A stretch of DNA of 64,000 nt from Spirochaetia bacterium (GTDB lineage Bacteria; Spirochaetota; Leptospiria; Turneriellales; JAOUOS01), in contig JAOUOS010000002.1 of the NCBI GenBank assembly GCA_029880285.1, positions 62,001 to 126,000 on the forward strand. The letters run 5' to 3'. The translations under genes were made by a program, and so were the position numbers. Positions within the stretch are counted from its first letter, which is position 1; every line of letters begins with the position of its first letter. This document shows positions 1 to 64,000 of this stretch, piece after piece. A model generated the notes under the pieces. The model saw nothing but the letters and a program-made list of their open reading frames with translations, searched no databases and had not been told where the DNA came from.

Positions 1-324
1 CCTGTCATATTTTTCATCAGGAAAATCAGATTCAAATAATAATAGAATATTTTTACCTACTGCTTCTTCTCTTGCTAAAGCAGGCAAATAAGCATATACT
101 TTCACTGAGCTTGAATCTGAGATAAAATAAAGCTTAACCTGCGTTCCCGCTTTCATTGTTTTATTGTTGCCTATATCTATCTCTTTTTTTAACACATAGG
201 TAGCGGCATATTTTTCAGAAAAATAATTTAGCTCTTCTCTCTTAACAAATCTTCCCGAACAAAAAGAAAAAATTGTAAAGACAATGAAAACTCCGGCAAA
301 AATTGTAATTTTTTTATCATTCAT
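1..324 (-). CDS. putative lipoprotein, partial (C-terminus outside window)
   Basis: An open frame of 108 codons reads leftwards from an ATG at 324-322 to the window edge without a stop. The N-terminus is Met-Asn-Asp-Lys-Lys followed by a hydrophobic stretch ending in Phe-Ser-Phe-Cys-Ser-Gly, which looks like a lipoprotein signal with a loose lipobox (Cys about residue 22). The mature part begins Ser-Gly-Arg-Phe-Val-Lys and continues with no domain I recognise in the visible ~85 residues. The gene is divergent from comM, with about 80 bp between the two starts that must hold both promoters. Function unknown. Confidence 0.6.
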   Translation of the reverse strand, partial: MNDKKITIFAGVFIVFTIFSFCSGRFVKREELNYFSEKYAATYVLKKEIDIGNNKTMKAGTQVKLYFISDSSSVKVYAYLPALAREEAVGKNILLLFESDFPDEKYDR

Positions 325-402
325 TCATCCATATTTAATTTTTTTTTGAATTAGACAACCTTTTTGCGGTATAAAATAAAAAAAAGGGGGTATTACATTA
401 AT

Positions 403-1932
403 ATGAAAGTAGGTAAAGCATACACGGCAAGCGTTATGGGTTTTAACACTATCGCGGTTCAGGCAGAAGCTGATATTCTACCGGGCAGTATGTATATGCA
501 GATTGTAGGCTTAGCTGACAGTTCGGTAAAAGAATCAAAAGAAAGAATACGATCTGCCATTGTCAACAGCGGATATCACTATCCGGTAAAACAAATTGTT
601 ATTAATTTAGCTCCTAATGAAATTCAAAAAGAAGGCGGATTAATAGAATTTGCCGCTGCGGTTGCCATTTTATCAGCATCAGGGCAGATAAATAATGAAA
701 TATTAAATGATAAGATGTTTTTAGGGGCACTGTCTCTTGACGGAGTTCTTCAATCTTCAACAGGAATAATGGCGGCCGCCATTTTAGCAAGAAAACTGCC
801 CTTTATAAATTCAGTTGTTGCGCCCGCTGATTCTTTAAGAGAAATCGGATGTATTCCCGATTTAACAGTTTATCCTCTAAGAAATCTTGAAGAACTAAAA
901 AACCTTGAAACAAATTTAATACAACCCCATAAAGACGGCATATTCATCCCTAAAAGCCAGACTTTTTCTATTGATATGAGACAAATTAGGGGCCAGCAAA
1001 AAGCTAAAAAAGGTATTTGTTATTCATTATTAGGCAAACACCATTCATTGATCATGGGCTCACCGGGAACAGGAAAAACAATGCTTGCGAGAGCTTCTGA
1101 AGGTCTTCTTCCCAATTTAACTCTCGACGAAGCTCTTGAAATAACCAAAATATATTCCATATCTGGTTTAAGCACAGGCAGCCTCGTGCAATCGCGTCCT
1201 TTTAGATCACCGCATCATACCACTTCTGATGTAGCCCTTGTTGGCGGGGGCAGTTATCCCATGCCCGGCGAAATATCGCTCTCTCATCGGGGAGTTTTAT
1301 TTTTAGACGAGTTGTTAGAATTTGATACCTCAAGCCTTCAGGCCTTAAGGGAACCTCTTGAAGAAAAAAAAATAACAATCAGCAGGGCAAAAGGAGCGTT
1401 TACTTTTCCCGCTGATTTTATTTTTCTTGGAGCCGCAAACCCCTGCCGCTGCGGGTATATTTTTTCATTAAAAAGAAAATGTTCCTGCCGTTTAACCCAA
1501 GTTCGTCATCTTTACAGAAAAATAATTGGTCCTTTTCTTGACAGAATTTCACTTGAAATAGAATCAATAGAAGAAACTTCTAATCTATTTTTAATAGATA
1601 CAAATGAAAAAAACACGGCGTGGTATCGTGAAAAAATTATTGAAGCCAGAAACAGAATGTTTCATAGGAACAAAGGAAGATATAATATTGAACTTACAGC
1701 TGAAGAAATATTTAAAATCATTAAGAATTTGAATAATTGGGAAAAAATTGCCAGAGAATTCAGCGAAAAATTAGAACTAAGCCACAGAGGTTTAATTCAT
1801 TCTTTAAGATTAGCCTTGACAATTCAAGATTTTTATGAAAAAGATAAACTTACTGAAGATATTTTATTAGAGGCTTTTAGTTACCGTGTTTTTGGCCGAT
1901 TAAGAGCAATGGCTGAAGAATTAATCGCATAA
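403..1932 (+). CDS. comM: YifB/ComM-family Mg-chelatase-like AAA+ ATPase
   Basis: The protein has about 509 residues. An N-terminal Lon-protease-like (ChlI) domain covers roughly residues 1-190. An AAA+ Mg-chelatase core follows, with Walker A GSPGTGKTM near residue 219 and Walker B LFLDELLEF near 302. A Cys cluster (NPCRCGY then CSC) lies near 345-361, and a helical C-terminal domain closes the protein. In naturally transformable bacteria ComM is a helicase that extends branch migration of incoming DNA; in others the role is unclear. I chose the ATG at 403 because an AAGGGGG ribosome site sits about 12 nt upstream and family members start with a similar MKVGKA-type sequence; an in-frame TTG at 364 has no such support. 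A yraN gene nearby is a common neighbour of this family. Confidence 0.93.
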   Translation: MKVGKAYTASVMGFNTIAVQAEADILPGSMYMQIVGLADSSVKESKERIRSAIVNSGYHYPVKQIVINLAPNEIQKEGGLIEFAAAVAILSASGQINNEILNDKMFLGALSLDGVLQSSTGIMAAAILARKLPFINSVVAPADSLREIGCIPDLTVYPLRNLEELKNLETNLIQPHKDGIFIPKSQTFSIDMRQIRGQQKAKKGICYSLLGKHHSLIMGSPGTGKTMLARASEGLLPNLTLDEALEITKIYSISGLSTGSLVQSRPFRSPHHTTSDVALVGGGSYPMPGEISLSHRGVLFLDELLEFDTSSLQALREPLEEKKITISRAKGAFTFPADFIFLGAANPCRCGYIFSLKRKCSCRLTQVRHLYRKIIGPFLDRISLEIESIEETSNLFLIDTNEKNTAWYREKIIEARNRMFHRNKGRYNIELTAEEIFKIIKNLNNWEKIAREFSEKLELSHRGLIHSLRLALTIQDFYEKDKLTEDILLEAFSYRVFGRLRAMAEELIA

Positions 1933-1965
1933 AATTTATTAAAAGCCTCTTTATGAAAAAAATGC

Positions 1966-2151
1966 TTATTTTAATAAAAAATGAGTTAATTCTGAAGCTA
2001 TCTTATCTATCGCAAACTCAAGATATCTGTCGTCTTTAATACGTTTTTGGTATTCTAATATTTTTTCTTTATTTGTAGAGTATTTTCGTCTACCTAACTC
2101 AGTTGTTTTAGGTATAGACCTCCTACCCTTATTCGCTAATCTTCTTGCCAT
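1966..2151 (-). CDS. small basic protein of unknown function
   Basis: A 61-residue Lys/Arg-rich protein with no signal peptide or membrane segment and no family I recognise. The start is well supported: AAGGAA lies about 8 nt before the ATG. That ribosome site is flanked by a perfect inverted repeat (TGTTAC and GTAACA at 2153-2170), so in the mRNA it would sit in the loop of a 6-bp hairpin ending one base before the start codon. The gene is convergent with comM and 100 bp downstream of yraN. The basic N-terminus could bind nucleic acid, but that is only a guess from composition. Confidence 0.6.
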   Translation of the reverse strand: MARRLANKGRRSIPKTTELGRRKYSTNKEKILEYQKRIKDDRYLEFAIDKIASELTHFLLK

Positions 2152-2152
2152 T

Positions 2153-2170
2153 TGTTACTTCCTTGTAACA
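2153..2170 (-). promoter_or_regulatory. hairpin presenting the ribosome binding site of the 61-aa gene
   Basis: On the minus strand TGTTAC-AAGGAA-GTAACA forms a perfect 6-bp stem whose 6-nt loop is the Shine-Dalgarno core, with one base between the stem and the AUG. An RNA-binding protein or small RNA could use it to control translation. Six base pairs can also arise by chance in AT-rich DNA. Confidence 0.4.
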
Positions 2171-2251
2171 TTTATATTTAAAGCCTTCCTTGGCTTTCAT
2201 AAGAATATCGGCGATTTTAAAATTAAACTTAAGATTTGAAAAAAATTTTTA

Positions 2252-2677
2252 TTAATTTAAACCAGATGAAAATGAAGTAGGCTGAATATAAAATGGATTG
2301 TATTCAATAAGTTCAGATCTTTCATTAAACAATAAAAGCCCTATGTGACTATTTTTTACTTTATTTAACTCTGCGTGCCATTTTTCAATAGCTATACAAT
2401 ATCTCTTGTACTGCTTAATACTAAAAGGTTTATAACCGGCATAATAATGTTCTTGTTTTGTTTTTTTTACCTCAAAAAAGAAGTAATGATATTCGTCTTG
2501 AACCTTCTTTTTAACAATAAAGTCAATTTCTATACCAAAAAAACGCACATTTCGCGCTAAAATATCATAGCCTTTCTTTCTTAAAATAAACGCAGCTTTA
2601 TCTTCAGCAATAATGCCGTTTTTTCGCTTTTCTTTATTTTGTATTTTTTGAAAGCTTGATTGCTTCATTTGTCCCAT
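2252..2677 (-). CDS. yraN: YraN/UPF0102-family nuclease-fold protein
   Basis: A 141-residue protein of the YraN family, which has an endonuclease-like (restriction-enzyme) fold of uncertain cellular role. The family pattern is present: G-x-x-A-E-D near residues 21-26, a KKGYDIL-ARN segment, G-x-EIDFI near residue 50, and FFFEVKK near residues 67-73. The acidic EID and the E-V-K correspond to the metal-binding nuclease motif. The first 20 residues are polar and not part of the domain; a second in-frame ATG three codons in is also possible, and neither has a clear ribosome site. It sits close to comM, as in many bacteria, here on the opposite strand. Confidence 0.85.
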   Translation of the reverse strand: MGQMKQSSFQKIQNKEKRKNGIIAEDKAAFILRKKGYDILARNVRFFGIEIDFIVKKKVQDEYHYFFFEVKKTKQEHYYAGYKPFSIKQYKRYCIAIEKWHAELNKVKNSHIGLLLFNERSELIEYNPFYIQPTSFSSGLN

Positions 2678-2733
2678 GTTTTAATTTATCCATTATTTTG
2701 TAAAGTACGATATTAATTTTTTTATGCAACAAT

Positions 2734-3279
2734 TTAACGTTTGTTAATTATGCTTAAATATAATTGTCCTATCGCGGCTTCTACGGCCTGTTGGTATGAA
2801 TATGACTGATCTGTGGCTGAACCAACCCAAATGACTTCTCCCGTATTAACATCAATTAATCGTGCTGTAACGCCAACAGAGCAGGTAATTTGAAGCCATT
2901 CAAAAATATAAAACAATTTCTTTTCACTGGAATAAGAAGTATAATCGGTAACTGAACCTATTAGCAGATAATCTACGTTTAAAAAGTCACCTATTTCTTT
3001 AGTAGAACTTTCTGTTATATGAGAAATATCAATTGATTTTTCTCTCATAATTTGAGAAATTTTCTCTCTTTCTGCCAGCTTATAATTATCACGCATAAAG
3101 AAAATAGAAAAAATATTCGTAAAAAGCTGTCCTGAATTATTCTTTTCAAGATAATCTGAAAACGGCATTACAGCTATAGTCGCGTTTTCTTTAACAGCTC
3201 TTTTATTATAATAAATAGGAGGCGTAGCGCATTTTAAGCTTAGCATAAATATAAGCATTGTTATTATTTTAACTCTCAT
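2734..3279 (-). CDS. CsgG-like lipoprotein
   Basis: A 181-residue protein with a hydrophobic signal ending Leu-Ser-Leu-Lys-Cys (Cys 17), probably a lipoprotein signal with a loose lipobox. The mature part resembles the CsgG/FlgO-type fold: ATIAVMPFSDY near residue 34, an oligomer-style K-L-A-E-R-E-K-I segment, then VDYLLIGSVTDY and R-L-I-D-V-N-T-G-E-V-I-W. CsgG relatives form secretion pores or organise outer-membrane assemblies; this one lacks any visible curli subunit neighbour, so only the fold is claimed. It lies 11 nt downstream of the beta-barrel protein gene and is probably co-transcribed with it. Confidence 0.7.
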   Translation of the reverse strand: MRVKIITMLIFMLSLKCATPPIYYNKRAVKENATIAVMPFSDYLEKNNSGQLFTNIFSIFFMRDNYKLAEREKISQIMREKSIDISHITESSTKEIGDFLNVDYLLIGSVTDYTSYSSEKKLFYIFEWLQITCSVGVTARLIDVNTGEVIWVGSATDQSYSYQQAVEAAIGQLYLSIINKR

Positions 3280-3290
3280 AATAAAACCCC

Positions 3291-3911
3291 TTAAATCGCA
3301 TACGCGATACCTAATTTTATGGATATTGTAAATCCGTTATTTAAAAAATCAGTTGTTTCTGTAACATTTTTTACCATATTTTCATATTCTTTATTTTTTA
3401 AATACATATTGGCCCCTAAATATACTTCAGGCACCAGGTACAATCCGTGCTTTATAAAATAATTACAGCCGCTAGCCACATAAAAACTAACTATATAATT
3501 TTTTAGTCCGTCTGAAGTACTGTATTGAAATGCCGGCCCATACCCTACCCAAAAATTATAAGGAGCGCTGTTAAAAAGCGTTAAAGATAAAATTCCTGCT
3601 TCTATCATAATTTCATCTACATCGTATTGCATAACAGAATCTTCTTTTTTCCAATGAGGGAAAAACGCAAAATGAGTTTTTACGCTCGCGTAAGGCGAAT
3701 ATTTATAGTCAAAAAAAAGACCGCCGCCTATTCCGTTTGAATAACTTGTTTTATCTTTTTTTTCTATGGCTGCAGATTCTATTGAATAGTATGAAGACAT
3801 TAATGAATAGTGACCCGTGATACCGAATAATCTTTGGTTTATAGCGCTAAGACTTTCAAAACTTAAAGTAGATAATAATAATATTAAATATATATTTTTA
3901 TTTGACTTCAT
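3291..3911 (-). CDS. secreted outer-membrane beta-barrel-like protein
   Basis: A 206-residue protein with a cleavable signal peptide (basic MKSNKN, a hydrophobic leucine-rich core, then SLSA). The rest alternates short aromatic and polar strands (for example FGITGHYSLMSSYYSI, FFDYKYSPYASVKTHFAFFP and FWVGYGPAFQYST) and ends in an amphipathic strand, GFTISIKLGIAYAI. This is what a small eight-stranded outer-membrane barrel looks like; no family could be named. It is the first gene of a pair with the CsgG-like lipoprotein, which suggests they work together at the outer membrane. Confidence 0.6.
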   Translation of the reverse strand: MKSNKNIYLILLLSTLSFESLSAINQRLFGITGHYSLMSSYYSIESAAIEKKDKTSYSNGIGGGLFFDYKYSPYASVKTHFAFFPHWKKEDSVMQYDVDEIMIEAGILSLTLFNSAPYNFWVGYGPAFQYSTSDGLKNYIVSFYVASGCNYFIKHGLYLVPEVYLGANMYLKNKEYENMVKNVTETTDFLNNGFTISIKLGIAYAI

Positions 3912-3990
3912 ACCTAATTCTTTGCTATAAAAAAAACTTAGTCAAATATTTAGAATGATTATATTTTGGCAATAAAAATATATTTTTTTT

Positions 3991-5085
3991 CTAAACCGAC
4001 TTGGGTATAAAAAGAGTAACTTCTGCGTTTTTTTCGGGCTCACTGTTAATTTCAATATCGCTGTTGTAAATTTCCATATAACGGACTACAATTAATAACC
4101 CTAAACCCATACCGTCTTTTCCCTGAAACAATTGCCCTATTTTTTTATTTTTTTTAATTTGTGACACTGTATTTTTTTCAAACCCTTTACCTTCATTAAA
4201 TATTTTTATGACGCATGTGTTTTTTTCTTCGATTAAAGTAATTTTTACAATTTCATTTCTTCTGGAAAATTTAAAAGCATTATCAATTAATTCTTGCATC
4301 ACTTTTTGAAAATCATTTTCACTAATTTTCACAGTTACATTTGAAATATCAACAATTAAATCGTCCTGCCTTTTATAAAGCGCTGCGGTTTGATCGGCAA
4401 TTTTTCTTATAATAAGAGCTGTATTGTTCATACTTCTATTTCTTATTGTTTTAAGTCTTGAAGCATCTAATAATATTATTTCAAGCTGCGCCAATAAAAG
4501 ATAATTTTGTATAGTATCATTGAGTCTTTCTGCAGACTGATACATAATTTCGGCCATTTCACCTATTTCTTCTCTTTCCATAATATGATAATTTAAAGAC
4601 AAAAGCTGGGTAAAACCTAAAATACCATTTAATGGGGTTAATAATTCATGCGGCAGGGTATGAACAATATTTTCTTTGAATATTCTTAGTTTTTCTTCAC
4701 TTTTTATAAAAAATTCATCCTGCTTATTAAGACGTGTAGTTATCGTATTTAATAAGTCTTTCATCGCAAACGGCTTAGAGACATAATCATCCGCTCCCTC
4801 ACTCATACCCTTTCTTCTATCTAAGACAGAGTTTTTTGCAGTAAGAAAAATAAAAGGTGTAAGTGCGGTATCTGTATTCTGGCGAAGCTCTTTAAGTACT
4901 TGATAACCATTTTTTTCGGGCATCGCGATATCACATATAATAATGTCAGGATTAAAGGTAACTGCTTTTTCAATACCTTCTTTTCCATTACTTGCTTCGT
5001 CTGCTTTAAAACCTTCAAATTGTAAAAACTGGACAATATCAGTTCTTATTGCTTCATCATCTTCTACTATAAGAATTTTTTTCAT
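3991..5085 (-). CDS. hybrid receiver-histidine kinase (REC-HisKA-HATPase)
   Basis: 364 residues, cytoplasmic, with no membrane segment. An N-terminal receiver domain (about 1-118) has the acidic pair D9/D10, phospho-acceptor D52 (CDIAMPEKNG), T82 and switch Lys 104 (SKPF). It is followed directly by a HisKA helix pair with H146 (HTLPHELLTPLNGILGF) and a HATPase domain with N box QELIDNAFKFS, G1 NEGKGF and G2 GMGLGLLIV. The PHELLTPLNG H box is typical of cyanobacterial-type hybrid kinases. It is the last gene of a five-gene receiver/kinase operon, and its ATG overlaps the TGA of the previous gene (ATGA). With no DNA-binding output, it probably acts in a phosphorelay. Confidence 0.92.
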   Translation of the reverse strand: MKKILIVEDDEAIRTDIVQFLQFEGFKADEASNGKEGIEKAVTFNPDIIICDIAMPEKNGYQVLKELRQNTDTALTPFIFLTAKNSVLDRRKGMSEGADDYVSKPFAMKDLLNTITTRLNKQDEFFIKSEEKLRIFKENIVHTLPHELLTPLNGILGFTQLLSLNYHIMEREEIGEMAEIMYQSAERLNDTIQNYLLLAQLEIILLDASRLKTIRNRSMNNTALIIRKIADQTAALYKRQDDLIVDISNVTVKISENDFQKVMQELIDNAFKFSRRNEIVKITLIEEKNTCVIKIFNEGKGFEKNTVSQIKKNKKIGQLFQGKDGMGLGLLIVVRYMEIYNSDIEINSEPEKNAEVTLFIPKSV

Positions 5086-7817
5086 GATACAACTCCTTCA
5101 ACATTACCGGTGTGCATTAAACTCATTTGAAGAGGTATGGTAACTGTAAAAATTGATCCCTTATCTTTTTCACTTTTTATATCAATAGTACCATTTTGTT
5201 CTTTAAGAAAAACTGACATAACAGAAAGGCCAAGGCCAATTCCTTTTCTGTTGCCGACATTTTTTCCCCTGAAGAAAGGATCTAATATATATTTTTTATC
5301 TTCATCTGAAATTCCAATACCTTCATCTTTAACAGATAATACAAAGTTTTCATCTTTTAACTTTACTGTTAAATAAATTTTGCTGCCTTCATAAGAATAT
5401 TTAACCGCGTTTGAAAGTAAATTTGTAATAGTATGAAATAATATTCTTTCATCTAATAAAATATTATCTTCGTGACATAAATTTTGAAACACAATATTAT
5501 ATTTTGCGTTTGACATTATTTTCATTTCTTCTATAATTTCATTGCAAAATTTATCAATATTTATAAGAACAGGATTTAGCTCTATTTTACCGGCCTCTGC
5601 CTGACCCAAGGTCAATATATCTTCTACAAGATGGGTCATTCGATAAACTTCTTTATGTATTTTGTTTAGTTTTTCTGCTTTCTGGCTTTTATCCATACGA
5701 TCATCATAATGCTGTAAAATCTCTGTGGATGAAAGTATGGCTGTTAAAGGTGTTCTAAATTCATGAGAAACCATCGAAACAAATCGAGATTTTAAATTGC
5801 TGAGTTCTTTTTCTTTTGCCAAAGATTCTTTTAGTTCTAACGTAAGATCTTTTTCTCTATCGAGAACTTCTTCAATTTGACGGGTTCTTTCTTCTACCAT
5901 TTCAATAAGTTTTGCCCTATAGCTGCTTAACTCAGTTATATCTTGCCCTACTGACCATATACCTACAATATTATTGTTTGAATCAAGCCTGGGAGTCGCG
6001 TTTAAAAGAAAAACTACCTCTATATCTTTTTTAGATGTTTTAAATCTCAATTCAAATGTTGGTGTTTTTTCTCCATTTTTTGCTTTTTTAAATATATCAT
6101 ACGCGAAGTTTACATTTTCTGAATGTATGTAGTCATATAAAGAATCTCCTATTATATTTTTTTTATGAAATCCCGTTAATAGTTCAGCTGAGCCGTTCCA
6201 CTCGGTAATTAAACCCTGTAAATTTACGGCAAAAATAGGAGCACTTGCAGTATCAATAAAAAGTCTAAGTTCTTTGCTTATTCGAGCGTATCCAAGAAGA
6301 GCAGTACGCAAAAAATTTTCAGTTTTCTTAATAGCGCTTACATCTGTAATAACAGCAAACCTTCCCTTGTATCCATCTTTAATATCAGATAATTTTCTAA
6401 CCGAAAATAAAACAGGCAGTTCCGATTTATCTTTCTTTCGCAGGAATATTTCATAAGATCCGTTTGAATCCTGTGATTTTAGTTTATTTTCAAGTCTTAG
6501 ATAAGAACTTTTTGCCAGAAATTTTTTAAGCGGCTTATTAATAAGTTCTTGCAAAGTATAGCCAGACATCTGCTTGAATTTATTATTGCTATAAATAATT
6601 TTTTGATCTTTATCTTCAACTATAAAACCTTCATTCATTGATTCAACCAGCATTTGAAATTTTTTCTCACTCTCAAATAAAGCGGCCTCGGCTTGTATTT
6701 TTTCTGTCATATCTAAACCAATACAGATAATTTTACTTTCTTTCTTTGTTTCGGCGTAAAGCGCGGCAAAAGACCACGAAACGTATATTTTTTTTGTCTG
6801 CTTAATTAAAAACTCTTCTTCAAAAGAAGCAAAATTATTTTCACTTAGTGCGTATGAAATTTTATCTTTAATCAGCTTTTCATTTTTTTCTTTTGAAAAG
6901 ATTTCCCAAAATTTTTTGCCCGCAATTTCTTCTTCAGAAAGCTGAAAAAACTCACGGCTGAATCGGTTAGACCGCAGTATACTTCCTGATTTGTTGAGTA
7001 CTAAAATAAAAGCTCCAGCTGTTTCAATAACAGCAGAAATAAAATCTTTTTCTTCCTTAAGTTCTTTTTCTGCTTTTTTTTGTTTTGTTATGTCAGTTAG
7101 AATAGCCAGCTTGCCTGATTTCTTATTTTGTTCATCAAAAAGCTGTTCAAAAGAAACAATGCAGTTTAATCTGGGCCCTTTTTTCGGCTCTAATTCTATT
7201 TCAAATTTAGATTTATTAACCAATTGATTCTTTTTTTCTTTCTCATTAAATAAAAAAAACTTTCCAAAGGGTCTGCCAACAACTTCTTCAAATGAAGAAC
7301 CAAGCATTCTTGACATTTGAGGGTTTATATAAGTAATATTTTCTTTTTTATCATAAACCACTAAACCCTCCCGCATTTTTTCAATGAGCATGCGGTATTT
7401 ACTTTCGCTTTCTTCTAATTTTAATTTATACATATTTCTTTCTATACCGTAGCGGATTGATTTTTCAAGTATTTCAGCTGAAATTTGACTTTTTATCAAA
7501 TAATCCTGAACACCTAATCTTAATGCCTCTTTCGCGGCTTCTTTGTCAGTTAACCCGGTAAGAACTATAATAGGTAAAGTTTTATAATTTTTCGTAATTT
7601 CATAAACAGCTGAAAGCTGATAAGAATCAGGAAGTCCTAAATCTAAAAATATTAAATCAGTTTTTTTTCTTTTTAAATTTTTTAAAGCCTCTTTTAATGT
7701 ATAAGAAATTTCTAGTTGAAAAGAAATTTCTGACATAGACTGTATGATCTCTTGAAATAAGAAAGCATACGCTTTATCATCTTCAATAAGCAATATATTT
7801 AAAGGACTTTGTTTCAT
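5082..7817 (-). CDS. multi-PAS hybrid receiver-histidine kinase
   Basis: 911 residues, soluble. The order is an N-terminal receiver (D59 in FLDLGLPD, switch Lys in YLIKS near 109), four PAS domains (about 135-255, 260-380, 390-505 and 525-645), a coiled-coil linker (E-rich, ERTRQIEEVLDREKDL), HisKA with H near 685 (VSHEFRTPLTAI) and HATPase (N box TNLLSNAVKYS, G2 KGIGLGLSVMS). The PAS array suggests sensing of small molecules or redox inside the cell, but no cofactor-binding residue can be assigned by eye. It overlaps the downstream kinase gene by 4 nt and lies 4 nt after the stand-alone receiver gene, so all are one transcription unit. Confidence 0.93.
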   Translation of the reverse strand: MKQSPLNILLIEDDKAYAFLFQEIIQSMSEISFQLEISYTLKEALKNLKRKKTDLIFLDLGLPDSYQLSAVYEITKNYKTLPIIVLTGLTDKEAAKEALRLGVQDYLIKSQISAEILEKSIRYGIERNMYKLKLEESESKYRMLIEKMREGLVVYDKKENITYINPQMSRMLGSSFEEVVGRPFGKFFLFNEKEKKNQLVNKSKFEIELEPKKGPRLNCIVSFEQLFDEQNKKSGKLAILTDITKQKKAEKELKEEKDFISAVIETAGAFILVLNKSGSILRSNRFSREFFQLSEEEIAGKKFWEIFSKEKNEKLIKDKISYALSENNFASFEEEFLIKQTKKIYVSWSFAALYAETKKESKIICIGLDMTEKIQAEAALFESEKKFQMLVESMNEGFIVEDKDQKIIYSNNKFKQMSGYTLQELINKPLKKFLAKSSYLRLENKLKSQDSNGSYEIFLRKKDKSELPVLFSVRKLSDIKDGYKGRFAVITDVSAIKKTENFLRTALLGYARISKELRLFIDTASAPIFAVNLQGLITEWNGSAELLTGFHKKNIIGDSLYDYIHSENVNFAYDIFKKAKNGEKTPTFELRFKTSKKDIEVVFLLNATPRLDSNNNIVGIWSVGQDITELSSYRAKLIEMVEERTRQIEEVLDREKDLTLELKESLAKEKELSNLKSRFVSMVSHEFRTPLTAILSSTEILQHYDDRMDKSQKAEKLNKIHKEVYRMTHLVEDILTLGQAEAGKIELNPVLINIDKFCNEIIEEMKIMSNAKYNIVFQNLCHEDNILLDERILFHTITNLLSNAVKYSYEGSKIYLTVKLKDENFVLSVKDEGIGISDEDKKYILDPFFRGKNVGNRKGIGLGLSVMSVFLKEQNGTIDIKSEKDKGSIFTVTIPLQMSLMHTGNVEGVVS

Positions 7818-7821
7818 TTAT

Positions 7822-8271
7822 TTACAGGCCATGGGTGGGATAAACAACTTCACCAAGCCAAAAATCATTAATTAAAGTAATTAACCTGTGAAAATCTTCA
7901 ATATTCGTGGGCTTCTTTAAATAACAATTCGCGTGCAGATGGTATGTTGCTATAATATCTCTTTTATCTTGAGACGAAGTCAACACAATAACAGGAATTC
8001 TTTTTAAGATGCTGTCTTTTTTTATTGATTCTAGAATTTCAATACCATTTTTATGCGGCAAATTTAAATCTAAAATTATTAAATCTGGCAAATCGTGTTT
8101 TACGTCTAGCCTGGCTTTTTCAAAATATTTCATGGCTTTTGCGCCATCTTCAGCTATTGTTAAACGAAAATTTGCTTGTTTCTCTTCGAGCAAATCTTGT
8201 ATGAGAGTTATATCTCCCGGATTATCTTCTATCAGCATTATGTGAAGCTGAACCATTTTTGTTAAATTCAT
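7822..8271 (-). CDS. single-domain response regulator, Rcp1-like
   Basis: A 149-residue receiver with no output domain. Acidic pocket E15/D16, phospho-acceptor D68 (ILDLNLPHKNG), T98 (VLTSS) and Lys in YLKKP near 119 are all present. The long loop before D68 and the NLPHKNGIEIL wording match Rcp1-type receivers, which accept phosphate from phytochrome-class kinases. The start overlaps the stop of the preceding kinase gene by 4 nt. It is the natural phosphate carrier shared between the hybrid kinases of this operon; that role is inference. Confidence 0.9.
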   Translation of the reverse strand: MNLTKMVQLHIMLIEDNPGDITLIQDLLEEKQANFRLTIAEDGAKAMKYFEKARLDVKHDLPDLIILDLNLPHKNGIEILESIKKDSILKRIPVIVLTSSQDKRDIIATYHLHANCYLKKPTNIEDFHRLITLINDFWLGEVVYPTHGL

Positions 8272-9743
8272 TTTTTAATCTCCTTTTTTTGCAAAGTAAA
8301 GAAAAAACGGGTAAAGTTACCGGGCTCTGATTCTGCCCATATCTTACCCCCGTGATTTTCTACAATTTTCTTGCATATCGCAAGTCCTATTCCTGTGCCT
8401 TCATATTTATCTTTTGCATGAAGCCTTTGAAACATTGTAAATATTTTCTCATGAAATTTCGGCTCAAAACCAATTCCATTGTCTTCTACACAAAAAATCT
8501 TTTCATTTTTATTTTCTTTATACGTTATTTGAATTCTTCCATTTTTATTTTTTCTAAATTTTATGGCATTTGAAATTAAATTTTGAAATAACTGTCTTAT
8601 TTGAATTGAATCGCCGCTAATTTGGGGAAGTTTTATATGCTCTATTTGTATTTCGCTTTCTTTAATACGACTGCTTAAGTCAGTTTTAACTAAGTTAATT
8701 ATTTCATTTAAATCGACACTTGAAAGCCTTTTTGGATAAAAACCAACGCGTGAATATGAAAGCATTCCATTTATTAGCTCATCCATTCTTTTGGCCCCTT
8801 CTATGGCAAAATTTAAATAATCAGTTAATTTTTTATCAAATTTATTCTCTGTTTTTTTGCCAATAAGTTCAAGATAACTATAAATCATCCTAAGCGGCTC
8901 TTTTAAATCATGCGAAACAATATACGCGTATTGTTCTAAATCGACATTCGACCTTTTGAGTTCTTTCGCGCTTTCTTCGAGCTTGAGTTCAGATTGTTTT
9001 ATCTCGGTTATATCATGACATACTGTTACGTAACAAAAAGGTTTTTTTGATTTATCATAGATGCTTGTACTTGTTACTAAAGCGGAAAATATTGTGCCAT
9101 CTTTAGTTATATGCTGATGTTCGCCTTTATAAGAGTAATTTAATTTTTGATTAAATATTTTTTCTGGTATTGTTTTATCTGACCAAATGATAGAAGCTTC
9201 AATATCTATAATTTCACTTTCAAGATAACCATATTTTTTTAGAAAAGCGTTATTTACAAACATTACTTTTTTATCTTTGTTTAAAATAATTACCGAATCT
9301 GCCATATCTTTAAGAACTTGGGAGAGCATCAACTCATAAGTTTGCAGTTCTTTTTGCTTTAATATTCTTTCAACCGTAACGGGTAGCATTTTTAAATAGT
9401 TACCCGTTAAGTCTTTAATTAAATAATCGCTGGCGCCGGCCCTTAAGGCCCCTACGGCAATTTCTTCACTACCGCTCGCGGTTGTAATAATAACAGGGAT
9501 ATCAACCGCTAATTTTATTACATCTAAAGCCGTGCCGTCAGCTAACCGGTAATCACTTATAATTATATCATATCTGTTTAATTTAATACTTTTTTTCGCG
9601 CTTTTTAAAGAATCTGATATATCAAGCTTGTAATTTAACTTTTCATTTTGAATAAATCGGCTTATTGCCATAGCGTCTACTTTCTCATCTTCTACTAAAA
9701 GAATTGAAATTGTATTTTCTTTTGTACTCTTATTTTCAAACAT
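8268..9743 (-). CDS. hybrid receiver-PAS-histidine kinase
   Basis: 491 residues, soluble. Receiver domain about 12-130 with D64 (SDYRLADG) and Lys in YLIKD near 110; one PAS domain about 140-250; HisKA with H278 (AYIVSHDLKEPLRMI); HATPase with QNLISNAIKF, DNGIGF and GTGIGLAIC. The SHDLKEPLR H box and short kinase core are typical of bacteriophytochrome-class (HWE-unrelated) soluble kinases that pair with Rcp1-like receivers, and such a receiver gene follows immediately with a 4-nt overlap. It overlaps the upstream kinase gene by 8 nt. Confidence 0.92.
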   Translation of the reverse strand: MFENKSTKENTISILLVEDEKVDAMAISRFIQNEKLNYKLDISDSLKSAKKSIKLNRYDIIISDYRLADGTALDVIKLAVDIPVIITTASGSEEIAVGALRAGASDYLIKDLTGNYLKMLPVTVERILKQKELQTYELMLSQVLKDMADSVIILNKDKKVMFVNNAFLKKYGYLESEIIDIEASIIWSDKTIPEKIFNQKLNYSYKGEHQHITKDGTIFSALVTSTSIYDKSKKPFCYVTVCHDITEIKQSELKLEESAKELKRSNVDLEQYAYIVSHDLKEPLRMIYSYLELIGKKTENKFDKKLTDYLNFAIEGAKRMDELINGMLSYSRVGFYPKRLSSVDLNEIINLVKTDLSSRIKESEIQIEHIKLPQISGDSIQIRQLFQNLISNAIKFRKNKNGRIQITYKENKNEKIFCVEDNGIGFEPKFHEKIFTMFQRLHAKDKYEGTGIGLAICKKIVENHGGKIWAESEPGNFTRFFFTLQKKEIKK

Positions 9744-11151
9744 AAACTTCTTCTTTTTTTATTACTCTAGGCAAAGTAAAATAAAAAGAGGTTCCTTTCT
9801 TTTTTACTGACGTTATTGAAACCTCTCCCCCATATAAATTTACCAGCTTTTTTACAATAGAAAGTCCTATTCCGCTGCCATTATTTTGTGTAAGCAATTT
9901 GTTCATATTTTTAATATTATTTTCAACTACTTTGGGCATACCCGGACCATTATCAATTATATAAAACTTCCAAAAACCTTCTTCAGATTTACATCCTACT
10001 TTAATAACACCTTTTTCTTTATCATTATATTTTACCGCGTTACTAATTATATTTAAAAAGATTTGTTCTATTCTGTTTTTCTCAAAATATAATCGGGGGA
10101 ATTCCGTTTCAAATATAAATTTTATGTTTTCAGTGGGAGAAAGAATTCTTAAAATTTCACTTAATAAATATTTTATATCGATTTTTACTTTTTCTTCTTT
10201 TTCTTCACCAGCTAAAGAGTAACGTAAAATACCATCAATAAGGCTGTGCATCAACCGTGCTTTTTCCTGCATATCGTCTAAATATTTTTTTCCCTTTTCA
10301 TCAATAACATTATAATAATCTTCTTTAATCCATGACGCTAAAGAATTTATGCTTCTTAGTGGTGTTTTTAAATCATGAGATACTATATGAGCGAACTCTT
10401 TAAGTTCTTTATTAATAAAAGCTATTTTTTTGAGAAGCTTTTCTTGCTGTGCTTCATTTTCTTTTCTTTCTGTAACATCTCTTAAAATTATTAACACTTC
10501 TTTACTGGCATTTGGTGTTATTCTAGCTTCAAAATATTTTTCGTTTAATTTATAATTCATTATTTTAAGCTCACTTTTTTTTAAAACTTCAAGAATAATA
10601 GTTGAAGCTTTTTTTCTAATTGCATCAGGAAAATATCTAGAACAATGAGGAAAATATTTTTCATCAATTATTTGACCTTTTTCATTAGCGAAAAAAAGCA
10701 TATCGGGAATTGAATTTATTAATTGAAATTGTCTATTTTCAATTGTTTTAATTGCTTTTTGAATAATATGATTCTCTACGCTAAACATTATTTTTCTTTC
10801 TGCGATTTTTATTCTCATCTTCAGCTCTATAGAAATTGTCGATTTTAGAATAAAATCATCTGCTCCCGCATCTAATACTCTCTCTATTATATCTTGCTGC
10901 TCTACGGCCGTAATAATAATTACATAACTTAACTGAGGAGGTTTTAACTTTTTAATTTTCTTGCATAATTCAATGCCGTCAATTCCCGGCAGCATTAAAT
11001 CAACAATATAAATAGCATATTTTTCAATAGTTCCGCTTGATAAGGCTTTTTCAGCTGATTCATAGGAAGAAACCATATGATTTCTTTGTTTGTATATCTC
11101 TTCTATAAGCCTTCGCGAGACAGGCTCGTCTTCTACGATCAGTGTTCTCAT
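9736..11151 (-). CDS. hybrid receiver-histidine kinase, first gene of the locus
   Basis: 471 residues, soluble. Receiver about 1-120 with E7/D8, D51 (VDLMLPGIDG), T81 and K103. A degenerate PAS-like middle (about 135-230) follows, ending in LRDVTERKE. HisKA has H259 (FAHIVSHDLKTPLRSI), and HATPase has FLNIISNAVKY, DNGPGMP and GSGIGLSIV. It is the promoter-proximal gene of the five-gene array. About 28 bp before the start is a 39-bp perfect dyad that could be an operator. Confidence 0.9.
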   Translation of the reverse strand: MRTLIVEDEPVSRRLIEEIYKQRNHMVSSYESAEKALSSGTIEKYAIYIVDLMLPGIDGIELCKKIKKLKPPQLSYVIIITAVEQQDIIERVLDAGADDFILKSTISIELKMRIKIAERKIMFSVENHIIQKAIKTIENRQFQLINSIPDMLFFANEKGQIIDEKYFPHCSRYFPDAIRKKASTIILEVLKKSELKIMNYKLNEKYFEARITPNASKEVLIILRDVTERKENEAQQEKLLKKIAFINKELKEFAHIVSHDLKTPLRSINSLASWIKEDYYNVIDEKGKKYLDDMQEKARLMHSLIDGILRYSLAGEEKEEKVKIDIKYLLSEILRILSPTENIKFIFETEFPRLYFEKNRIEQIFLNIISNAVKYNDKEKGVIKVGCKSEEGFWKFYIIDNGPGMPKVVENNIKNMNKLLTQNNGSGIGLSIVKKLVNLYGGEVSITSVKKKGTSFYFTLPRVIKKEEVYV

Positions 11152-11178
11152 GCAGCTTCGCCTTTTTTATTTAATTTT

Positions 11179-11217
11179 TATCTAACTAAAATAAATATTG
11201 ATTATTTTAGTTAGATA
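11179..11217. promoter_or_regulatory. perfect 16-bp dyad upstream of the two-component operon
   Basis: Arms at 11179-11194 and 11202-11217 (TATCTAACTAAAATAA and its exact complement) are separated by 7 nt. The dyad lies 28 bp before the first kinase gene and about 220 bp after uup. On the minus strand the hairpin is followed by an A-rich rather than a T-rich run, so an intrinsic terminator is less likely than an operator or mRNA leader structure. No regulator can be assigned. Confidence 0.55.
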
Positions 11218-11436
11218 TAATATTATTCTTTCCCAAAGTCAAAAAAAAGAGACAATTTATCATGTTTAATTGATTTTTTCTACATTGATTTTTAACGGTA
11301 CTTATTTTCTTTATAAATAGCGGCTCTCATTTATTTGTATCATATTTGTATACGATTTATTTAGAACCTTTAAAATTTTAATTCATTTAGAATTATCTGG
11401 TGGATGAGAAAGACATCTTTTTTATAAAAAGATATT

Positions 11437-13323
11437 TTAAATTGAATTTTCTATTTCTTCAAGTTCAGCTAATAAATCAAAAAGCTGCTTTTCTTTCTCT
11501 ATGTGAAGATAGCTCCATTTCTCAAGAAGTTTATGATCTGTTTCTCCTGATGAAAGTTTTTTATTTAGTTCTTTTATCTCGTTTTCTAAATCTGGAATTT
11601 CTTTTTCAATAACTTCTTTTCTTAATCTGTCTTTATAGGAAAATTTTGTCTTTAATTTTACTCTTTCTGGTTTATTTTCTTTCTTTGCTTTTTGATGGTT
11701 TTGACGCATCTTTTTTTCGGTAAATAAATAATCACTGCATAAACCCGGCACTATTTTTACAGAGTTTCCTTTTTCAAATATAAACAATGTATCCGTTAAT
11801 TTATCAAGAAAATATCTGTCGTGCGAAACAATAATCAAACAGCCTTCAAAATCAGTAAGATAATCTTCTAAAAGAGCCAATGTCTGCAAATCAAGATCAT
11901 TTGTAGGTTCATCTAAAATTAAAAAGTTAGGATTTGTCATTAAAATTCTTATAATATCAAGACGTCTTCTTTCACCTCCTGAGAGCCGGTTTACTTTTTG
12001 CCCATGATTTTTAAATAAGAACTTGTCTAAAAGCTGCCCCGCTGTTATTTTTTTGCCGTCTTCAAATTCAATATAATTAGCAATCTCTTTTACCGCATGA
12101 ATTACAGAAAGACTTTCATTCAAGCTTTCAGTGGCTTGAGAAAGATATCCAATTTTAGTATTTATGCCCAAATTGACTTTGCCTGTATCAGGCTCAATAT
12201 TTCGCATTAGTATTTGAAGAAATGTCGTTTTTCCCGCACCGTTATCGCCTATGACTCCTATTCTTTCTTTTTTCTTGAACTCATAAGAAAATGACGGTAA
12301 AATTGACATGCTATCAAAACTCTTTGATATATTAATAACCTCTAATATTTTTTTCCCCAGCCTTTGTTCTCTTGAATAAAAAGAATTAATATTTTCTTTA
12401 TCTTTTATATTTTGGACCGTATTTTTAACAACGTTTTGCCTGCCTTCAATTTGCTGAATTCGCGCCTTTTGTTTTGTACCCCGCGCTTTTGGCATTCTAC
12501 CTAACCATTCAAGTTCTTTTGTTAAAATTTTTTGATGTTTATCTAATGTTTTTTGTTCAATTTCGGCCAGTAATTCTTTTTTTTCTAAAAAATAGGAATA
12601 ATTTCCCTTATATTTATTTATCTGCCTGTTATCAATTTCTAAAATATGATTGGCAACATTATCTAAAAAATACCTGTCATGAGTAATAATAATTACAGCT
12701 TTTTTTGTTTTACATAAATATTCTTCAAGCCACGCGATACTCGTTATATCTAAATGATTCGTAGGCTCATCTAATAAAATCAAATTATTCTCTTCAATTA
12801 GAAGGCGTGCCAGCGCAACTTTTTTAATCATTCCCCCTGAAAGCTCACTCATTTTCTTATTTATATCTTTAATACCCAGATGAAATAAAATTTCTTTTGC
12901 TTCACTTTCTAAACGCCAAACTTGAAGTGCATTCATTTTTTCTTCAAGAATCTCTAAATTCTTTAATTCAAATTTTAAGTTCTGTGATTTTTCACTGGCA
13001 ATTAAGCTTTGCAATTCAAAATAGCTGCTTAAAAGCTTCATTCGTTGATTTTCTGAATCAAAAATAAAATCTCTAATACTATGTTTTTCTTTATAATTTA
13101 TGTTTTGTTCAAGATAACCGCATACCATATTCTTGTTTCTAGCAAAATTTCCTGAATCAAAACTATCTTTACCATAAATTATCTTTAATAAAGTCGATTT
13201 ACCAGACCCATTAATACCAATAACAGCTGCTTTGTCATTTTCATCTATACCAAAAGATATATTTTTATAAAGAATTTTATCCCCAATTTCTTTTGAAGCT
13301 TCTGATATTGAAATAAGATTCAC
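11437..13323 (-). CDS. uup: ABC-F family ATPase, Uup-like
   Basis: 628 residues with two ABC ATPase domains in one chain and no membrane segments. Domain 1 has Walker A GINGSGKST near residue 37, signature LSGGMIKK and Walker B LILLDEPTNHLD. Domain 2 has GDNGAGKTT near 350, LSGGERRRLD and LILDEPTNDLD. A basic linker (MPKARGTKQKARIQQ) sits between them, and a coiled-coil C-terminal domain of about 80 residues is Lys/Glu rich, as in Uup. ABC-F proteins act on ribosomes or, for Uup, also on branched DNA intermediates. It stands alone, with no close partner gene. Confidence 0.9.
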   Translation of the reverse strand: MNLISISEASKEIGDKILYKNISFGIDENDKAAVIGINGSGKSTLLKIIYGKDSFDSGNFARNKNMVCGYLEQNINYKEKHSIRDFIFDSENQRMKLLSSYFELQSLIASEKSQNLKFELKNLEILEEKMNALQVWRLESEAKEILFHLGIKDINKKMSELSGGMIKKVALARLLIEENNLILLDEPTNHLDITSIAWLEEYLCKTKKAVIIITHDRYFLDNVANHILEIDNRQINKYKGNYSYFLEKKELLAEIEQKTLDKHQKILTKELEWLGRMPKARGTKQKARIQQIEGRQNVVKNTVQNIKDKENINSFYSREQRLGKKILEVINISKSFDSMSILPSFSYEFKKKERIGVIGDNGAGKTTFLQILMRNIEPDTGKVNLGINTKIGYLSQATESLNESLSVIHAVKEIANYIEFEDGKKITAGQLLDKFLFKNHGQKVNRLSGGERRRLDIIRILMTNPNFLILDEPTNDLDLQTLALLEDYLTDFEGCLIIVSHDRYFLDKLTDTLFIFEKGNSVKIVPGLCSDYLFTEKKMRQNHQKAKKENKPERVKLKTKFSYKDRLRKEVIEKEIPDLENEIKELNKKLSSGETDHKLLEKWSYLHIEKEKQLFDLLAELEEIENSI

Positions 13324-13367
13324 AATGTCTTAATCTATTTTTTTTACAAGCTGAATATTCAATTTTT

Positions 13368-13446
13368 TACAAACCCTCTGCTCGGGGTCGAATCCCCTCC
13401 GATAAAAAAACCCGCTTCTTGCGGGTTTTTGTTTCGGAGAGGGAGG
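13368..13446. repeat. 79-bp direct repeat, copy 1 (terminator plus tRNA-Ser 3' end)
   Basis: This segment matches 13502-13580 with one difference (g at 13387 against t at 13521). It carries a T-arm-like palindrome (GGGTCGAATCCC region), a terminator hairpin, and then a copy of the last 12 nt of the minus-strand tRNA-Ser(GCU). The copy is truncated: the sequence after 13446 is unrelated to a tRNA. Confidence 0.85.
13404..13434. terminator. bidirectional intrinsic terminator, duplicate copy
   Basis: Stem AAAAACCCGC (13406-13415) and GCGGGTTTTT (13421-13430) with a 5-nt loop and T runs on both strands. It is an exact duplicate of the terminator behind the tRNA-Ser(GCU) gene. It could stop transcription towards uup from either side. 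Confidence 0.75.
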
Positions 13447-13501
13447 CCGCTCTCATCCATCCATGGATTACGCGGCACCTTGGCATCCATGCCAATTGGG
13501 A
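13447..13501. other. spacer between the two 79-bp repeats, with a short dyad
   Basis: No gene is seen here. It contains TTGGCAT-CC-ATGCCAA at 13480-13495, a perfect 7-bp dyad, and is more GC-rich than normal intergenic DNA in the window. Apparent reading frames here are produced by the repeats and are not credible genes. Confidence 0.5.
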
Positions 13502-13580
13502 TACAAACCCTCTGCTCGGGTTCGAATCCCCTCCGATAAAAAAACCCGCTTCTTGCGGGTTTTTGTTTCGGAGAGGGAGG
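13502..13580. repeat. 79-bp direct repeat, copy 2 (overlaps the real tRNA-Ser 3' end)
   Basis: Second copy, offset by 134 bp. Its right end (13569-13580) is the true 3' end of tRNA-Ser(GCU); its left part (13515-13535) is a tRNA T-arm/acceptor-like end (GGGTTCGAATCCC core, then CTCCG) pointing the opposite way. No tRNA body is attached to that opposite-strand end, so it is a partial copy. Confidence 0.85.
13536..13568 (-). terminator. intrinsic terminator of tRNA-Ser(GCU)
   Basis: Read on the minus strand directly after the tRNA discriminator base: AAAAACCCGC (13564-13555), loop AAGAA, GCGGGTTTTT (13549-13540) and further T residues. The stem also works on the plus strand. Confidence 0.8.
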
Positions 13581-13657
13581 GATTCGAACCCTCGGTCCAG
13601 GTTGCCCCAGACGACGGTTTAGCAAACCGTTCCTTTCGGCCTCTCAGGCACCTCTCC
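13569..13657 (-). tRNA. tRNA-Ser (anticodon GCU)
   Basis: 89 nt, class II. Acceptor GGAGAGG pairs with CCTCTCC, with discriminator G. The anticodon arm ACGGT-TTGCTAA-ACCGT gives anticodon GCU. There is a long variable arm, and the T-arm is GAGGG-TTCGAAT-CCCTC. CCA is not encoded; the next bases are AAA. It decodes AGC/AGU. The gene is flanked on both sides by partial copies of itself. Confidence 0.95.
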
Positions 13658-13684
13658 ATTTCAGTCGAGGCGCCTGTACGTTGT
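13642..13684. repeat. 43-bp direct repeat, copy 1 (tRNA-Ser 5' end and upstream hairpin)
   Basis: Identical to 13775-13817, 133 bp away. It covers the first ~16 nt of the real tRNA-Ser(GCU), its 9-nt upstream spacer and most of the nearest upstream hairpin. Confidence 0.85.
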
Positions 13685-13699
13685 GTCAGGCACCTCTCC
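13667..13699 (-). repeat. tRNA-Ser(GCU) 5'-end hairpin, unit nearest the gene
   Basis: On the minus strand the tRNA start GGAGAGGTGCCTG is followed by a 10-nt loop (13677-13686) and then CAGGCGCCTC (13667-13676), which pairs with GAGGTGCCTG (13696-13687) through 10 positions including one G-U. A 9-nt spacer separates it from the true tRNA start at 13657. Confidence 0.75.
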
Positions 13700-13757
13700 T
13701 ATTCTTCATTAAGACAGTAATTTCTTTTTTTGTTTAATTCTTATTTAGTTCCCTTTC

Positions 13758-13790
13758 GAGTTGCCTGTATTTCATCTCAGGCACCTCTCC
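13758..13790 (-). repeat. tRNA-Ser(GCU) 5'-end hairpin, middle unit
   Basis: Again the exact first 13 nt of the tRNA (13790-13778), a 10-nt loop of different sequence (13768-13777), then CAGGCAACTC (13758-13767), which pairs with one mismatch. The stem is kept while the loop has changed. About 58 bp of AT-rich DNA lies between this unit and the one nearest the gene. Confidence 0.7.
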
Positions 13791-13817
13791 ATTTCAGTCG
13801 AGGCGCCTGTACGTTGT
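13775..13817. repeat. 43-bp direct repeat, copy 2
   Basis: Identical to 13642-13684; here the tRNA-start sequence is not followed by a tRNA body but belongs to an upstream hairpin unit. Confidence 0.85.
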
Positions 13818-13830
13818 TTCAGGCACTCTC
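13800..13830 (-). repeat. tRNA-Ser(GCU) 5'-end hairpin, distal unit
   Basis: Degenerate third unit: GAGAG-TGCCTG (one base lost relative to the tRNA start), a 10-nt loop (13810-13819), then CAGGCGCCTC (13800-13809). A 9-nt spacer identical to that before the real tRNA separates it from the middle unit. A further decayed fragment may lie near 13896-13907 (GCACCTCTT). Confidence 0.6.
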
Positions 13831-13915
13831 TTCATATTCTTTCTCTTCGTCATGCTTACACGTTGTCAATCGAGCGTTGCTCGTTCACTTCGTACCATGC
13901 ACCTCTTATTTAAAT
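13831..13915. other. intergenic stretch without recognisable gene
   Basis: Between the distal GCU hairpin and the large palindrome. It holds a small hairpin (CGAGCG-TT-GCTCG) and a possible decayed tRNA-start fragment, otherwise nothing. Confidence 0.4.
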
Positions 13916-13958
13916 TTAATGGATTGCCGCGGCGCTTTGCGCCGCGGCAATCCATTAA
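13916..13958. repeat. perfect 20-bp hairpin with 3-nt loop, GC-rich core
   Basis: Arms 13916-13935 and 13939-13958 are fully complementary with loop TTT. The core GGATTGCCGCGGCGC is far more GC-rich than the surroundings. It lies 10 nt beyond the 3' end of tRNA-Ser(UGA) and lacks a clear T run, so it may end or protect that transcript, or be a dispersed palindromic element. A related hairpin (CCGCGGC-TTT-GCCGCGG) is at 27198-27224. Confidence 0.75.
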
Positions 13959-13968
13959 TACATACTTT

Positions 13969-14053
13969 CGGAGGAGGTAGGATTCGAACCCACGGACCCT
14001 TTCAGGTCAACGGTTTTCAAGACCGCCGCCTTCAACCACTCGGCCACTCCTCC
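13969..14053 (-). tRNA. tRNA-Ser (anticodon UGA)
   Basis: 85 nt, class II. Acceptor GGAGGAG pairs with CTCCTCC, with discriminator G. The anticodon loop CTTGAAA gives UGA. The variable arm is GACC-TGAAA-GGGTC-like, and the T-arm is GTGGG-TTCGAAT-CCTAC. No encoded CCA. It decodes UCN serine codons. Immediately upstream is a 52-bp tandem array built from its own first 13 nt. Confidence 0.95.
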
Positions 14054-14209
14054 TAATTTTTTCATCGGAAGAGTGGCCGAAGCTTACACTAACGGCCACT
14101 CCTCCTAATTTTTTCATCGGAAGAGTGGCCGAAGCTTACACTAACGGACACTCCTCCTAATTTTTTCATCGGAAGAGTGGCCGAAGCTTACACTAACGGA
14201 CACTCCTCC
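14054..14209 (-). repeat. 52-bp tandem array of tRNA-Ser(UGA) 5'-end hairpins, three copies
   Basis: Three 52-bp units, read on the minus strand towards the tRNA. Each unit has four 13-nt segments: the tRNA start (GGAGGAGTGKCCG), a loop (TTAGTGTAAGCTT), an inverted copy (CGGCCACTCTTCC) and a spacer (GATGAAAAAATTA). The first segments are at 14197-14209, 14145-14157 and 14093-14105; the array then runs straight into the real tRNA start at 14053. The unit nearest the gene has the authentic GTGGCCG; the two distal ones have GTGTCCG. Units are otherwise identical. This is not CRISPR-like: there are no unique spacers. Confidence 0.9.
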
Positions 14210-14349
14210 TGCTATAAAAAAAGATTAACAAAAAATATGAAACTGCCCGTCAAGGAAAATCAACAAATTAGAATTAAATAACAGGCCCAAAGAAATGAAA
14301 ATCCTAAAAAAATTCCTTTACAATCTTAATACACCTTAAAATTATACAT

Positions 14350-15240
14350 ATGGCTATTTTTTCTCAAGCTGTCAAAAAAGTCTCATTTAGGGGAAAAGAA
14401 CCTGTAATTTGTCCAATTTGCAAGGCTGAACATCATAAAGAAGAATTAATGTCTGGTGGGGGAAGGTTAATCGCGGGCAAACTTACGCAAGAATTAAGAC
14501 GGCTTTATGAAGAAAGTAAAAAGTACGGTAAAATACATCCGCTGGCATATGTTATACAAACTTGTCCCAAATGCCTTTATTCTTCTTTTCCTAAAGATTT
14601 CAGTTTACTTAAAGAAGAAAATATTAAAGCGATAAGAGACACAACAACACACCGGCAAAAATTAACACAGGTTCTTTTTAATAATATTGATTTTAATAAT
14701 GATAGAGACTTAGTTCTAGGTACAGCATCTTATATTTTGGCCATAGACTGCTACCATTTAAGGTCCCATGATACCGCGCCTACACCTAAAAAAGCCGTAT
14801 GCTCAATGCGGGCAGCATGGATGTTAGATGATTTATACTCAGAAGCTTCCTACAGACCTTATGACAAAGCGCGCGATTTTTATTATATGGAAGCCGTTAA
14901 AAACTATGCGAAATGCCTAGAAATTATGGAAAGAGGTGGTGAACCTATTGAGTCTGCGGGATATATTTTAGGCCCAGATCAGGACCATAACTGGGGTTTT
15001 GATGGAATCATATATTTAAATGCCTTTTTAACTAAAAAATTCAGTAATCAATTATCTGAATCTGTTGAAGAAGAATATAAAATGCTTGAAAAAGCGAAGA
15101 GGTATTTATCAAAACTTTACGGAACAGGAAAATCTAGTAAATCAAAACCAACTGTTATAGTAGATATGTCAAAAGATTTATATGATGAAATCGGTAAAGT
15201 ACTTGACACTTTAAAAAGCAAGTCTGTATCAGCGTCATAA
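14350..15240 (+). CDS. DUF2225 family protein
   Basis: A 296-residue soluble protein of the DUF2225 family, found in spirochaetes and Firmicutes, function not established. Two CxxC pairs near the N-terminus (ICPIC near residue 23 and TCPKC near residue 75) suggest a bound zinc. The remainder is helical, with TPR-like stretches (RAAWMLDDLYSEAS; YYMEAVKNYAKCLEIM). The ATG at 14350 has no clear ribosome site. It stands alone between the tRNA region and the OmpA-family gene; the 140 bp upstream show no further gene. Confidence 0.85.
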   Translation: MAIFSQAVKKVSFRGKEPVICPICKAEHHKEELMSGGGRLIAGKLTQELRRLYEESKKYGKIHPLAYVIQTCPKCLYSSFPKDFSLLKEENIKAIRDTTTHRQKLTQVLFNNIDFNNDRDLVLGTASYILAIDCYHLRSHDTAPTPKKAVCSMRAAWMLDDLYSEASYRPYDKARDFYYMEAVKNYAKCLEIMERGGEPIESAGYILGPDQDHNWGFDGIIYLNAFLTKKFSNQLSESVEEEYKMLEKAKRYLSKLYGTGKSSKSKPTVIVDMSKDLYDEIGKVLDTLKSKSVSAS

Positions 15241-15298
15241 ATTAATTGCTAATAATTAACAATTGTGATAAATTTTAAATTAATAAAAGGAATAAAAA

Positions 15299-18085
15299 AT
15301 GAAAAACTATAATTGGAGATTTTTTTTAAAAACAATAGTACTACTAGGGTTAATAACTCAAACACTATATGCCTCTGTGGTCAGTGAGGCCCATGAGACA
15401 GGCCACGCGGCCTCAGTAGTGGGCGCAGGCGGTATCTCAAGCCCCCTTTTTGCCCCGCAGGAAGGCTCTTTTTCAAATTCTTCTCTTTTAAGTGAATTTG
15501 AAAGAAAAGGCGGCGGAATAAATTTTATGTACGGCGATAACCTGCATGGCGCATCAGGCCTATTTTACATACCGTCTTCACTAGGAGTTCTTGGTATTTC
15601 GGGCGGTTACGCGATGGCTTCTAATATTTTAGAAGGTTTAGAACAGTACTATTATCTTGAACTGGGATACGGTAGAGCGTTTACTGATAATTTTTCTTTT
15701 GGATTAAGATTACGTCCTTCAGTAGGTACCGCTATAGAAGGTTCATTTTTCGGCTTAGGTATAGATCCTGCTGTTTTATATAATACCCATTCAAATATTG
15801 AAATTTCAAGCGGCTTGGGTTTATACGATTTCTCCTTTTATCTTTTAGGAAGAAATATCGCATTAAATATGGGAGACGGAAGTGACTCGGCACCCAGACT
15901 CTCGGTTCACGGCGGTATGCAAAGCGGTATTTTTAAATATGATAAATTTTCATCAAATTTATTGGTTGAACTTATGGGTATAGGAAATTTTAAAACCGTA
16001 CCTATTCACTTAGGGCTTAATTTACAGTATTGGCTTTTTTCACTTAGAGCCGGATACATGATCTCTGAAGAAAGTACACTCTTTGATGGTTTTAGCGTTG
16101 GCGCGGGGGTAAACTATACAAACGATCTGGGAAATATATCTTTTCAATACGGTGTTTTACCATCTACAGATAAAAGGGCATCTACTTATCATTTCTTTTC
16201 TTTAACGGCAAGTTATGGCCAAATTGACAGAAAACCGCCAGAAGTAGAAGTAGCATATGATGTTCAGGATTTTTCGCCTAACTGGGATGGTAAACAAGAC
16301 TATATAAACTTTGAAGTGGATGTTTCTGATGACAGCCCAATAAATGCGTGGAATTTGACTATCAAAGATTCAACAGGCAAAGCCGTTAGAGTTTTTGAAA
16401 ACGATAAACGTCTAATGGAAAAATCATTTGGCATAGGGGATTTCTTCGCGCACTTTTTTAAAAGCCAGGAATCTTTGGTCATTCCTTCAAAAATCAGATG
16501 GGATGGAACATCAGGCGCAGTGGCCATTAATGAAGTAAAAGCGGCATCACAGGGGCAGTCTAATGTACTGCCTGACGGTATTTATACATATGAATTTATT
16601 ACTGAAGATATTAAAGAAAATAAATCAGCACCTGTAACGGGACAAATTAAAATTGACACAAATGTTCCGCAAGTATTAGCGTCTCCTTCTACAAATTTAT
16701 TCAGCCCTAATGGTGATGGCTCACTAGACGAAATTCAAATTTTACATGAAAAATCAGTTGAACCAGATGATATCATAGAAGCACGCATTGAAGATGCCGA
16801 AGGAAATATAGTTAAAAAATATAACTGGCAGGGCAGCAATATTCCAAATTCTCTTTCATGGGATGGTACTGATGAAAACAATAATCCATCTTCAGACGGA
16901 GTTTATAATTACATTATAACTTCAAAAGACAGCGCGGGCAATTCATCTACTCATGAAATTCAAAATATAACTCTTACCAGAGCACTAGATTCAGTGGATA
17001 TCAGCATCTCTGATAAAGGCTTTAGCCCAAACAACGATGGTGTATCTGATATAGTTACTATTACACCATCGTTATCAAGCAAAGACGGTCTTATTTTCTG
17101 GGAAATCGTTGTTACTACAAAAAAAGTTGAAATAAAAGGCGATCCTGATTCTGAATTTCCTAAAGAACCAGTTAAAAAATGGCAGGGTAATGATATAAAT
17201 TCTCTTCCCGGCGAAATAAAATGGGCCGGTTTAAATAACGAGAATACTCTTGCTCAAGATGGATTATATTATTTGACAATGCGAGCACGATACAAAAACG
17301 GCAACCGCCCTGTTTCTTTTAGTAAAGAAGTTGTAGTTGATAAAACAGCGCCAAAGGCCGAAGTTGAGGCTCAGCTATACACTTTCTCACCCGACGGAGA
17401 CGGTGAAAACGAAGAACAAACCTTTAACCTTTACGTAAAAGATGATATTTATAATGAACGTACCGAAGGGAAAAATAAAGTAAAAAACTGCGCGGTTAGT
17501 ATATATGAAATAAGTTATGACGATAAAGAGCAAAAAGTAAGAATTCCCTTTAAAACTTTTAAAATGGAAACCGAAATTCCCGAAAAAATAATATGGGATG
17601 GAAAAAGCGACGCCGGGCATCTTGTAGAAAGTGCTACCATTTACGAATATGAAATAAACGCTGAAGATATTTATGGTAATAAAACCCTGTCATCTATCGG
17701 AAAATTTGAAACAGATATTTTAGTTTTAGTTACTGAAAGAGGCTTGAAAGTAAGACTTTCAAATGTTGAGTTTGAATTTGGTAAAGCCGATTTAAAAGAA
17801 AAATCTAAAGATCTTTTAGATAGGCTTGCTACTATTCTTGATAGATACCCAAAATATAAAATTAGAGTAGAGGGCCACTCAGATGACATTGGTAAAGAAG
17901 AATACAATTTATCTCTTTCAGAGAAAAGAGCAAAATCGGTAATGGATTATCTGATTGAAGAAGGTATAGATACAGAAAGAATTTCGTATCAAGGTTTAGG
18001 CGAAACTTCTCCGCTTTTACCCAATACTTCATGGTACAATAGAAGCAGAAACCGCAGAGTAGAGTTCATTTTGTTGAAAGAATAA
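15299..18085 (+). CDS. large OmpA-family outer-membrane protein with FlgD-like repeats
   Basis: 928 residues. A signal peptide (MKNYNWRFFLK, hydrophobic core, LYA-S) is followed by a PorV-like barrel region about 55-300 rich in Gly and aromatic strands. Next come several Ig-like repeats of the FlgD/gliding type, each opening with an FSPNxDG motif (FSPNWDG, FSPNGDG, FSPNNDG, FSPDGDG) and closing with a W-D/G-T/K-x motif. A C-terminal OmpA domain (about 820-928) has FEFGKADL, VEGHSDDIG, LSEKRAKSV and NRSRNRRVEF, so the peptidoglycan-binding Asp and Arg are present. The protein therefore probably spans outer membrane and cell wall. An AAAGGA site lies about 9 nt before the ATG. The last codons form an inverted repeat with the end of rsfS. 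Confidence 0.88.
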   Translation: MKNYNWRFFLKTIVLLGLITQTLYASVVSEAHETGHAASVVGAGGISSPLFAPQEGSFSNSSLLSEFERKGGGINFMYGDNLHGASGLFYIPSSLGVLGISGGYAMASNILEGLEQYYYLELGYGRAFTDNFSFGLRLRPSVGTAIEGSFFGLGIDPAVLYNTHSNIEISSGLGLYDFSFYLLGRNIALNMGDGSDSAPRLSVHGGMQSGIFKYDKFSSNLLVELMGIGNFKTVPIHLGLNLQYWLFSLRAGYMISEESTLFDGFSVGAGVNYTNDLGNISFQYGVLPSTDKRASTYHFFSLTASYGQIDRKPPEVEVAYDVQDFSPNWDGKQDYINFEVDVSDDSPINAWNLTIKDSTGKAVRVFENDKRLMEKSFGIGDFFAHFFKSQESLVIPSKIRWDGTSGAVAINEVKAASQGQSNVLPDGIYTYEFITEDIKENKSAPVTGQIKIDTNVPQVLASPSTNLFSPNGDGSLDEIQILHEKSVEPDDIIEARIEDAEGNIVKKYNWQGSNIPNSLSWDGTDENNNPSSDGVYNYIITSKDSAGNSSTHEIQNITLTRALDSVDISISDKGFSPNNDGVSDIVTITPSLSSKDGLIFWEIVVTTKKVEIKGDPDSEFPKEPVKKWQGNDINSLPGEIKWAGLNNENTLAQDGLYYLTMRARYKNGNRPVSFSKEVVVDKTAPKAEVEAQLYTFSPDGDGENEEQTFNLYVKDDIYNERTEGKNKVKNCAVSIYEISYDDKEQKVRIPFKTFKMETEIPEKIIWDGKSDAGHLVESATIYEYEINAEDIYGNKTLSSIGKFETDILVLVTERGLKVRLSNVEFEFGKADLKEKSKDLLDRLATILDRYPKYKIRVEGHSDDIGKEEYNLSLSEKRAKSVMDYLIEEGIDTERISYQGLGETSPLLPNTSWYNRSRNRRVEFILLKE

Positions 18086-18104
18086 TTAAATTTATTCTTT
18101 CAAC
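18073..18104. terminator. inverted repeat across two convergent stop codons
   Basis: Arms 18073-18085 and 18092-18104 (GTTGAAAGAATAA and complement) are perfect over 13 bp with a 6-nt loop. Each arm encodes the last residues Leu-Lys-Glu-stop of one of the two facing genes. It may act as a shared transcription end, though there is no strong T run. Confidence 0.5.
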
Positions 18105-18490
18105 TTAATACTTAGCGCTTTGCTCCAGAGAGCTTCTAAATTATAGTGCTGTCGTGTTTCTTCGGTAAAAATATGAATTATGAATTCACCTTCATCAAGA
18201 ATAACCCATCCGCTTTCATAATCCTGCTCTTTTGGTAATACTTTCATAAATACATTATTTTCTTTTAACAAATGAATAACTTCTGAAGAAACTTTTTTTA
18301 AATGTAAAGATGAAAGTGAAGTTACAATAAGAAAATATGATAAATAGCTGTGAATATTACTAAGATCTAAAACAACAATATTTTTTGCTTTATTATCTTC
18401 ACACAACCCGGCAATTTTTAATAATAACTCAGGAAGCTGGTTTTTAGCATTTTTCGTCTTATCTAATTTTTCTTTTTTTGAGGTACTCAT
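18092..18490 (-). CDS. rsfS: ribosomal silencing factor RsfS
   Basis: 132 residues of the RsfS/Iojap family, which binds ribosomal protein L14 and blocks subunit joining when growth slows. Family landmarks are visible: VVLDLSNIHSYLSYFLIVTS, then ESGWVILDEGEFIIHIFTEETRQHYNLEALW. The first ~20 residues are a charged extension. It is last in the cluster nnrS-metH-yqeK-LCP-rsfS, the last three being a conserved grouping in many bacteria. It is 7 nt after the LCP gene. Confidence 0.92.
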   Translation of the reverse strand: MSTSKKEKLDKTKNAKNQLPELLLKIAGLCEDNKAKNIVVLDLSNIHSYLSYFLIVTSLSSLHLKKVSSEVIHLLKENNVFMKVLPKEQDYESGWVILDEGEFIIHIFTEETRQHYNLEALWSKALSIKLKE

Positions 18491-18497
18491 TTATATT

Positions 18498-19679
18498 TTA
18501 GTTCTCCATTTTTAAATTTTCATAATCATTACCTATAATTAAAATTATATCAGTAAAAAGTGAGCGGTTAACCGTAAAATAAGTTCTTTTTATACCGGTT
18601 AATTTTGAAATACTGTACAAATAATGAGGGTTTGCGCTTATATTTAAAAGTATGGTATTTTCGTAATTATTATGATCAGCATTTGAAAACTCTAGAATTT
18701 GAATTCCTCTTCGTGAGAAAAATATTCTTGTTTTTCTCGCAAGATTTTTTATACTTGTACCATTTTTAATTTCCATTCTAGGGAATGTTTCATAAAAAGG
18801 ATTTTCTTTGATGGTTAATTTTTTATTAAAATCTTTTAAATATATTGTATTAGCGTCAGTGTCTATTACAAAAGAATTTTCAACTCTTTTTAATGGAACC
18901 TCAAAAAATAATGGCAGCCACCCCTCTATAGAAAAAAAGTTTTCGGCCAAATAAAAAAGTTCTTTATTGGTCATATTCGTTTCTACTTCTTTTGAAATAA
19001 TGTTAAATAGTCTGGGGTTTTTTAATAACCCCCATTTTTCAACTCTTTGCTGCCAAAGATTAAGTATTAGACTATATTGACGAAACAGCTGAAGCGCCGG
19101 AGAATAATCATTTTTTTCTGTAACCTCTATAAGTCTTTTCGCGGTTTCACCATCGAGTGTAAATTCTCCAAAGGGCAAATTTTCTTTATCAAGAACATCT
19201 GCCTGCCATAAGAAATAATTGATTCCCTCCACTAAATCTATGATATTAGAAACTACATCAGGAGTAATACGCACGTAAAAAGGAATTGGAAAATTTAATA
19301 TTTCACTTAAATCGTTTTTAACTTCTTCGATACCGCTTAAAGATAACCTTTCACCTAACGATGCTTCCTCCGGAGAAAGTTTAGTATGGGGAAAAAATGA
19401 AATAAAGCCTATTCGAGAAGTAGAAGGATATATTACAGATACCCCCAAATATAAATTAACGGGCTTATTTTCTTCATTATATTTTTCAAGTACTAATAAA
19501 ACAGCAAAAGGTTTTTGTTCGTCAAAATATTTTGATATTTTCGCTCTATTTAGGTAAGTATAAGAAAAATAGCCTGCGGCACCCAATAAAACGATTAAGA
19601 AGAAACCAATCAAAACAATTCTAGCTATAAGCTTTCTTCTTTTATATTGTTCATATAGTTTATCGCCGCCAAAATGCAT
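18498..19679 (-). CDS. LytR-CpsA-Psr-like membrane protein with LytR_C domain
   Basis: 393 residues with a single N-terminal membrane anchor (about 17-45) and an outward-facing remainder. Residues about 55-200 follow the LCP pattern weakly (GFISFFPHTKLSPEEASLGERLSLSGIEEV, then PFYVRITPDVVSNIIDLVEGI). The C-terminus (about 305-390) matches LytR_C: RMEIKNGTSIKNLARKTRIFFSRRGI. LCP enzymes transfer glycopolymers to peptidoglycan. The typical catalytic arginines cannot be assigned with confidence, so activity is unproven. It lies 6 nt after yqeK and 7 nt before rsfS, the standard neighbours. Confidence 0.75.
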   Translation of the reverse strand: MHFGGDKLYEQYKRRKLIARIVLIGFFLIVLLGAAGYFSYTYLNRAKISKYFDEQKPFAVLLVLEKYNEENKPVNLYLGVSVIYPSTSRIGFISFFPHTKLSPEEASLGERLSLSGIEEVKNDLSEILNFPIPFYVRITPDVVSNIIDLVEGINYFLWQADVLDKENLPFGEFTLDGETAKRLIEVTEKNDYSPALQLFRQYSLILNLWQQRVEKWGLLKNPRLFNIISKEVETNMTNKELFYLAENFFSIEGWLPLFFEVPLKRVENSFVIDTDANTIYLKDFNKKLTIKENPFYETFPRMEIKNGTSIKNLARKTRIFFSRRGIQILEFSNADHNNYENTILLNISANPHYLYSISKLTGIKRTYFTVNRSLFTDIILIIGNDYENLKMEN

Positions 19680-19685
19680 AATCTT

Positions 19686-20308
19686 TTACTGATTTTTAAT
19701 CCAATTAAGAAAATTTAATGTATCTTTAAATATAGGTTTTTTTTGTTTTTTTAAAAAAGATATTGTTACATTTGTTTTTATTAAACATATTTCATTTATA
19801 TTTTTTTTCTTTAAGTCTTCAATATTATTAATATAACTTGAAGCTAAATAGTCAGAGGCATAAATGATTCTAGATAATAAATTCATCTTTTTATATCCTG
19901 TTGTATGATAAGAAACAGCTTGTAAAACATCTTTATTGGCTATACTAAATTTTTCCTGAGCATAAAAAACAGCTGTCTTTGAATGCCAAATATTAAACGG
20001 TATAGAATTATATTTTTCCAATAAATTATTTTTTTTAAATATTTTTTCATGAAAGTTTTTTTTTTCTCTTTTGTTATATCATGAAGCAAAGCAGCTAAAA
20101 CAGCTTTCTCTTGAAAATGAATATTTCTTTTTTCTTTATTCTTAGAAAAGTATAACGCGAATTCAGCAGTTTTTAGAATATGATTATTTCGAAACTCAGA
20201 ACAGTTTTTTTTTATATCATATAAAATTTTTTCAAACAAAGAAATTTTAGCGCTATTTATTATAAAAGTTTTTACGATTTCTGGCACTCCTATATATATC
20301 TTTTTCAT
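19686..20308 (-). pseudogene. yqeK: YqeK-family HD phosphohydrolase, frameshifted in an A run
   Basis: Two overlapping frames together encode one YqeK protein of about 207 residues. The upstream frame (from ATG 20308) has the first half, with NHILKTAEFAL and LAALLHDITKE. The downstream frame has PFNIWHSKTAVFYAQ, QAVSYHTTGYKKMNLLSRIIYASDYL, holding the remaining histidines and the final Asp. The join falls at A10 (20056-20065 as T10) or A8 (20029-20036). One extra A at either site fuses the frames in register. YqeK hydrolyses Ap4A. It could be a real mutation, transcriptional slippage on A10, or a sequencing error; all metal-binding residues survive, which favours a product still being made. 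It is located between metH and the LCP gene. Confidence 0.85.
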
Positions 20309-20321
20309 TATTAATATAATA

Positions 20322-23300
20322 TTAAATACGAAAATAACTGCAATCTGGATGATGAAAAATTAAAGCGCTTGTACTTTGCTCAGGATCCATTTGAAAACCC
20401 TCTGTTAAGCCTAAGTCAATTTCTTCAGGTTTTAAAAGACGGTATAATTTTTTTTGATCTGCCAAGTCGGGACATCCCGGATAACCAAACGAATACCTTA
20501 ATCCCTGATTGTTTTTTATACCCCACTCTTTTCGAACTTTTCGATGAATATATTCAGCTAAAGCTTCGGCCATTTGTGTTGAAAAACCCCCAAAAAGATA
20601 TGATTTTTCAAGCTCACCATTTTCATACATTTCATTTGCGATTTTCGCCGATATTTTGCCTGCGGTTACCGCGCTAAACGCTAAATTATCAGGCCTTTTT
20701 GAATCAATATAATCTGATAAACATAAATATTCACCTGTTTTCTGCCTGGGAAAAGCAAATTCTTCTAACACATTTTCACTTTCATCTAAAATTAAAATAC
20801 TATCTTTTTGCGAAACCGCTTTAAAATATCCGTATACTAAATCTAATGAAAGCCAGTTTTTTTCTTTTGCTTCTGAAACTAATTCTTTTAAACGAGGCAT
20901 AAATATTTTATCTATTTGATTTTTATATTCTTCGCCTTTTGTACGCACTCCCCATTTAAATTTAAAAAGATAGTTTTTATCTACTAAAGAAAACACCTCA
21001 TCAAAATCAACAGCGCGTTTTACTTTTCTACCCCAAAAAGGAGGCTCAGGAATTTTTGGGGCCGGTTTTATTGTTATGCTTTTAAGAGAAACATTATTTG
21101 TATTATTAGACGTAGATTTTTCATTACCTGATTTTATAAAATCTTCAGCTTTTAAGTATACTTCTTTAACAAAGCCTTCTTTGTTTTTATTATCAGAGAG
21201 TGTATTTAGTATTTCAAGACCTTCAAAAGCGTCTTTTGCATAAAAAACACCCGGCTTGTAATATTCGCCTTCTTCAGGATAACTTATTTTATATGAAAAT
21301 TTTCGGTTAATTGCCGCGCCGCCTATAACTACCGGATAATCGCATTTTCTTCTATTTAACTCTTCAACGCAAATTCCCATTTGCTTTGAGGTAGAAACTA
21401 AAAGCGCTGATAAACCAATTGCCGAGGCTTTTTCTTTTTGAGCAGATTCAAGAATTGTGTTAACCGGTACCTGCTTACCTAAATCAATTACTTTAAAACC
21501 ATTATTTGATAAAATTGTTTTTACCAGATTTTTACCTATATCATGAACATCGCCATAAACGGTAGCTAAAACAATAATTCCTTTATCTACCGTATCATTT
21601 TTATCTAAAAACTGTTCTACATAACTTACCGCTTTTTTCATTACCTCGGCAGACTGTAGCACAAAAGGCAGTATTAATTCTCCCGCGCCAAATTTATCCC
21701 CTACTTCTTTCATCGCGGGCAGTAAAACATTATTAATAACATCTACCGGCGTTTTATCTTTAAGTACACCGTCTAAAACATTTTCTATATCATCAGGAAT
21801 GCGATTTACTATTTGATAATGACACCTCTCATCAGGTTTCATTTTTTTCATCAATTCTTTGGTTTCACTAACCTGAGCTTTTACAGGTTTTTTATCTTCA
21901 AAATATGCAATTAATTTCTGCAGCGCGTCGGCTTCTTTGTTAAAAATAAGATCTTCGGCAAGCTTTAACTCATCATTTTTTATCTGCGGATACGGAATAA
22001 TATCTTTCGGATTTATAATAGCCGTATCAAGACCATGTTTAGCGGCATGATACAAAAAAACAGAGTTTATAACTTTTCGCGCCTGTACTGATAATCCAAA
22101 AGATACATTAGATACACCTAAAGTGGTTAAAACTCCCGGCAACTCTTCTTTTAATTTTTTTATTGCTTTTAGTGTTATATGCGCGGAGTTTTTATACTTT
22201 TCTTCACCTGTAGCAAGAGTAAAAGTAAGTAGGTCAAATAGCAAATCTTGAGGCAGTAAATTATATTGATTTAATGCAATATCATAAATTCTTTTTGCTG
22301 TATTAAACTTCCATTCTACGGTGTCAGCCATACCCTTTTCATCAATTGTTAGCGCGACAACAGCCGCTCCAAATTTTTTCACCAAGGGCAATATTTTATG
22401 AATCTTAGAACCATCACCCTCTAAGTTTATAGAATTTATAATTGGCCTGCCGGGAATATTTTTAAGCGCGGTTTCTATCACGTCTGACTCAGTTGAATCT
22501 ATCATAAGAGGCAGTGAAATACTATTGCTTAAAAGGCGAACCAGTTTTTTCATGCTTTGAGCTTCATCATCTCTTTCGTTGGCGGCAAGACATACATCTA
22601 AAAAATGAGCCCCGCCCTCTTCTTGATCATTTGCAATACTCATCATAGAGGCAAAATCATCGGCTAGCAAAAATTCTTTCATTTTTCTGGAACCCTGCGC
22701 GTTTAATCTCTCGCCCATTAAAGCGGGAGCCGGTTCTTGTATTAAAGAAACCGCCGTCATTGCCGATGCCGCCATAGGCAATCTTTCTTTTTGTGGTTTA
22801 CGCGGTGTTATTTTATTTTCATCAACTGCTTTTCTTAAAGCTGCGATATGTTCGGGAGTAGTTCCGCAGCAGCCCCCAGTTATATTTAAGCCAAACTCTT
22901 TTAAAAATGATATAATTTCAGCTGCCATTATTTGAGGTTTCATCGCATAAACCGCGCATCCGTCTATATTTTCGGGCATACCGGCATTAGGTATCGCCGA
23001 CACCGGTTTGCTTGAGTTTTCACATAAATATCTTACAGCTTCACGCATTTCTACCGGACCTGTTGAACAGTTAAGACCTATTGAATCTACGGGTAATGTT
23101 TCTAATATAGCCAGTGAGGCTTTAATATCAGTACCTAAAAGCATTTTGCCCGTTACATCTAAAGTAATCTGTGCCTGTAAAACAATTTCATCTTTAGATT
23201 GAATTATTTTTTTTCTTACCGCTTCTTCAATGGCTTCATCACAGCCTATTACAGCGGCTTTAACTTCAAGAATATCCTGCGAAGTCTCTATAAGAAGGCC

Positions 23301-23783
23301 ATGGCATCCACCGTCAATTAAAGCTAATGCCTGTTCTTTAAAAATTTCTCTTAGCTCATCAAAAGTAATATTTGAAAGACTCTCATCTGTAGAAGAAGGC
23401 AGCATTCCCGTAGGACCAATAGAACCGAATACAAACTTTGGATATTCTGCGGTAGAAAGTGAATCAGCCGCTTCTCTTGCCAACATGGCCCCTTTCTTAT
23501 TTTGTTCATATGTTAAATCTTCAATACCATATTCTTCCATTTTAAGACGGTTTGAACCAAATGTATTCGTTTCTACGATATCTGCCCCTGCCTGTAAATA
23601 AGACAAGTGTATCTCTTTAATAATATCTGGTCTTGTAATAATTAAATGATCATTCGCGCCCTCTAATTCTTTACCGCCAAAATCTTCTGGTTTTAAATTT
23701 TTCTTTTGAATTTCTGTACCCATCGCGCCGTCAAAAATTAAAACGCGCTTAAGGCATAAATTTAAGTATAGATTATTTTTCAT
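20322..23783 (-). CDS. metH: cobalamin-dependent methionine synthase
   Basis: 1153 residues with all four modules of MetH. A homocysteine domain (1-330) has zinc cysteines in GLNCSTG near 238 and GGCCGTTPEHI near 303. The methyltetrahydrofolate-binding domain (about 340-620) has GERLNAQGS at its start and later LLFDLLTFTLATG and TTLGVSNVSFGL. The B12 cap and binding domain has DVHDIGKNLV near 745, the His being the lower cobalt ligand. A reactivation domain (about 930-1153) has GYPGCPDLADQ. It is somewhat shorter than the E. coli enzyme (1227). Its ATG overlaps the nnrS stop by 4 nt and it precedes yqeK by 13 nt. No B12 riboswitch was seen ahead of nnrS. Confidence 0.96.
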   Translation of the reverse strand: MKNNLYLNLCLKRVLIFDGAMGTEIQKKNLKPEDFGGKELEGANDHLIITRPDIIKEIHLSYLQAGADIVETNTFGSNRLKMEEYGIEDLTYEQNKKGAMLAREAADSLSTAEYPKFVFGSIGPTGMLPSSTDESLSNITFDELREIFKEQALALIDGGCHGLLIETSQDILEVKAAVIGCDEAIEEAVRKKIIQSKDEIVLQAQITLDVTGKMLLGTDIKASLAILETLPVDSIGLNCSTGPVEMREAVRYLCENSSKPVSAIPNAGMPENIDGCAVYAMKPQIMAAEIISFLKEFGLNITGGCCGTTPEHIAALRKAVDENKITPRKPQKERLPMAASAMTAVSLIQEPAPALMGERLNAQGSRKMKEFLLADDFASMMSIANDQEEGGAHFLDVCLAANERDDEAQSMKKLVRLLSNSISLPLMIDSTESDVIETALKNIPGRPIINSINLEGDGSKIHKILPLVKKFGAAVVALTIDEKGMADTVEWKFNTAKRIYDIALNQYNLLPQDLLFDLLTFTLATGEEKYKNSAHITLKAIKKLKEELPGVLTTLGVSNVSFGLSVQARKVINSVFLYHAAKHGLDTAIINPKDIIPYPQIKNDELKLAEDLIFNKEADALQKLIAYFEDKKPVKAQVSETKELMKKMKPDERCHYQIVNRIPDDIENVLDGVLKDKTPVDVINNVLLPAMKEVGDKFGAGELILPFVLQSAEVMKKAVSYVEQFLDKNDTVDKGIIVLATVYGDVHDIGKNLVKTILSNNGFKVIDLGKQVPVNTILESAQKEKASAIGLSALLVSTSKQMGICVEELNRRKCDYPVVIGGAAINRKFSYKISYPEEGEYYKPGVFYAKDAFEGLEILNTLSDNKNKEGFVKEVYLKAEDFIKSGNEKSTSNNTNNVSLKSITIKPAPKIPEPPFWGRKVKRAVDFDEVFSLVDKNYLFKFKWGVRTKGEEYKNQIDKIFMPRLKELVSEAKEKNWLSLDLVYGYFKAVSQKDSILILDESENVLEEFAFPRQKTGEYLCLSDYIDSKRPDNLAFSAVTAGKISAKIANEMYENGELEKSYLFGGFSTQMAEALAEYIHRKVRKEWGIKNNQGLRYSFGYPGCPDLADQKKLYRLLKPEEIDLGLTEGFQMDPEQSTSALIFHHPDCSYFRI

Positions 23784-24958
23784 GCTGGTTCTTGTTCGGC
23801 TTTATGCTTATGAAACCATCTGAATAAAGTTACAATCCAAAGAAGCATCGCCACGGCCCATGTTACTGATGCCATCTCAAGATGTATAAAATATGATTTT
23901 AAAAATATAGCAGAAACCCTTGTCCATAAGGCAATTATTAAAATACCCAAAGCCGCAAAGTAAAGTTTTGATTTTTGTTCCATTTCAAAAGGAATTTTTT
24001 CATGTCCCAAAGAGACCCTGGTCATAACAATTACTGTTCCCATTGAAAAAGCTCCTATAAATAAAATATGAGCGATGTGTATTATTTCTTGCACAAAAAA
24101 TATCATAACAAAATGTCCAATTAAAACATGCCAAAATAACACTCTAATTATAGTTGAAAGTTTAGTTTTTTGACTTCTTTTTTCAAATAAATGCCATCCC
24201 TTTTTAGCAATAATTAAAACTAAAAATGCTCTTAATACAAGAGCCGGTTTTATAATTTGAAAAGCTTCTAAATAATAAGTAAGCGTAAGTAAAAAACCAA
24301 TGGATACCCAAAATGGTTTTGAAAAAGGATTAATATTGGGTAAAAACCTGTTTTTTTTCGCTGGAGCGGGAGCAACCTGCATCATCATAGGCATAAATTT
24401 TGAAGCGACACCGGCGAAAAGTACCCAAAAAAATCCCTGAAAATAAGTTTTTCTACCCAGATAAAAAATATTATCAGAAGAAATAAACTTTAAATGTAAG
24501 GCGGCTTGAGCAAGAGCTCCGGTTAAACCTAATAAAAACGCGAAAATAACAAACGGGAAAAAATAAGGAATCATCCCTTTTCTTTTAATTATTTTTATTA
24601 TACCATAGAAAATTAGATAAAGAAATAAAAATATTTTTAGTATAAAATACATTTCAAGTTTCGCAAAAAGAGCCAGAATAATTAATGCATAAAATATAAC
24701 AAAGGGAATTATTTTATCAAAAGCATTTGAAGGGGATGTGCCTAAAAATTTTGGCACAGATACCAATAAAAATCCGCATGCTATAGGCAATAGATAGTTA
24801 GTAATCATAAGTTCAGGATGCCAAAAATAAGCGTAGCTTTTTTCTGCAAATATCCATAGAGAGATTCCGATAAATCCGCCTATGACGCCTGTTGTAAAAA
24901 ATATTTTATGTGCCTCTTTACTGTCATCAGTAAATTCAGTTATAATTTTTTTTAACAT
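23780..24958 (-). CDS. nnrS: NnrS-family heme-copper membrane protein
   Basis: 392 residues with about eleven hydrophobic segments. Family markers are FWHPELMITNYLLPIACGFLLVSVPKFLG near the N-terminus, KFMPMMMQ in the middle, and HIAHILFIGAFSMGTVIVMTRVSLGH near residue 310, including the conserved histidines. NnrS is linked to nitric-oxide tolerance and to denitrification genes in proteobacteria. Here no denitrification gene is near; it leads a unit with metH, overlapping it by 4 nt. NO is known to attack cobalamin enzymes, so a protective pairing is possible, but that is inference. Confidence 0.88.
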   Translation of the reverse strand: MLKKIITEFTDDSKEAHKIFFTTGVIGGFIGISLWIFAEKSYAYFWHPELMITNYLLPIACGFLLVSVPKFLGTSPSNAFDKIIPFVIFYALIILALFAKLEMYFILKIFLFLYLIFYGIIKIIKRKGMIPYFFPFVIFAFLLGLTGALAQAALHLKFISSDNIFYLGRKTYFQGFFWVLFAGVASKFMPMMMQVAPAPAKKNRFLPNINPFSKPFWVSIGFLLTLTYYLEAFQIIKPALVLRAFLVLIIAKKGWHLFEKRSQKTKLSTIIRVLFWHVLIGHFVMIFFVQEIIHIAHILFIGAFSMGTVIVMTRVSLGHEKIPFEMEQKSKLYFAALGILIIALWTRVSAIFLKSYFIHLEMASVTWAVAMLLWIVTLFRWFHKHKAEQEPA

Positions 24959-25191
24959 AATTTTCCTTCTTTTGATTTTTAAAAAACAGATTCTTTCATT
25001 TTCTTATCAGTAGATGTTATTATTTGATAGTATTTAATTATTAGATATACGGCAAAGAAAATTTTGTTATAAATTAGCCAAGATTAACAGGATATCTTAT
25101 TGAATGTTTGAAAACCAATGCATTTATATCATTAGAAATTTTCAAATATCCAGTATTTGATTCATCATATCCGCAATTTCACCAGAAACTT

Positions 25192-26502
25192 TTATAAAAG
25201 AACTACAACCTTTGTGCCGCCTAATTTTCTCTTTTTTAATATTATCTCGCCTTTATGCGCCTCAATTATTTTTTTCGCGATACTTAATCCAAGACCATAT
25301 CCTCCTGTTTTGCGAGACCGTGACTTATCGGTTCTATAAAAAGGTTCAAAAACATTTTTCATGTCTTTTTTGTAAATTCCCGGGCCGTTATCTTCAATAC
25401 TAATAATTATTTTATTTTCTTTTTTTCCAAGAATTACGAATACTTCGGGATTCTTTATTTCGTTTGCATATTTAAACGCGTTTTCAAGAATATTTTTTAA
25501 AGCGGTTCTTAACGAATCTTGATTTCCCTTGTACTCAGCATTTTTTATCGAATTTAAATTAAACTTTACTTTTGAATATATAGGTTTAAGTTTATCTGCT
25601 TCATCTTTAATTAATTTTTCAAAATTTACCGGCTTAAGTTCTGCTTTACTAAATCCTTCTCTAAATTTTTCAGTCTCAAGTATTTCATTAATCATGGTTT
25701 CTAATTCTTTTACGTCTTCTTCTATCCGTTTCTTTTTGCTGTTTTTTTTCATCATTTCTAGAGCAATCTTAATTCTTGCAAGAGGAGTTCTCATTTCATG
25801 GCTAACATCAATTAATAACCTTTCTCTTAAGGTTATCATACGTTGAACTTCTTTTGTCATTAAATTAAAAGACTTTATTAAATTTCCAAATTCGTCTTTT
25901 CTAGTTTCTGGCAAATGGGTATTAAAATTGCCTGATGAGATATCTTTAACCCCTTTTGAAAGCCATTTTACCGGTTTAAGTATTTTTCTAATAATTAAAT
26001 ACGCCGCTACTAGTATTAGGGTTAATATCGATATCATTGAAAAAAATAATCTTCTTATATGCGGCGGAGGCTTATCAAATTCTATCATAAATAAATAGCT
26101 TCCCTCTTTTTTATCAATTATGTAATACATATTTTTTTTATAATGCCCATGATCTTTGTTTCGAAAATGTCCACTTTGTTTTATGGTATTTATATCTGGC
26201 ATATTTTCATGCGTTTGCCATAATAAATTTTTTGATTCGTATCGTATTTTAAAACCATAATTATCAGATATACGAATTGCTTTTTCTTTATCTGGCGGAT
26301 GTTCCAAATCTTTTACTATATATTCCAAATAATTTTTTAAATTACGCTGAATTAAACTCTTTGACTCTTTATCTATTAACAGTCTAAAATGTATAATAGC
26401 TGAAAAATTAATAAGTATCGCGATTAAAACGGCGGCAATTATTAATTTAAAAAATAAAGAATGTCTTAGTCCGCTTATTTTCTTATAGTATTTATTTAGC
26501 AT
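25192..26502 (-). CDS. CpxA/EnvZ-like membrane sensor histidine kinase
   Basis: 436 residues. TM1 is about 16-38. A periplasmic domain of about 110 residues follows, then TM2 about 150-172, HAMP, HisKA with LLIDVSHEMRTPLARIKIAL (H near 241), and HATPase with KNILENAFKYA, EDNGPGI and GGYGLGLSIAKKI. The periplasmic domain ends in a His-rich stretch (HFRNKDHGHYKKNMYY) and FDKPPPHIRRLFF, reminiscent of CpxA-type and metal-responsive sensors. It lies 1 nt after its response regulator and is third in a CpxP-CpxR-CpxA-like operon. Confidence 0.9.
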   Translation of the reverse strand: MLNKYYKKISGLRHSLFFKLIIAAVLIAILINFSAIIHFRLLIDKESKSLIQRNLKNYLEYIVKDLEHPPDKEKAIRISDNYGFKIRYESKNLLWQTHENMPDINTIKQSGHFRNKDHGHYKKNMYYIIDKKEGSYLFMIEFDKPPPHIRRLFFSMISILTLILVAAYLIIRKILKPVKWLSKGVKDISSGNFNTHLPETRKDEFGNLIKSFNLMTKEVQRMITLRERLLIDVSHEMRTPLARIKIALEMMKKNSKKKRIEEDVKELETMINEILETEKFREGFSKAELKPVNFEKLIKDEADKLKPIYSKVKFNLNSIKNAEYKGNQDSLRTALKNILENAFKYANEIKNPEVFVILGKKENKIIISIEDNGPGIYKKDMKNVFEPFYRTDKSRSRKTGGYGLGLSIAKKIIEAHKGEIILKKRKLGGTKVVVLL

Positions 26503-26503
26503 T

Positions 26504-27181
26504 TTATTTTTCTATAAAGATATAGCCTTTACCCCAGACTGTTTTTATAATTTTAGATTTTTGTGAATTATCCCCTAGTTTTTGACGCAGACGGCTAACC
26601 AGTATATCTATAGACCTGTTAAAGGGTTCAAATTCATCGCCTTTAATATTTTCTGTTATTTCGTCTCTTGTAATAACTCTGCCTGAATTTTTTGCGAATA
26701 TTTCGAGCAAATCAAATTCCATTGTAGTTAAATCAATCAGCTTGTTTTTTACTTTTGCCTGCCGGCTTTTCAAATCAATTTCAACCGTATTTACCATTAT
26801 TTTATCTTCATCTTTTTTACCATTTCTTCGTAAAACAGCGCCAATTCTAGCCGCAATCTCACGTGGTTCAAACGGCTTAGAAATGTAATCATCTGCGCCT
26901 GTTTCAAGCCCCGCCACTTTGTCTGCAAGATCGCCTCTTGCAGTTAACATGATTACGGGAAAGTCGTATTCTTTTTTAATTTTTCTTAAAACTTCAAAAC
27001 CGTCTATTTCGGGCAACATAACGTCAAGAAGCAATAAATGAGGCTGATGGCTTTTCAGTTTAACAAATAATTCTTGCGGATGCGTAAAAGTTGATATACT
27101 GTATTGAAAATTTGTCAAATACTCTTTTAGCAATAAATTAAGTTTTGTGTCATCATCTAAAATATATATATTTTTATTCAT
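26504..27181 (-). CDS. OmpR/PhoB-family response regulator, CpxR-like
   Basis: 225 residues. Receiver about 1-118 with D10/D11, D54 (LLDVMLPEIDG), T (MLTARGD) and K (YISKPFEPRE). The winged-helix DNA-binding domain (about 130-222) has LTTMEFDLLEIFAKNSGRVITRDEI and GKGYIF. It activates or represses promoters after phosphorylation by the adjacent kinase. The SKPFEPREIAARI wording is close to CpxR. A 12-bp hairpin separates it from the Spy-like gene upstream. Confidence 0.94.
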   Translation of the reverse strand: MNKNIYILDDDTKLNLLLKEYLTNFQYSISTFTHPQELFVKLKSHQPHLLLLDVMLPEIDGFEVLRKIKKEYDFPVIMLTARGDLADKVAGLETGADDYISKPFEPREIAARIGAVLRRNGKKDEDKIMVNTVEIDLKSRQAKVKNKLIDLTTMEFDLLEIFAKNSGRVITRDEITENIKGDEFEPFNRSIDILVSRLRQKLGDNSQKSKIIKTVWGKGYIFIEK

Positions 27182-27197
27182 ATAATTTTTTATACTA

Positions 27198-27224
27198 ACA
27201 ATCCGCGGCTTTGCCGCGGATTGT
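27198..27224. repeat. 12-bp perfect hairpin between CpxP-like and CpxR-like genes
   Basis: Arms ACAATCCGCGGC (27198-27209) and its complement (27213-27224) with a TTT loop. It shares the CCGCGGC-TTT-GCCGCGG core style with the larger hairpin at 13916-13958. Within the operon it could act as a partial terminator that lowers regulator expression relative to the periplasmic protein. Confidence 0.65.
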
Positions 27225-27234
27225 AAAATACAAT

Positions 27235-27702
27235 TTATTCTTCACATTTTTCTTTCTTACTTTTTATATGCTCAGCAAGCTCTTTTTTCTGTTCGTCATT
27301 TAATACAGCGTGAAAAGCAGCTATTTGATCAACCATAAAAATTCGAAAGTCTTTCATTATCTGGCTATTTTTTTCAAAAACTTTGTTTACCGCGTCTTTA
27401 TCAAATGTTTCAGCATCTGCTTGATTTGCTAATACTTCATGCATTTCGCTTTTAACTTTTTCCAGTTCAGGAGTTTTTGTCAATATATTGTTCTTTATCT
27501 GGTAAAGTTTTTCTTCCTGAACTTCATTTAGATTAAGCTTGCTTGATATTTTATCAATCATTCGATTGATATGTTTTTCACCAAAACCCTTGTGGCAGGG
27601 TCTATGTTCGCAGAAAACACCTGCAATTAAAAAAACAGCGATAAAAGATATCGCCATTATTTTCTTTTTTTTTGAAATATTCTTTTTGCATTTGCAATTC
27701 AT
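27235..27702 (-). CDS. Spy/CpxP-like periplasmic protein
   Basis: 155 residues. A signal segment (Lys-rich MNCKCKKNISKKKK then a hydrophobic core ending AGVFCEH) may be a lipoprotein signal (Cys 31). The mature part is all helical with two LTxxQ-like motifs: LNLNEVQEEKLYQI near 57 and VLNDEQKKELAE near 133, as in Spy/CpxP chaperones that sense or buffer misfolded envelope proteins and metals. CxxC near the N-terminus and HRPCHKGFGEKH could bind metal. AAGGAG sits about 9 nt before the ATG. It leads the operon with the regulator and kinase. Confidence 0.8.
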   Translation of the reverse strand: MNCKCKKNISKKKKIMAISFIAVFLIAGVFCEHRPCHKGFGEKHINRMIDKISSKLNLNEVQEEKLYQIKNNILTKTPELEKVKSEMHEVLANQADAETFDKDAVNKVFEKNSQIMKDFRIFMVDQIAAFHAVLNDEQKKELAEHIKSKKEKCEE

Positions 27703-27955
27703 TTTTTTCTCCTTAAATTAAATGTTTGATTAAAAAATAAAAAAAAATTGTATCAGATATATTTCTTAAATATAAAAATTTGTAACAACAATAGAGTTTT
27801 TATTTATTGAATATTTTATTCATATTTTCAAAATGATAGTGTCCTATCAAAGAATCAATATTATATTTGAAAATTTTTCTAATAATATTTTATCCCTAAT
27901 ATAGAAGATATTAATTTAATTTTTTTTTTAGTGAGAATATTATATATTAAAAAAT

Positions 27956-28876
27956 ATGAAAAAAACAATTATAATTATTATATACTTATTAAGTGTAGTT
28001 TTACAATGTAAAGATAGTCTTAAAACCATACGAATTGGCGGTACAATATGGCCGGGATATGAGCCTTTATACATGGCTTCTTCTCTAAATTTTTTTAATT
28101 CAAATGTAAGAATGATTGATTTTTCTTCAGCTTCTGAGGTGCTTCGCTCGTTTGAAAATGGTAATTTAGAAATAGCCGCCCTTACTCTTGACGAAGTAAT
28201 TTATCTTCATTCAAAAGGATACAAACCTAAAATAATACTTATAATGGATATTTCAAATGGAGCCGATGTAGTTTTAGCCAAACCCTACATAAAAAAACCA
28301 TCCGATTTAATTGGCAAAAAAATAGGCGTAGAATACACGGCTTTAGGGGCTTACTTTTTCGCTCGCTTTCTTCAAGAAAATAATATAACGCCTGAAAAAA
28401 TTACTCTAGTACCGTCAGAAGTAGATAGCCATGAAAGCATTTATCTCGAAAACAAAGTAGACGCTGTTATTACCTTTGAGCCCATAAAAACAAAATTATT
28501 ATCAAAAGGTGCGGTCAATATTTTTGACAGCTCAAATATTCCAGGTGAAATTATTGACGTACTTGTAACGCGGGAAGATATTTATGAAAATAATAAAGAA
28601 GAAATCCAAAATGTTGTTAACGTATGGCATACTTCATTAGACTATATAAAAAAAGACTTTTCAGGCGCTACTAAATTTATGAATTCAAGATTAAAACTGT
28701 CTGAAGATGAGCTAAAAAAAACATATAAAGAGATCATTTTAGCAGACAAAAAAATTAATGAAGAAATACTTTCAGGCGAAAATCCTAAAATAAAAATTAT
28801 TCTTGAAAAATTATACGATGTTATGAAAAAAAACAAAATTATAACCCAAGAAATAAATATAAAGAATCTGTATTAA
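27956..28876 (+). CDS. NMT1/SsuA-type substrate-binding lipoprotein
   Basis: 306 residues. The signal ends VVLQC (Cys 18). The mature protein begins with IRIGGTIWPGYEPLYMASSLNFF, the classic start of NMT1/THI5 and SsuA-type binding proteins, followed by SASEVLRSFENGNLEIAALTLDEV, KPSDLIGKKIGVEYTALGAYFFARFL and DAVITFEPIKTKLLSKG. Such proteins deliver nitrate, sulphonates or thiamine precursors to ABC transporters, but no ATPase or permease gene is adjacent. Instead a membrane diguanylate cyclase starts 1 nt later, so this protein may work as its ligand sensor, in the manner of NspS with MbaA in Vibrio. No ribosome site before the ATG. Confidence 0.85.
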   Translation: MKKTIIIIIYLLSVVLQCKDSLKTIRIGGTIWPGYEPLYMASSLNFFNSNVRMIDFSSASEVLRSFENGNLEIAALTLDEVIYLHSKGYKPKIILIMDISNGADVVLAKPYIKKPSDLIGKKIGVEYTALGAYFFARFLQENNITPEKITLVPSEVDSHESIYLENKVDAVITFEPIKTKLLSKGAVNIFDSSNIPGEIIDVLVTREDIYENNKEEIQNVVNVWHTSLDYIKKDFSGATKFMNSRLKLSEDELKKTYKEIILADKKINEEILSGENPKIKIILEKLYDVMKKNKIITQEINIKNLY

Positions 28877-28877
28877 G

Positions 28878-30524
28878 ATGAAGTTACACAAATACTCTAT
28901 AAAAAAAATATACTTCAACACTCTTATAATAATTATTCTTTTAATTACCGGGGCTACGGTATCAGTTCATATACTTATAGAATTAAATAAAATTGATGAG
29001 TCAACTAAAGAGATGATAAGTTCGCAAGGTACTGAATTTCAAGGTATTTTTAATGATTTTTTACGAAGAAACGATATTCATCAAATAAAACGTGTTTTTT
29101 CATCGATGAGCGCGAGAAAAAATTTTGTCACTACATGGTTATCTAATCCTGAGGGAATTATTATTGTTTCTGACAACAATACAAATATTGGACAAAATGA
29201 AAAAGATTTGTTAAAAAAATATAAATTACCTCTGAAACATAGTAATAATAAATATTATTATAAAACTACCGAATACGCCAGTATACGTTACCCTATTATA
29301 TTTGGAGCCTCTATGGGAATTATTGCCCCAAATAGAAAGGGAAACTTCTGGCTTATCTATAATATGGCAGCCATACGGGAAGAAAAAATAAAAAATATTT
29401 TTATATTTTCAATGGGGCACTCTCTTTTAATAACAATGTTTTTATTATCTTTTTCAATTCTTTTATACAAATATGCAAAGGGACGAGTTTCCCGTATTGC
29501 AAGTTCTATTGAAAAATTTTCAGACGGTGACAGAAAAGTAAACTTTATCATCGAAGGGAAAGATGAAATTTCACAATTTTCTTATTTAATTCAAAAAAAT
29601 GCAAATAAATTGATACGCAGTGAAAAAACAATAAAAGCAAATGAAGAAAAAATTAAACATTACCTCGATATTATAGATAAATATGTTATAAGATCACATA
29701 CGGATAAATATGGAGTTATTAAAGAAATAAGTGAAGCTTTTTGTAATATATCAGGTTATAAACGTGAAGAATTACTGGGTAAACACCATAATATTCTAAG
29801 ACATCCAGATATGAAAAAAGAAACTTTCAAGAATCTCTGGAAAACAATTAAATCTGGTAAAACATGGAATGGTGAAATAAAAAATAGAAAAAAAAATGAT
29901 GGATATTACTGGGTTAGCGCAAAAATAATGCCAACCTACGACTCAAAAGGGAAAATAAACGGCTACGCTTCAATTCGAAATGATATTACTTATCAAAAGA
30001 AAGTAGAAGAAATTTCTGTGAAAGACGAATTAACAGGTTTATATAATCGAAGATATTTTAACGAAAACTTTCAAAATATCTTAAAGCGGAACTACCGCTA
30101 TAATAAGTATGCCTGCTTTATTATGCTTGATATTGATTTTTTTAAGAAATATAATGACACCTATGGTCATCTTATGGGAGACAAAGCCCTAAAAAAAGTT
30201 AGCGATTTGTTATCAAAATTATTTCAAAGAGCGGGAGATATATCTTTTCGGCTTGGCGGAGAAGAATTTGGTATTATACCTCATGCCAAACAAAGAAAAG
30301 ATTGTGAAACTTTATGTGATAATATATTAAATGCAATGAGACAATTAAATATTGAGCATCTGGCAAGCGAAACTGCTGATTATATGACCATCTCAATGGG
30401 TGTATGTTCCATAGAAAATTCGGTTAACCTTCTGAAATCTGAATTTATCTATAAAAAAGCAGATGAAGCTTTATACATCTCAAAAGACAAAGGCAGAAAC
30501 CAGTTTAGCATAATAAATATATGA
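28878..30524 (+). CDS. membrane PAS-GGDEF diguanylate cyclase
   Basis: 548 residues. TM1 about 12-32, an outward domain of about 145 residues, TM2 about 175-198, a HAMP-like linker, and a PAS domain about 265-385 (YKREELLGKHHNILRHPDM, typical of aerotaxis-type PAS). The GGDEF domain (about 390-548) has the active site RLGGEEFGII and an inhibitory I-site RAGD five residues before it, plus DIDFFKKYNDTYGHLMGD. It should make c-di-GMP and be feedback-inhibited. It forms a two-gene unit with the binding lipoprotein; a PilZ receptor gene is about 8 kb downstream. Confidence 0.92.
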   Translation: MKLHKYSIKKIYFNTLIIIILLITGATVSVHILIELNKIDESTKEMISSQGTEFQGIFNDFLRRNDIHQIKRVFSSMSARKNFVTTWLSNPEGIIIVSDNNTNIGQNEKDLLKKYKLPLKHSNNKYYYKTTEYASIRYPIIFGASMGIIAPNRKGNFWLIYNMAAIREEKIKNIFIFSMGHSLLITMFLLSFSILLYKYAKGRVSRIASSIEKFSDGDRKVNFIIEGKDEISQFSYLIQKNANKLIRSEKTIKANEEKIKHYLDIIDKYVIRSHTDKYGVIKEISEAFCNISGYKREELLGKHHNILRHPDMKKETFKNLWKTIKSGKTWNGEIKNRKKNDGYYWVSAKIMPTYDSKGKINGYASIRNDITYQKKVEEISVKDELTGLYNRRYFNENFQNILKRNYRYNKYACFIMLDIDFFKKYNDTYGHLMGDKALKKVSDLLSKLFQRAGDISFRLGGEEFGIIPHAKQRKDCETLCDNILNAMRQLNIEHLASETADYMTISMGVCSIENSVNLLKSEFIYKKADEALYISKDKGRNQFSIINI

Positions 30525-30690
30525 TTTTTCTAATAAATAACTATTCGACTCAAATTGCGTAAGTTACATCCTGTAAAAATAAATATTGAAATCATAATTG
30601 TCTAAATTTTTAACCCTCGGTTTTGACCCTAAGACCCAAGAGAATACCTGCCGAACTCATTGTTTTATTCTCGAGTAATTAAATTAATTA

Positions 30691-30719
30691 TTGACATACA
30701 ATGTCTAAACATATAAAGA
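30691..30719 (+). promoter_or_regulatory. possible promoter of the DUF3422 gene
   Basis: TTGACA at 30691-30696 with TAAAGA 17 nt later (30714-30719), or TATAAA at 15 nt. A short dyad GACAT-ACA-ATGTC (30693-30705) overlaps the -35 box. The start codon at 30729 would leave an unusually short leader, so this is tentative. Confidence 0.35.
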
Positions 30720-30728
30720 AAATAAAAT

Positions 30729-32066
30729 ATGCAAACTAATAAACAAAATACAATTCGTGAAGAAATTATCTATCAAATACATAGAGAGCTTCATGCGCGT
30801 ACATCTGTTCCCGTTGAGGCTCCTTCGAGAATTCGTCATACAGCATATATATTTACTCAAGAAGATTCTAAAATTCGAAAAGGAATTGAAAATGTATATG
30901 AAAAGGTTGTTGTCGATTTAGGCATTAAACTCTCAGCAATACGGCGTGAAGACAGATCTTGTTTTGTTGAAAAAATATTTCCCGATTCAAGCCGTCTTAT
31001 ATTAATATGGGAAGTTCATACCGAGTTTTATTCTTATACAACAATATATACGCCGGGTCAAAAAATAAAAAAAACATTTCTTGAATCAAAAGTTTATAAC
31101 CTGCCTGAATTTGAAACAGTAGGCAAAAAACTTCTCGATCTCGATCTTTTAGCTGTACCCGAACTCTCATTAAACAATGTTACAAAATCGTTTTTGAAAG
31201 AAGGTAATATATATGGCGGCAAGGTACTTGGCGGCGAAGCCTGTGTCTATACAACCTTTCAAACCCAAGAAACCGGACAAGAACAGTATGTTGTTTTATC
31301 AGGAGAGTTATCAGCGGGGCGACTTGGACGTTTAATTCGCAGAATTATTGAAATTGAAAATTACCAGCATTTGGTTTTATTTTCTTTACCTGAATATAGA
31401 AAACAAATTACTTATCTAAGGCAGCAAGAAAAACGCATCGCCAAAGATAGTGTAAAAATAGCTTCTGAATTGGCTTCAGAGCATATTAATGCCCATACAG
31501 AACACGAATGGCTGGTTAGTTTAACCCGCGATCTGGCAGATTTAATTCAATTAACAGAAAAAATGCGTTATAGATTTTCAGCAGCCGGTTCTTATTATGA
31601 TATTTTCTTAGAAAGATTAAAATGGCTACGCGAAAAAACAGGTGAAGGTTATCAGTCTCTTGAAGAATTTTTAACCGCTAGAGTATCTCCGGCTGTTAGA
31701 AACTATCGTAATTTTATAGAACGGGCAGAAGCTTTAAGCTCACAGCTTACCTCTCTTGGCAATATGATGAGAACCCGTATCAATCAAAATATGGAGCAGC
31801 AAAACCAGAAAACTCTTGAAGCCATGAACAAAAGAGTTAAACTTCAGCTTATTTTACAAGAGACCGTAGAAGGTTTAAGCGTCATAATTTTAAGTTATTA
31901 CTTAACCGGCTTATCTGGTTATGCTTTTTCTGCGTTAGAAAAATTTAATCTTTTACCGGGTGGATATAAAATTTGGACAGCGCTTTCGATACCTATCTGG
32001 ATTGTTCTTTCTTTCTTTATATCCCGACGCGCGAAAAAAATAATCAAATCACATACTTCAATTTGA
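30729..32066 (+). CDS. DUF3422 family membrane protein
   Basis: 445 residues of the DUF3422 family, function unknown. The opening REEIIYQIHRELHARTSVPVEAPSRIRHTAYIF is the family signature. The long middle is soluble and helical, and the last ~60 residues carry two membrane segments (about 385-405 and 415-437) with a basic tail. The family is known mainly from proteobacteria. It stands alone, followed by a 24-bp palindrome right at the stop codon. Confidence 0.85.
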   Translation: MQTNKQNTIREEIIYQIHRELHARTSVPVEAPSRIRHTAYIFTQEDSKIRKGIENVYEKVVVDLGIKLSAIRREDRSCFVEKIFPDSSRLILIWEVHTEFYSYTTIYTPGQKIKKTFLESKVYNLPEFETVGKKLLDLDLLAVPELSLNNVTKSFLKEGNIYGGKVLGGEACVYTTFQTQETGQEQYVVLSGELSAGRLGRLIRRIIEIENYQHLVLFSLPEYRKQITYLRQQEKRIAKDSVKIASELASEHINAHTEHEWLVSLTRDLADLIQLTEKMRYRFSAAGSYYDIFLERLKWLREKTGEGYQSLEEFLTARVSPAVRNYRNFIERAEALSSQLTSLGNMMRTRINQNMEQQNQKTLEAMNKRVKLQLILQETVEGLSVIILSYYLTGLSGYAFSALEKFNLLPGGYKIWTALSIPIWIVLSFFISRRAKKIIKSHTSI

Positions 32067-32090
32067 TTTTGTACTCTTAAGAGTACAAAA
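32067..32090. promoter_or_regulatory. 24-bp perfect palindrome after the DUF3422 stop codon
   Basis: TTTTGTACTCTT followed by its exact complement, starting on the base after the TGA. It can be read as an operator for the next gene (LVIVD lipoprotein, 75 bp away) or as a stem without loop ending the upstream transcript. A T-run lies about 10 nt beyond, at 32100-32106. Confidence 0.45.
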
Positions 32091-32164
32091 ATTATTGGAT
32101 TTTTTTCTTGCCATATCGTTTATTATACATAGATAAAAAATATTATGTAAAAAAGAGGCACAGT

Positions 32165-33478
32165 ATGAAAAAAATTAAATATCTGTTTATAATAGGGGCA
32201 ATAATATTCACGGTCAATTGTACCAACAAATGTGAAGGAATCGCTAGCTATCCCGCTGATATGGCAAATATAACGCCTGTTTATCTTTCTTATGACGAGT
32301 ACAGAACTTCAATTTCATCCGAGGCTCCACGAGAAATAAAATACGCGGGTAAAATATATGTTTACGCGAATTATATTTTGATAAACGAAAAATATAGAGG
32401 TATACATATTATTGACTATTCAGATCCGGCGTCGCCTCAAAATATTTCTTTTATAAACATTCCCGGGAACATTGACATGGCGGTTAAAAACAATATTTTA
32501 TACGCCGACAGCTATATAGACTTAGTGGTCATTGACATAAGCAATAAACAAAATATTCAGATTTTAAGCAGAGTGAACAATATCTTTCCTTACAAAACTT
32601 ATCAAAAAATAAATGACTATATTTATGAAGCCGAATATTACGGCGAAACAGATGAAACTAAAGGGGTTATAACAGAATGGAAAGAAGAATATTCAGATCC
32701 AGGTTTTTATTCCAATGAAGAATGTGACGGTTACATGATTGCAGAATCTATGGATTCAGGTAACCCGAAAGGCGGCAATACCGGCAAAGCGGGTTCGATG
32801 GCAAGATTTAATATTACGGGTAATAACGCAGATGGATATTATCTTTACGCTGTAAATAATGAGTCATTAAAAATTATTAATATAAACGACCCATCAAATC
32901 CCGTAAAAGAAAATGAAATTTCTTTAGGATGGGGTATTGAAACTATTTTTAATTATCAAAATATGCTTTTTATAGGCTCACAAACCGGAATGAAAATATA
33001 TGATATTTCAAATAAAACCCTGCCGGTTTTTCTTTCTGAATTTGCCCATGTTCAAAGCTGCGACCCGGTTATCGTTAGCGGTATTTACGCTTTTGTTACT
33101 CTTCGGGGGGGCACATCTTGTAGAAATTCAATTAACCAGCTTGACTTAATTGATATAAGCGATCCTACAAACCCTGTTTTGTTAAAAACATACGCCATGT
33201 ACAATCCGCATGGTTTAAGCAAAGATAATGATATACTTTTTATAGCCGAGGGAGAAGGCGGATTAAAAGTTTTCGACGTCTCTATACCTGAAGACTTAAA
33301 ATTAATTAAATTTGTAGAAGGTTTTCACGCTTATGATATAATAGCCACAAATAACACGGCCATAGTAACGGGAAATAATGGACTTTATTTATTTGATTAC
33401 TCAAATACGTCAAATATTACTTTAATAAGTCAAATTAACGCTACGGGTACTGTTCCCGAAGAATTAAACGGCTTTTAA
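32165..33478 (+). CDS. LVIVD-repeat lipoprotein
   Basis: 437 residues. I start it at the ATG at 32165 because AGAGG lies upstream and the next residues form a lipoprotein signal (MKKIKYLFIIGAIIFTVNC, Cys 19). The body consists of LVIVD-type repeats, each with the pattern D-I-S-(N/D)-P-x-x-P, for example IIDYSDPASPQNIS, IININDPSNPVKEN, IYDISNKTLPVFLS and LIDISDPTNPVLLK, predicted to form a beta-propeller on the cell surface. Ligand unknown. It is 36 nt before the TIGR02147 gene and probably in the same unit. Confidence 0.82.
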   Translation: MKKIKYLFIIGAIIFTVNCTNKCEGIASYPADMANITPVYLSYDEYRTSISSEAPREIKYAGKIYVYANYILINEKYRGIHIIDYSDPASPQNISFINIPGNIDMAVKNNILYADSYIDLVVIDISNKQNIQILSRVNNIFPYKTYQKINDYIYEAEYYGETDETKGVITEWKEEYSDPGFYSNEECDGYMIAESMDSGNPKGGNTGKAGSMARFNITGNNADGYYLYAVNNESLKIININDPSNPVKENEISLGWGIETIFNYQNMLFIGSQTGMKIYDISNKTLPVFLSEFAHVQSCDPVIVSGIYAFVTLRGGTSCRNSINQLDLIDISDPTNPVLLKTYAMYNPHGLSKDNDILFIAEGEGGLKVFDVSIPEDLKLIKFVEGFHAYDIIATNNTAIVTGNNGLYLFDYSNTSNITLISQINATGTVPEELNGF

Positions 33479-33514
33479 TGCTTTTTAACAGGTACCTATT
33501 GAAAATAATAAAAA

Positions 33515-34405
33515 ATGAATGACGAAAAAAAAATAAATATTTTCAGTTATCTTGATTACAGAAAATATCTGGCTAATTTATTTAATTTTTATAAAAAAGA
33601 AGAGAATTTAACTCTTAGACTTTTCGCTAGAAGGGCCGGTCTTGGCTCTCATTCTTTTTTAAAAAGCATTATTGAAGGCAGCCGTTCACTTTCTATTATG
33701 GGCGCCTTAAAAATGGCAAAAGGATTTCGCTTAAATAAAAGCGAAACCGAATATCTTGAGCTTTTAGTTAAATTTTCTTTGGCCCATGAAGTAGATGAGA
33801 AAAATGAAATTTATAAAAAAATTACAAAGCTTAAACCCAAAGATGAAATTAGTAAAATGGAAGAAAAACACTATTTTCTTTTTTCAAACTGGTATGTGTT
33901 GATGATAAGAGAACTGGTAACCCTGCCCTATTTTAAAGAAGACTATACGTGGATAGCTAAAACCTTAAACCCACCTATTACGAAGAAGCAGGCAAAAGAA
34001 GCCATAGATACTTTGCTTGAATTAAAATACTTAATAAGAGATAAAAATAACAAACTTGTTCAGGCAATGCCTGAAATTACCACCGGACCCGAAGTTAAAT
34101 CAAGCGCGGTAAAAAATTTTCATAAAAACCTTTTATCAATGGCGGCACGTTCTATTGATGAAACAAAAGCCCACTGGAGAGATATATCGGCCCTTTCTTT
34201 TACCGCGAATAGGCAGGAATTTGATTTTATTAAAGAACGTATTGTAGAGTTTAGGCGCGAAATTATACAATATTTAAAAGACAGCAGAGAAAATAATTTT
34301 CCTGAAGATATTTCAGACGATGAAAAAACGCTTTATAATTTGAATATTCAATTATTTAATGCCACAGAAATCTACTGGAAGAAAAAAAATAAGGATAATA
34401 TATGA
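33515..34405 (+). CDS. TIGR02147-family putative transcription regulator
   Basis: 296 residues, soluble. The start matches the TIGR02147/DUF4423 pattern: FSYLDYRKYLANLFNFYKKEE, then an HTH-like LRLFARRAGLGSHSFLKSIIEGSRSLSIMGALKMAKGFRLNKSETEYLELLVKF, later YTWIAKTLNPPITKKQAKEAIDTLLELKYL (a second winged-helix-like unit) and SIDETKAHWRDISALSFTANRQEFDFIKERI. The family is expanded in Fibrobacter, Bdellovibrio and some spirochaete-like groups and is usually found beside surface-protein genes, as here. Its TGA overlaps the ATG of the Lcl lipoprotein gene. Confidence 0.87.
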   Translation: MNDEKKINIFSYLDYRKYLANLFNFYKKEENLTLRLFARRAGLGSHSFLKSIIEGSRSLSIMGALKMAKGFRLNKSETEYLELLVKFSLAHEVDEKNEIYKKITKLKPKDEISKMEEKHYFLFSNWYVLMIRELVTLPYFKEDYTWIAKTLNPPITKKQAKEAIDTLLELKYLIRDKNNKLVQAMPEITTGPEVKSSAVKNFHKNLLSMAARSIDETKAHWRDISALSFTANRQEFDFIKERIVEFRREIIQYLKDSRENNFPEDISDDEKTLYNLNIQLFNATEIYWKKKNKDNI

Positions 34406-35526
34406 TTATTAAAAATAATAAATTAATATTATATCTTTTTTTTATCTCTATTTTGTTTTCAGGCACAACCTGCCTTCTAGAAACAGGAAATCCTGATGAA
34501 CTTAATGCCAAAGAATTTGCAGAAACAACAGATAATTCTGCCGTTTTGTATCTTTCTGATACCGGACAAAGCCTTTGCGCTTCGGGCCCATTGGCCCAAG
34601 GCGCTATGCTAAACTGTGACAATTCTGAGGTAACCGTAAAAGGGCAGGACGGCCATTATATTGACACCCCGGCTCCTTTTAATGAAACAATGTCATTAAG
34701 CGGCGAAGTTATAAATGACCTTACAATGGGTTTAAGCTGGCAAAGAGTAAGCGGCGGCCAGTCTTTTACCGGGTTAACCGCAGTTGAAACAAACAGCCCT
34801 CTATTTACAAAGATAGAAGCCGCAAATTACTGCTCTTCATTAAATACCGACGGTTTATCATGGCGCCTTCCTGAAATTTATGAATTATTGTTATTATCAA
34901 ATTATAGTTTGACTAACCCCGCGATTGATACCTCTCTTTTCGTGGGACCTTACGGCAGTTCAGAAGAGGCATTTTACTGGTCCAATACATCATTTGGCGA
35001 TATGAACTCATGGACATTGAATTTACAAACAGGCAAAAATCAGGCTGTTGATAATAATACACAGCAATACGTTAAATGCGTTTCACAGTCTTTACCTGCC
35101 CGGCAAGATTATCAAGAAAATGGGGATGGAACAATTTCAGATTACGCTTCTGGTATAATTTTCATGAAATGCCCCGCTGGCACAATCGTAGATTATAATA
35201 CAACCAATTACTGTAACGGAGAAAAAACTTTATCGACATGGGTAGAGGCCCTATCTTTCTGTGAAAATTTAAATTACGCGGGCAATACAAACTGGAGGTT
35301 GCCCTCTATAAGAGAACTTTCAAGTATGATTGATTTTTCATCTGAGGCCGTAACCTCATTAAGCAAACTAATGTTCCCTGCGGCCGCAGGTTCTTTCTGG
35401 AGCTCTACTACAAACGTAAACAGCACCTCTGAAGCATGGCAGGTAAATTTCAGCACTAAAGAACTTTCTACTTCGTTAAAAAATACGCCGAGTAATATTC
35501 AATGTGTTACAAACTTGAATAATTAA
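34402..35526 (+). CDS. lipoprotein with two Lcl/DUF1566 domains
   Basis: 374 residues. The lipoprotein signal ends LFSGTTC (Cys 24). Two Lcl_C/DUF1566 domains follow: about 95-230 (LTMGLSWQRVSGG, AANYCSSLNTDGLSWRLPEIYEL, FYWSNTSF, YVKCVSQ) and about 240-372 (ASGIIFMKC, ALSFCENLNYAGNTNWRLPSIRELSSMID, SFWSSTT, IQCVTNL). Each has the N/S-W-R-L-P motif. DUF1566 domains resemble C-type-lectin folds and occur in adhesins. It overlaps the regulator gene by 4 nt; its stop codon overlaps that of the facing transglutaminase gene. Confidence 0.85.
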   Translation: MIIKNNKLILYLFFISILFSGTTCLLETGNPDELNAKEFAETTDNSAVLYLSDTGQSLCASGPLAQGAMLNCDNSEVTVKGQDGHYIDTPAPFNETMSLSGEVINDLTMGLSWQRVSGGQSFTGLTAVETNSPLFTKIEAANYCSSLNTDGLSWRLPEIYELLLLSNYSLTNPAIDTSLFVGPYGSSEEAFYWSNTSFGDMNSWTLNLQTGKNQAVDNNTQQYVKCVSQSLPARQDYQENGDGTISDYASGIIFMKCPAGTIVDYNTTNYCNGEKTLSTWVEALSFCENLNYAGNTNWRLPSIRELSSMIDFSSEAVTSLSKLMFPAAAGSFWSSTTNVNSTSEAWQVNFSTKELSTSLKNTPSNIQCVTNLNN

Positions 35527-36779
35527 TGGCTGTTATATCTAAGTAAAAAATCATATGACTTCTTACCGGAAAACTGCACAGCAATAGAAATATTTTCTGA
35601 ATTTATTTCTACATTACCCTGAAAAATATCGTCTGTTTTTGTAAGCTCATACCTGTTTTTATCATCTATAACAAAAGCTTTTAGAGCTTCAGGAGTTCTA
35701 AGCTTAAAAAAGATATTTTCTCCTTTTTTTAAGCTGCCAGTCATCGGACTAAATAGATAAGAATCTGACTCATAAAAAGTTCCATATATCATGGGGAACT
35801 CTACCCCTTCTTTCATTTCACTTAAAGCAATAATTCTGTAATCTAAGGCCCATTCATACTGTCCTTTATCTTCTTTAAGCTTAGAAAAAAGACGAAGAGT
35901 ATATTCTCCTTTTTGAGGCAAATGCACATAAATATTATACTTATCATCTGATTCTTTTTGTGAAAAGATTAGTTTTTGAGGTATAGGTAAATTATTTTGA
36001 ATTAACTGACCCATAAGCATTGCGTCTTTTTCTAGTTTTAAACTGATGGTTACCTTCTGCTCGGCCTGTATTACAGCGTTAGAATGGCTTAATATAGAAA
36101 GGCCTGAATAAAAAAATCCGGGTCTTAAATAAACATAATTCGCGTATTCAGTTTTTTCAACTGGTTTTTCAATAAGCTGCCATTTTGGTTCAACCGGCAG
36201 ATGATCATAAATAAATTTCTCTGGGTCTGTTAAAAAATAATGTTCCTGAAAACGGCGCACGAATTTTTGTCTTTCATTTAAATAGCCGGCCCCCCATGTG
36301 GCATCAAGCAGATACCATTTGTTATCAATTTCTACCGCGTTCCACGCGTGATTTGGCTGTTTAAAAATATCACTGCCTACTGTATAACCATAACCTTTAG
36401 AGTATCCATGAATTACTTCACTTTTTATGCTGGTAGCTTCTGCCATCTTATTAAAAAGTGCCGCGTACCCCTCACATACAGCTTTTTTAGAGACAAGTAC
36501 CGATTTCGCGCTCTGGTTTTCTATTTTTCCCGTTAAAAAAGATCCTACATCATACGCTATATTATTGGTAATCCATTTATAAATAGCTCTTATTTTTTCT
36601 AAATCACTTTTAGACGTTTTTATTAAATATTGCGTTAGCTTTTTAATATCTTTTTCAAGATATTTTGGCGTGTTAACCGCTCTTTCATCAATCGCAGAAA
36701 AATTATTTTGAGCGGTTATTGAAAGATTACAAAATAACCATAGGAGAATAAATATACTTTTAGTAAATTTTATCAGCAT
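35523..36779 (-). CDS. secreted transglutaminase-like (KY-type) protein
   Basis: 418 residues with a signal peptide (FIFILLWLFCNLSITA-Q). A transglutaminase-fold domain (about 50-190) has the full catalytic set: Cys in KKAVCEGYAALFNKM near 107, His in NHAWNAVEI near 145 and Asp in YLLDATWGAG near 160. The C-terminal part (about 215-418) repeats beta-rich segments such as VTISLKLEKDAMLMGQL and YTLRLFSKLKEDKGQYEWALDY, as in kyphoscoliosis-peptidase relatives. It may be a protease or crosslinker outside the cytoplasm. It is convergent with the Lcl lipoprotein gene, with 4 nt of overlap. Confidence 0.85.
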   Translation of the reverse strand: MLIKFTKSIFILLWLFCNLSITAQNNFSAIDERAVNTPKYLEKDIKKLTQYLIKTSKSDLEKIRAIYKWITNNIAYDVGSFLTGKIENQSAKSVLVSKKAVCEGYAALFNKMAEATSIKSEVIHGYSKGYGYTVGSDIFKQPNHAWNAVEIDNKWYLLDATWGAGYLNERQKFVRRFQEHYFLTDPEKFIYDHLPVEPKWQLIEKPVEKTEYANYVYLRPGFFYSGLSILSHSNAVIQAEQKVTISLKLEKDAMLMGQLIQNNLPIPQKLIFSQKESDDKYNIYVHLPQKGEYTLRLFSKLKEDKGQYEWALDYRIIALSEMKEGVEFPMIYGTFYESDSYLFSPMTGSLKKGENIFFKLRTPEALKAFVIDDKNRYELTKTDDIFQGNVEINSENISIAVQFSGKKSYDFLLRYNSH

Positions 36780-37018
36780 AATAGTTTGTTATACTTTATA
36801 AATATTATATTAAATCTATATTAACCGGTCAAGTTAAAAAATTAAAAGTAAAAAATATTATAGGTAGATTAATTTGAAACACAATAATTATGGTTTTCAG
36901 TTTGTTCAAAATATATACTTTGGATTATATTATATTTAAGAAAAGATACATTGCTATTATTAAAAATATCTAATAACGTAAATGGTAATTATCAAAAAAA
37001 TTTCGGATAAACCAACTA

Positions 37019-37207
37019 ATGTTAAGATTATTCTTTTTTATTTTTATAGGATATGTTTTGTATAAGCTTGTTAAACTTTTACTTGCTATTAGAAAATTAA
37101 ATAAATATCAGAAAACAGAATTTCAAAAAAAAACAAAAACATCATCCAATGAAAAAGATATAACTGAAATAGCAAAAGTTCTTGATGAGAAAAGACTTGA
37201 TGAATAA
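37019..37207 (+). CDS. small membrane protein
   Basis: 62 residues: one membrane helix (about 2-24, LRLFFFIFIGYVLYKLVKLLLAI) and a charged cytoplasmic tail rich in Lys and Glu. The arrangement recalls DUF4834-type small proteins, but I cannot confirm the family. It lies 33 nt before the Mrp gene and is probably co-transcribed. The start lacks a clear ribosome site. Confidence 0.6.
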   Translation: MLRLFFFIFIGYVLYKLVKLLLAIRKLNKYQKTEFQKKTKTSSNEKDITEIAKVLDEKRLDE

Positions 37208-37240
37208 AATAAAAATTAAAACATAAAGAGGAAAATACAA

Positions 37241-38353
37241 ATGAATGAAAATGAAGAATTAAAAACCACGATTGAAAAAATAATGAATATTTTGAAATCG
37301 ATTAAAAATCCTTCTACGGGCAATAGTCTATTAGAAGATAACGGTATTGATGAAATAAGTCCCGTTGAAGATGACAATATTTTAATAACTATATCTCTTT
37401 TGGTTGATAAAAAAACCAAATTTTCCTTAGAGGCGGCTTTAAGAACAGAATTCTCAAAGCATGATCTTAATATCAACAAAATAAAATTAAACTTTACCAA
37501 TGTAATCAAACAAAATACGCAACAGCCATCTCAACAAGAAGTGCCATCTCCCCCCTCTCTTGTGAATGTAAAGCATATAATAGCCGTAGCATCAGGAAAA
37601 GGCGGTGTGGGAAAATCAACGGTATCTATAAATATAGCTATAACGCTCGCTAAAAAAGGGTATAAAACCGGTTTAATAGACGCTGATATATACGGTCCTT
37701 CTCTTGGCAAAATGTTGGGACATCCCGGCAAAGTGCCCCTGCAGATTCTTGATGAAAAAAAGATTATACCTATGGAAAAATTCGGAATTAAAGCAATGAG
37801 TTTCGCATTTCTATTAGATGAAGCTCAGGCTTTAATATGGAGAGGCCCCATGCTTGGCAAAGCATTAGAGCAGCTTCTTTTTGACGTAAAATGGGGTGAG
37901 CTTGATTATTTAATTATAGATTTACCTCCAGGAACAGGCGATACACAATTATCTTTAGCTCAATTAGTCTCAATAGAAGGCGCGGTAATTGTCACAACTC
38001 CTCAAGACGTAGCTGTGCAAGACGCCATGAGAGCTGTAACTATGTTTGATCAAATTAAACTGCCCATTCTAGGCGTTGTTGAAAATATGACTGAATTTAT
38101 ATGCCCCCACTGTGGTAAAAGTTCGCATCTTTTTTCTGAAGGCGGTGGTAAAAGGCTCGCAGATAAAATAAACAGTACTCTTTTAGGTAATATTCCTTTA
38201 TCATTAGCTTTAATGAGTTCTGGCGAAGAAGGCATTCCAGCGGCTTACGAAGACGACAAAAAACAGGAAAATAAAGTTATTCAAGAAAGCCATAAAGCGG
38301 TTATTACAGCATACGAAAACATTGTTAATAATATAGAAAAATTAATAAAGTAA
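37241..38353 (+). CDS. mrp: Mrp/NBP35-family iron-sulphur carrier ATPase
   Basis: 370 residues. An N-terminal DUF59/MIP18-like domain (about 5-85) is followed by a P-loop ATPase with ASGKGGVGKSTVSINIAI near 110, including the deviant Walker A lysine. Further motifs are LIDADIYGPSLGKMLG, LDYLIIDLPPGTGDTQLSL and GVVENMTEFICPHCGKSSHLFSEGGG. The CxxC near residue 285 bridges the iron-sulphur cluster at the dimer interface. It delivers clusters to target proteins. AAAGAGGA precedes the ATG. Confidence 0.94.
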   Translation: MNENEELKTTIEKIMNILKSIKNPSTGNSLLEDNGIDEISPVEDDNILITISLLVDKKTKFSLEAALRTEFSKHDLNINKIKLNFTNVIKQNTQQPSQQEVPSPPSLVNVKHIIAVASGKGGVGKSTVSINIAITLAKKGYKTGLIDADIYGPSLGKMLGHPGKVPLQILDEKKIIPMEKFGIKAMSFAFLLDEAQALIWRGPMLGKALEQLLFDVKWGELDYLIIDLPPGTGDTQLSLAQLVSIEGAVIVTTPQDVAVQDAMRAVTMFDQIKLPILGVVENMTEFICPHCGKSSHLFSEGGGKRLADKINSTLLGNIPLSLALMSSGEEGIPAAYEDDKKQENKVIQESHKAVITAYENIVNNIEKLIK

Positions 38354-38439
38354 TAATTTATTTATATACCTTTGTTTTCTTTTAAAATAACTTGCCGTCT
38401 TAGTATTCATACAAATGTGTGACATAATTATATATAAAA

Positions 38440-39258
38440 ATGACAAATTTAGAAAGTGAAATATTAATTGCTCCAAAAGTTGTATACTATATTGAAATTC
38501 CCGGGGTTATAAATCAAAAAGATAAATTCAACCTTTTAATTCAAGATATTCTGTTATTAGAAATCGAATTAGAAAAATTAGATGAATTAAAAGAAAAATC
38601 TGAAGATAATATAATTTATATTTTTAATTTAGATAAAATTTTTAGAAAACGAGGGGCAACTTCTATAGATAGAGAATTACGTTTTTCACATGAAATACTT
38701 AAATTTATAAAAGAAAAACCAAAAAACCACAGTTTAGTTCATACTACTGTTCTTCATGATGATATTAAAAAAATATTTCAAAATGAAAAAATCCCGTTTA
38801 TGCAAAAAAATCTGGAACAAAAACAGCTTACTATTTCAACCATTATAAAAATGGTACATTTTGCCTTTAAAGAAGAACAGGCGCTAAGAACACAAATACG
38901 AATTAATTATTATCCAGAAAAAATAATTAACGTAGAGGCAGTAAATTTAACAAAGAAAAGCTCAAAAATAAAATTTCATTTAAAAGATTTAAGTTTAAAC
39001 GGGTTAGGTTTAATTTTTATAAATGTTGATGATATGTCAATGTTCAACTTAAAAGATCTAATGGAAGTTCGAGTATGGCTGCCAGAAATTACGCTAAAAA
39101 TATCAGCAGGCTTTATCACCAGAATGAGCAAAGATAAAAAAGAATTAGGATTAAATTTTAATCTAAAAAACCATAAGATGATAGCTGAAAATGACGCCGT
39201 AAATTTATCAGGCATTGTCTATGAAGTTATAAAGAAAAAACTTGAGACACATACCTAA
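38440..39258 (+). CDS. PilZ-domain protein, putative c-di-GMP receptor
   Basis: 272 residues, soluble. The C-terminal PilZ domain (about 145-260) has both ligand motifs: R-x-x-x-R (LRTQIRINY) and D-x-S-x-x-G (KDLSLNGLGL). The N-terminal ~140 residues have no clear domain; the alternating strands and helices resemble a receiver-like fold without phospho-acceptor. It may couple c-di-GMP levels from the cyclase at 28878 to motility or surface behaviour. It is 6 nt before yjbQ. Confidence 0.78.
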   Translation: MTNLESEILIAPKVVYYIEIPGVINQKDKFNLLIQDILLLEIELEKLDELKEKSEDNIIYIFNLDKIFRKRGATSIDRELRFSHEILKFIKEKPKNHSLVHTTVLHDDIKKIFQNEKIPFMQKNLEQKQLTISTIIKMVHFAFKEEQALRTQIRINYYPEKIINVEAVNLTKKSSKIKFHLKDLSLNGLGLIFINVDDMSMFNLKDLMEVRVWLPEITLKISAGFITRMSKDKKELGLNFNLKNHKMIAENDAVNLSGIVYEVIKKKLETHT

Positions 39259-39264
39259 TTTTTT

Positions 39265-39687
39265 ATGTATGTTATTCAAAAACAAATCTCCCTTACTGGT
39301 TTTTCAAGAGGATTCCATTTAATTACTAAAAAAATAATTCAAGAATTGCCAGAACTAAAACAAATAAAAAGCGGCTTGTGCCATCTTTTAATTATGCATA
39401 CCAGCGCTTCTTTAACATTAAATGAAAACGCCGACCCTACGGTAAGAGATGATTTTGAATCTTATTTTTTAAAAGCGGTGCCTGAAAATGAGCCTTATTA
39501 CCAACATACACTTGAAGGTTATGATGATATGCCTGCTCACATTAAATCTTCTATTTTAGGAGCAACGCTGACACTACCTGTTACTAATGGAGAGCTTATT
39601 TTAGGAACTTGGCAGGGAATTTACTTATGCGAACATCGAAACCATGGCGGCACCAGAAAAATTAATATTACAATTTTAGGCATTTAA
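39265..39687 (+). CDS. yjbQ: YjbQ/UPF0047 family protein
   Basis: 140 residues matching the whole UPF0047 fold: [57 protein letters not shown], and [24 protein letters not shown]. Conserved His and Asp residues line a metal site. E. coli YjbQ has weak thiamine-phosphate synthase activity, but the real function is open. A thiamine-binding-type protein gene is about 1 kb downstream. Convergent with the channel gene. Confidence 0.92.
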
Positions 39688-39694
39688 ATAGTTA

Positions 39695-40534
39695 TTATAT
39701 TTTCTTACCGCAGTATTTACAATAGACAGCATCGATATCATGCCCTTCTTTTGAACACCACCGGCATGTTTGAGTTGAAATATTTTCTTTTTTCTGCTGT
39801 TTTCCCTGAACTATCTCTGCTGAGACAATGCCTGTAGGTACCGCAATAATTCCGTACCCTAAAATCATTAAAATAGAAGCAAGTGTTTGGCCAAGAGTTG
39901 TTTTCGGATGGATATCTCCGAATCCGACAGTTGTTAAAGTAACAATAGCCCAATAGATAGATCGCGGAATACTTGTAAATCCGTTTTCTTCACCTTCAAT
40001 TACATACATTAACGCTCCGATATTTACAACCACAATCATAACTGTAAAAAGAAAAACAGTAATCTTGGGACGGCTTGCCATTAAAGCGTCCCAAAGCACA
40101 TAACCTTCTTTAATATAACGGCTGAGTTTAAGAACCCTAAAAATTCTTAACAAACGCAAATCTCTTAACACTAAAAAATACTGGCTACCAGGCATTATAA
40201 GACTTAAATAAGTAGGAACAATAGAAAGAAAATCTATAATACCATAAAAACTAAATAAATAAGGCCAAACTTTTCTGACAGATATAATTCGAAGAATATA
40301 CTCAATAGAAAAAAGAATAGTAAAAAACCATTCTAATAAAATTAAGAGCTCCTCGTTATTTTTTCTAATACTTTCAACACTGTCAAGAGAAACTAAAATG
40401 ACACTGGCAATAATACTGTTAAATAAAATAATATCAAAAAGCCTGCCGCTTTTTGTGTCGGCTTCAAAAATAATTTCATGTATTTTGTTTCTAAAACGAA
40501 GCACTGCTTTATATTTATCTTCTTTTCTTTTCAT
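39695..40534 (-). CDS. voltage-gated potassium channel with C-terminal zinc ribbon
   Basis: 279 residues. Six membrane segments (about 28-245) include an Arg-rich S4 (LRDLRLLRIFRVLKLSRY) and the pore helix with selectivity filter TLTTVGFGDIHP. After S6 a short linker leads to two CxxC pairs, CRWC and CKYC, at the very C-terminus, forming a small zinc ribbon. That tail is an uncommon addition that might tether or regulate the channel. It stands alone. Confidence 0.92.
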   Translation of the reverse strand: MKRKEDKYKAVLRFRNKIHEIIFEADTKSGRLFDIILFNSIIASVILVSLDSVESIRKNNEELLILLEWFFTILFSIEYILRIISVRKVWPYLFSFYGIIDFLSIVPTYLSLIMPGSQYFLVLRDLRLLRIFRVLKLSRYIKEGYVLWDALMASRPKITVFLFTVMIVVVNIGALMYVIEGEENGFTSIPRSIYWAIVTLTTVGFGDIHPKTTLGQTLASILMILGYGIIAVPTGIVSAEIVQGKQQKKENISTQTCRWCSKEGHDIDAVYCKYCGKKI

Positions 40535-40706
40535 ATATTAAAAACAATTAAAAATTATATTATAAACAAATAACATCCGGTCAAAAAGATTTTTTATTTA
40601 TTTGATATTTACAAAAAAAGCTTGAAGCTTTGCAAATAAATTTAAAACCTGATTTTCTTAAAATATTTTAAAGATGAACAACAAAACTAATTAAAAAGGA
40701 GCTTTT

Positions 40707-41027
40707 ATGAAAAAACGCGACACACTTCTTGAATTCAGCATGACGCCCCTAGATAAAGGAGAAAGCGTAAGTGCCTATGTTTCAAGATCAATTGATATTA
40801 TAGATAAATCTGGTTTAGAATATAAATTAAATCCAATGGGAACAGTAGTAGAAGGAACATGGGAAGAAGTTTTACAGGTAATGACCGACTGCTATAAAAA
40901 AATGTCTTCTGACTGCGAACGCATTTCTGTACACGTAAAAATTGATTACCGGAAGGGGAAAACCGGCCGTTTAGGTGATAAAATAAAATCAATAGAAAAC
41001 AAGCTTGGCCGTGAAATTAAAAAATAA
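40707..41027 (+). CDS. MTH1187/YkoF-like thiamine-binding family protein
   Basis: 106 residues of the DUF77/MTH1187 family: LLEFSMTPLDKGESVSAYVSRSIDIIDKSGLEYKLNPMGTVVEGTWEEVLQVM covers the fold. Members bind thiamine or related ligands as tetramers. A good ribosome site AAAAAGGAG precedes the ATG. Upstream is a short palindrome, AAAGCTT-G-AAGCTTT (40617-40631), of unknown role. The methyltransferase gene follows after 18 nt. Confidence 0.88.
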   Translation: MKKRDTLLEFSMTPLDKGESVSAYVSRSIDIIDKSGLEYKLNPMGTVVEGTWEEVLQVMTDCYKKMSSDCERISVHVKIDYRKGKTGRLGDKIKSIENKLGREIKK

Positions 41028-41045
41028 TTTAGAGCTAATATCATA

Positions 41046-41645
41046 ATGAAGCCTGAAAATCTTGACAGGTTCTACAGGTTTCATTCTTTAATTTATGATT
41101 TCACGAGACCTCTATTTTTACCTAACCGTTTAAAAGCAGTTAAGGCACTTAATATTCAACCAAAAGATTCAATCATTGATTTTGGCTGCGGTACTGGATA
41201 TAATCTTCAAAAAATAATAAAAATAAATTCAAACGTAAACATTAAAGGTATTGATTTTTCAAAATATATGCTGAAAAAAGCAGAGAAAAAAGTTCCTTTG
41301 GGACAATTTTTTACGGGTGATATAAAAAATATTAAACTTGAGATGAAAGCCGATAAAATAATTTCAAGTTACGTTCTTTCAATGATAGACGACTGGCAAA
41401 AAGCCATATTAAATATGAAAAAACATCTAAAAAAAAACGGCGTACTGGTCATAATCGATTTTCATCCGTTTCAGGGGAAATTAAAGCCTTTGTATCCTTT
41501 ATTTAATTTTTGGTTAAAAGCTCATGGGGTATACGCGCGAGACGAAATAACCGGTTTTGTGAAAAAACATTTTAAGAGCGTTGAAGAAAAAAAATATTAT
41601 TCAGGGTACTGTTTTTTATTAAAAGCAAAGTACCCTCTTAATTAA
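41046..41645 (+). CDS. class I SAM-dependent methyltransferase
   Basis: 199 residues. Motif I is IIDFGCGTGYNLQ near residue 38, motif II is IKGIDFSKYMLKKAEKK, and the post-II region DKIISSYVLSMIDDW and NGVLVIIDFHPFQG complete a Rossmann methyltransferase. The N-terminal RFYRFHSLIYDFTRPLFLPNR resembles UbiE-like or phospholipid methyltransferases. Substrate unknown. It overlaps the facing gene end by 4 nt. Confidence 0.88.
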   Translation: MKPENLDRFYRFHSLIYDFTRPLFLPNRLKAVKALNIQPKDSIIDFGCGTGYNLQKIIKINSNVNIKGIDFSKYMLKKAEKKVPLGQFFTGDIKNIKLEMKADKIISSYVLSMIDDWQKAILNMKKHLKKNGVLVIIDFHPFQGKLKPLYPLFNFWLKAHGVYARDEITGFVKKHFKSVEEKKYYSGYCFLLKAKYPLN

Positions 41646-42661
41646 TAAATGCTGCCTCTTTTGGGACTCGAGGCTTTAATAAAATTAAAAATTTTCTCAC
41701 GGTTTGCTTCAGAAATATCAAGAAACATAAAAATATAAAAATTTAGATTCATTTTTGAAGGGCGTACTTTTCCTGTTAGTTTAATTATCTCTCCATTTTT
41801 TAATTTTATATTTGTCTGCCAAAAAGAATGCTGGTTTATTTTATTCTTATCATTTTCATCTTTCAATAGAAATAAAAACGCTCTATCTGTAATTTTTCTA
41901 CTTACTATATTTACGCTTATTTTTTGATCATGTTTCTCAATATTTTCAATATCCCACACTTCAAGAGTTAGTGGCATGATAATATCGGCGGCTAAGTGCT
42001 CATCATTTGTAGAAACAGCGCTGCTTTCGGCCTGTATCAAAATGGCGTCAATAAGAGTTTTTATTATCTTACCCGTTAACTGAAAACTGCCAATTTGAGG
42101 TCTAAATAAATAAATATTAATTTTATTCCCAGGTTTTGCTTTGGCAGAATCTAATTCAGGAATAGTTAAGACAGCGTTATTTTCAGACTGTTTTACAATT
42201 TTTGCAAGATAGTGAGTACCAGACACATCAACAGAACATGCCTCACCTTCATATAGATCTCGTATACTTTTTACTTCGCGATGAATACCCGATTCAGGAA
42301 AAAGTTTCTCTATAATCTCAACACAAATTTCTGGCGAAACTTTTTTTTGATGAGCCAAAAAATCAAATATTTTACTGTGAAAAGTTCTTTTACTTAAAAT
42401 AATCTGTTCTATATCGCCTGAGTTAAGAGAAGAAACAAACTGTTTTATCAATTGCAAATGACCAGAAGAAATACCATGTTTAACAGCGTAATTATATATA
42501 AAATCATAGCCTTTTTTAACGTCTGATTTTGAATATAGGGAGCGTTTTTTTACGAAAAAATATATAAACGCAGCGATTATTAGTAAAAATAATATAATTA
42601 TAAATGCAACCGGAGTTTCGGGAATTATTAAAAAATCCTGCTGTAAAATAATTTTTATCAT
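41642..42661 (-). CDS. membrane-anchored protein of unknown function, possible PilZ-like fold
   Basis: 339 residues with one membrane segment near the N-terminus (about 17-38) and a cytoplasmic remainder. A helical region (about 45-135) is followed by beta-rich segments (VDVSGTHYLAKIVKQSENNAVLTIPELDSA; INIYLFRPQIGSFQLTGKIIKTLIDAILIQAESS; VNIVSRKITDRAFLFLLKD) that look like a PilZN/PilZ pair, although the c-di-GMP motifs R-x-x-x-R and D-x-S-x-x-G are not seen. It is followed by, and lies 5 nt from, the ATP-grasp gene. I cannot name the family. Confidence 0.6.
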   Translation of the reverse strand: MIKIILQQDFLIIPETPVAFIIILFLLIIAAFIYFFVKKRSLYSKSDVKKGYDFIYNYAVKHGISSGHLQLIKQFVSSLNSGDIEQIILSKRTFHSKIFDFLAHQKKVSPEICVEIIEKLFPESGIHREVKSIRDLYEGEACSVDVSGTHYLAKIVKQSENNAVLTIPELDSAKAKPGNKINIYLFRPQIGSFQLTGKIIKTLIDAILIQAESSAVSTNDEHLAADIIMPLTLEVWDIENIEKHDQKISVNIVSRKITDRAFLFLLKDENDKNKINQHSFWQTNIKLKNGEIIKLTGKVRPSKMNLNFYIFMFLDISEANREKIFNFIKASSPKRGSIY

Positions 42662-42666
42662 TTTAG

Positions 42667-43626
42667 CTACATAAAATTATTCTTTTTTAATTTGTAAAGT
42701 TTTTCAATATATAATATACATGCTTCGGCGATATTAACTTCTGTGGCAGCTTCTATACCCTCAATACCGGGAGAAGGATTAACTTCAAGTATCAATGGTC
42801 CTCTTTTTGATTCTATTAAATCAACACCCGCGAATTTTAAACCTAAAAGTTCAACCGCGAGCCGCGCCATTTTTTCAGTTTCTAATGTCATTTTTATTTT
42901 CTTTTGCGTGCCTCCTCTGTGAACATTCGCTCTAAATTCATTTGCAACGGATTTTCTCTGCATTGAAGCGATAACCCTTCCTCCTAAAACAATGGCTCTG
43001 GTATCTGCCCCTAAAGACTCTTCAATAAATTCTTGAACCAATACGTGTTTTTCTTGATCTAAAAGACTTTCTAAAATAGAACGGGCAGATCTAACCGATT
43101 CTGCCAGCATAACCCCTACCCCCTGCGTTCCTTCGGGAAGCTTAATAATTACAGGAACTCCTCCCACCGATTCTAACGCTATATCTATATCTTCAGGCGC
43201 ATCTAAAAAAAATGTCTTTGGTACGCTTATGTTTTTTTGCGATAAAATCTGAAGAGTTCTTAATTTATCACGGCTTCTCACTATTGCCCCGCATTCATTT
43301 AAGCTTAACGCGCCCAACATTTCAAATTGTCGAAAAACCGCCTGCGAGTAGCTGGCTTTTCTTTGGCCCAATCTTGAAATTATTACGTCAGGATTTTTTA
43401 ATTTTTCTTTTTGAAAATAAAGAGCAGTATTTTGCTTTTCTATCATCATTGATAAAGAAAGCGGCGGATAAACACGCATCTTATGATTTCGTTTCAAACC
43501 TTCTTCAAAAAAACGGCGTGTACTATAAAGAGAGCGGCTGTTTGATAAAATATATATTAAGAGACTTTTTAATTCTTTTCGTGTTGAAAGGGTTATTTTT
43601 TTTTTCATATTGAAATTTGAATTCAA
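42667..43626 (-). CDS. RimK-like ATP-grasp ligase
   Basis: 319 residues. A RimK-type N-terminal domain (IYILSNSRSLYSTRRFFEEG, DVIISRLGQRKASYSQAVFRQFE) is followed by an ATP-grasp core with RSRDKLRTLQIL, GVPVIIKLPEGTQGVGVML, VLVQEFIEESLGADTRAIVLGGRVIASM and PLILEVNPSPGIEGIE. RimK relatives add glutamate or other amino acids to proteins or small molecules. The target cannot be told from sequence. Residues before the second Met (position 7) may not be part of the protein. Confidence 0.88.
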   Translation of the reverse strand: MNSNFNMKKKITLSTRKELKSLLIYILSNSRSLYSTRRFFEEGLKRNHKMRVYPPLSLSMMIEKQNTALYFQKEKLKNPDVIISRLGQRKASYSQAVFRQFEMLGALSLNECGAIVRSRDKLRTLQILSQKNISVPKTFFLDAPEDIDIALESVGGVPVIIKLPEGTQGVGVMLAESVRSARSILESLLDQEKHVLVQEFIEESLGADTRAIVLGGRVIASMQRKSVANEFRANVHRGGTQKKIKMTLETEKMARLAVELLGLKFAGVDLIESKRGPLILEVNPSPGIEGIEAATEVNIAEACILYIEKLYKLKKNNFM

Positions 43627-43660
43627 GATTTTTTATTATATCAGACGAGGCCAATAATTT

Positions 43661-44035
43661 TTACTGTGGTAACTCGACAAGCCATTCATTTAATACTAAT
43701 GAATAATAACAATGCGGCTCTGACAAGTTTTTTCTCATTATGCCCAGATAAAAGCTGTCATTTTTTTTAATATACTTCCATTCTTTTTCGCCGGCCTGCG
43801 GATTTTTTATTTTGCTTATATATTCTGGCATGAGTTCATCTAAACTTCGCGGAAATTCACCTTTTTCTTTATGATATCTTTTAACCGCAGATATAATCTC
43901 ATAACCGGTTACAATAGAATTTTTAATTTTTCTATCGCTAAAACGATTATGTTCATTATCTAAATAAAAAATTATAACGCCTGAAAAAAAAACCAATATA
44001 AAAAATATAACTACTTTCAGGTTTTTACTTTTCAT
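43661..44035 (-). CDS. small membrane-anchored protein with pilin-like C-terminal part
   Basis: 124 residues: an N-terminal hydrophobic anchor (about 7-26) then a soluble part with VKRYHKEKGEFPRSLDELMPEYISKIKNPQAG, a motif found in type II secretion pseudopilins of the GspG group. The prepilin peptidase motif before the hydrophobic segment is absent, so it is not a processed pilin of the usual kind. It lies 21 nt after ligA and may share its transcript. Confidence 0.55.
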   Translation of the reverse strand: MKSKNLKVVIFFILVFFSGVIIFYLDNEHNRFSDRKIKNSIVTGYEIISAVKRYHKEKGEFPRSLDELMPEYISKIKNPQAGEKEWKYIKKNDSFYLGIMRKNLSEPHCYYSLVLNEWLVELPQ

Positions 44036-44056
44036 AATAAAAAATTTAGAACATAT

Positions 44057-46159
44057 TTATAGTTCAATACCCTTTTCTTTAAGAAATTTAATAAACTCAA
44101 CTTCATTTATAATTTTTATATTTAAACTTTTTGCTTTTACTAATTTACTGCCTGCCGCCTCACCGGCTACTACAAAATTTGTTTTTGAACTTACCGAAGA
44201 AGAAGCTTTTGCTCCACAAGATTTTACTAACGTTTCAGCATCATCGCGGGTCATTTTTTCAAGGGAACCGGTAAACACAAAAGTTAAGCCCGATAGAATT
44301 TTTTCTTTTTCATTTTTTGTGTCTCTATAAATAATCTCGAAACCTGTTTTAAATAATTTTGCTAAAAAATCTTTATTTTTTTCGTTATTAAAAAAGTTAA
44401 CAAGAGACGCAGCAGTAACAGGACCTATTTCATCAATTGAAGTTAATATTTCTTCATCAGCTTTTTTTAATAATTCAAGGCTGTTAAAATGTTCGGCAAG
44501 AACTTCAGCTATATGAGCGCCTACCCCCGCGATACCAAGCGATTTTAAAAAAACTGAAAACAAAACCTTTTTTCGTTTTTGAACAGCCTGAATTATTTTT
44601 ACGGGCAAAATTTCTCCCATTCCAGAAAGTTGATTTATATCTGACTCTTTTAATAAGAAAATATCAGCGGCATCACGTACAATTTTTTGTTCATAAAAGA
44701 AAGCAATCCACTCGCGGCCAAAGCCTTCAATATCAAGACCCTCTTTTGAAATAAAATATTTCAAAAAGGCAAGCATTCTGCCCCCGCAGTTTTCATTAAT
44801 ACATTTTATGTAGACTTCTTCTTTAATAAGTTTTTCATTACATAACGGACATATTTGCGGGAAAAATATATCCGTTTCTGTGCCCATTCTTTTTTCTTTA
44901 ATTACACGTTTTACCTTGGGAATTACATCTCCCGCCCTAATTACTTCTACGTAATCTTTATTTTTTATATTTAATCGGTTTATTTCATCAAGATTATGAA
45001 GGCTTGCCCTTTGAACCAAAACACCGCCTATGTTTATAGGTTTTAAATTGGCCACGGGAGTAACAATACCCGTTCTACCTATTTGAAAATTAACTTCAAG
45101 AAGCTGTGTAATAGCTGTTTTAGCGGGGAACTTAAAAGCTACCGCCCATCGCGGAAATTTTGAGGTTAAACCTAAAGTTTTCCAGAATAAGATATCATTA
45201 ACTTTTATTACAAGACCATCCATATCAAAAGGAAAACTAGATCGTTTCATATTCATATCATTATAGTAAGATTCAATTTGCGGCAGCGTAAGTTTAACGG
45301 CTTTTATATAAATCTTAAAACCAAACAAAGGCAAATAGTTTTCCCATATTAAATATTGTTTATCGGGATAATGATGTATTTTTTCGGAATCACCGCTTTC
45401 GACAACTTCGCCTATGGAATACGGCAAAAATATTAGATTTCTTTTAGCTGTAATTTTAGAATCATGCTGCCTTAAACTGCCAGCGGCCGCATTTCTAGGA
45501 TTAGCAAATATCTTTTTGCCTTCATGTGATAATTCTTCATTTAACCTCTCAAATTCAAAAATAGGCATAACACACTCGCCTCTTACACTTATTAAATCAG
45601 GCGGCGTAATTGTCATTAATCTTAAAGGAACATTTTTTACGGTTCTAACATTATGGGTAATATCTTCACCTACTGAACCATTGCCACGTGTTCCAGCCTT
45701 TACTAATACTCCCTTTTCATAAATTAAATTTACGGCAAGTCCATCAAATTTAGGCTCAACGCAATATTCAATTTCTTTATTTTCGATATCATTTTGTTTT
45801 AATAATTTTATAACGCGGTTATTAAAATCAATAACATCTGAAAAATTTTCTGCATTGTCAAGACTAAGCATCGGGGGAGCATGGTAAAACTCGGGAAAAT
45901 CAGAACGTACTTCAAAACCAACTTTTAAAGAAGGAGAATCTGAGGTTTTCCATGATGGATTTAATTCTTCTATTTTTAGAAGCATCCTCATTAAAAAATC
46001 ATAGTCAGAATCTATAATTTCAGGATTATCTTCAATATGATATTTATAATTGTGCCATTGAAGAGCTTTTATTAAGCTTAAATAATCTTCTTTTGAAAAA
46101 TCAGAAGATTTATTTGGAAAGTCGCTTATATTTTTTTTTTGAGGCTCTTTTAAGTTCAT
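44057..46159 (-). CDS. ligA: NAD-dependent DNA ligase
   Basis: 700 residues. An Ia domain (YHIEDNPEIIDSDYDFLMRML) is followed by the adenylation site EPKFDGLAVNL near 138, then TRGNGSVGEDITHNVRTV and GVCVMP-like RGECVMP. The OB fold has FQIGRTGIVTPVANLKPI, the zinc finger has four Cys (CPLC and C-N-E-N-C, about 428-451), and the helix-hairpin-helix repeats have GIAGVGAHIAE. The BRCT domain (about 622-700) begins LSGLTFVFTGSL. It seals nicks in replication and repair. There is a charged N-terminal extension of about 20 residues. Confidence 0.96.
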   Translation of the reverse strand: MNLKEPQKKNISDFPNKSSDFSKEDYLSLIKALQWHNYKYHIEDNPEIIDSDYDFLMRMLLKIEELNPSWKTSDSPSLKVGFEVRSDFPEFYHAPPMLSLDNAENFSDVIDFNNRVIKLLKQNDIENKEIEYCVEPKFDGLAVNLIYEKGVLVKAGTRGNGSVGEDITHNVRTVKNVPLRLMTITPPDLISVRGECVMPIFEFERLNEELSHEGKKIFANPRNAAAGSLRQHDSKITAKRNLIFLPYSIGEVVESGDSEKIHHYPDKQYLIWENYLPLFGFKIYIKAVKLTLPQIESYYNDMNMKRSSFPFDMDGLVIKVNDILFWKTLGLTSKFPRWAVAFKFPAKTAITQLLEVNFQIGRTGIVTPVANLKPINIGGVLVQRASLHNLDEINRLNIKNKDYVEVIRAGDVIPKVKRVIKEKRMGTETDIFFPQICPLCNEKLIKEEVYIKCINENCGGRMLAFLKYFISKEGLDIEGFGREWIAFFYEQKIVRDAADIFLLKESDINQLSGMGEILPVKIIQAVQKRKKVLFSVFLKSLGIAGVGAHIAEVLAEHFNSLELLKKADEEILTSIDEIGPVTAASLVNFFNNEKNKDFLAKLFKTGFEIIYRDTKNEKEKILSGLTFVFTGSLEKMTRDDAETLVKSCGAKASSSVSSKTNFVVAGEAAGSKLVKAKSLNIKIINEVEFIKFLKEKGIEL

Positions 46160-46285
46160 AAACTAATGTCTATTTAAATTTAAAATTGAAGATGAAAAGT
46201 AAAAATAAAAAAAAAGAATAAAAAAGTATAAAAGACGTTAATTTTATTTGACTATACGGGAGACATAATATAAATTAATAATATT

Positions 46286-46504
46286 ATGAAAAAAAGAAAA
46301 CTAAGACAGGTAAGAAAGATAAGAACTTATCTAGATTCCAAAGGGATAGAAATTTCAGGTGCAACAGCAGAAAAAGCTATATTAAAAAACCAATTTATAC
46401 AGCCTAAGGCTGCTTTGAAATATTCCAAAGCTAAACTTTTGCCCGGGAAGTTAGAAGAAGTATTAAAAAAATTAGATAAAATGGTAAAAAATACTACATT
46501 TTAA
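46286..46504 (+). CDS. small basic protein of unknown function
   Basis: 72 residues, about one third Lys/Arg, no membrane segment. The segment KIRTYLDSKGIEISGATAEKAILKNQFIQPKAALKYSKAKLLPGKLEEVLKKLDKMV looks helical throughout. I do not recognise a family. A possible promoter, TTGACT at 46248, lies just upstream together with GAGACATAATATA (46260-46272), a 13-mer that also occurs upstream of dnaA. Confidence 0.55.
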   Translation: MKKRKLRQVRKIRTYLDSKGIEISGATAEKAILKNQFIQPKAALKYSKAKLLPGKLEEVLKKLDKMVKNTTF

Positions 46505-46560
46505 TTGTATAGATTTGAAAAGATATCATATAATTATAAAAATCATACGATACATTAAAT

Positions 46561-47184
46561 GTGAACAAGATTTTTGCTTTAATTGATAAGTGGATTAATA
46601 AAATTCCGGAACATGTAAAAGATCTGATACAAAAAGGATCTTATGGAGCTTTTGCTCTTTTAGCTTTACTGGCTATTATGTATGGTATTACCGAGGGCGA
46701 AAAAGGAGCAAAACCATCGGGAATGCCCATTGCAGGTAAAACTAATGATTTATTTTATCTTGATGAACTTAAAGAAGAAAACCGTAAAAAACAAAGATTA
46801 ATTGAAGATGTTGAAATAGACCCTGGTTCATTTTCGTCACAAAAAAAAATTCTGTTTGAAAAAATGGGTAAAGAAACAGAAGGACATCTTATGGGTGAAA
46901 GAGACTCTCTTATTGAAGAAATAAATCCAATGCGTGAAAAATCTGAATCGGCACTATATTTAAATGAAGAACCTCTTTTTCCTGATAATAAACCAAAAGA
47001 ATCTCTTGTTATTCAAGAAGAAATATCAGAATTTCTCATAGCACCTTATAAAGACGATAAAAATCTAAATAAAAGTGATGAAAAGATAAATAATACAAAT
47101 AACAATAATTCTTTTCAAGATAAAATAATTAATCCTCAAAATTATAAAAAAAATAAAGAAAAAGACCTTTCTTTTATTGAGTAA
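46561..47184 (+). CDS. single-pass membrane protein of unknown function
   Basis: 207 residues from a GTG start with no clear ribosome site. An amphipathic N-terminus (MNKIFALIDKWINKIPEHVKDLIQKGSYG, the first part) leads into one membrane segment (about 30-45, ALLALLAIMYGI). A long charged, low-complexity domain follows, rich in Glu, Lys and Asn and probably disordered. It precedes the LysM-M23 peptidase by 67 nt, so a cell-envelope role is plausible. Family not recognised. Confidence 0.5.
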   Translation: MNKIFALIDKWINKIPEHVKDLIQKGSYGAFALLALLAIMYGITEGEKGAKPSGMPIAGKTNDLFYLDELKEENRKKQRLIEDVEIDPGSFSSQKKILFEKMGKETEGHLMGERDSLIEEINPMREKSESALYLNEEPLFPDNKPKESLVIQEEISEFLIAPYKDDKNLNKSDEKINNTNNNNSFQDKIINPQNYKKNKEKDLSFIE

Positions 47185-47251
47185 TTTCTTAAATTTCCGA
47201 TGATAATTTTAAGACTCAGTTCAAAAATTAAATTATCAATAAGGAATTATA

Positions 47252-48361
47252 ATGAAAATCATTGAAAAAATCTTGTTTTCTATTGCTGTTTTTTCTATAA
47301 CGGTAATTTCACTGTTGCTTTTTTCAGAAGAAATTCAATCAGGATATTCAAAGCAAAAAAACACAGAATTAAAGCCTATAGAAGTAAATAATCTATCTAC
47401 TCAAGAAACTTTTCAAGAAGAATTAACAAACCAAAATATGGTTGTTTACAACAAAGAAATAGATGAAGCTATTGAAAAATATTTTGAAACTATTAAAAAA
47501 TATCCAGAGTTGGCTGAAGAAGAAGAGCGTATTGTAGAGGGTGACGATAGTAAACTTGAATTAGCTAATAATGAAGATAATATTTTAAGTTCACAAGTTA
47601 ATAAAGATAAATTTTCACTCTATAACCATAAAGTAAAAGAAGGCGAATCTTTATGGAGAATCGCCCAATCATATAATATACCTGTTTACACCTTAATAAG
47701 CGCTAATCCTAAAATTTCTACAAAAATAATTATGCCGGGCGACTTGGTTAAAGTACCCAATATGCGGGGCATCTGTTATAAAATTAAACGCGGCGACAGC
47801 CTATCTGAAATAAGTAAAAAATTCAAAACAAATGAAGAAGAAATTAAAAAAGTTAATAATATTGTGGGCAGTTTAATTCATATGGGTGATGAAATCTTTT
47901 TGCCTGACGCAAAACCCTTGCCTACCGTAAAAACTATTCAAACTAACATGTTTATTTGGCCGCTTACGAAAAAAGGTAAAATCACCAGCGATTATGGATG
48001 GCGAAAGCATCCTATTGAAGGCATAAGACATTTTCATACAGGTATTGATATAGCGGCGCCTTTAAATTCATCTATTGTAGCAAGCGCCGATGGAGTTGTT
48101 ATTTTCGCCGGTACCAACGGCTCGTATGGTGAAGTTGTTATCTTAAGACATAAAAAAGGATATTTTTCTATTTACGCTCATGCTTCAAAAATTTTAGTTA
48201 AAAAAGGGGATTATGTAAAGCGGGGTAAAGAAATCGCGAAAGTTGGTATGACCGGTCAGGCCACAGGATATCACCTGCACTTTGAAATAAAACAAAAGAA
48301 AAAACAACTAAATCCTTTTACTGCATTAAAAACAAAAATTAAAAAAACAGTTTCTATGTAA
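47252..48361 (+). CDS. LysM-M23 peptidoglycan endopeptidase (NlpD/LytM type)
   Basis: 369 residues. An N-terminal membrane anchor or signal (about 5-25) is followed by a charged linker, two LysM domains (about 127-172, YNHKVKEGESLWRIAQSYNIP; and 176-222, CYKIKRGDSLSEISKKFKTN), then an M23 peptidase (about 240-355). The peptidase motifs H-x-x-x-D (HFHTGIDIAAP) and H-x-H (GYHLHFEI) are intact, so it should cut peptidoglycan crosslinks, unlike degenerate NlpD activators. AAGGA precedes the ATG. Confidence 0.92.
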   Translation: MKIIEKILFSIAVFSITVISLLLFSEEIQSGYSKQKNTELKPIEVNNLSTQETFQEELTNQNMVVYNKEIDEAIEKYFETIKKYPELAEEEERIVEGDDSKLELANNEDNILSSQVNKDKFSLYNHKVKEGESLWRIAQSYNIPVYTLISANPKISTKIIMPGDLVKVPNMRGICYKIKRGDSLSEISKKFKTNEEEIKKVNNIVGSLIHMGDEIFLPDAKPLPTVKTIQTNMFIWPLTKKGKITSDYGWRKHPIEGIRHFHTGIDIAAPLNSSIVASADGVVIFAGTNGSYGEVVILRHKKGYFSIYAHASKILVKKGDYVKRGKEIAKVGMTGQATGYHLHFEIKQKKKQLNPFTALKTKIKKTVSM

Positions 48362-48597
48362 AACCAAATTATCCTGTTTTAATATAGATGCCTGTATTAC
48401 CTCTTTATCTATAGTATTTTTCCTATTATTGACAAGATATATACATAGTCGCAATTCATAAAATAAAATGAGACATAATATAGTAACGAATTTATACATT
48501 TTTTAAATTGGGTGTAAAAATATTTTCTACATTATAAAAAATTTAACTTGTCATTTTAACTCTAATGAAAGTATATCCATTGTCATGGGAGAGGAAA

Positions 48598-50055
48598 ATG
48601 CTACAAAATAGTCATAAAAATTATACAATAACGGGCAAACAAATATTAACCAGAGAAAATAGTGAAGAAAATACAAAAAATTACTGGTACACAATTACAG
48701 AAAAACTTAGAAAAAAAATACCAAGTCAATTCTTTAGTGTGTTTTTTTCTGAAATTCAGGAAGTTACTATAGAAAATAACCAGTTGATACTTGCCGCTAA
48801 AGATAAAAGAGTAATCAATCATATAAAGAAAAGATATTTAAATGAAATTAAAGAAGCCGCGCAAGAGATAATTTCAGATAATATTGATATTATATTCGAT
48901 ACTGACTATACAAATCAAAAAACAAATGAAAATCAAAAGAAAAAATATAAATTTTCTAATTTAGAAAACAATGATAATTTAAGCGACAGGGCCAAAAAAC
49001 ATCAGGCTAACTCGGCTTATCCTAAATATATTGCTCTAAATCCTAACTATACGTTTGAGCGTTTTATAAAAGGACCTTCAAATGAACATGCTCTTGTAGC
49101 TGCCGAAGAAGCAGCAAAAACGCCAAAAAATTTTCATAACCCCCTGTATCTTTTTGGAGGTGTTGGTCTAGGTAAAACTCATCTTCTAATGGCAATTGGC
49201 AATTATATATCTGAACATTTACCTTATTTAAATGTTCAATATATACCTGCTGAGATATTTCAATCTGATCTTATTGAAGCTATGATTTCTAAAAGCCTGC
49301 CTCACTTTAGAGAGAAATATAGAAACGTAGATGTATTAATGTTTGATGATATTCAATTTATTAAGCAAAGAGCGGAGTATACTCAAGAAGAGATTTTTCA
49401 CACATTTAATTATTTATATCAAAACAAAAAACAAATTATAATTTCAGCCGACCGCCCTCCCCAGCACTTATCTCATTTAACGGATCGTTTATTAAATCGT
49501 TTTCAATCTGGTCTTATGGTTGATATAAAGCCTCCCAATTTAGAAACCAGAATGGCAATCTTAAAGAAAAAATCTGATGAGCTAAATTTAGATATATCTG
49601 AAGAAGTAAGATCATATATTTCGATGAGAATAAAAACTCATATACGGGGTTTAGAAGCAGCTTTAATAAAACTAAAATTTGTCTCTGATATTGAAAGAAA
49701 ACCTATAGATTTAAAACTAGCGAAACATATTCTAAAAGATCTGCCTAATGAAAATTCATCTCATGAAGTAAGTATCGATGAAATATTCAAAATACTCTTA
49801 AAAACCTATCATGTTGATGAAGATGAAATAAAAAGCTCCAGTCGAGTAGAAAGAGTTGCTTTAACAAGACATGTAGGTATGTATCTTACAAAAAAACTAC
49901 TGCCAACGATGTCTTTATCCTCTATTGCGGCTGTTTTTGGTAGAACAGATCATACTACAGTTATACATGCTGATAAAAAAATACACGAATTAATAAATAA
50001 TGATGAGTCTTTTAATATTCAAATTAATGAACTGCTTGAAGAACTTCAGTTTTAA
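48598..50055 (+). CDS. dnaA: chromosomal replication initiator DnaA
   Basis: About 485 residues from ATG 48598, chosen because GGAGAGG lies just before it; an in-frame ATG at 48565 would add 11 residues but has no ribosome site. Domain I is YWYTITEKLRKKIPSQFFSVFF. Domain III opens with PNYTFERFIKGPSNEHALVAA, then Walker A GGVGLGKTHLL and Walker B VLMFDDIQFI. The C-terminal DNA-binding domain holds the DnaA signature IAAVFGRTDHTTVIHADKKI. dnaN and recF do not follow. The roughly 200 bp upstream and 150 bp downstream show no cluster of TTATCCACA-type boxes, so an origin here cannot be claimed. Confidence 0.95.
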   Translation: MLQNSHKNYTITGKQILTRENSEENTKNYWYTITEKLRKKIPSQFFSVFFSEIQEVTIENNQLILAAKDKRVINHIKKRYLNEIKEAAQEIISDNIDIIFDTDYTNQKTNENQKKKYKFSNLENNDNLSDRAKKHQANSAYPKYIALNPNYTFERFIKGPSNEHALVAAEEAAKTPKNFHNPLYLFGGVGLGKTHLLMAIGNYISEHLPYLNVQYIPAEIFQSDLIEAMISKSLPHFREKYRNVDVLMFDDIQFIKQRAEYTQEEIFHTFNYLYQNKKQIIISADRPPQHLSHLTDRLLNRFQSGLMVDIKPPNLETRMAILKKKSDELNLDISEEVRSYISMRIKTHIRGLEAALIKLKFVSDIERKPIDLKLAKHILKDLPNENSSHEVSIDEIFKILLKTYHVDEDEIKSSSRVERVALTRHVGMYLTKKLLPTMSLSSIAAVFGRTDHTTVIHADKKIHELINNDESFNIQINELLEELQF

Positions 50056-50209
50056 GCATATTTTTTAAATTCCATGAATACATTGAATATTATCATTAAT
50101 TAAAGAAGACTACAGTAGTTTTTTCATTTAGAAATATAATATTTTTTATTTATTTTTATTCTTTACGAATTGTCCATATACCTATTTTAGTATCGCCATT
50201 GAGGTAAAT

Positions 50210-50662
50210 ATGGAGTCACTAACAAATATTCGTAAAAAACCTATATCTGAAATAATGAAAAAAGATATTACTATTGTTGAGCGCAATGAAACTGCCGCAA
50301 AAGCAATTCAACTTTTAATGAAAGATCAAAAAACCATGGCTATTATAGTTAAACCAAGAGATGAAGATGACACATACGGTATAGTTACCGAAAGAGATAT
50401 ACTCGAAAAAGTAATTGATCCCGGGGCCGATATACATAAAGAACCATGGAACACACCGGTCCATGAAATTATGAGCAAACCCTTAATAAGCGTATATCCA
50501 GAATTACAAGTAAAATACGCCATTCGTCTTATGAAAAAAGCGAAAATACGGCATCTGGCTGTTATGAGCGGTAAAAATCTCGTGGGATTAGTATCAGAAA
50601 CAGATCTATTAAATTATATTAGTGATATATTACCCCCTAAATCTGAAAAAACTGCTTTGTAA
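50210..50662 (+). CDS. CBS-pair domain protein
   Basis: 150 residues comprising two CBS motifs: ISEIMKKDITIVERNETAAKAIQLLMKDQKTMAIIV-type start (about 12-70) and VHEIMSKPLISVYPELQVKYAIRLMKKAKIRHLAVM (about 84-140), each ending in GIVTERDIL or GLVSETDLL. Such stand-alone pairs bind adenosyl ligands (AMP, ATP, SAM) and regulate partner enzymes. It is 47 nt before the succinate dehydrogenase flavoprotein gene and might be co-transcribed, which would suggest energy-state control of that enzyme. Confidence 0.88.
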   Translation: MESLTNIRKKPISEIMKKDITIVERNETAAKAIQLLMKDQKTMAIIVKPRDEDDTYGIVTERDILEKVIDPGADIHKEPWNTPVHEIMSKPLISVYPELQVKYAIRLMKKAKIRHLAVMSGKNLVGLVSETDLLNYISDILPPKSEKTAL

Positions 50663-50709
50663 ATTTATAACCAAGATTTTTTCTTAATAAAAGAAGGGAT
50701 GACAAAAGA

Positions 50710-52410
50710 ATGAAACAGTATGATATTGTTATTGTTGGCGGCGGAGGGGCAGGTCTTTATGCGGCAATGGAAATATTAAATACGGATATTTCATTAAATA
50801 TAGCCGTTATCTCAAAAATTTATCCTAACCGATCACATACTTCTGCTGCTCAGGGGGGTGCTAACGCCGCGCTCGCGAATAAAGATAAAACAGATACGAT
50901 TGAAAAGCATATTTTTGACACAATTAAAGGCAGCGATTATTTAGCAGATCAAGATGCAGCTTCTATATTATGCGAAGAAGCTCCGCGGGTAATTAGAGAA
51001 CTTGAGAATCTGGGAACACCCTTTTCACGCATGGATGATGGCACTATCGCTCAACGCCCTTTCGGTGGAGCCTCAAGCCCCAGATGTTGCTACTGCGCCG
51101 ATAAAACGGGACATACGATTTTACAGACACTTTATGAGCAATGTTTAAGATTAGGTGTAAAATTTTATAATGAATATTTTTTAATTTCTATCGAAGAAAA
51201 TGACGGCGTATGCCAGGGAATAACCGCTTTAAATATTCAAAGCGGAGAAATTGAAATATTTCCCGCGAAAATTGTAATATTAGCAACGGGAGGTTACGCC
51301 AAAGCCTACTGGAACAGAAGTAGCAATGCCGCGGGAAACACAGGCGATGGAATTGCAGCCGCGTTAAGAGCGGGAGTTCCTTTGAAAGATATGGAGTTTG
51401 TTCAATTTCATCCTACTGGTTTAAGAAAAAGCGGACTTTTAGTAACAGAAGGCGCAAGAGGCGAAGGCGGCTATCTTATTAATAAAAATGGTGACAGATT
51501 TATGTCAAATTACGCGCCTGAAAAAATGGAACTTGGTCCGCGAGATTTAGTTTCTCGTTCAATAGAGACAGAAATTAATGAAGGCCGCGGATTCGACAGT
51601 ACTGCCGGTCAATATATAAATTTAGATCTTACACATTTAGGTGCGGAACTTATAACTAAAAGACTGCCGCAAATTAGAGAACTTTCTATAAGCTTTGAAG
51701 GGATTGATCCCATTGACGAGCCAATTCCTATTCGACCTACCGCGCATTATTCTATGGGCGGTATAGATACAGATAAAACGGGCAGAACAATAATGAAAGG
51801 CTTATACGCGATAGGAGAATGTGCCTGTGTTTCTGTTCACGGAGCAAATCGTTTAGGAGGCAACTCTCTTCTTGAAATTCTTGTTTTTGGCAAAATAGCC
51901 GGACATGAAGCGGCTCTTGAAGCAAAAAGTTTAAATAGCGTGTCTATTTCAAATTCAATTATTGATAAACATAAAAAATACTTTCGATCTTTAATGCAGC
52001 CTTCTCAGTATGAACGCTATGGTGTTATAAGAGAAGAAATGGGAACAACTCTCGCCGAAAATGTGGGAATCTATAGAACCGAAAAAAATTTAATACAAGC
52101 GATTTATGATATTAAAAAACTAATTGAACGTTTTAAACGCGTAAAAGTAAATGATACAAGTACTGTTTTTAACACAAACCTTGTAAATGTATTAGAACTT
52201 CGCAATATGTTAAATATTGCGCTAGCTATTTCTGCTGGAGCGTATGCCAGAAAAGAAAGCAGAGGTTCACATTCGAGAACAGATTACACAAAAAGAGATG
52301 ATGTTAATTTTCATAAACATACAATGTTTACCTTATCCGATGGCAATTTAGATGTAAGCTATAAACCTGTAATAATGGGAAAATACGAATTAGAAGAAAG
52401 AACTTATTAA
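50710..52410 (+). CDS. sdhA: succinate dehydrogenase/fumarate reductase flavoprotein subunit
   Basis: 566 residues. FAD-binding DIVIVGGGGAGLYAA at the N-terminus; HTSAAQGGANAAL, where the flavin-linking His is expected; active-site region QFHPTG, RGEGGYLINKNGDRFM, RDLVSRSIETEI; HYSMGGI; and GECACVSVHGANRLGGNSLLE. It oxidises succinate or reduces fumarate. There is no Tat signal, so it is cytoplasmic, unlike the periplasmic MfrA of Wolinella. It is followed by the iron-sulphur and CCG-domain subunits, without SdhC/SdhD anchors. The ribosome site AAGAAGGGATG lies upstream. Confidence 0.93.
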   Translation: MKQYDIVIVGGGGAGLYAAMEILNTDISLNIAVISKIYPNRSHTSAAQGGANAALANKDKTDTIEKHIFDTIKGSDYLADQDAASILCEEAPRVIRELENLGTPFSRMDDGTIAQRPFGGASSPRCCYCADKTGHTILQTLYEQCLRLGVKFYNEYFLISIEENDGVCQGITALNIQSGEIEIFPAKIVILATGGYAKAYWNRSSNAAGNTGDGIAAALRAGVPLKDMEFVQFHPTGLRKSGLLVTEGARGEGGYLINKNGDRFMSNYAPEKMELGPRDLVSRSIETEINEGRGFDSTAGQYINLDLTHLGAELITKRLPQIRELSISFEGIDPIDEPIPIRPTAHYSMGGIDTDKTGRTIMKGLYAIGECACVSVHGANRLGGNSLLEILVFGKIAGHEAALEAKSLNSVSISNSIIDKHKKYFRSLMQPSQYERYGVIREEMGTTLAENVGIYRTEKNLIQAIYDIKKLIERFKRVKVNDTSTVFNTNLVNVLELRNMLNIALAISAGAYARKESRGSHSRTDYTKRDDVNFHKHTMFTLSDGNLDVSYKPVIMGKYELEERTY

Positions 52411-52426
52411 TTATAAAGAAAACAAA

Positions 52427-53407
52427 ATGGAAGAGCAAAAAGAAATATCATTTAGAATATACAGATATAATCCACATTTTGATAAGAAACCGTATTATGA
52501 TAATATTCGTATTACGCTTGAAAAAGGTATTACTGTTTTACGCGCGCTGAATTTTATTAAAGAAAATATCGACTCTAAACTTACATTTCGCGCTTTTTGT
52601 CAGGCTGGTATTTGCGGCTCCTGCGGATTAAAAATAAATGGTGTATCAAAACTTGCCTGCATGACCCAGGTTTTTAAAGAACTTGAAGACAGCAAAGAAG
52701 AAAATGTTATTTTAATTGAACCATTAAATAATTTTACTATTATGCGGGATTTAGTTGTAGATATGGACCCTCTTGTTGAAAAACTAAAATATTATTATTC
52801 ATGGGTAAATCCTAAAATGCCTGTTCATGAGCTGGGTAAAAAAGAATACTTAATATCTGAAGAAAAATTTCAAGAATATGATCAAGCCACAGATTGTATT
52901 TTATGCGCTTCTTGCGTGTCTGAATGCTTAATGATGGAAGTCAACCCCAACTATATTTCACCCGCGGTGCTTCTTAAAAGCTACCGTATGAATGTAGATG
53001 AAAGAGATTCAATGCAAAAAACCAGACTAAAAAAAGTAACCTCTGATGGTGGGGTTTGGGACTGTACACACTGTTATAAATGCGTTGAACATTGCGTTAA
53101 AAATATAGATATAATGAAAGGTATTCAGGGTTTAAGAAACAGCGGCATGAAAACCGTAAGCAAACGCTCAGAAGGGGCCAAACACGCGAAGGCTTTTATA
53201 ACAGATATTAAAAGAAAAGGACGCCTTGTAGAATTCACACTAATTACCAGAACATTGGGATTTATTAAACCAATTTTTATGCTGCCAATGATGATAAAAA
53301 TGTTATTAAGAAGAAGGGTGCCTCCTCCTTCATTTATGATGAGTGAAATACCAAGAATTGAAAAAGTTAGAAAAATATTTAGAAAACTAAAAAAGAAAAA
53401 TTTTTAA
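52427..53407 (+). CDS. sdhB: succinate dehydrogenase/fumarate reductase iron-sulphur subunit
   Basis: 326 residues. The N-terminal 2Fe-2S ferredoxin domain has CQAGICGSCGLKINGVSKLAC near 60. The C-terminal part has CILCASCVSEC near 162 and CTHCYKCVEHC near 210, for the 4Fe-4S and 3Fe-4S clusters. A tail of about 90 residues, longer than in E. coli SdhB, ends in a hydrophobic-basic stretch (FIKPIFMLPMMIKMLLRRR) that could touch the membrane. It starts 16 nt after sdhA and ends 19 nt before the CCG-domain gene. Confidence 0.92.
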   Translation: MEEQKEISFRIYRYNPHFDKKPYYDNIRITLEKGITVLRALNFIKENIDSKLTFRAFCQAGICGSCGLKINGVSKLACMTQVFKELEDSKEENVILIEPLNNFTIMRDLVVDMDPLVEKLKYYYSWVNPKMPVHELGKKEYLISEEKFQEYDQATDCILCASCVSECLMMEVNPNYISPAVLLKSYRMNVDERDSMQKTRLKKVTSDGGVWDCTHCYKCVEHCVKNIDIMKGIQGLRNSGMKTVSKRSEGAKHAKAFITDIKRKGRLVEFTLITRTLGFIKPIFMLPMMIKMLLRRRVPPPSFMMSEIPRIEKVRKIFRKLKKKNF

Positions 53408-53426
53408 GGAATTATAAGAAAAGATA

Positions 53427-54278
53427 ATGAAATACGCGTACTTTATAAGCTGCATAAATGAATCAATGACCAAAGAATTGGATATTGCTTTTGAAAAATG
53501 GAAAACCGATCTTGGTATAGAATTAGTAAAATTAGAAGAAGGCACATGCTGCGGCGGCAGTAACTTAGATTATGTCAGCCCGAAACATTGCTGGACCATT
53601 AACGCGCGAAATATTGCTCTTGCTGAAAAAATGGATTTAGATTTAGTAACATCCTGTAACACTTGTCTTTTAAGCTTAAGGCATGCAAAACATGATTTAG
53701 ACACAAAAGAAGGATTAAAAGAACAGGTAAATGAATTATTAGCAAAAGACAATCTTGAGTATACAGGAAAAGCGCAAATTAAACATCTTTTATGGGTTTT
53801 AAATGAAGATTTTGGTTTAGATACCCTTGCCCGTAAAATAAAAACGCCTTTAAAAGACTTAAAAATCGCTCCTTTTTATGGATGCCATATCTTAAGGCCT
53901 TCCCATTTAATGGGAGTTGACGATCCTAACGCGCCTAGTTCGTTACATCAGTTAATTGAAACACTGGGAGCGCAAACTGTTCCATACGCTTCTGCCAATA
54001 AATGCTGTGGATTTCATACCTTGCTGGTTGCTGAAGAAGAATCATTAAATATTGCCGCGAATGCTTTAGAAGACGGCATAAGAAGCGGAGCTGATTATAT
54101 AGTAACTCCCTGCCCTTTATGTCATACTTCACTCGATTTATATCAAAATAAAGCTTTAAAATCAAGAAAAAATCTGCCAAAAAATTCTATACCAATTCTT
54201 CATTTAACCCAATTGGTAGGCTTAGCTCTTGGATATTCAAAAAAAGAGCTTGGAATAGATAAGCATATGATTTTATAA
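53427..54278 (+). CDS. sdhE: CCG-domain subunit (SdhE/HdrB-like)
   Basis: 283 residues with two CCG modules of the heterodisulphide-reductase B type: [11 protein letters not shown] then SCNTCL (about 38-75), and GCHILRP then NKCCGFHTL then [10 protein letters not shown] (about 153-235). These cysteines bind an unusual iron-sulphur centre. In type-E succinate dehydrogenases and methylmenaquinol:fumarate reductases this subunit replaces the cytochrome b anchor. No membrane helix is visible. It completes the sdhABE unit. Not to be confused with the proteobacterial flavinylation factor also called SdhE. Confidence 0.9.
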
Positions 54279-54283
54279 TATGA

Positions 54284-54541
54284 TTATTCAATAAGCGGAT
54301 TTATTACTTTTAAACGCGGGAATCTCGTAAAATCTCGATCAGCTGAATATAACACAGAGACTCCATTTTCTAAACACAAAGCGGCTATTCTAACGTCGTG
54401 AAATTCTATAATACAATGATAAGGAATTCCGCAGCTATCTTCAGTTTGAATAATCTTTTCAAGCCAATTTCGAGCTTTTTCTTGAAATGGGTTATCTTTG
54501 CGGTGCGCATAAATTAAAATGTTCGTATCAACAGCTATCAT
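54284..54541 (-). pseudogene. VapC-like PIN-domain toxin with internal deletion
   Basis: 85 residues, where relatives have about 130-145. The first 47 residues (MIAVDTNILIYAHR, ending CGIPYHCIIEF) and the last 38 (HDVRIAALCLENGVSVLYSADRDFTRF) match the two ends of the family, but the middle of about 50-55 residues is missing without loss of frame. Catalytic acids are retained (D5, E46, D49, D67/D69), yet E46 and D49 are now three residues apart. It is probably inactive as an RNase. Its start overlaps the antitoxin stop (TAATG). Confidence 0.75.
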
Positions 54542-54777
54542 TATTTGTATATTATTTCACGAATCTCTGCCCAATTGCCCTCTAATTTAGGATCAATATA
54601 TCCTCCCTTGCCGTAGGGTTTAATTTTTAATTTCTTTTTTTCTTTAGGTATACTTTGAACGCGCAAATACTCTGTTAACGCAGATTCTACAAAAGCCGTA
54701 AAAGTCATACCTTTCTTTTTAGCCATATTTTTTGCTCTATTCGCGATTATATCATCTAATAGCATTGTTGTTTTCAT
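54541..54777 (-). CDS. VapB-like antitoxin
   Basis: 78 residues with an N-terminal ribbon-helix-helix pattern (MKTTMLLDDIIANRAKNMAKKKGMTFTAFVESALTEYL) and a C-terminal tail with IKPYGKGGYIDPKLEGNW, as in antitoxins of PIN toxins. It should bind its own promoter and the toxin. It is intact while its toxin is shortened, as expected if the pair has decayed but the regulator is kept. Confidence 0.82.
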   Translation of the reverse strand: MKTTMLLDDIIANRAKNMAKKKGMTFTAFVESALTEYLRVQSIPKEKKKLKIKPYGKGGYIDPKLEGNWAEIREIIYK

Positions 54778-54865
54778 ATTAACAATATATGAACAGCCAT
54801 ATCATATGGCAACTTTTATTTAATGCTCATATAATTTTAATTTGTTTAGATAATAATGAAAAATT

Positions 54866-56179
54866 TTAATTAAAATATTTTTCTAAATAATTTAGAATCT
54901 CTTTTTCATCAATGATATTTTGCTCACCTGATTTCATATCTTTAACAGTTATTTTATTTTCTTTTTTTTCTTCTAACCCCTGAATTATTACTATAGGAAT
55001 TTTTTTTGTGTCAGCTTCTTGAAACTGTTTTCCCAGTTTTGTTTGACCTAGTGATGTTTCAACTAAATAACCTTCTTTTCTAAGCTTAGCCGAAATTACA
55101 AAAGCCTCTTTTTTACATTCTTCTTCTAAAAAGCTGGCCACATAAATTTGTGTTTTTGGTAAAATACCGGGTATTAATTTATGTGTAGATAAAAATTCAT
55201 AAAGAGTAACATCACCCATACCAAAACCAACGGCGTTAAGGCTTTCTTTTGAAAAAGCAGAAATTAAATTATCGTATCTGCCGCCGCCGTAAAGCGATCT
55301 TCTGTTTTCAGGATGTTCGTCAAATATTTCAAAAACCATGCCGGTATAATAATCAAATCCCCGAATTACTGAAGGGTTATAACGCACATAATCGCCATAA
55401 CCTAAATCTGTTAAAAAAGAAATTAATTTAAATAAATATTCTGTATATTCACTTGAAAGTTTTGATTTATTTTCTTTTAAGAAATTCAAGCCATTATCAA
55501 TGTATTCATTAATAATTTTTGTTTGATCATTTGTTAAACCTGCTTCATTTAGCATTTTTTCATATTCATCTTTTGAAATTTTTTCTTTTTTATCAAGAAT
55601 CCTCGCGGCTGACGGCCATTTTTCTCTTGGTATTTTCAATAGTTTTTCAAATACATCATTTAATAAATTTCTATGATTTAAAAACAAGTTAAAAGTGCCG
55701 GGGTCGGCTTTAAACGCTATTAAAATATCCATCGCCAGCTGTAAAATTTCTACATCTGCCATAAACTCGTCAGATGCACCAAATAAATCTGCATTTAGCT
55801 GCCAATGTTCTCTTAACCTGCCTTTGCCGGGTTTTTCATATCTCCATAAATTTGGTAAAGAATACCATCTTATGGGACGCGGCAGTTCTCTTATCTTGGC
55901 AGATACCATTCTTGATACAGTCGGTGTCATTTCTGGACGGATGCATACTTTTCTGCCGCCTCTGTCTTCAAATGAATATATTTGACGGCTTACAATTTCT
56001 TCTGACGTTTTGGCTAAATAAATATCAATGGGTTCAATAACAGGCGCGTCTATTTTTTCATATCCGAAAGATTCAACGGTTTTTTCTAATACAGAGAACA
56101 TCCATCCGCGCTCTCTCATTTCTGGAGGATAAAAATCGCGGCTGCCTTTATATGGCTGTGTTGGTAATTTCTCCACCAT
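54866..56179 (-). CDS. hisS: histidyl-tRNA synthetase
   Basis: 437 residues. Class II motif 1 near KGSRDFYPPEMRERGWMF, motif 2 in IRWYSLPNLWRYEKPGKGRLREHWQLNADLFG, histidine-specific RGFDYYTGMVFEIF and SLYGGGRYDNLI, motif 3 in AVGFGMGDVTL. The anticodon-binding domain occupies the last ~100 residues (IYVASFLEEECKKEAFVISAKLRKEGY). It is 9 nt after gatA and probably in the same transcript. Confidence 0.95.
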   Translation of the reverse strand: MVEKLPTQPYKGSRDFYPPEMRERGWMFSVLEKTVESFGYEKIDAPVIEPIDIYLAKTSEEIVSRQIYSFEDRGGRKVCIRPEMTPTVSRMVSAKIRELPRPIRWYSLPNLWRYEKPGKGRLREHWQLNADLFGASDEFMADVEILQLAMDILIAFKADPGTFNLFLNHRNLLNDVFEKLLKIPREKWPSAARILDKKEKISKDEYEKMLNEAGLTNDQTKIINEYIDNGLNFLKENKSKLSSEYTEYLFKLISFLTDLGYGDYVRYNPSVIRGFDYYTGMVFEIFDEHPENRRSLYGGGRYDNLISAFSKESLNAVGFGMGDVTLYEFLSTHKLIPGILPKTQIYVASFLEEECKKEAFVISAKLRKEGYLVETSLGQTKLGKQFQEADTKKIPIVIIQGLEEKKENKITVKDMKSGEQNIIDEKEILNYLEKYFN

Positions 56180-56188
56180 ATATATGAA

Positions 56189-57625
56189 TTAAAACACCGC
56201 AGGCGGCGCGGGAAATGCCTGTTCAATTTTTCTGCCTAGATCAAACAATAGTTTTTCTGAAAAAAAAGCTCCCTGAAGCTGTATGCTTAGAGGCAGTTTA
56301 TCAAAAGGCGCCGGCACGGCTAACGCGGGAATTCCGGCTAGTGAAGCGCCTACGGTTAAAACATCTGATAAATACATAGACACAGGATCTTTAGTTTTCT
56401 CGCCAATTTCAAAAGGAGGCGTGGGTGTTGTAGGTATGATAATAACATCAACCTCATTAAAAGCCTTAAGGTAGTCTTCTTGAATAAGCTTTCTAAGTTT
56501 TTGCGACTTCCCGTAAAAGGCATCATAATATCCGCTTGATAAAGCGTATGTACCCAAAAGTATTCTTCTTTTTACTTCGCTACCAAAGCCTTCTGTTCTA
56601 GATAACTCATAAACTTCTTCTAAATTTTTAGCATCAGGAGCTCTTCGGCCATATCTTACCCCATCAAAACGCGCTAAATTTGCCGATGCCTCGCTGGTGG
56701 CCGTTAAATAATAAACGGGAACACCGTATTTTTGATAGGGCAGATTAATTTCTTTTATTTGTGAATCTTTACAAATTTCTTTTTTTAAGAATTCAATAAC
56801 CTTAAAAAAAGACACCTTAACTTCGTCAGAAATACCCTCTAGCATTTCAGGCGGATATCCTATTTTTATATCTTCTATACTTTTTTTTGTTTCTTTATAT
56901 TCTCTATCAGGTATTGAAGATGAATCATATTTATCGTGACCTTTTATAATATTATAAATGATCTCTGCGTCTTCAACTGTATTTGACAATGGACCTATTT
57001 GGTCCAAACTAGACGCGAACGCGATAAGTCCATACCGCGACACCGTACCGTATGTTGGTTTTAATCCCACCGTTCCGCAAAAAGCGGCAGGCTGCCTAAT
57101 AGAACCGCCTGTATCTGAACCAAGAGAAACAGGAACTAAACCAGCAGCCACAGACGCGGCACTGCCGCCAGATGAGCCCCCCGGCGCTCTTTTAAGATCA
57201 TATGGATTTTTTGTGGTCTGTATTGATGAGTTTTCTGTTGATGAACCCATCGCAAATTCATCCATATTTAAGCGACCCAAAGTTATAAGGCCTTTTTCTT
57301 GAAGCTTTTGAATTACTGTCGCCGAATACGGAGAATTAAAACCTTCTAATATTTTTGATGCGGCCTGAGACTTTCTATCTTTCTGCAAAATATTATCTTT
57401 AATACCAATTACTATACCATCATAATCTGAAAGCGCTTTGCCTTCTTCACGTCTTTTTTTTGACTCTTCAGCTAAACGCAAAGCTTCTTCTTTCTCTACT
57501 TCAATAAATGAATTTATTTTTACATCTTTTTCTTCTATTTTTTTTAAATAGCTTTCGGTAAGCTCAACCGCATTTATTTCTTTTGAGTTTAACTTTTCAC
57601 TTAATTTTTTCAGCGTATCATTCAT
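56189..57625 (-). CDS. gatA: Asp/Glu-tRNA amidotransferase subunit A
   Basis: 478 residues of the amidase signature family. Catalytic Lys in GIKDNI near 75; the Ser-cis-Ser region is GGSSGGSAASVAAGLVPVSLGSDTGGSIRQPAAFCG near 150-185. Also seen are LKPTYGTVSRYGLIAFASSLDQIGP and DVIIIPTTPTPP. It releases ammonia from glutamine to convert mischarged Glu-tRNA-Gln or Asp-tRNA-Asn. gatB and gatC are not adjacent. It shares a unit with hisS. Confidence 0.94.
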   Translation of the reverse strand: MNDTLKKLSEKLNSKEINAVELTESYLKKIEEKDVKINSFIEVEKEEALRLAEESKKRREEGKALSDYDGIVIGIKDNILQKDRKSQAASKILEGFNSPYSATVIQKLQEKGLITLGRLNMDEFAMGSSTENSSIQTTKNPYDLKRAPGGSSGGSAASVAAGLVPVSLGSDTGGSIRQPAAFCGTVGLKPTYGTVSRYGLIAFASSLDQIGPLSNTVEDAEIIYNIIKGHDKYDSSSIPDREYKETKKSIEDIKIGYPPEMLEGISDEVKVSFFKVIEFLKKEICKDSQIKEINLPYQKYGVPVYYLTATSEASANLARFDGVRYGRRAPDAKNLEEVYELSRTEGFGSEVKRRILLGTYALSSGYYDAFYGKSQKLRKLIQEDYLKAFNEVDVIIIPTTPTPPFEIGEKTKDPVSMYLSDVLTVGASLAGIPALAVPAPFDKLPLSIQLQGAFFSEKLLFDLGRKIEQAFPAPPAVF

Positions 57626-57674
57626 TCAATGACAAATTTTAAGAGAGAAACAGACGAGCGAGTATTTTTTACTT

Positions 57675-58283
57675 TCAAGAATCGGGGCCTATCCATTCTA
57701 TTTTATCAAAATTTTGAATTTGAAAGCGAGAAAGATATCTTTGCCATTTTTTTTCTACGCGGGCGCCCTGCATATTAGCCATAAAAGGCGTAAACAAGCT
57801 CATATTAATACCGTTAAAGTCACACCCTGACAAATTTGCTTTCGTAAAATTAATTTCATTTACGGGTCTTGATGAATTGATTGACGAGCCTCTTAAATCT
57901 GCCTGAAAAAAAATTGTACCGTTTAATAAAGCTCCATTAAATTTTGCTGATCTTAAATCGGCAGAACTAAAATTAACATTAGAAAGATTCGCATTTGAAA
58001 AATCAGCACCTCTTAAATCAGCCGATATAAATTTACTGCCTCTTAAATCTACGCTTGATAAATTTACACCTTTTAGGTTTAATTCTTTATAGTCCTGCCC
58101 TAAAAAAACAAGTTTTATAGAAGAATTTTCTTTTCTAAATTCATTAAAATCAGAAACACTTTCTTTAACAAGTTTTTCAGGAATTACTGGTTCTTTTTTA
58201 CAAAATATATTTATGAAAAGAAAAATAATAACTAAACTAAAAACTCGCTTTTTATATTTTATAATTTTTTTATTTTCATACAT
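57675..58283 (-). CDS. pentapeptide-repeat lipoprotein
   Basis: 202 residues. The signal VFSLVIIFLFINIFC (Cys 28) is a loose lipobox. About 60-165 hold pentapeptide repeats of the A(D/N)LxG type: LKGVNLSSVDLRGSKFISADLR, ADFSNANLSNVNFSSADLRS, LNGTIFFQADLRGSS and INFTKANLSGCDFNG. These form a right-handed beta helix. Role unknown; it is lipid-anchored, so it is not a cytoplasmic gyrase-protection protein. Its N-terminal linker (KEPVIPEKLVKESVSDF) is charged. Confidence 0.83.
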   Translation of the reverse strand: MYENKKIIKYKKRVFSLVIIFLFINIFCKKEPVIPEKLVKESVSDFNEFRKENSSIKLVFLGQDYKELNLKGVNLSSVDLRGSKFISADLRGADFSNANLSNVNFSSADLRSAKFNGALLNGTIFFQADLRGSSINSSRPVNEINFTKANLSGCDFNGINMSLFTPFMANMQGARVEKKWQRYLSRFQIQNFDKIEWIGPDS

Positions 58284-58340
58284 AAATAAGTAAATTTAAT
58301 TTAATCTTCTATGGCACAAGCATTTTTTTATTTTAAAATA

Positions 58341-58370
58341 AAAAAGGCCGATTCACATCGGCCCTTTTTA
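58341..58370 (-). terminator. intrinsic terminator of the large Cys-rich gene
   Basis: Stem GGCCGAT (58346-58352) and ATCGGCC (58357-58363) with a 4-nt loop. On the minus strand it is followed by TTTTTT, about 25 nt after the stop codon. T residues on the plus side (58365-58369) make it usable in both directions. Confidence 0.85.
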
Positions 58371-58389
58371 TTTATCTTAAAAACTTTAA

Positions 58390-61300
58390 CTACGGAAGAA
58401 GATTCACCGTACCTATATTTTCAAGAAAACCTCTTAAAACTCCTGATACAGGATTGGCATCTCCTTTACCCGGCAGATGCACTTCTTTGAAATAAACAGG
58501 CAGGCCTACAAGTTCAGCAGAATTATGATATATTTTTGCTTCAACCGGTATAGCCAGTCTTGTTAGTACAAGAGGTAAAGCTTCTTCAAAGCTAAATAAA
58601 GCCGCGCTTGGATCAATGGTAACCCCTGTACCAATATTAGCCGTAGCAGCCGTTATTAAACGGTATAAAGTTCCCGGCTTATCAACCACATAAGAATTAT
58701 TACGCGGTAATATTCTTCGCATTCTTACGGGTCCCATGTTTCCATCAATAGCAGTACCGCAGCCGCCGCCTACATTTATATCATCTCTTGTACCGGTTCC
58801 GGGGCCTCCGCCTTCGTCATTTATAATGCTCCATGTATCTACCCCTTCTAGCCTATCACCATTTGAACATTCAAATATTTTGTGCCAATTGGCGTAAATA
58901 TTTGAAATATCAATCGCGCTACCTTTTACTATGGCACATGTGCCTGTACCCACGGCCTCAGCCTGAAGATTTATTGATAACGTGCTGTCTGTGGTATCAT
59001 TCGCGTAATTGTTAATCAAGCACCACACATCTTTAGAGGCAGGTTCACCCGGCCATATAGGCGGTTCTGAAAGCGTTTTTTCAGCTGCTGAGCATGCCGC
59101 TGTACCATCACTTTGTATAGTATAGCTTATACAAGCCGGATCGTCAATACCGCATCCGTCACCGTCAAGATCAATGCAGTCACATTGCCCTTGAATACCT
59201 AAGGTGCTATGGTCAATACAAAAGGGATCAAATCTTGTATCATGTTTTAGGTTTGCAATTTCATAACTGTTAAGCCAGGTTTGTGCCGCAGAAGGTCCCA
59301 TTAAATTGCCGCCCAATTCTGTTTCTACATTGCCAATCGCGATTTTTTCATAACCGGTTACTGTCCAGCTTGGCGCTGCCCCCCCCAAGTTTGCGGCAAT
59401 ACATTCTGTTTGACCTACAGGTGACCAGCATTTCGTACCATCCCACCAGCTTCCATCACCTACGGCATCACATGCGCCTTGAGTAGAGTAAGTAATTGTA
59501 TTATCAAAATAATCAGCCATACAAACACTGGTGTTGGCAATCCATCTGCCATTATTCGTTTCACAGGTTGTTTTATCCATCCAGTTTGCTGTATTATCGC
59601 AAATGCCCCATGTATTTCCAGATGCCCAGATGCTTGTATCATTTACGCATCCATAAAAATCATTATCAAAAGCCGCATTCAAACAAGTTCCCGAACTGTG
59701 TTCACAACCCCACCTATCATATTTATATAGTGGATCAGAACAATTTCCTATTGAATTCATGCTCATACCGTCATTTCTTAACAAATTATATTTATAATCA
59801 GCTTTATTGGTATAACCCCAATCTGTCGCTAAATAATAGTAATGTGAAGTTTCTGTATTGTTAAAACAATCAATTATATTACCGGTTATTGTTACGGTAG
59901 AAGCAATTTCACTTTCAGAATTACCTGTTGTTACAGCGGAACCTTTAACGCAAACCGCCCAATCGTCGAATGGATCGCTGTCGGGATCGGCAGTTGTATT
60001 ACTGGTTATACCTATCATTGTCTGCCACGAATTACCATAAGCGTCATTAAAAGGCACGTGCCATCCATAAACGCTGTAATTCGCGGGAGGGAACCATGCA
60101 GATAAAAACTCAACCGCGACATATTCAAATTTTTCGGGCCAGCATTCACTTCTTACATTACCCTGTGAATCGGTATAAGTATTACAGAACATTTTATCTA
60201 CAGGATATACAGTCGCACCGCTTGTATCACAATCACCGGGCGCGGATAAGCATAAGGCTGAACTTATTTGGGTTGTTTCAATACCTCTTAGTCGAAAATC
60301 TCGTCCGTTTAATGTTAGATCTTCTGTTTTTAAAATATTAAATAAACCATAATATTGATCCACGCCGTTTGAACCGCCGCCTCTTTCTTGTATTGAAAAT
60401 ACATACTTATTTGTTTTTATAAAATTTTCAGTTATTGAATCGGGTTTACCCTCTACGTTCCATGTTCCCCCGCCGGTAGCTGTGCTGTCTGCGACAATAC
60501 ATGAAATATAACTTGTTCCCGGTACAAATGAATTTTTATTACCTGGATTATTTATTTTACATAAAATAGGCGAATCAGCCTGCCAATCATTATCAGTATC
60601 AAAACCTTTTGCCCAGAATTTTTTTGAACCCATAATATTATAATCTACATGGGCAGAAGCCTTATATAAAAACCAGCTTATTTCACTAATATCAGGAATC
60701 TGCTCAAACATACTGAATGTAGAATTATAAGACGGTGAGAACGAGTTTATAAAATTTGTCATATCTGTGCTTGTTGCGGCCGCCGCGGCCCATATTCCAA
60801 GCGGAGAAGCATCTGTCCATAATGCGCCGGGGCCAGGGTTCCAAGTACCGGGAGAAGGTGTAACAGCCAAACATTCCGCTGATGAAGTTTCAGCGCCTGT
60901 TGAATCTCCACCTGAGCAGTAACCTATACATTCAGAATACCTAGATTCATTACCTGTTGAAGTACCTCCGGTACAAATACCGCTTTCACATGCTGTTCTA
61001 TCAAGTGCCGCCAATACATTCCCTGTAGAAGCGTCATAACAGTTATAATCTCCGTTTGTCCAGATTGCCCCCTGATTGTCACAGGCCTGCTTTGTGTATT
61101 CATTGCCTGTTGATGTGCCGCCGCTGCAAGATGAAAAATCTTCTTTAGGGGTATCTGCCGCAAGGCATATAGCGCCCCAACCTGATGTGATTTCTTGCGT
61201 GGGACATGTTAAATCAAACCTGAAGGGGGCAGTTGTAGATGTAGCTTCTTTTAAAAGGTATGGTTCAAGCTGCGCGTTATTATCACCCAATCCGCCTGTA

Positions 61301-64000
61301 CCAATAATGGCTACCTGAGAATTATAACTTTGTATACCAGCCTGCCACAAGTTCGCTCCCACTAATAAACCTGTTTTTCTGACATCGGCAAATGAAGTAT
61401 AAATATCGTTTAAAGAAAGCTTTGCGTCTTTACTGGCAGGGTCTTGTAAGAAAGTATATATTCCAAAAAGACCAGAAAAGTATTTACTCAGATTGTTTGT
61501 TATAATACAATTTGACAAACCGGGAATATCTATAATGCCTGTTACAAAATCAACAAACCCCTCGCAAACGCCTCCCGGCATAATAGAAGTATCAAACTCA
61601 GGGAAGGTACCTAATACCCCTATTTCAATTTGAGCTTTATCTTTATTATCATATTTACCTGTTGGGTCATTTCGGTTTACTTCGACATCAAACGGCATTA
61701 AAACTAATTCATACCGCCAAGTCTCGGTACCTGTGTTTGTTAAAATTGTCGCGTCATAACAAGTTAGTATTTTATCACCGCCCGGTGTTGTTGTTCCAGT
61801 ATCAATAGGCGGATAAAGTCTCGCCTTAGATTCCCAGTTATTATTGTCTCTCGCGTAACACACCATGGCTATATTAAAAGTTCCGCCGCTTACATAAATA
61901 GAATCAAATAAAGTCGAAAGATAATTTTGCAATTTCGTAAAAAAATCAGTATTCGCGGCTGTATCAAGACTGGCAAATAAATCGCTGTAAATACCCCCCG
62001 GTCCATCTGAGCCGTCAAGATCAACCCTTATCTGTACTCCCAGAGTTATTATAAGCTGAATAACTTTTTCAATGGGCCACGCGTTTTTTGCCGCCAACAC
62101 TGGGTCAGCTTCATATTTTTTAGCGACAGCAGCCGCTCTTATATATTCAAAAATTGAACCAAGCATACTGCCAACAAAAAGATTATAAATTTCCTGCTTT
62201 GTTGTGGCGGCTTCAATGGCTTCTGTAAGCTCTACAATTTCTTCAGCCTCATCGCCCGACAAGCTGTCTACCACTCTTACAATATCACCAAGTGCCTTAA
62301 CCAGAGTATATATTTCAAGACCCTTAAAATCAGCCGAAGTTTCTACGGTAACAACCCCTGTGGGGTCTAAAGCATATTCAAGAGCCATAATTATTCCGTT
62401 TGAAAGCGGGTCGCATATTAAGCCGCTTTCTCCGGCTTTACCAAGACACTTCATGGCGGGAAAACTAGCCGTACCGCATGCAGCAAACTGAACAACCACT
62501 TCATCTGTTATAGGCGCGTCAGAAGCGAAAGAGCCGTCTGCGCTTAAAGTACCCGAAGAAAGCGCCGTACCATCGCCGCCAATACTGTAAACACCGTAAG
62601 AACCCGAACAGGGAGTACCTTTTTGCAGTACAACCGGTCCTGTTAATTTTTGCAAAGGATCTCTTAATTTTGCCAAAGAACCTGAAATTACAGTACCGCT
62701 GTTCGATACAGTATTTGAAGTGGCACTGCCAGAAATTGAAGCCGAAAGACTAATTTCTTCACTTTGGCATGTGGAGGAACAACCGTCATTATTTGCTGTA
62801 TTACCGTCTTCACAGCTTTCGCCAGCTAAAGTATTTATAATTCCATCGCCGCAAACCGGAGTTTTACAGTTTGCTTCACATGTAGATGTTTGTGTGGTGA
62901 CACCTTCGTCACAGGTCTCTCCTGTATCTAATGTTCCATTACCGCAATACTGCGGAACTTCAACTAAACAAGAAGCGTCACATCCATCACCCGCTGTAGT
63001 GTTACCGTCTTCACATTGTTCGCTTGCAAGTGCATTTATAATACCATCACCACAGGCTGGAGTTTTTGAACAATAGGCTTCACAAGTAGCGGTTTGCGTT
63101 GCTACGCCGTCATCACAAGATTCTGTGCCATTCACAATGTTATCACCGCAATATTCTAATTGGCAGGTACTACTACAACCGTCATTAGCTGTTGTATTGC
63201 CATCTTCACATTGTTCGCCGGCAATGGCATTTAAGATTCCATCGCCACAATTTGGGCTTGTACAATTGACTTCACAAGTGGATGTTTGAGTACCGCTACT
63301 ATCACAAGCCTCGCCTGTATTAACTGTACCATTCCCACAAAATTCCGGAATTTCAATTAAACAAGAAGCGTCACAACCATCACCTATAACTGTATTTCCA
63401 TCTTCGCATTGTTCACTGGCAGATACATTTAATATACCATCGCCGCAAGTCGGTGCTTGACAATTTACTTCACAGGTAGATGTTTGAGTACCACTATCAT
63501 CGCAAGATTCACCCGCATCTACAATTCCATTGCCGCAATACTCTGGAATTTCAATTATACAATTAGAATCACATCCATCACCTGCTACCGTTCCACCATC
63601 ATCACATTGCTCACCCGCTGTTGCGTTAACAATAAAATCTCCACATGATCTTGCTGTACAGTTACTATTGCAAGTTGCAGATTCGCCGTTATCATCACAA
63701 GCCTCACCCGTATCAGTTACTCCATTACCACAATAAGCTGGAATTTCTATTGTGCAATCAGCCGCACATCCATCTCCTGCCACCGTTCCACCATCATCAC
63801 ACGCTTCGCCAGCTATTGCGTTAACAATTGAATCGCCACATGTTCTGGTTGTACAATTATTATTACAATTTGCGCTCTCTCCGCTATCATCGCATTGTTC
63901 GCCCGCATCCACAATTCCATTACCACAATACGCGGGAATTTCTATAGTACAATTTGCTGCGCATCCGTCACCAGAGATTGTGTTACCGTCATCACAGGTT
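58390..64000 (-). CDS. giant Cys-rich surface protein with DUF4215 repeats, partial (N-terminus outside window)
   Basis: At least 1870 codons, open to the right edge; the start and signal peptide are not in the window. The visible part opens with alternating Cys-rich repeats of the DUF4215 (Myxococcus Cys-rich) type: CGD-x-I-x-N-x-x-A-G-E-x-C-x-D-G...GDGC and YCGNG-x-x-x-x-GE-x-CD, about 13 units. A Ser/Gly-rich linker and a largely helical region (EAEEIVELTEAIEAATTKQEIYNLF) follow. Next is a long beta-rich region with further Cys motifs (GGTSTGNE repeats, TTCETNNGRW), and a C-terminal domain ending GFLENIGTVNLLP. It is probably exported and disulphide-bonded. Function unknown; an adhesin or structural surface protein is a guess. 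Confidence 0.85.
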   Translation of the reverse strand, partial: TCDDGNTISGDGCAANCTIEIPAYCGNGIVDAGEQCDDSGESANCNNNCTTRTCGDSIVNAIAGEACDDGGTVAGDGCAADCTIEIPAYCGNGVTDTGEACDDNGESATCNSNCTARSCGDFIVNATAGEQCDDGGTVAGDGCDSNCIIEIPEYCGNGIVDAGESCDDSGTQTSTCEVNCQAPTCGDGILNVSASEQCEDGNTVIGDGCDASCLIEIPEFCGNGTVNTGEACDSSGTQTSTCEVNCTSPNCGDGILNAIAGEQCEDGNTTANDGCSSTCQLEYCGDNIVNGTESCDDGVATQTATCEAYCSKTPACGDGIINALASEQCEDGNTTAGDGCDASCLVEVPQYCGNGTLDTGETCDEGVTTQTSTCEANCKTPVCGDGIINTLAGESCEDGNTANNDGCSSTCQSEEISLSASISGSATSNTVSNSGTVISGSLAKLRDPLQKLTGPVVLQKGTPCSGSYGVYSIGGDGTALSSGTLSADGSFASDAPITDEVVVQFAACGTASFPAMKCLGKAGESGLICDPLSNGIIMALEYALDPTGVVTVETSADFKGLEIYTLVKALGDIVRVVDSLSGDEAEEIVELTEAIEAATTKQEIYNLFVGSMLGSIFEYIRAAAVAKKYEADPVLAAKNAWPIEKVIQLIITLGVQIRVDLDGSDGPGGIYSDLFASLDTAANTDFFTKLQNYLSTLFDSIYVSGGTFNIAMVCYARDNNNWESKARLYPPIDTGTTTPGGDKILTCYDATILTNTGTETWRYELVLMPFDVEVNRNDPTGKYDNKDKAQIEIGVLGTFPEFDTSIMPGGVCEGFVDFVTGIIDIPGLSNCIITNNLSKYFSGLFGIYTFLQDPASKDAKLSLNDIYTSFADVRKTGLLVGANLWQAGIQSYNSQVAIIGTGGLGDNNAQLEPYLLKEATSTTAPFRFDLTCPTQEITSGWGAICLAADTPKEDFSSCSGGTSTGNEYTKQACDNQGAIWTNGDYNCYDASTGNVLAALDRTACESGICTGGTSTGNESRYSECIGYCSGGDSTGAETSSAECLAVTPSPGTWNPGPGALWTDASPLGIWAAAAATSTDMTNFINSFSPSYNSTFSMFEQIPDISEISWFLYKASAHVDYNIMGSKKFWAKGFDTDNDWQADSPILCKINNPGNKNSFVPGTSYISCIVADSTATGGGTWNVEGKPDSITENFIKTNKYVFSIQERGGGSNGVDQYYGLFNILKTEDLTLNGRDFRLRGIETTQISSALCLSAPGDCDTSGATVYPVDKMFCNTYTDSQGNVRSECWPEKFEYVAVEFLSAWFPPANYSVYGWHVPFNDAYGNSWQTMIGITSNTTADPDSDPFDDWAVCVKGSAVTTGNSESEIASTVTITGNIIDCFNNTETSHYYYLATDWGYTNKADYKYNLLRNDGMSMNSIGNCSDPLYKYDRWGCEHSSGTCLNAAFDNDFYGCVNDTSIWASGNTWGICDNTANWMDKTTCETNNGRWIANTSVCMADYFDNTITYSTQGACDAVGDGSWWDGTKCWSPVGQTECIAANLGGAAPSWTVTGYEKIAIGNVETELGGNLMGPSAAQTWLNSYEIANLKHDTRFDPFCIDHSTLGIQGQCDCIDLDGDGCGIDDPACISYTIQSDGTAACSAAEKTLSEPPIWPGEPASKDVWCLINNYANDTTDSTLSINLQAEAVGTGTCAIVKGSAIDISNIYANWHKIFECSNGDRLEGVDTWSIINDEGGGPGTGTRDDINVGGGCGTAIDGNMGPVRMRRILPRNNSYVVDKPGTLYRLITAATANIGTGVTIDPSAALFSFEEALPLVLTRLAIPVEAKIYHNSAELVGLPVYFKEVHLPGKGDANPVSGVLRGFLENIGTVNLLP
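62765..64000 (-). repeat. coding tandem array of two alternating DUF4215 units
   Basis: Seven A units (the first cut by the edge) alternate with six B units. A units carry C-x-D-G-(N/G)-T-x-x-x-D-G-C; B units carry YCGNG and GE-x-CD. A dimer is about 63-67 codons. Several dimers are near-identical over long stretches, which would favour copy-number change by recombination. Confidence 0.85.

Follow-up and report, generated by a model that had tools for sequence, protein, structure and literature searches.

A five-gene array of receiver-first kinases and an Rcp1-like receiver in a Spirochaetia bacterium: a possible soluble kinase-to-kinase cascade

Introduction

Histidine kinases that begin with a receiver domain (REC), known as Rec-HKs or REC-first kinases, are an established class. 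The LvrB paper describes Rec-HKs as frequent and their regulatory mechanisms as largely unknown. In archaea nearly 20% of the REC proteins are REC-first kinases, and REC-HisKA proteins without an ATPase have been described there as well (PMC5847659). The initial annotation of the locus reported here, which treated REC-first kinases as uncommon, is corrected in this respect. Wiring in which one kinase acts on the REC of another is also already known: in LvrA/LvrB the REC of a REC-first kinase is phosphorylated in trans (PMC5863495), and in CheA3/CheS3 the REC of one kinase is phosphorylated by another (PMC3868531). Phosphorylation of an N-terminal REC may be inhibitory, as described for ExsG and for CheS3 (PMC3868531 for the latter).

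The LvrA-LvrB-LvrC system of pathogenic Leptospira resembles the present array in that soluble kinases are encoded side by side, LvrB being organised as REC-DHp-CA like our gene 5. In Lvr the upstream kinase phosphorylates the REC of the one that follows; the kinases lack a DNA-binding domain and the output is a separate, further protein (PMC5863495, PMC13269768). Lvr has two kinases whereas the array has four, and an Rcp1-like receiver is not mentioned for Lvr in the accessible text of these papers. In CheA3-CheS3-CheY3 of Rhodospirillum centenum a kinase likewise acts on the N-terminal REC of another and a single-domain receiver is included. That system, however, uses a chemotaxis-type kinase with a receptor, its lone receiver stands behind the second kinase, and REC phosphorylation is inhibitory (PMC3868531).

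Results

The window, the whole stretch of 64,000 nucleotides that was analysed, contains five minus-strand genes at positions 3991-11151, identified by open reading frame calling, with the order REC-HK, REC-PAS-HK, lone Rcp1-like REC, REC-PAS4-HK and REC-HK. Gene 1 (9736..11151) encodes 471 aa with REC at residues 1-116, a divergent PAS-like stretch at 165-231 and HisKA-HATPase at 242-465 (H259, D51). Gene 2 (8268..9743) encodes 491 aa with REC at 12-121, PAS at 137-250 and HisKA-HATPase at 261-489 (H278, with E at H+4, and D64). Gene 3 (7822..8271) encodes the stand-alone receiver of 149 aa (D68, T98, K120). Gene 4 (5082..7817) encodes 911 aa with REC at 6-123, four PAS domains at 138-632 and HisKA-HATPase at 668-899 (H685, D59), and gene 5 (3991..5085) encodes 364 aa with REC at 2-117 and HisKA-HATPase at 129-364 (D52, K104, H146). 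Genes 1 and 2 overlap by 8 nt, genes 2 and 3 by 4 nt, and genes 4 and 5 by 4 nt, with a gap of 4 nt between genes 3 and 4. Outside the array, also on the minus strand, an ABC-F protein (11437..13323) is encoded 285 nt upstream of gene 1, and a 206-aa protein without a Pfam match (3291..3911) lies 79 nt past gene 5; the latter is outside the conserved unit, and its co-transcription with the array is possible. Promoter and terminator scans stayed close to chance expectation, with 47 (39.6 expected, sd 7.2) and 5 (3.4 expected, sd 1.7), respectively.

Response_reg is the first Pfam domain in all five proteins, and HisKA and HATPase_c score over cut-off in each of the four kinases. Pfam finds four PAS domains in the gene 4 protein and one in the gene 2 protein, and the PAS of gene 1 was seen by a custom profile; the architecture profiles derive from the window's own domains, enlarged by search, and are distinct from Pfam. 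H259, H278, H685 and H146 are the phospho-His residues of the four kinases. The phosphorylatable Asp was placed by alignment for D68 and D52, whereas D51, D64 and D59 were located by manual counting along the REC sequences. N, G1 and G2 boxes are discernible in all four kinases, that of gene 5 deviating in the first N-box Asn (Glu) and the G1 Asp (Asn). The highest 19-residue Kyte-Doolittle mean across the five proteins is 1.53, and a membrane helix is therefore not expected in any of them. Pfam detected no HTH or other output domain in the five proteins. None joins a REC to a DNA-binding domain, which sets the array apart from a transcriptional two-component operon, and none contains the Hpt domain of a classical Hpt phosphorelay operon, although Hpt is encoded at four other places in this genome. 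The description in the initial annotation thus holds as to receivers at the N-terminus of every kinase, solubility, overlapping or nearly touching genes, H and D in each kinase and the lack of a DNA-binding output.

Genes 1, 2, 4 and 5 have the features of Rec-HKs, each encoding a single soluble chain in which DHp and CA come after an N-terminal REC with a phosphorylatable Asp. Genes 2 and 4 differ from LvrB in having PAS domains between REC and DHp, a trait only faintly visible in gene 1. In the AlphaFold2 model of gene 5 (mean pLDDT 84, but 64-70 in residues 121-150) a single long helix, residues 108-168, is predicted to join REC to HisKA, with alpha-S continuing alpha-5 of REC into DHp. A Foldseek search with this model ranked LvrB (8vc9) first (E 2.5e-21, 397 columns), yet with a TM of about 0.35 and an rmsd of about 20 Å; LvrB was not among the 50 matches listed by VIA-align 2 for gene 5, those being REC matches. 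No protein of the array exceeded the cut-off of the NCBIfam models for LvrA or LvrB (NF047465, NF047466) among the best 25 families per protein. Genes 1, 2, 4 and 5 scored 151.4, 168.3, 109.6 and 118.7 bits with the LvrA model (cut-off 1200), and gene 2 scored 97.9 with the LvrB model (cut-off 500; again among the best 25 families per protein). With scores this far under the cut-offs, the relation to LvrA-LvrB is architectural and not one of orthology.

The solved structures closest to gene 3 are RCP1 (1i3c, E 3.4e-32), then 1jlk, 5te9 and 1k68, confirming it as Rcp1-like; it stands alone, is closest to RCP1/RcpA and has a kinase gene immediately upstream. The nearest solved kinases to gene 2 are 8f71 ("Histidine kinase") and then bacteriophytochromes. 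The pair recalls a bacteriophytochrome, or what we take to be a Cph1-type kinase, with its Rcp1-like receiver: gene 3 is nearest RCP1, followed by 5te9 and RcpA, and a kinase directly precedes the lone REC. Unlike such systems the array has no photosensory module, gene 2 is REC-first, and two more REC-first kinases follow.

A kinase gene immediately before a lone REC was the common layout in two neighbourhood surveys, one with 64 of 80 loci anchored and one covering 88 Rcp1-type RECs, the H box in the latter being readable in 55/57 upstream and 22/40 downstream kinases. In the kinase tree, kinases immediately 5' of Rcp1-like RECs form a cluster that spans many phyla, with five label changes against a shuffled mean of 31.9 (0/500 shuffles as low). 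Kinase 2 falls within this cluster (100/99), and the kinase domain of gene 4 groups with those that follow Rcp1-like RECs in Tychonema and Calothrix.

Lack of a conserved gene order in relatives, one of the outcomes that the initial annotation named as refuting its reading, did not occur. G001, the only other family member among the genomes sampled, keeps all five genes in this order between unrelated flanks; with matching protein types recurring in this way, the array is not a chance arrangement. Identity between the window and G001 is 43-71% across the five proteins, gene 3 being highest (71% against 43-59%). The ABC-F neighbour has a 65%-identical fragment at one end of a different G001 contig, and a counterpart of the 206-aa protein was not found in the G001 stretch. 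The complete order was present in at least 1/40 relatives among the matches listed, with the neighbourhoods of 13 genomes examined. Twenty loci, mostly the best-scoring, were drawn from at least 54/60 genomes with a match. Evidence for gene 1 comes from two genomes, the window's and G001. In G001 its second N-box Asn is gone, G1 reads NEHPE and G2 is deleted, with His and REC Asp retained; the G1 box of G001 gene 5 is eroded to NQGKE. The notion that gene 1 of the window is itself a dead kinase was rejected, as HATPase_c scores 76.4 bits and degeneration is confined to the gene in G001.

Three cyanobacterial genomes, Tychonema (L082), G074 and G042, carry counterparts of genes 2-5 in unchanged order, as ETR1_N-PAS-HK, Rcp1-like REC, REC-PAS-HK and REC-HK. 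In Tychonema the last gene shares 37% identity with gene 5 across 361 residues, and in L190 and L191 the figure is 37-38%. In the cyanobacteria, however, the first kinase carries an ethylene-receptor membrane domain (3/3) where the window has a REC, the third gene has one PAS instead of four, and no counterpart of gene 1 was seen. ETR1_N gave no match in the window's genome, but none of the 14 control genomes matched either, so the result does not amount to absence. REC-DHp proteins of 237-243 aa from cyanobacterial relatives were considered as phosphotransfer intermediates and dismissed, the His being E or Q in 4/4.

The cassette "kinase - Rcp1-like REC - REC-first kinase" occurs from cyanobacteria to a haloarchaeon, and the window is among its deepest elaborations in this survey. 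Co-divergence was examined in 27 cassettes with both neighbours present and kinase domains longer than 170 residues (a limit of 150 also gives 27); two cassettes of the window's class, G030 in L045 and G031 in L049, were excluded, their lone REC having been lost in ORF picking. In this exploratory test, whose correlations ignore kinship (no species tree as control), the upstream kinase correlated with the lone REC (Spearman 0.85) and with the N-terminal REC of the kinase that follows (0.87; both 0/2000 permutations), the latter remaining at 0.57 with the lone REC partialled out (0/2000). The fused kinase, in contrast, correlated with its own N-terminal REC at only 0.15 (240/2000), or -0.04 with the upstream kinase partialled out (1224/2000), and with the lone REC at 0.16 (208/2000). 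Pearson correlations gave the same picture. In the 17 cassettes outside the window's class the upstream kinase gave 0.66 with the lone REC and 0.65 with the N-terminal REC (partial 0.54, 1/2000), against 0.18 for the fused kinase (245/2000). The upstream kinase itself carries a REC in 4/27 cassettes (window, L037, L072, L130).

Twelve cassettes in which the second kinase has a C-terminal REC as well served as an internal control. There the fused kinase followed its C-terminal REC (0.80, 1/5000) and not the N-terminal one (0.10, 979/5000), whereas the upstream kinase followed the N-terminal REC (0.86, 0/5000) and less so the C-terminal one (0.26, 143/5000), although a partial correlation of 0.42 with the latter remains (16/5000). 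The eight of these outside the class gave 0.77 (26/5000) and 0.11 (1052/5000) for the fused kinase with the C- and N-terminal REC, and 0.62 (60/5000) and 0.15 (809/5000) for the upstream kinase with the N- and C-terminal REC. Where REC and fused kinase lie less than 90 residues apart (10-64, n=8), the N-terminal REC still tracked the upstream kinase (0.87, 11/5000) and not the fused one (0.11, 1274/5000); distance on the DNA is therefore not the explanation. For the gene 4 kinase and gene 5 REC the correlation was 0.65 (17 pairs; 5/2000), falling to 0.14 (441/2000) once the kinase of gene 5 itself was partialled out and to 0.36 (114/2000) without the window, L037 and L150. From the sequences, this pair appears to have no specific link and is inseparable from common inheritance.

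Discussion

What is new here is that the N-terminal REC diverges in step with the upstream kinase instead of with the kinase to which it is fused. Because it tracks the upstream and not the fused kinase, REC-first kinases probably have their RECs phosphorylated in trans. We consider it slightly on the likely side that the array is a soluble, branched kinase-to-kinase cascade. The domain anatomy, the intact catalytic residues, the conserved order and the co-divergence of N-terminal RECs like that of gene 4 with kinases like that of gene 2 are observed, whereas each phosphotransfer step, whether it activates or inhibits, the signal and the output are what we infer. Genes 1 and 2 would encode entry kinases whose RECs receive phosphate from a sensor kinase encoded outside the array, or from another donor. 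Once active, kinase 2 would pass phosphate onto the lone receiver of gene 3 and, in a second branch, onto the N-terminal REC of kinase 4. Kinase 4 would be gated by that REC, its four PAS domains perhaps contributing intracellular input, and may act on other RECs, with the REC of kinase 5 as one candidate. In kinase 5, as in LvrB, REC phosphorylation would reorganise the REC-DHp helix and alter kinase activity, and kinase 5 may then act on a regulator encoded elsewhere. The proposal in the initial annotation that the kinases are switched by one another survives in part: writing of RECs in trans is probable, given the co-divergence and the LvrA/LvrB and CheA3/CheS3 precedents, but mutual switching of all four is too strong a claim in view of the lost ATP-binding boxes of G001 gene 1 and the ambiguous step from gene 4 to gene 5.

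Joint inheritance without phosphotransfer would also yield co-divergence. The upstream kinase, lone REC and N-terminal REC would then form a linkage block while the next gene often has its 3' part exchanged, so that co-divergence would reflect recombination and not recognition; the three co-diverging domains do lie side by side in the DNA, and the tree shows clear diversity in the second kinase domain. We nevertheless regard this as unlikely, since the signal is as strong in the eight cassettes with a spacing of 10-64 residues, and retention of the REC with the upstream kinase while the following core changes suggests selection. It is also rather improbable that the locus encodes four self-contained kinases and a receiver that are merely co-expressed, each core phosphorylating its own REC. 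Such independence would suit the presence of H and D in all four, and co-location by itself is no proof of exchange, but the C-terminal RECs do track their kinase and the N-terminal ones do not.

Loss of ATP-binding boxes in G001 gene 1 (His and REC Asp kept) and the NQGKE box of G001 gene 5 raise the thought that gene 1, perhaps also gene 5, is non-enzymatic, acting as a REC-controlled scaffold, dimer partner or phosphate sink, for which the archaeal REC-HisKA proteins without ATPase offer a described parallel (PMC5847659). With HATPase_c at 76.4 and 54.1 bits in the window's genes 1 and 5, against a cut-off of 26.4, we think this quite improbable. Least credible is the initial annotation's idea of the lone receiver as a shared phosphate carrier linking four mutually switching kinases, to which we assign a very low probability. 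Gene 3 is the best conserved of the five and sits mid-array. However, phosphate is not known to pass from REC to REC without a His step; the array has no Hpt by Pfam to provide one, G001 gene 1 cannot be an ordinary kinase, and kinase cores that follow N-terminal RECs show no co-divergence with the lone REC. The comparative signal instead favours a branch, with kinase 2 predicted to write both on the lone REC and on the REC of kinase 4.

These observations would fit a wiring rule for the cassettes, which we advance tentatively and at a little under even confidence: the N-terminal REC would be the partner of the upstream kinase, and a C-terminal REC, where there is one, that of the fused kinase. 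REC-first kinases would then be kinase-gated kinases, and the window a multi-tier soluble cascade with entry kinases that are REC-gated too, sensor and output not encoded, and one tier without catalysis in the sister genus. The array would be an unusually long version of an already known wiring type, encoding no sensor and no output. Should the co-divergence rule hold, the kinase that writes on the REC of a REC-first kinase could be predicted from gene order alone, and this set of five proteins without membrane parts could be rebuilt in the test tube, where a kinase-to-kinase cascade would be measurable step by step.

Organization and conservation of the array

The five open reading frames are located at window positions 3991-11151, as the initial annotation had placed them. 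All are on the minus strand, and the array is therefore transcribed from 11151 towards 3991. In this order genes 1 to 5 encode proteins of 471, 491, 149, 911 and 364 aa, the successive junctions being an 8-nt overlap, a 4-nt overlap, a 4-nt gap and a further 4-nt overlap. According to Pfam, all five proteins start with a receiver (REC), all four kinases possess HisKA and HATPase_c, and gene 2 has one PAS domain and gene 4 four; an extra divergent PAS in gene 1 was detected with a profile of our own. The H boxes (phospho-His motifs) of genes 1, 2, 4 and 5 are SHDLKTP, SHDLKEP, SHEFRTP and PHELLTP. The earlier description of soluble proteins lacking a DNA-binding output is borne out, as no segment in the five proteins is sufficiently hydrophobic for a membrane helix and no output domain was identified in them by Pfam. 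Neither sensor nor output is encoded in the array.

The 40 related genomes searched include one of the same family but a different genus (G001). The five-gene order, for which a search in relatives had been proposed, was recovered there complete and on one strand (locus L037, 5581-12868), genes 1 to 5 being 43, 59, 71, 50 and 58% identical to those of the window. The PAS-like stretch is missing from gene 1 of G001, and gene 2 there contains an additional PAS. No further ORF of at least 90 aa in the 14.5-kb G001 stretch matched the window's first 20 kb (E 1e-5). As a background check, the G001 stretch around another window gene retains runs of two to four window genes in rearranged order. The order kept between unrelated flanks indicates that the array acts like an operon held together amid changing surroundings, which is ordinary operon behaviour and does not by itself point to special importance. 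Among the matches listed for the other 39 relatives, and in the neighbourhoods of 12 of them, the order was not seen. The five-gene array is real and conserved.

The gene 1 protein of G001 (391 aa; L037 5581-6756) has retained SHDLKAP and the REC Asp. Among its ATP-binding boxes, the second N-box Asn is absent, G1 is NEHPE and G2 is deleted, and Pfam found no HATPase_c at E 0.001. Judged by these boxes it could hardly autophosphorylate, and would be a natural pseudokinase inside an otherwise conserved array. In gene 5 the Asp of the G1 box is replaced by Asn in the window, and the box is NQGKE in G001. The predicted model of gene 5 (mean pLDDT 84, lower in the linker) has a single helix running from REC alpha-5 into the DHp; LvrB was the first Foldseek match, at a low TM-score. 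Relatives of gene 5 (34-35%) in two other genomes (G019 and G035; loci L149 and L150) are found in clusters of HK, REC-HK, REC-HK, REC, STAS and CheA, and in L150 a chemoreceptor comes next, placing REC-first kinases beside a chemosensory-type system.

Elsewhere in the window, two tRNA-Ser genes are located on the minus strand (13568-13658 and 13969-14053), and the small ORFs overlapping them are probably spurious. A 928-aa protein with an OmpA end (15299-18085) resembles the family Lsa66 below cut-off (271.5 vs 700 bits); it and its neighbour (14350-15240) are also adjacent in G001, at 65-67% identity. The smallest of the genome's four Hpt places is a short open frame of 115 aa (G000:C11:14251-14496), for which a link to an output is possible.

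A recurrent kinase-receiver-kinase module

Stand-alone receivers like gene 3 (lone RECs) were sought in named genomes, giving at least 80 loci, of which 64 could be anchored. A kinase is located directly upstream in 44 of these and a REC-first kinase directly downstream in 24, with both neighbours present in 18. Inclusion of loci of the window's class gives 88 lone RECs, and in this set Glu is found at H+4 in 45 of the 55 upstream kinases whose H box is readable; Thr or Asn is found there in 18 of 22 such downstream REC-first kinases.

The upstream kinases cluster strongly in a tree built from 98 kinase domains (5 label changes vs a shuffled mean of 31.9, 0/500 as low); numerous downstream rows there are long branches, so that finer placement is unsafe. 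Gene 2 falls within a set of 45 upstream and one downstream kinases (support 100/99). Gene 4 clusters together with downstream kinases from Tychonema (98/98) and Calothrix (98/99). The stem of gene 5 is very long, and gene 1 is near the upstream group, yet only on an open fork.

The cyanobacterium Tychonema (L082) encodes PAS4-HK, lone REC, REC-PAS-HK and REC-HK in one direction. The last gene shares 37% identity with gene 5 across 361 residues and is by far its best match in that genome (246 vs 117 bits for the runner-up). Among the matches listed, this protein was matched at E 1e-30 or better in 54 of 60 genomes of the order, Tychonema included, many matches being confined to the REC. Twenty loci from the order, mostly the best-scoring ones, were examined; the full gene 2-5 order occurs in two (L190, L191). 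A gene 4-like kinase lies upstream of the gene 5-like one on the same strand in 11, on the opposite strand in one, and was not found within the retrieved stretch in six. Proteins of 237-243 aa (L192 8254-8967, L193 6339-7061, L194 from 3726, L198 8270-8983) combine a REC near that of gene 5 with a DHp remnant, in all four with E or Q for the phospho-His.

Some cassettes have intervening genes, one encoding REC-GGDEF-EAL (L193). In the window's class REC-GGDEF-EAL (L048) or REC-GAF-HD (L050, L052) may occupy the module's third position; in L045 the kinases are followed by a REC-LuxR protein. The outputs of relatives are therefore cyclic-di-GMP-type enzymes or a DNA-binding regulator, neither of which is present in the window array. 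In G034 a REC-first kinase and an Rcp1-like receiver flank a REC-adenylate/guanylate cyclase gene (L056 433-4480).

Co-divergence of kinases and receivers

Pairwise distances were compared (Spearman) across 27 cassettes of upstream kinase, lone REC and REC-first kinase; these statistics are exploratory, with small samples and no species-tree control. The upstream kinase, itself REC-first like gene 2 in only 4 of the 27, correlates with the lone REC (0.85) and with the following kinase's N-terminal REC (0.87; 0.57 with the lone REC partialled out, 0/2000 permutations). The fused kinase correlates with its own N-terminal REC at 0.15 (-0.04 with the upstream kinase partialled out). For the same three pairs, the 17 cassettes outside the window's class gave 0.66, 0.65 and 0.18 (upstream-N-terminal REC partial 0.54, 1/2000), and the 11 of canonical H boxes outside the class 0.61, 0.51 and -0.16 (partial 0.45, 13/2000).

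Saturation could account for the weak correlation seen with the fused kinase. As an internal control, 12 cassettes with a second kinase that additionally carries a C-terminal REC were therefore analysed. The C-terminal REC follows the fused kinase (0.80, 1/5000) more than the upstream kinase (0.26, 143/5000), and the N-terminal REC the upstream kinase (0.86, 0/5000) more than the fused one (0.10, 979/5000). In the eight outside the class the values are 0.77 and 0.15, and 0.62 and 0.11. The distances of the fused kinase therefore do hold signal, although a residual partial correlation between upstream kinase and C-terminal REC (0.42, 16/5000) counts against a clean split. DNA position is not the cause either, since the contrast for the N-terminal REC is unchanged where REC and fused kinase are less than 90 residues apart (0.87 upstream vs 0.11 fused, 8 cassettes). 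Joint inheritance can also give rise to the correlation between upstream kinase and N-terminal REC.

The initial proposal of phosphate passing between the REC-first kinases gains support and a direction from this comparison, whereas its shared-carrier part, with gene 3 as the carrier, is disfavoured by the same test. A branched cascade, in which kinase 2 would write on both gene 3 and the REC of kinase 4, is our best explanation. The kinase of gene 4 and the REC of gene 5 correlate at 0.65 in 17 pairs (5/2000), falling to 0.14 (441/2000) with gene 5's own kinase partialled out and to 0.36 (114/2000) without the window, L037 and L150. Given the drop after partialling, a link from gene 4 to gene 5 is a guess from gene neighbourhood.

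Relation to known systems

For Rec-controlled kinases the described prototype is LvrB (PMC13269768), which is reported to be phosphorylated by LvrA in vitro (PMC5863495). One REC of CheS3 is phosphorylated by CheA3, which switches CheS3 off (PMC3868531), and REC phosphorylation inhibits the REC-first kinase ExsG (PMC3899027). Archaeal kinases with N-terminal REC and PAS or GAF are described as common (PMC5847659). We slightly favour the array being a REC-gated kinase cascade of known kind, though unusually deep. The accessible part of the open-licence literature gave no published description of the four-gene cassette or of a rule by which N-terminal RECs follow the upstream kinase, which is weak evidence of novelty.

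In Azospirillum, an ethylene receptor with an adjoining output-less receiver is known (PMC11819568). An ethylene-receptor domain, ETR1_N, also opens the first kinase of each of the three four-gene cassettes, at L082 5103-7937, L190 3550-6348 and L191 3706-6501. The ETR1_N-headed cassettes suggest that some bacterial ethylene receptors signal through a kinase cascade.

Follow-up and report, generated by a model that had tools for sequence, protein, structure and literature searches.

Tandem and folded-back copies of tRNA ends beside tRNA genes in the spirochaete order Turneriellales

In a 64-kb stretch of spirochaete DNA (hereafter the window), tandem copies of the 5' end of a tRNA, and likewise of its 3' end, adjoin the intact gene, with a short loop and an inverted copy following. 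Copies of a tRNA's own ends were found at many tRNA genes in at least 10 genomes of the order, and a recurrent genome process acting on many tRNA genes across the order, not a one-off accident, is strongly supported. The case for a repeated process, originally made from the letters of the window, is thereby upheld. The coincidence that had prompted it, i.e. three units at each of two tRNA-Ser genes, is not special, as loci elsewhere carry one, two, three or four units. Our preferred reading, to which we assign a probability of roughly 55%, is that a recurrent DNA process acts on tRNA genes and leaves the units behind as debris without function.

The features of the two tRNA-Ser loci in the window are as follows.

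13368..13446, minus strand: the 3' unit again, offset by 134 nt
13502..13580, minus strand: 3' side of tRNA-Ser(GCU), with the tRNA's final 12 nt, a terminator-like hairpin and the inverted tRNA 3' end
13568-13658 (ARAGORN; acceptor starts at 13657), minus strand: tRNA-Ser(GCU), intact
13658..13666, minus strand: spacer GACTGAAAT, separating the last unit (c) from tRNA-Ser(GCU)
13667..13699, minus strand: unit c, a copy of tRNA-Ser(GCU) nt 1-13, a 10-nt loop and the inverted arm CAGGCGCCTC
13758..13790, minus strand: unit b, a copy of tRNA-Ser(GCU) nt 1-16, a different loop and the inverted arm CAGGCAACTC, with one stem mismatch
13791-13799, minus strand: second occurrence of spacer GACTGAAAT, following unit a
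13800..13830, minus strand: unit a, with a degenerate 5' arm, and loop and inverted arm nearly as in unit c
13871..13885, minus strand: core AACGAGCAACGCTCG
13914..13960, strand not assigned: 22-bp palindrome with a TTT loop, between the two tRNA-Ser genes
13969..14053 (ARAGORN), minus strand: tRNA-Ser(UGA), intact
14067..14105, minus strand: UGA unit 3, closest to the tRNA
14119..14157, minus strand: UGA unit 2
14171..14209, minus strand: UGA unit 1, the transcription entry point if the upstream TTGACG box (read by eye) is a promoter

Read on the minus strand, unit c (13699-13667) has the arm/loop/arm sequence GGAGAGGTGCCTG/ACACAACGTA/CAGGCGCCTC and unit b (13790-13758) GGAGAGGTGCCTG/AGATGAAATA/CAGGCAACTC. 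Unit a combines the degenerate 5' arm AGAGAGTGCCTG with a loop almost that of unit c and an inverted arm identical to it. Within the 64-kb window, the exact first 13-mer of tRNA-Ser(GCU) was found only in units b and c and in the tRNA itself, and unit a is more than two mismatches away from it. The sequence-only reading, according to which all three units start with the first ~13 nt of the tRNA, is consequently exact for units b and c and fails for unit a. The changed loop that it described was confirmed in unit b, the stem of which also has a mismatch, and the U-G pair that it had described in an arm was recovered in both units a and c. The parallel at tRNA-Ser(UGA), with three hairpin units derived from that tRNA's own 5' end, was confirmed. 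A 58-nt spacer accompanies unit b and is absent from units a and c. The tRNA copies in the units stop at nt 13-16, the start of the D-loop, and the resemblance of the tail of unit b to the continuing tRNA is not significant (p of 0.11). Folding energies of the three GCU units are -19.4, -11.1 and -13.4 kcal/mol, with z-scores against dinucleotide shuffles of -5.8, -3.9 and -3.8; the corresponding values for the three UGA units are -27.5, -20.3 and -20.3 kcal/mol and -7.6, -4.8 and -4.8. Apart from the tRNAs, no Rfam match exceeded the gathering score. A BLAST search of the window genome with a 141-nt query (tRNA plus unit) gave no copy outside the Ser locus, and since the units are not dispersed in their own genome, they appear to have arisen locally. 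AACGAGCRAMGCKMG has two exact matches in the 3.3-Mb window genome, both of them in tRNA arrays (13871..13885, and 3' of tRNA-Asn).

The UGA array is a direct tandem repeat of 52 nt whose final, partial copy is tRNA-Ser(UGA) itself, which is why the UGA units begin with the first bases of the tRNA. The inverted arm, and not the tandem 5' arm, is the part of these units that needs explanation. When the UGA leader and its gene are folded together, the predicted MFE structure has the leader copies base-paired to portions of the tRNA; the array would be, if anything, a hazard at equilibrium, and co-transcriptional folding may avoid the mispairing. Upstream of the array, at about 14258-14230 on the minus strand, a TTGACG box was read by eye, and this box also occurs at the same place in G001, which belongs to another genus of the same family (locus L033). 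A consensus promoter scan did not call this box, which nevertheless suggests that the hairpin array may be transcribed.

At the 3' ends the same topology appears in mirror image, with the hairpin taking in the terminator-like stem. The two copies of the 79-nt 3' unit of tRNA-Ser(GCU), at 13368 and 13502, are 99% identical, and mirror-image copies of the tRNA 3' end were found downstream of Ser, Asn, Glu and Asp tRNAs in genomes of the order. In G001 both the 5' and the 3' features are present, with changed loops and spacers. At the Escherichia coli tyrT locus, 178-bp tandem repeats (rtT RNA) follow the tRNA gene, and every repeat opens with a copy of the tRNA's 3' end. The plan of the 134-nt repeats at 13368-13580 looks alike: a direct repeat starts with the tRNA 3' end and includes the terminator. 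We know of no inverted copy and no 5'-end arrays in the tyrT case.

Other palindromes were also observed in the window. The one at 13914-13960 has a counterpart at the equivalent place in G001, with an entirely different sequence, and its GC-rich, TTT-looped core resembles that of another palindrome at 27195-27227 (ATTGCCGCGGCGC and AATCCGCGGC, respectively). A near-perfect 18-bp palindrome (18068-18109) lies across the ends of the convergent genes for an OmpA-like protein and RsfS, both proteins ending in LKE, and is another inverted copy adjoining its source.

Because the stems follow each tRNA's own sequence, the spread of the units was assessed by scoring the ends of each tRNA against its own flanks, with the ends of other isotypes as the null and a cut-off score of at least 11. 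The survey covered 18 genomes of the order, the closest of them to the window genome coming from a different genus of its family, and including one (G007) that is almost certainly the closed Turneriella parva genome, so that the arrays cannot be attributed to metagenome assembly. At this cut-off, copies of a tRNA's own 5' end were found upstream of six out of 68 tRNAs in the window's family (0.07 expected), seven out of 95 in two other families, f3 and f2 (0.33 expected), and one out of 37 in family f4. In other orders, one out of 39 tRNAs scored, and this match is a near-whole-gene tRNA duplicate. The loci scoring in this way include Ser(GCU), Ser(UGA), Ser(GGA), Asn, Val, Thr and Ala; copies of the own 5' end also lie upstream of Met, Arg, His and further tRNAs. 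In G007, tRNA-Asn and its 5' copy both read TCCCGAATAGC, and in G008, G010 and G012 both read TCCCGGATAGC; as judged from these sequences, the 5' arms agree, species by species, with the tRNA that they precede. In G012 (Met and Arg) and G013 (Arg and His), units that end in an inverted arm lie upstream of the tRNA, on the same plan as the Ser units of the window. When the exact unit pattern was sought in all GTDB species, nine matches were obtained, three of them in spirochaete MAGs of this order and two actinobacterial. The four in Lachnospiraceae/Clostridiales had no tRNA gene nearby, look like chance, and were discarded.

Pairing in the stems was analyzed for nine unit types, comprising 117 pairs, of which 89 are Watson-Crick, 10 are G-U and 18 are broken. 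Changes in the inverted arm alone account for eight G-U pairs and 11 breaks. The inner five pairs are intact in every GCU unit, while UGA units 1 and 2 break one. More generally, across five genomes almost every unit retains its inner five pairs and the outer pairs decay, with breaks more frequent than compensation. Changes on both sides of the stem were found in G004 only, whose 5' arm no longer matches the tRNA but still takes part in a 10-bp stem. Such conservation falls short of what a conserved leader RNA should show and is in line with copies decaying once they have formed, although in G004 selection may have acted, or template switching may have repaired the stem. The notion of a selected structure, offered earlier as an alternative to accident, is thus not supported by a comparison with relatives in which 18 out of 117 pairs are broken and compensation is confined to a single genome.

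A selected leader RNA could be imagined to shield or pace tRNA folding and 5' maturation, or to work as a switch, the inverted arm pairing with either the leader copy or the 5' strand of the tRNA. The units do sit between a promoter-like box and the tRNA, their predicted folding is strong, and hairpin units have persisted at Ser(GCU) in three families, to which the two-sided changes of G004 may be added. On the other hand, unit number, loop, spacer and outer stem all vary freely, breaks outnumber compensations, orthologous tRNAs lack units in most genomes of the order, and neither whole pseudo-tRNAs nor 3' copies beyond a terminator-like hairpin would be explained. We therefore consider such a function improbable. 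Scars of lost integrative elements, which would have used tRNA genes as attachment sites and left displaced tRNA fragments behind, are a far weaker candidate still. At several loci the direct copies of tRNA 3' ends do begin with the T-loop, a common feature of attachment sites, but this reading does not fit the spacings of 40-130 nt, nor the inverted arms, the copies of 5' ends and the inserts in D-loops. No integrase or transposase was found among the five genes examined beside the Ser locus, which encode a sensor kinase, an ABC-F protein, a DUF2225 protein, the OmpA-like protein and RsfS.

At several loci of the order the copies are truncated, or are complete pseudo-tRNAs whose D-, anticodon- or T-loop has received a hairpin. 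Tandem pseudo-tRNAs with inserts in D-, anticodon-, variable or T-loops occur at L213 and L215, as well as at Ala and Val; those of Val, Arg and Ala at L215, L213 and L240 (in G007 and G008) are whole, have hairpins inserted into more than one loop, and adjoin the intact gene. The tRNA-Asn leader in G008, G010 and G012 contains nt 1-11 of the tRNA, an insert beginning ACCGAAGACGGAG and then nt 14 to roughly 32, followed by a leader stretch that runs up to the intact gene, the insert in G012 being TCCGAAGACGGAG; the same insert core lies within the 5' copy of tRNA-Val in G015. This D-loop insert of the genus Turneriella is a dispersed double-hairpin element with core ACCGAAGACGGAGA, which also occurs away from tRNAs. 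Allowing up to one mismatch, the core GCACCGAAGACGGAG was found 20, 19 and 13 times in G007, G008 and G012, respectively, as against zero times for the reversed pattern. The exact 14-mer core is repeated in Turneriella only, within the class, and ACCGAAGACGGAGA had no match in G000 and G001, being absent from the window's family. Among core-pattern matches in the fetched loci, 30 out of 70 lie directly after nt 11 of a tRNA (the 11 preceding bases being matched to the tRNA with up to two mismatches), and others lie outside tRNA sequence, where some can be seen to occupy a palindrome's loop, e.g. GTCACCCT..AGGGTGAC. The second hairpin changes in sequence yet stays paired, as read by eye (GACC/GGTC, GAGC/GCTC, GATGCG/CGCATC, GAGTCG/CGACTC). 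Automated tests of hairpin closure, the second hairpin and flank complementarity were weak or negative, probably owing to variable element ends. At L284 in G008, the double-hairpin core occurs in three tandem copies 90 nt apart, away from any tRNA. No match to a Turneriella array was found in the plasmid collection.

These inserts raise the possibility that mobile double-hairpin elements, preferring hairpin loops including those of tRNAs, are the primary cause throughout the order, the window units being old, eroded insertions of a lineage-specific element. The dispersal of the core, its placement after tRNA nt 11 or in palindromes, and the variable but paired second hairpin all speak for such elements, as does a 3' core common to the tRNA-Ser and tRNA-Asn arrays of the window genome and to tRNA-Glu of G001. 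We nonetheless regard this explanation as rather unlikely, given that the window unit matches at the Ser locus only, that the Turneriella core is missing from the window's family, that the hairpin-closure and flank tests gave little, and that no mobilizing enzyme was linked to the core, the Y1 transposase genes being flanked by other, mostly TTAA-centered palindromes. Mobilization of the RAYT/REP type was considered and rejected: both the window genome and related ones carry Y1 genes, but CGARGACGG was found in none of 17 Y1 loci, and the window's own unit likewise gave no match outside the Ser locus. The Y1/RAYT loci themselves (L217-L231, in G000, G006, G007, G008, G010 and G015) mostly show long TTAA-centered palindromes, e.g. 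GTAGCCAGGGGT-TTAA-ACCCCTGGCTAC, and look like a REP system of their own. A more speculative version, to which we give somewhat less credence, has tRNA-targeting mini-elements throughout the order, each event inserting a hairpin in a tRNA loop and leaving a tandem copy that restores a functional tRNA, so that the elements spread without killing the host; the window's Ser arrays would then be one lineage's version.

According to the reading that we prefer, i.e. debris of duplication and fold-back, a tandem duplication of a tRNA end would first create a redundant copy, after which fold-back (template-switch) synthesis would add an inverted arm at the D-loop (or T-loop) position of that copy. In Turneriella, the arm may have been added instead by insertion of the dispersed double-hairpin element. 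Unequal recombination between the direct repeats would multiply the units and keep their 5' arms identical to the tRNA, with the intact tRNA remaining as the array's last member. For the window, copying on the spot is the most economical account, since the unit is not dispersed in its genome, whereas in Turneriella the double-hairpin element occupies the same site in tRNA copies, and insertion would therefore contribute there too; the two may be a single process at different ages. The hairpins are probably transcribed within the pre-tRNA leader, with no demonstrated role. In favor of debris are the excess of own-end copies over the null, the agreement of the 5' arms with the local tRNA, the tandem UGA repeat ending in the tRNA, the lack of copies elsewhere in the window genome, the mirrored topology at 3' ends, the outward decay of stem pairing and the predicted mispairing of leader copies with the tRNA, the last as expected of a by-product. 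Against it are the retention of the inner five pairs and the 10-bp stem kept in G004 despite divergence of the 5' arm. The stable mini-loops GUAA, GAA and AAA, frequent in the loops of unrelated units, also count against it, as they seem too regular to have come from random joins.

Double-hairpin elements (DHE) occur in the mitochondrial DNA of Allomyces. Sponge mitochondrial DNA contains repetitive hairpin-forming elements, RHE (PMC2800124). Like the present inserts, DHE and RHE are short, dispersed and hairpin-made, with stems that are kept and an enzyme that is not known, and the Turneriella insert likewise consists of two adjacent hairpins. Here, in contrast, the elements lie in bacterial chromosomes, are concentrated in tRNA D-loops and are tied to tandem copies of tRNA ends, and the window units themselves are not dispersed. 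REP/BIME and the Rickettsia palindromic elements are small palindromic repeats, possibly mobile and able to insert into genes (PMC3733652). The present hairpins resemble them in being small, palindromic and possibly mobile, and differ from REP/BIME in that their stems copy the adjacent tRNA and that the RAYT-type Y1 genes of the order adjoin other, mostly TTAA-centered palindromes. Template switching has been documented to generate perfect hairpins; in template-switch (quasipalindrome) mutations, a neighboring sequence is copied in inverted form in a single step, and stems can be restored in this way (PMC8794818). At the window units, too, the inverted copy lies beside its source. What distinguishes the present case is the link to tandem tRNA-end arrays throughout an order, a link not found previously in the searched literature; in the open-licence literature, no report of tRNA-end hairpin arrays was found.

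Hairpins preceding tRNA genes need not, then, be regulatory RNAs, and caution is called for in interpreting them. In a cultured Turneriella with a closed genome as well as in its uncultured relatives, tRNA genes, usually conserved anchors, are repeatedly copied, folded back and decorated with hairpins, whereby the origin of perfect hairpins, by template switch or by double-hairpin insertion, becomes directly testable in a bacterium.
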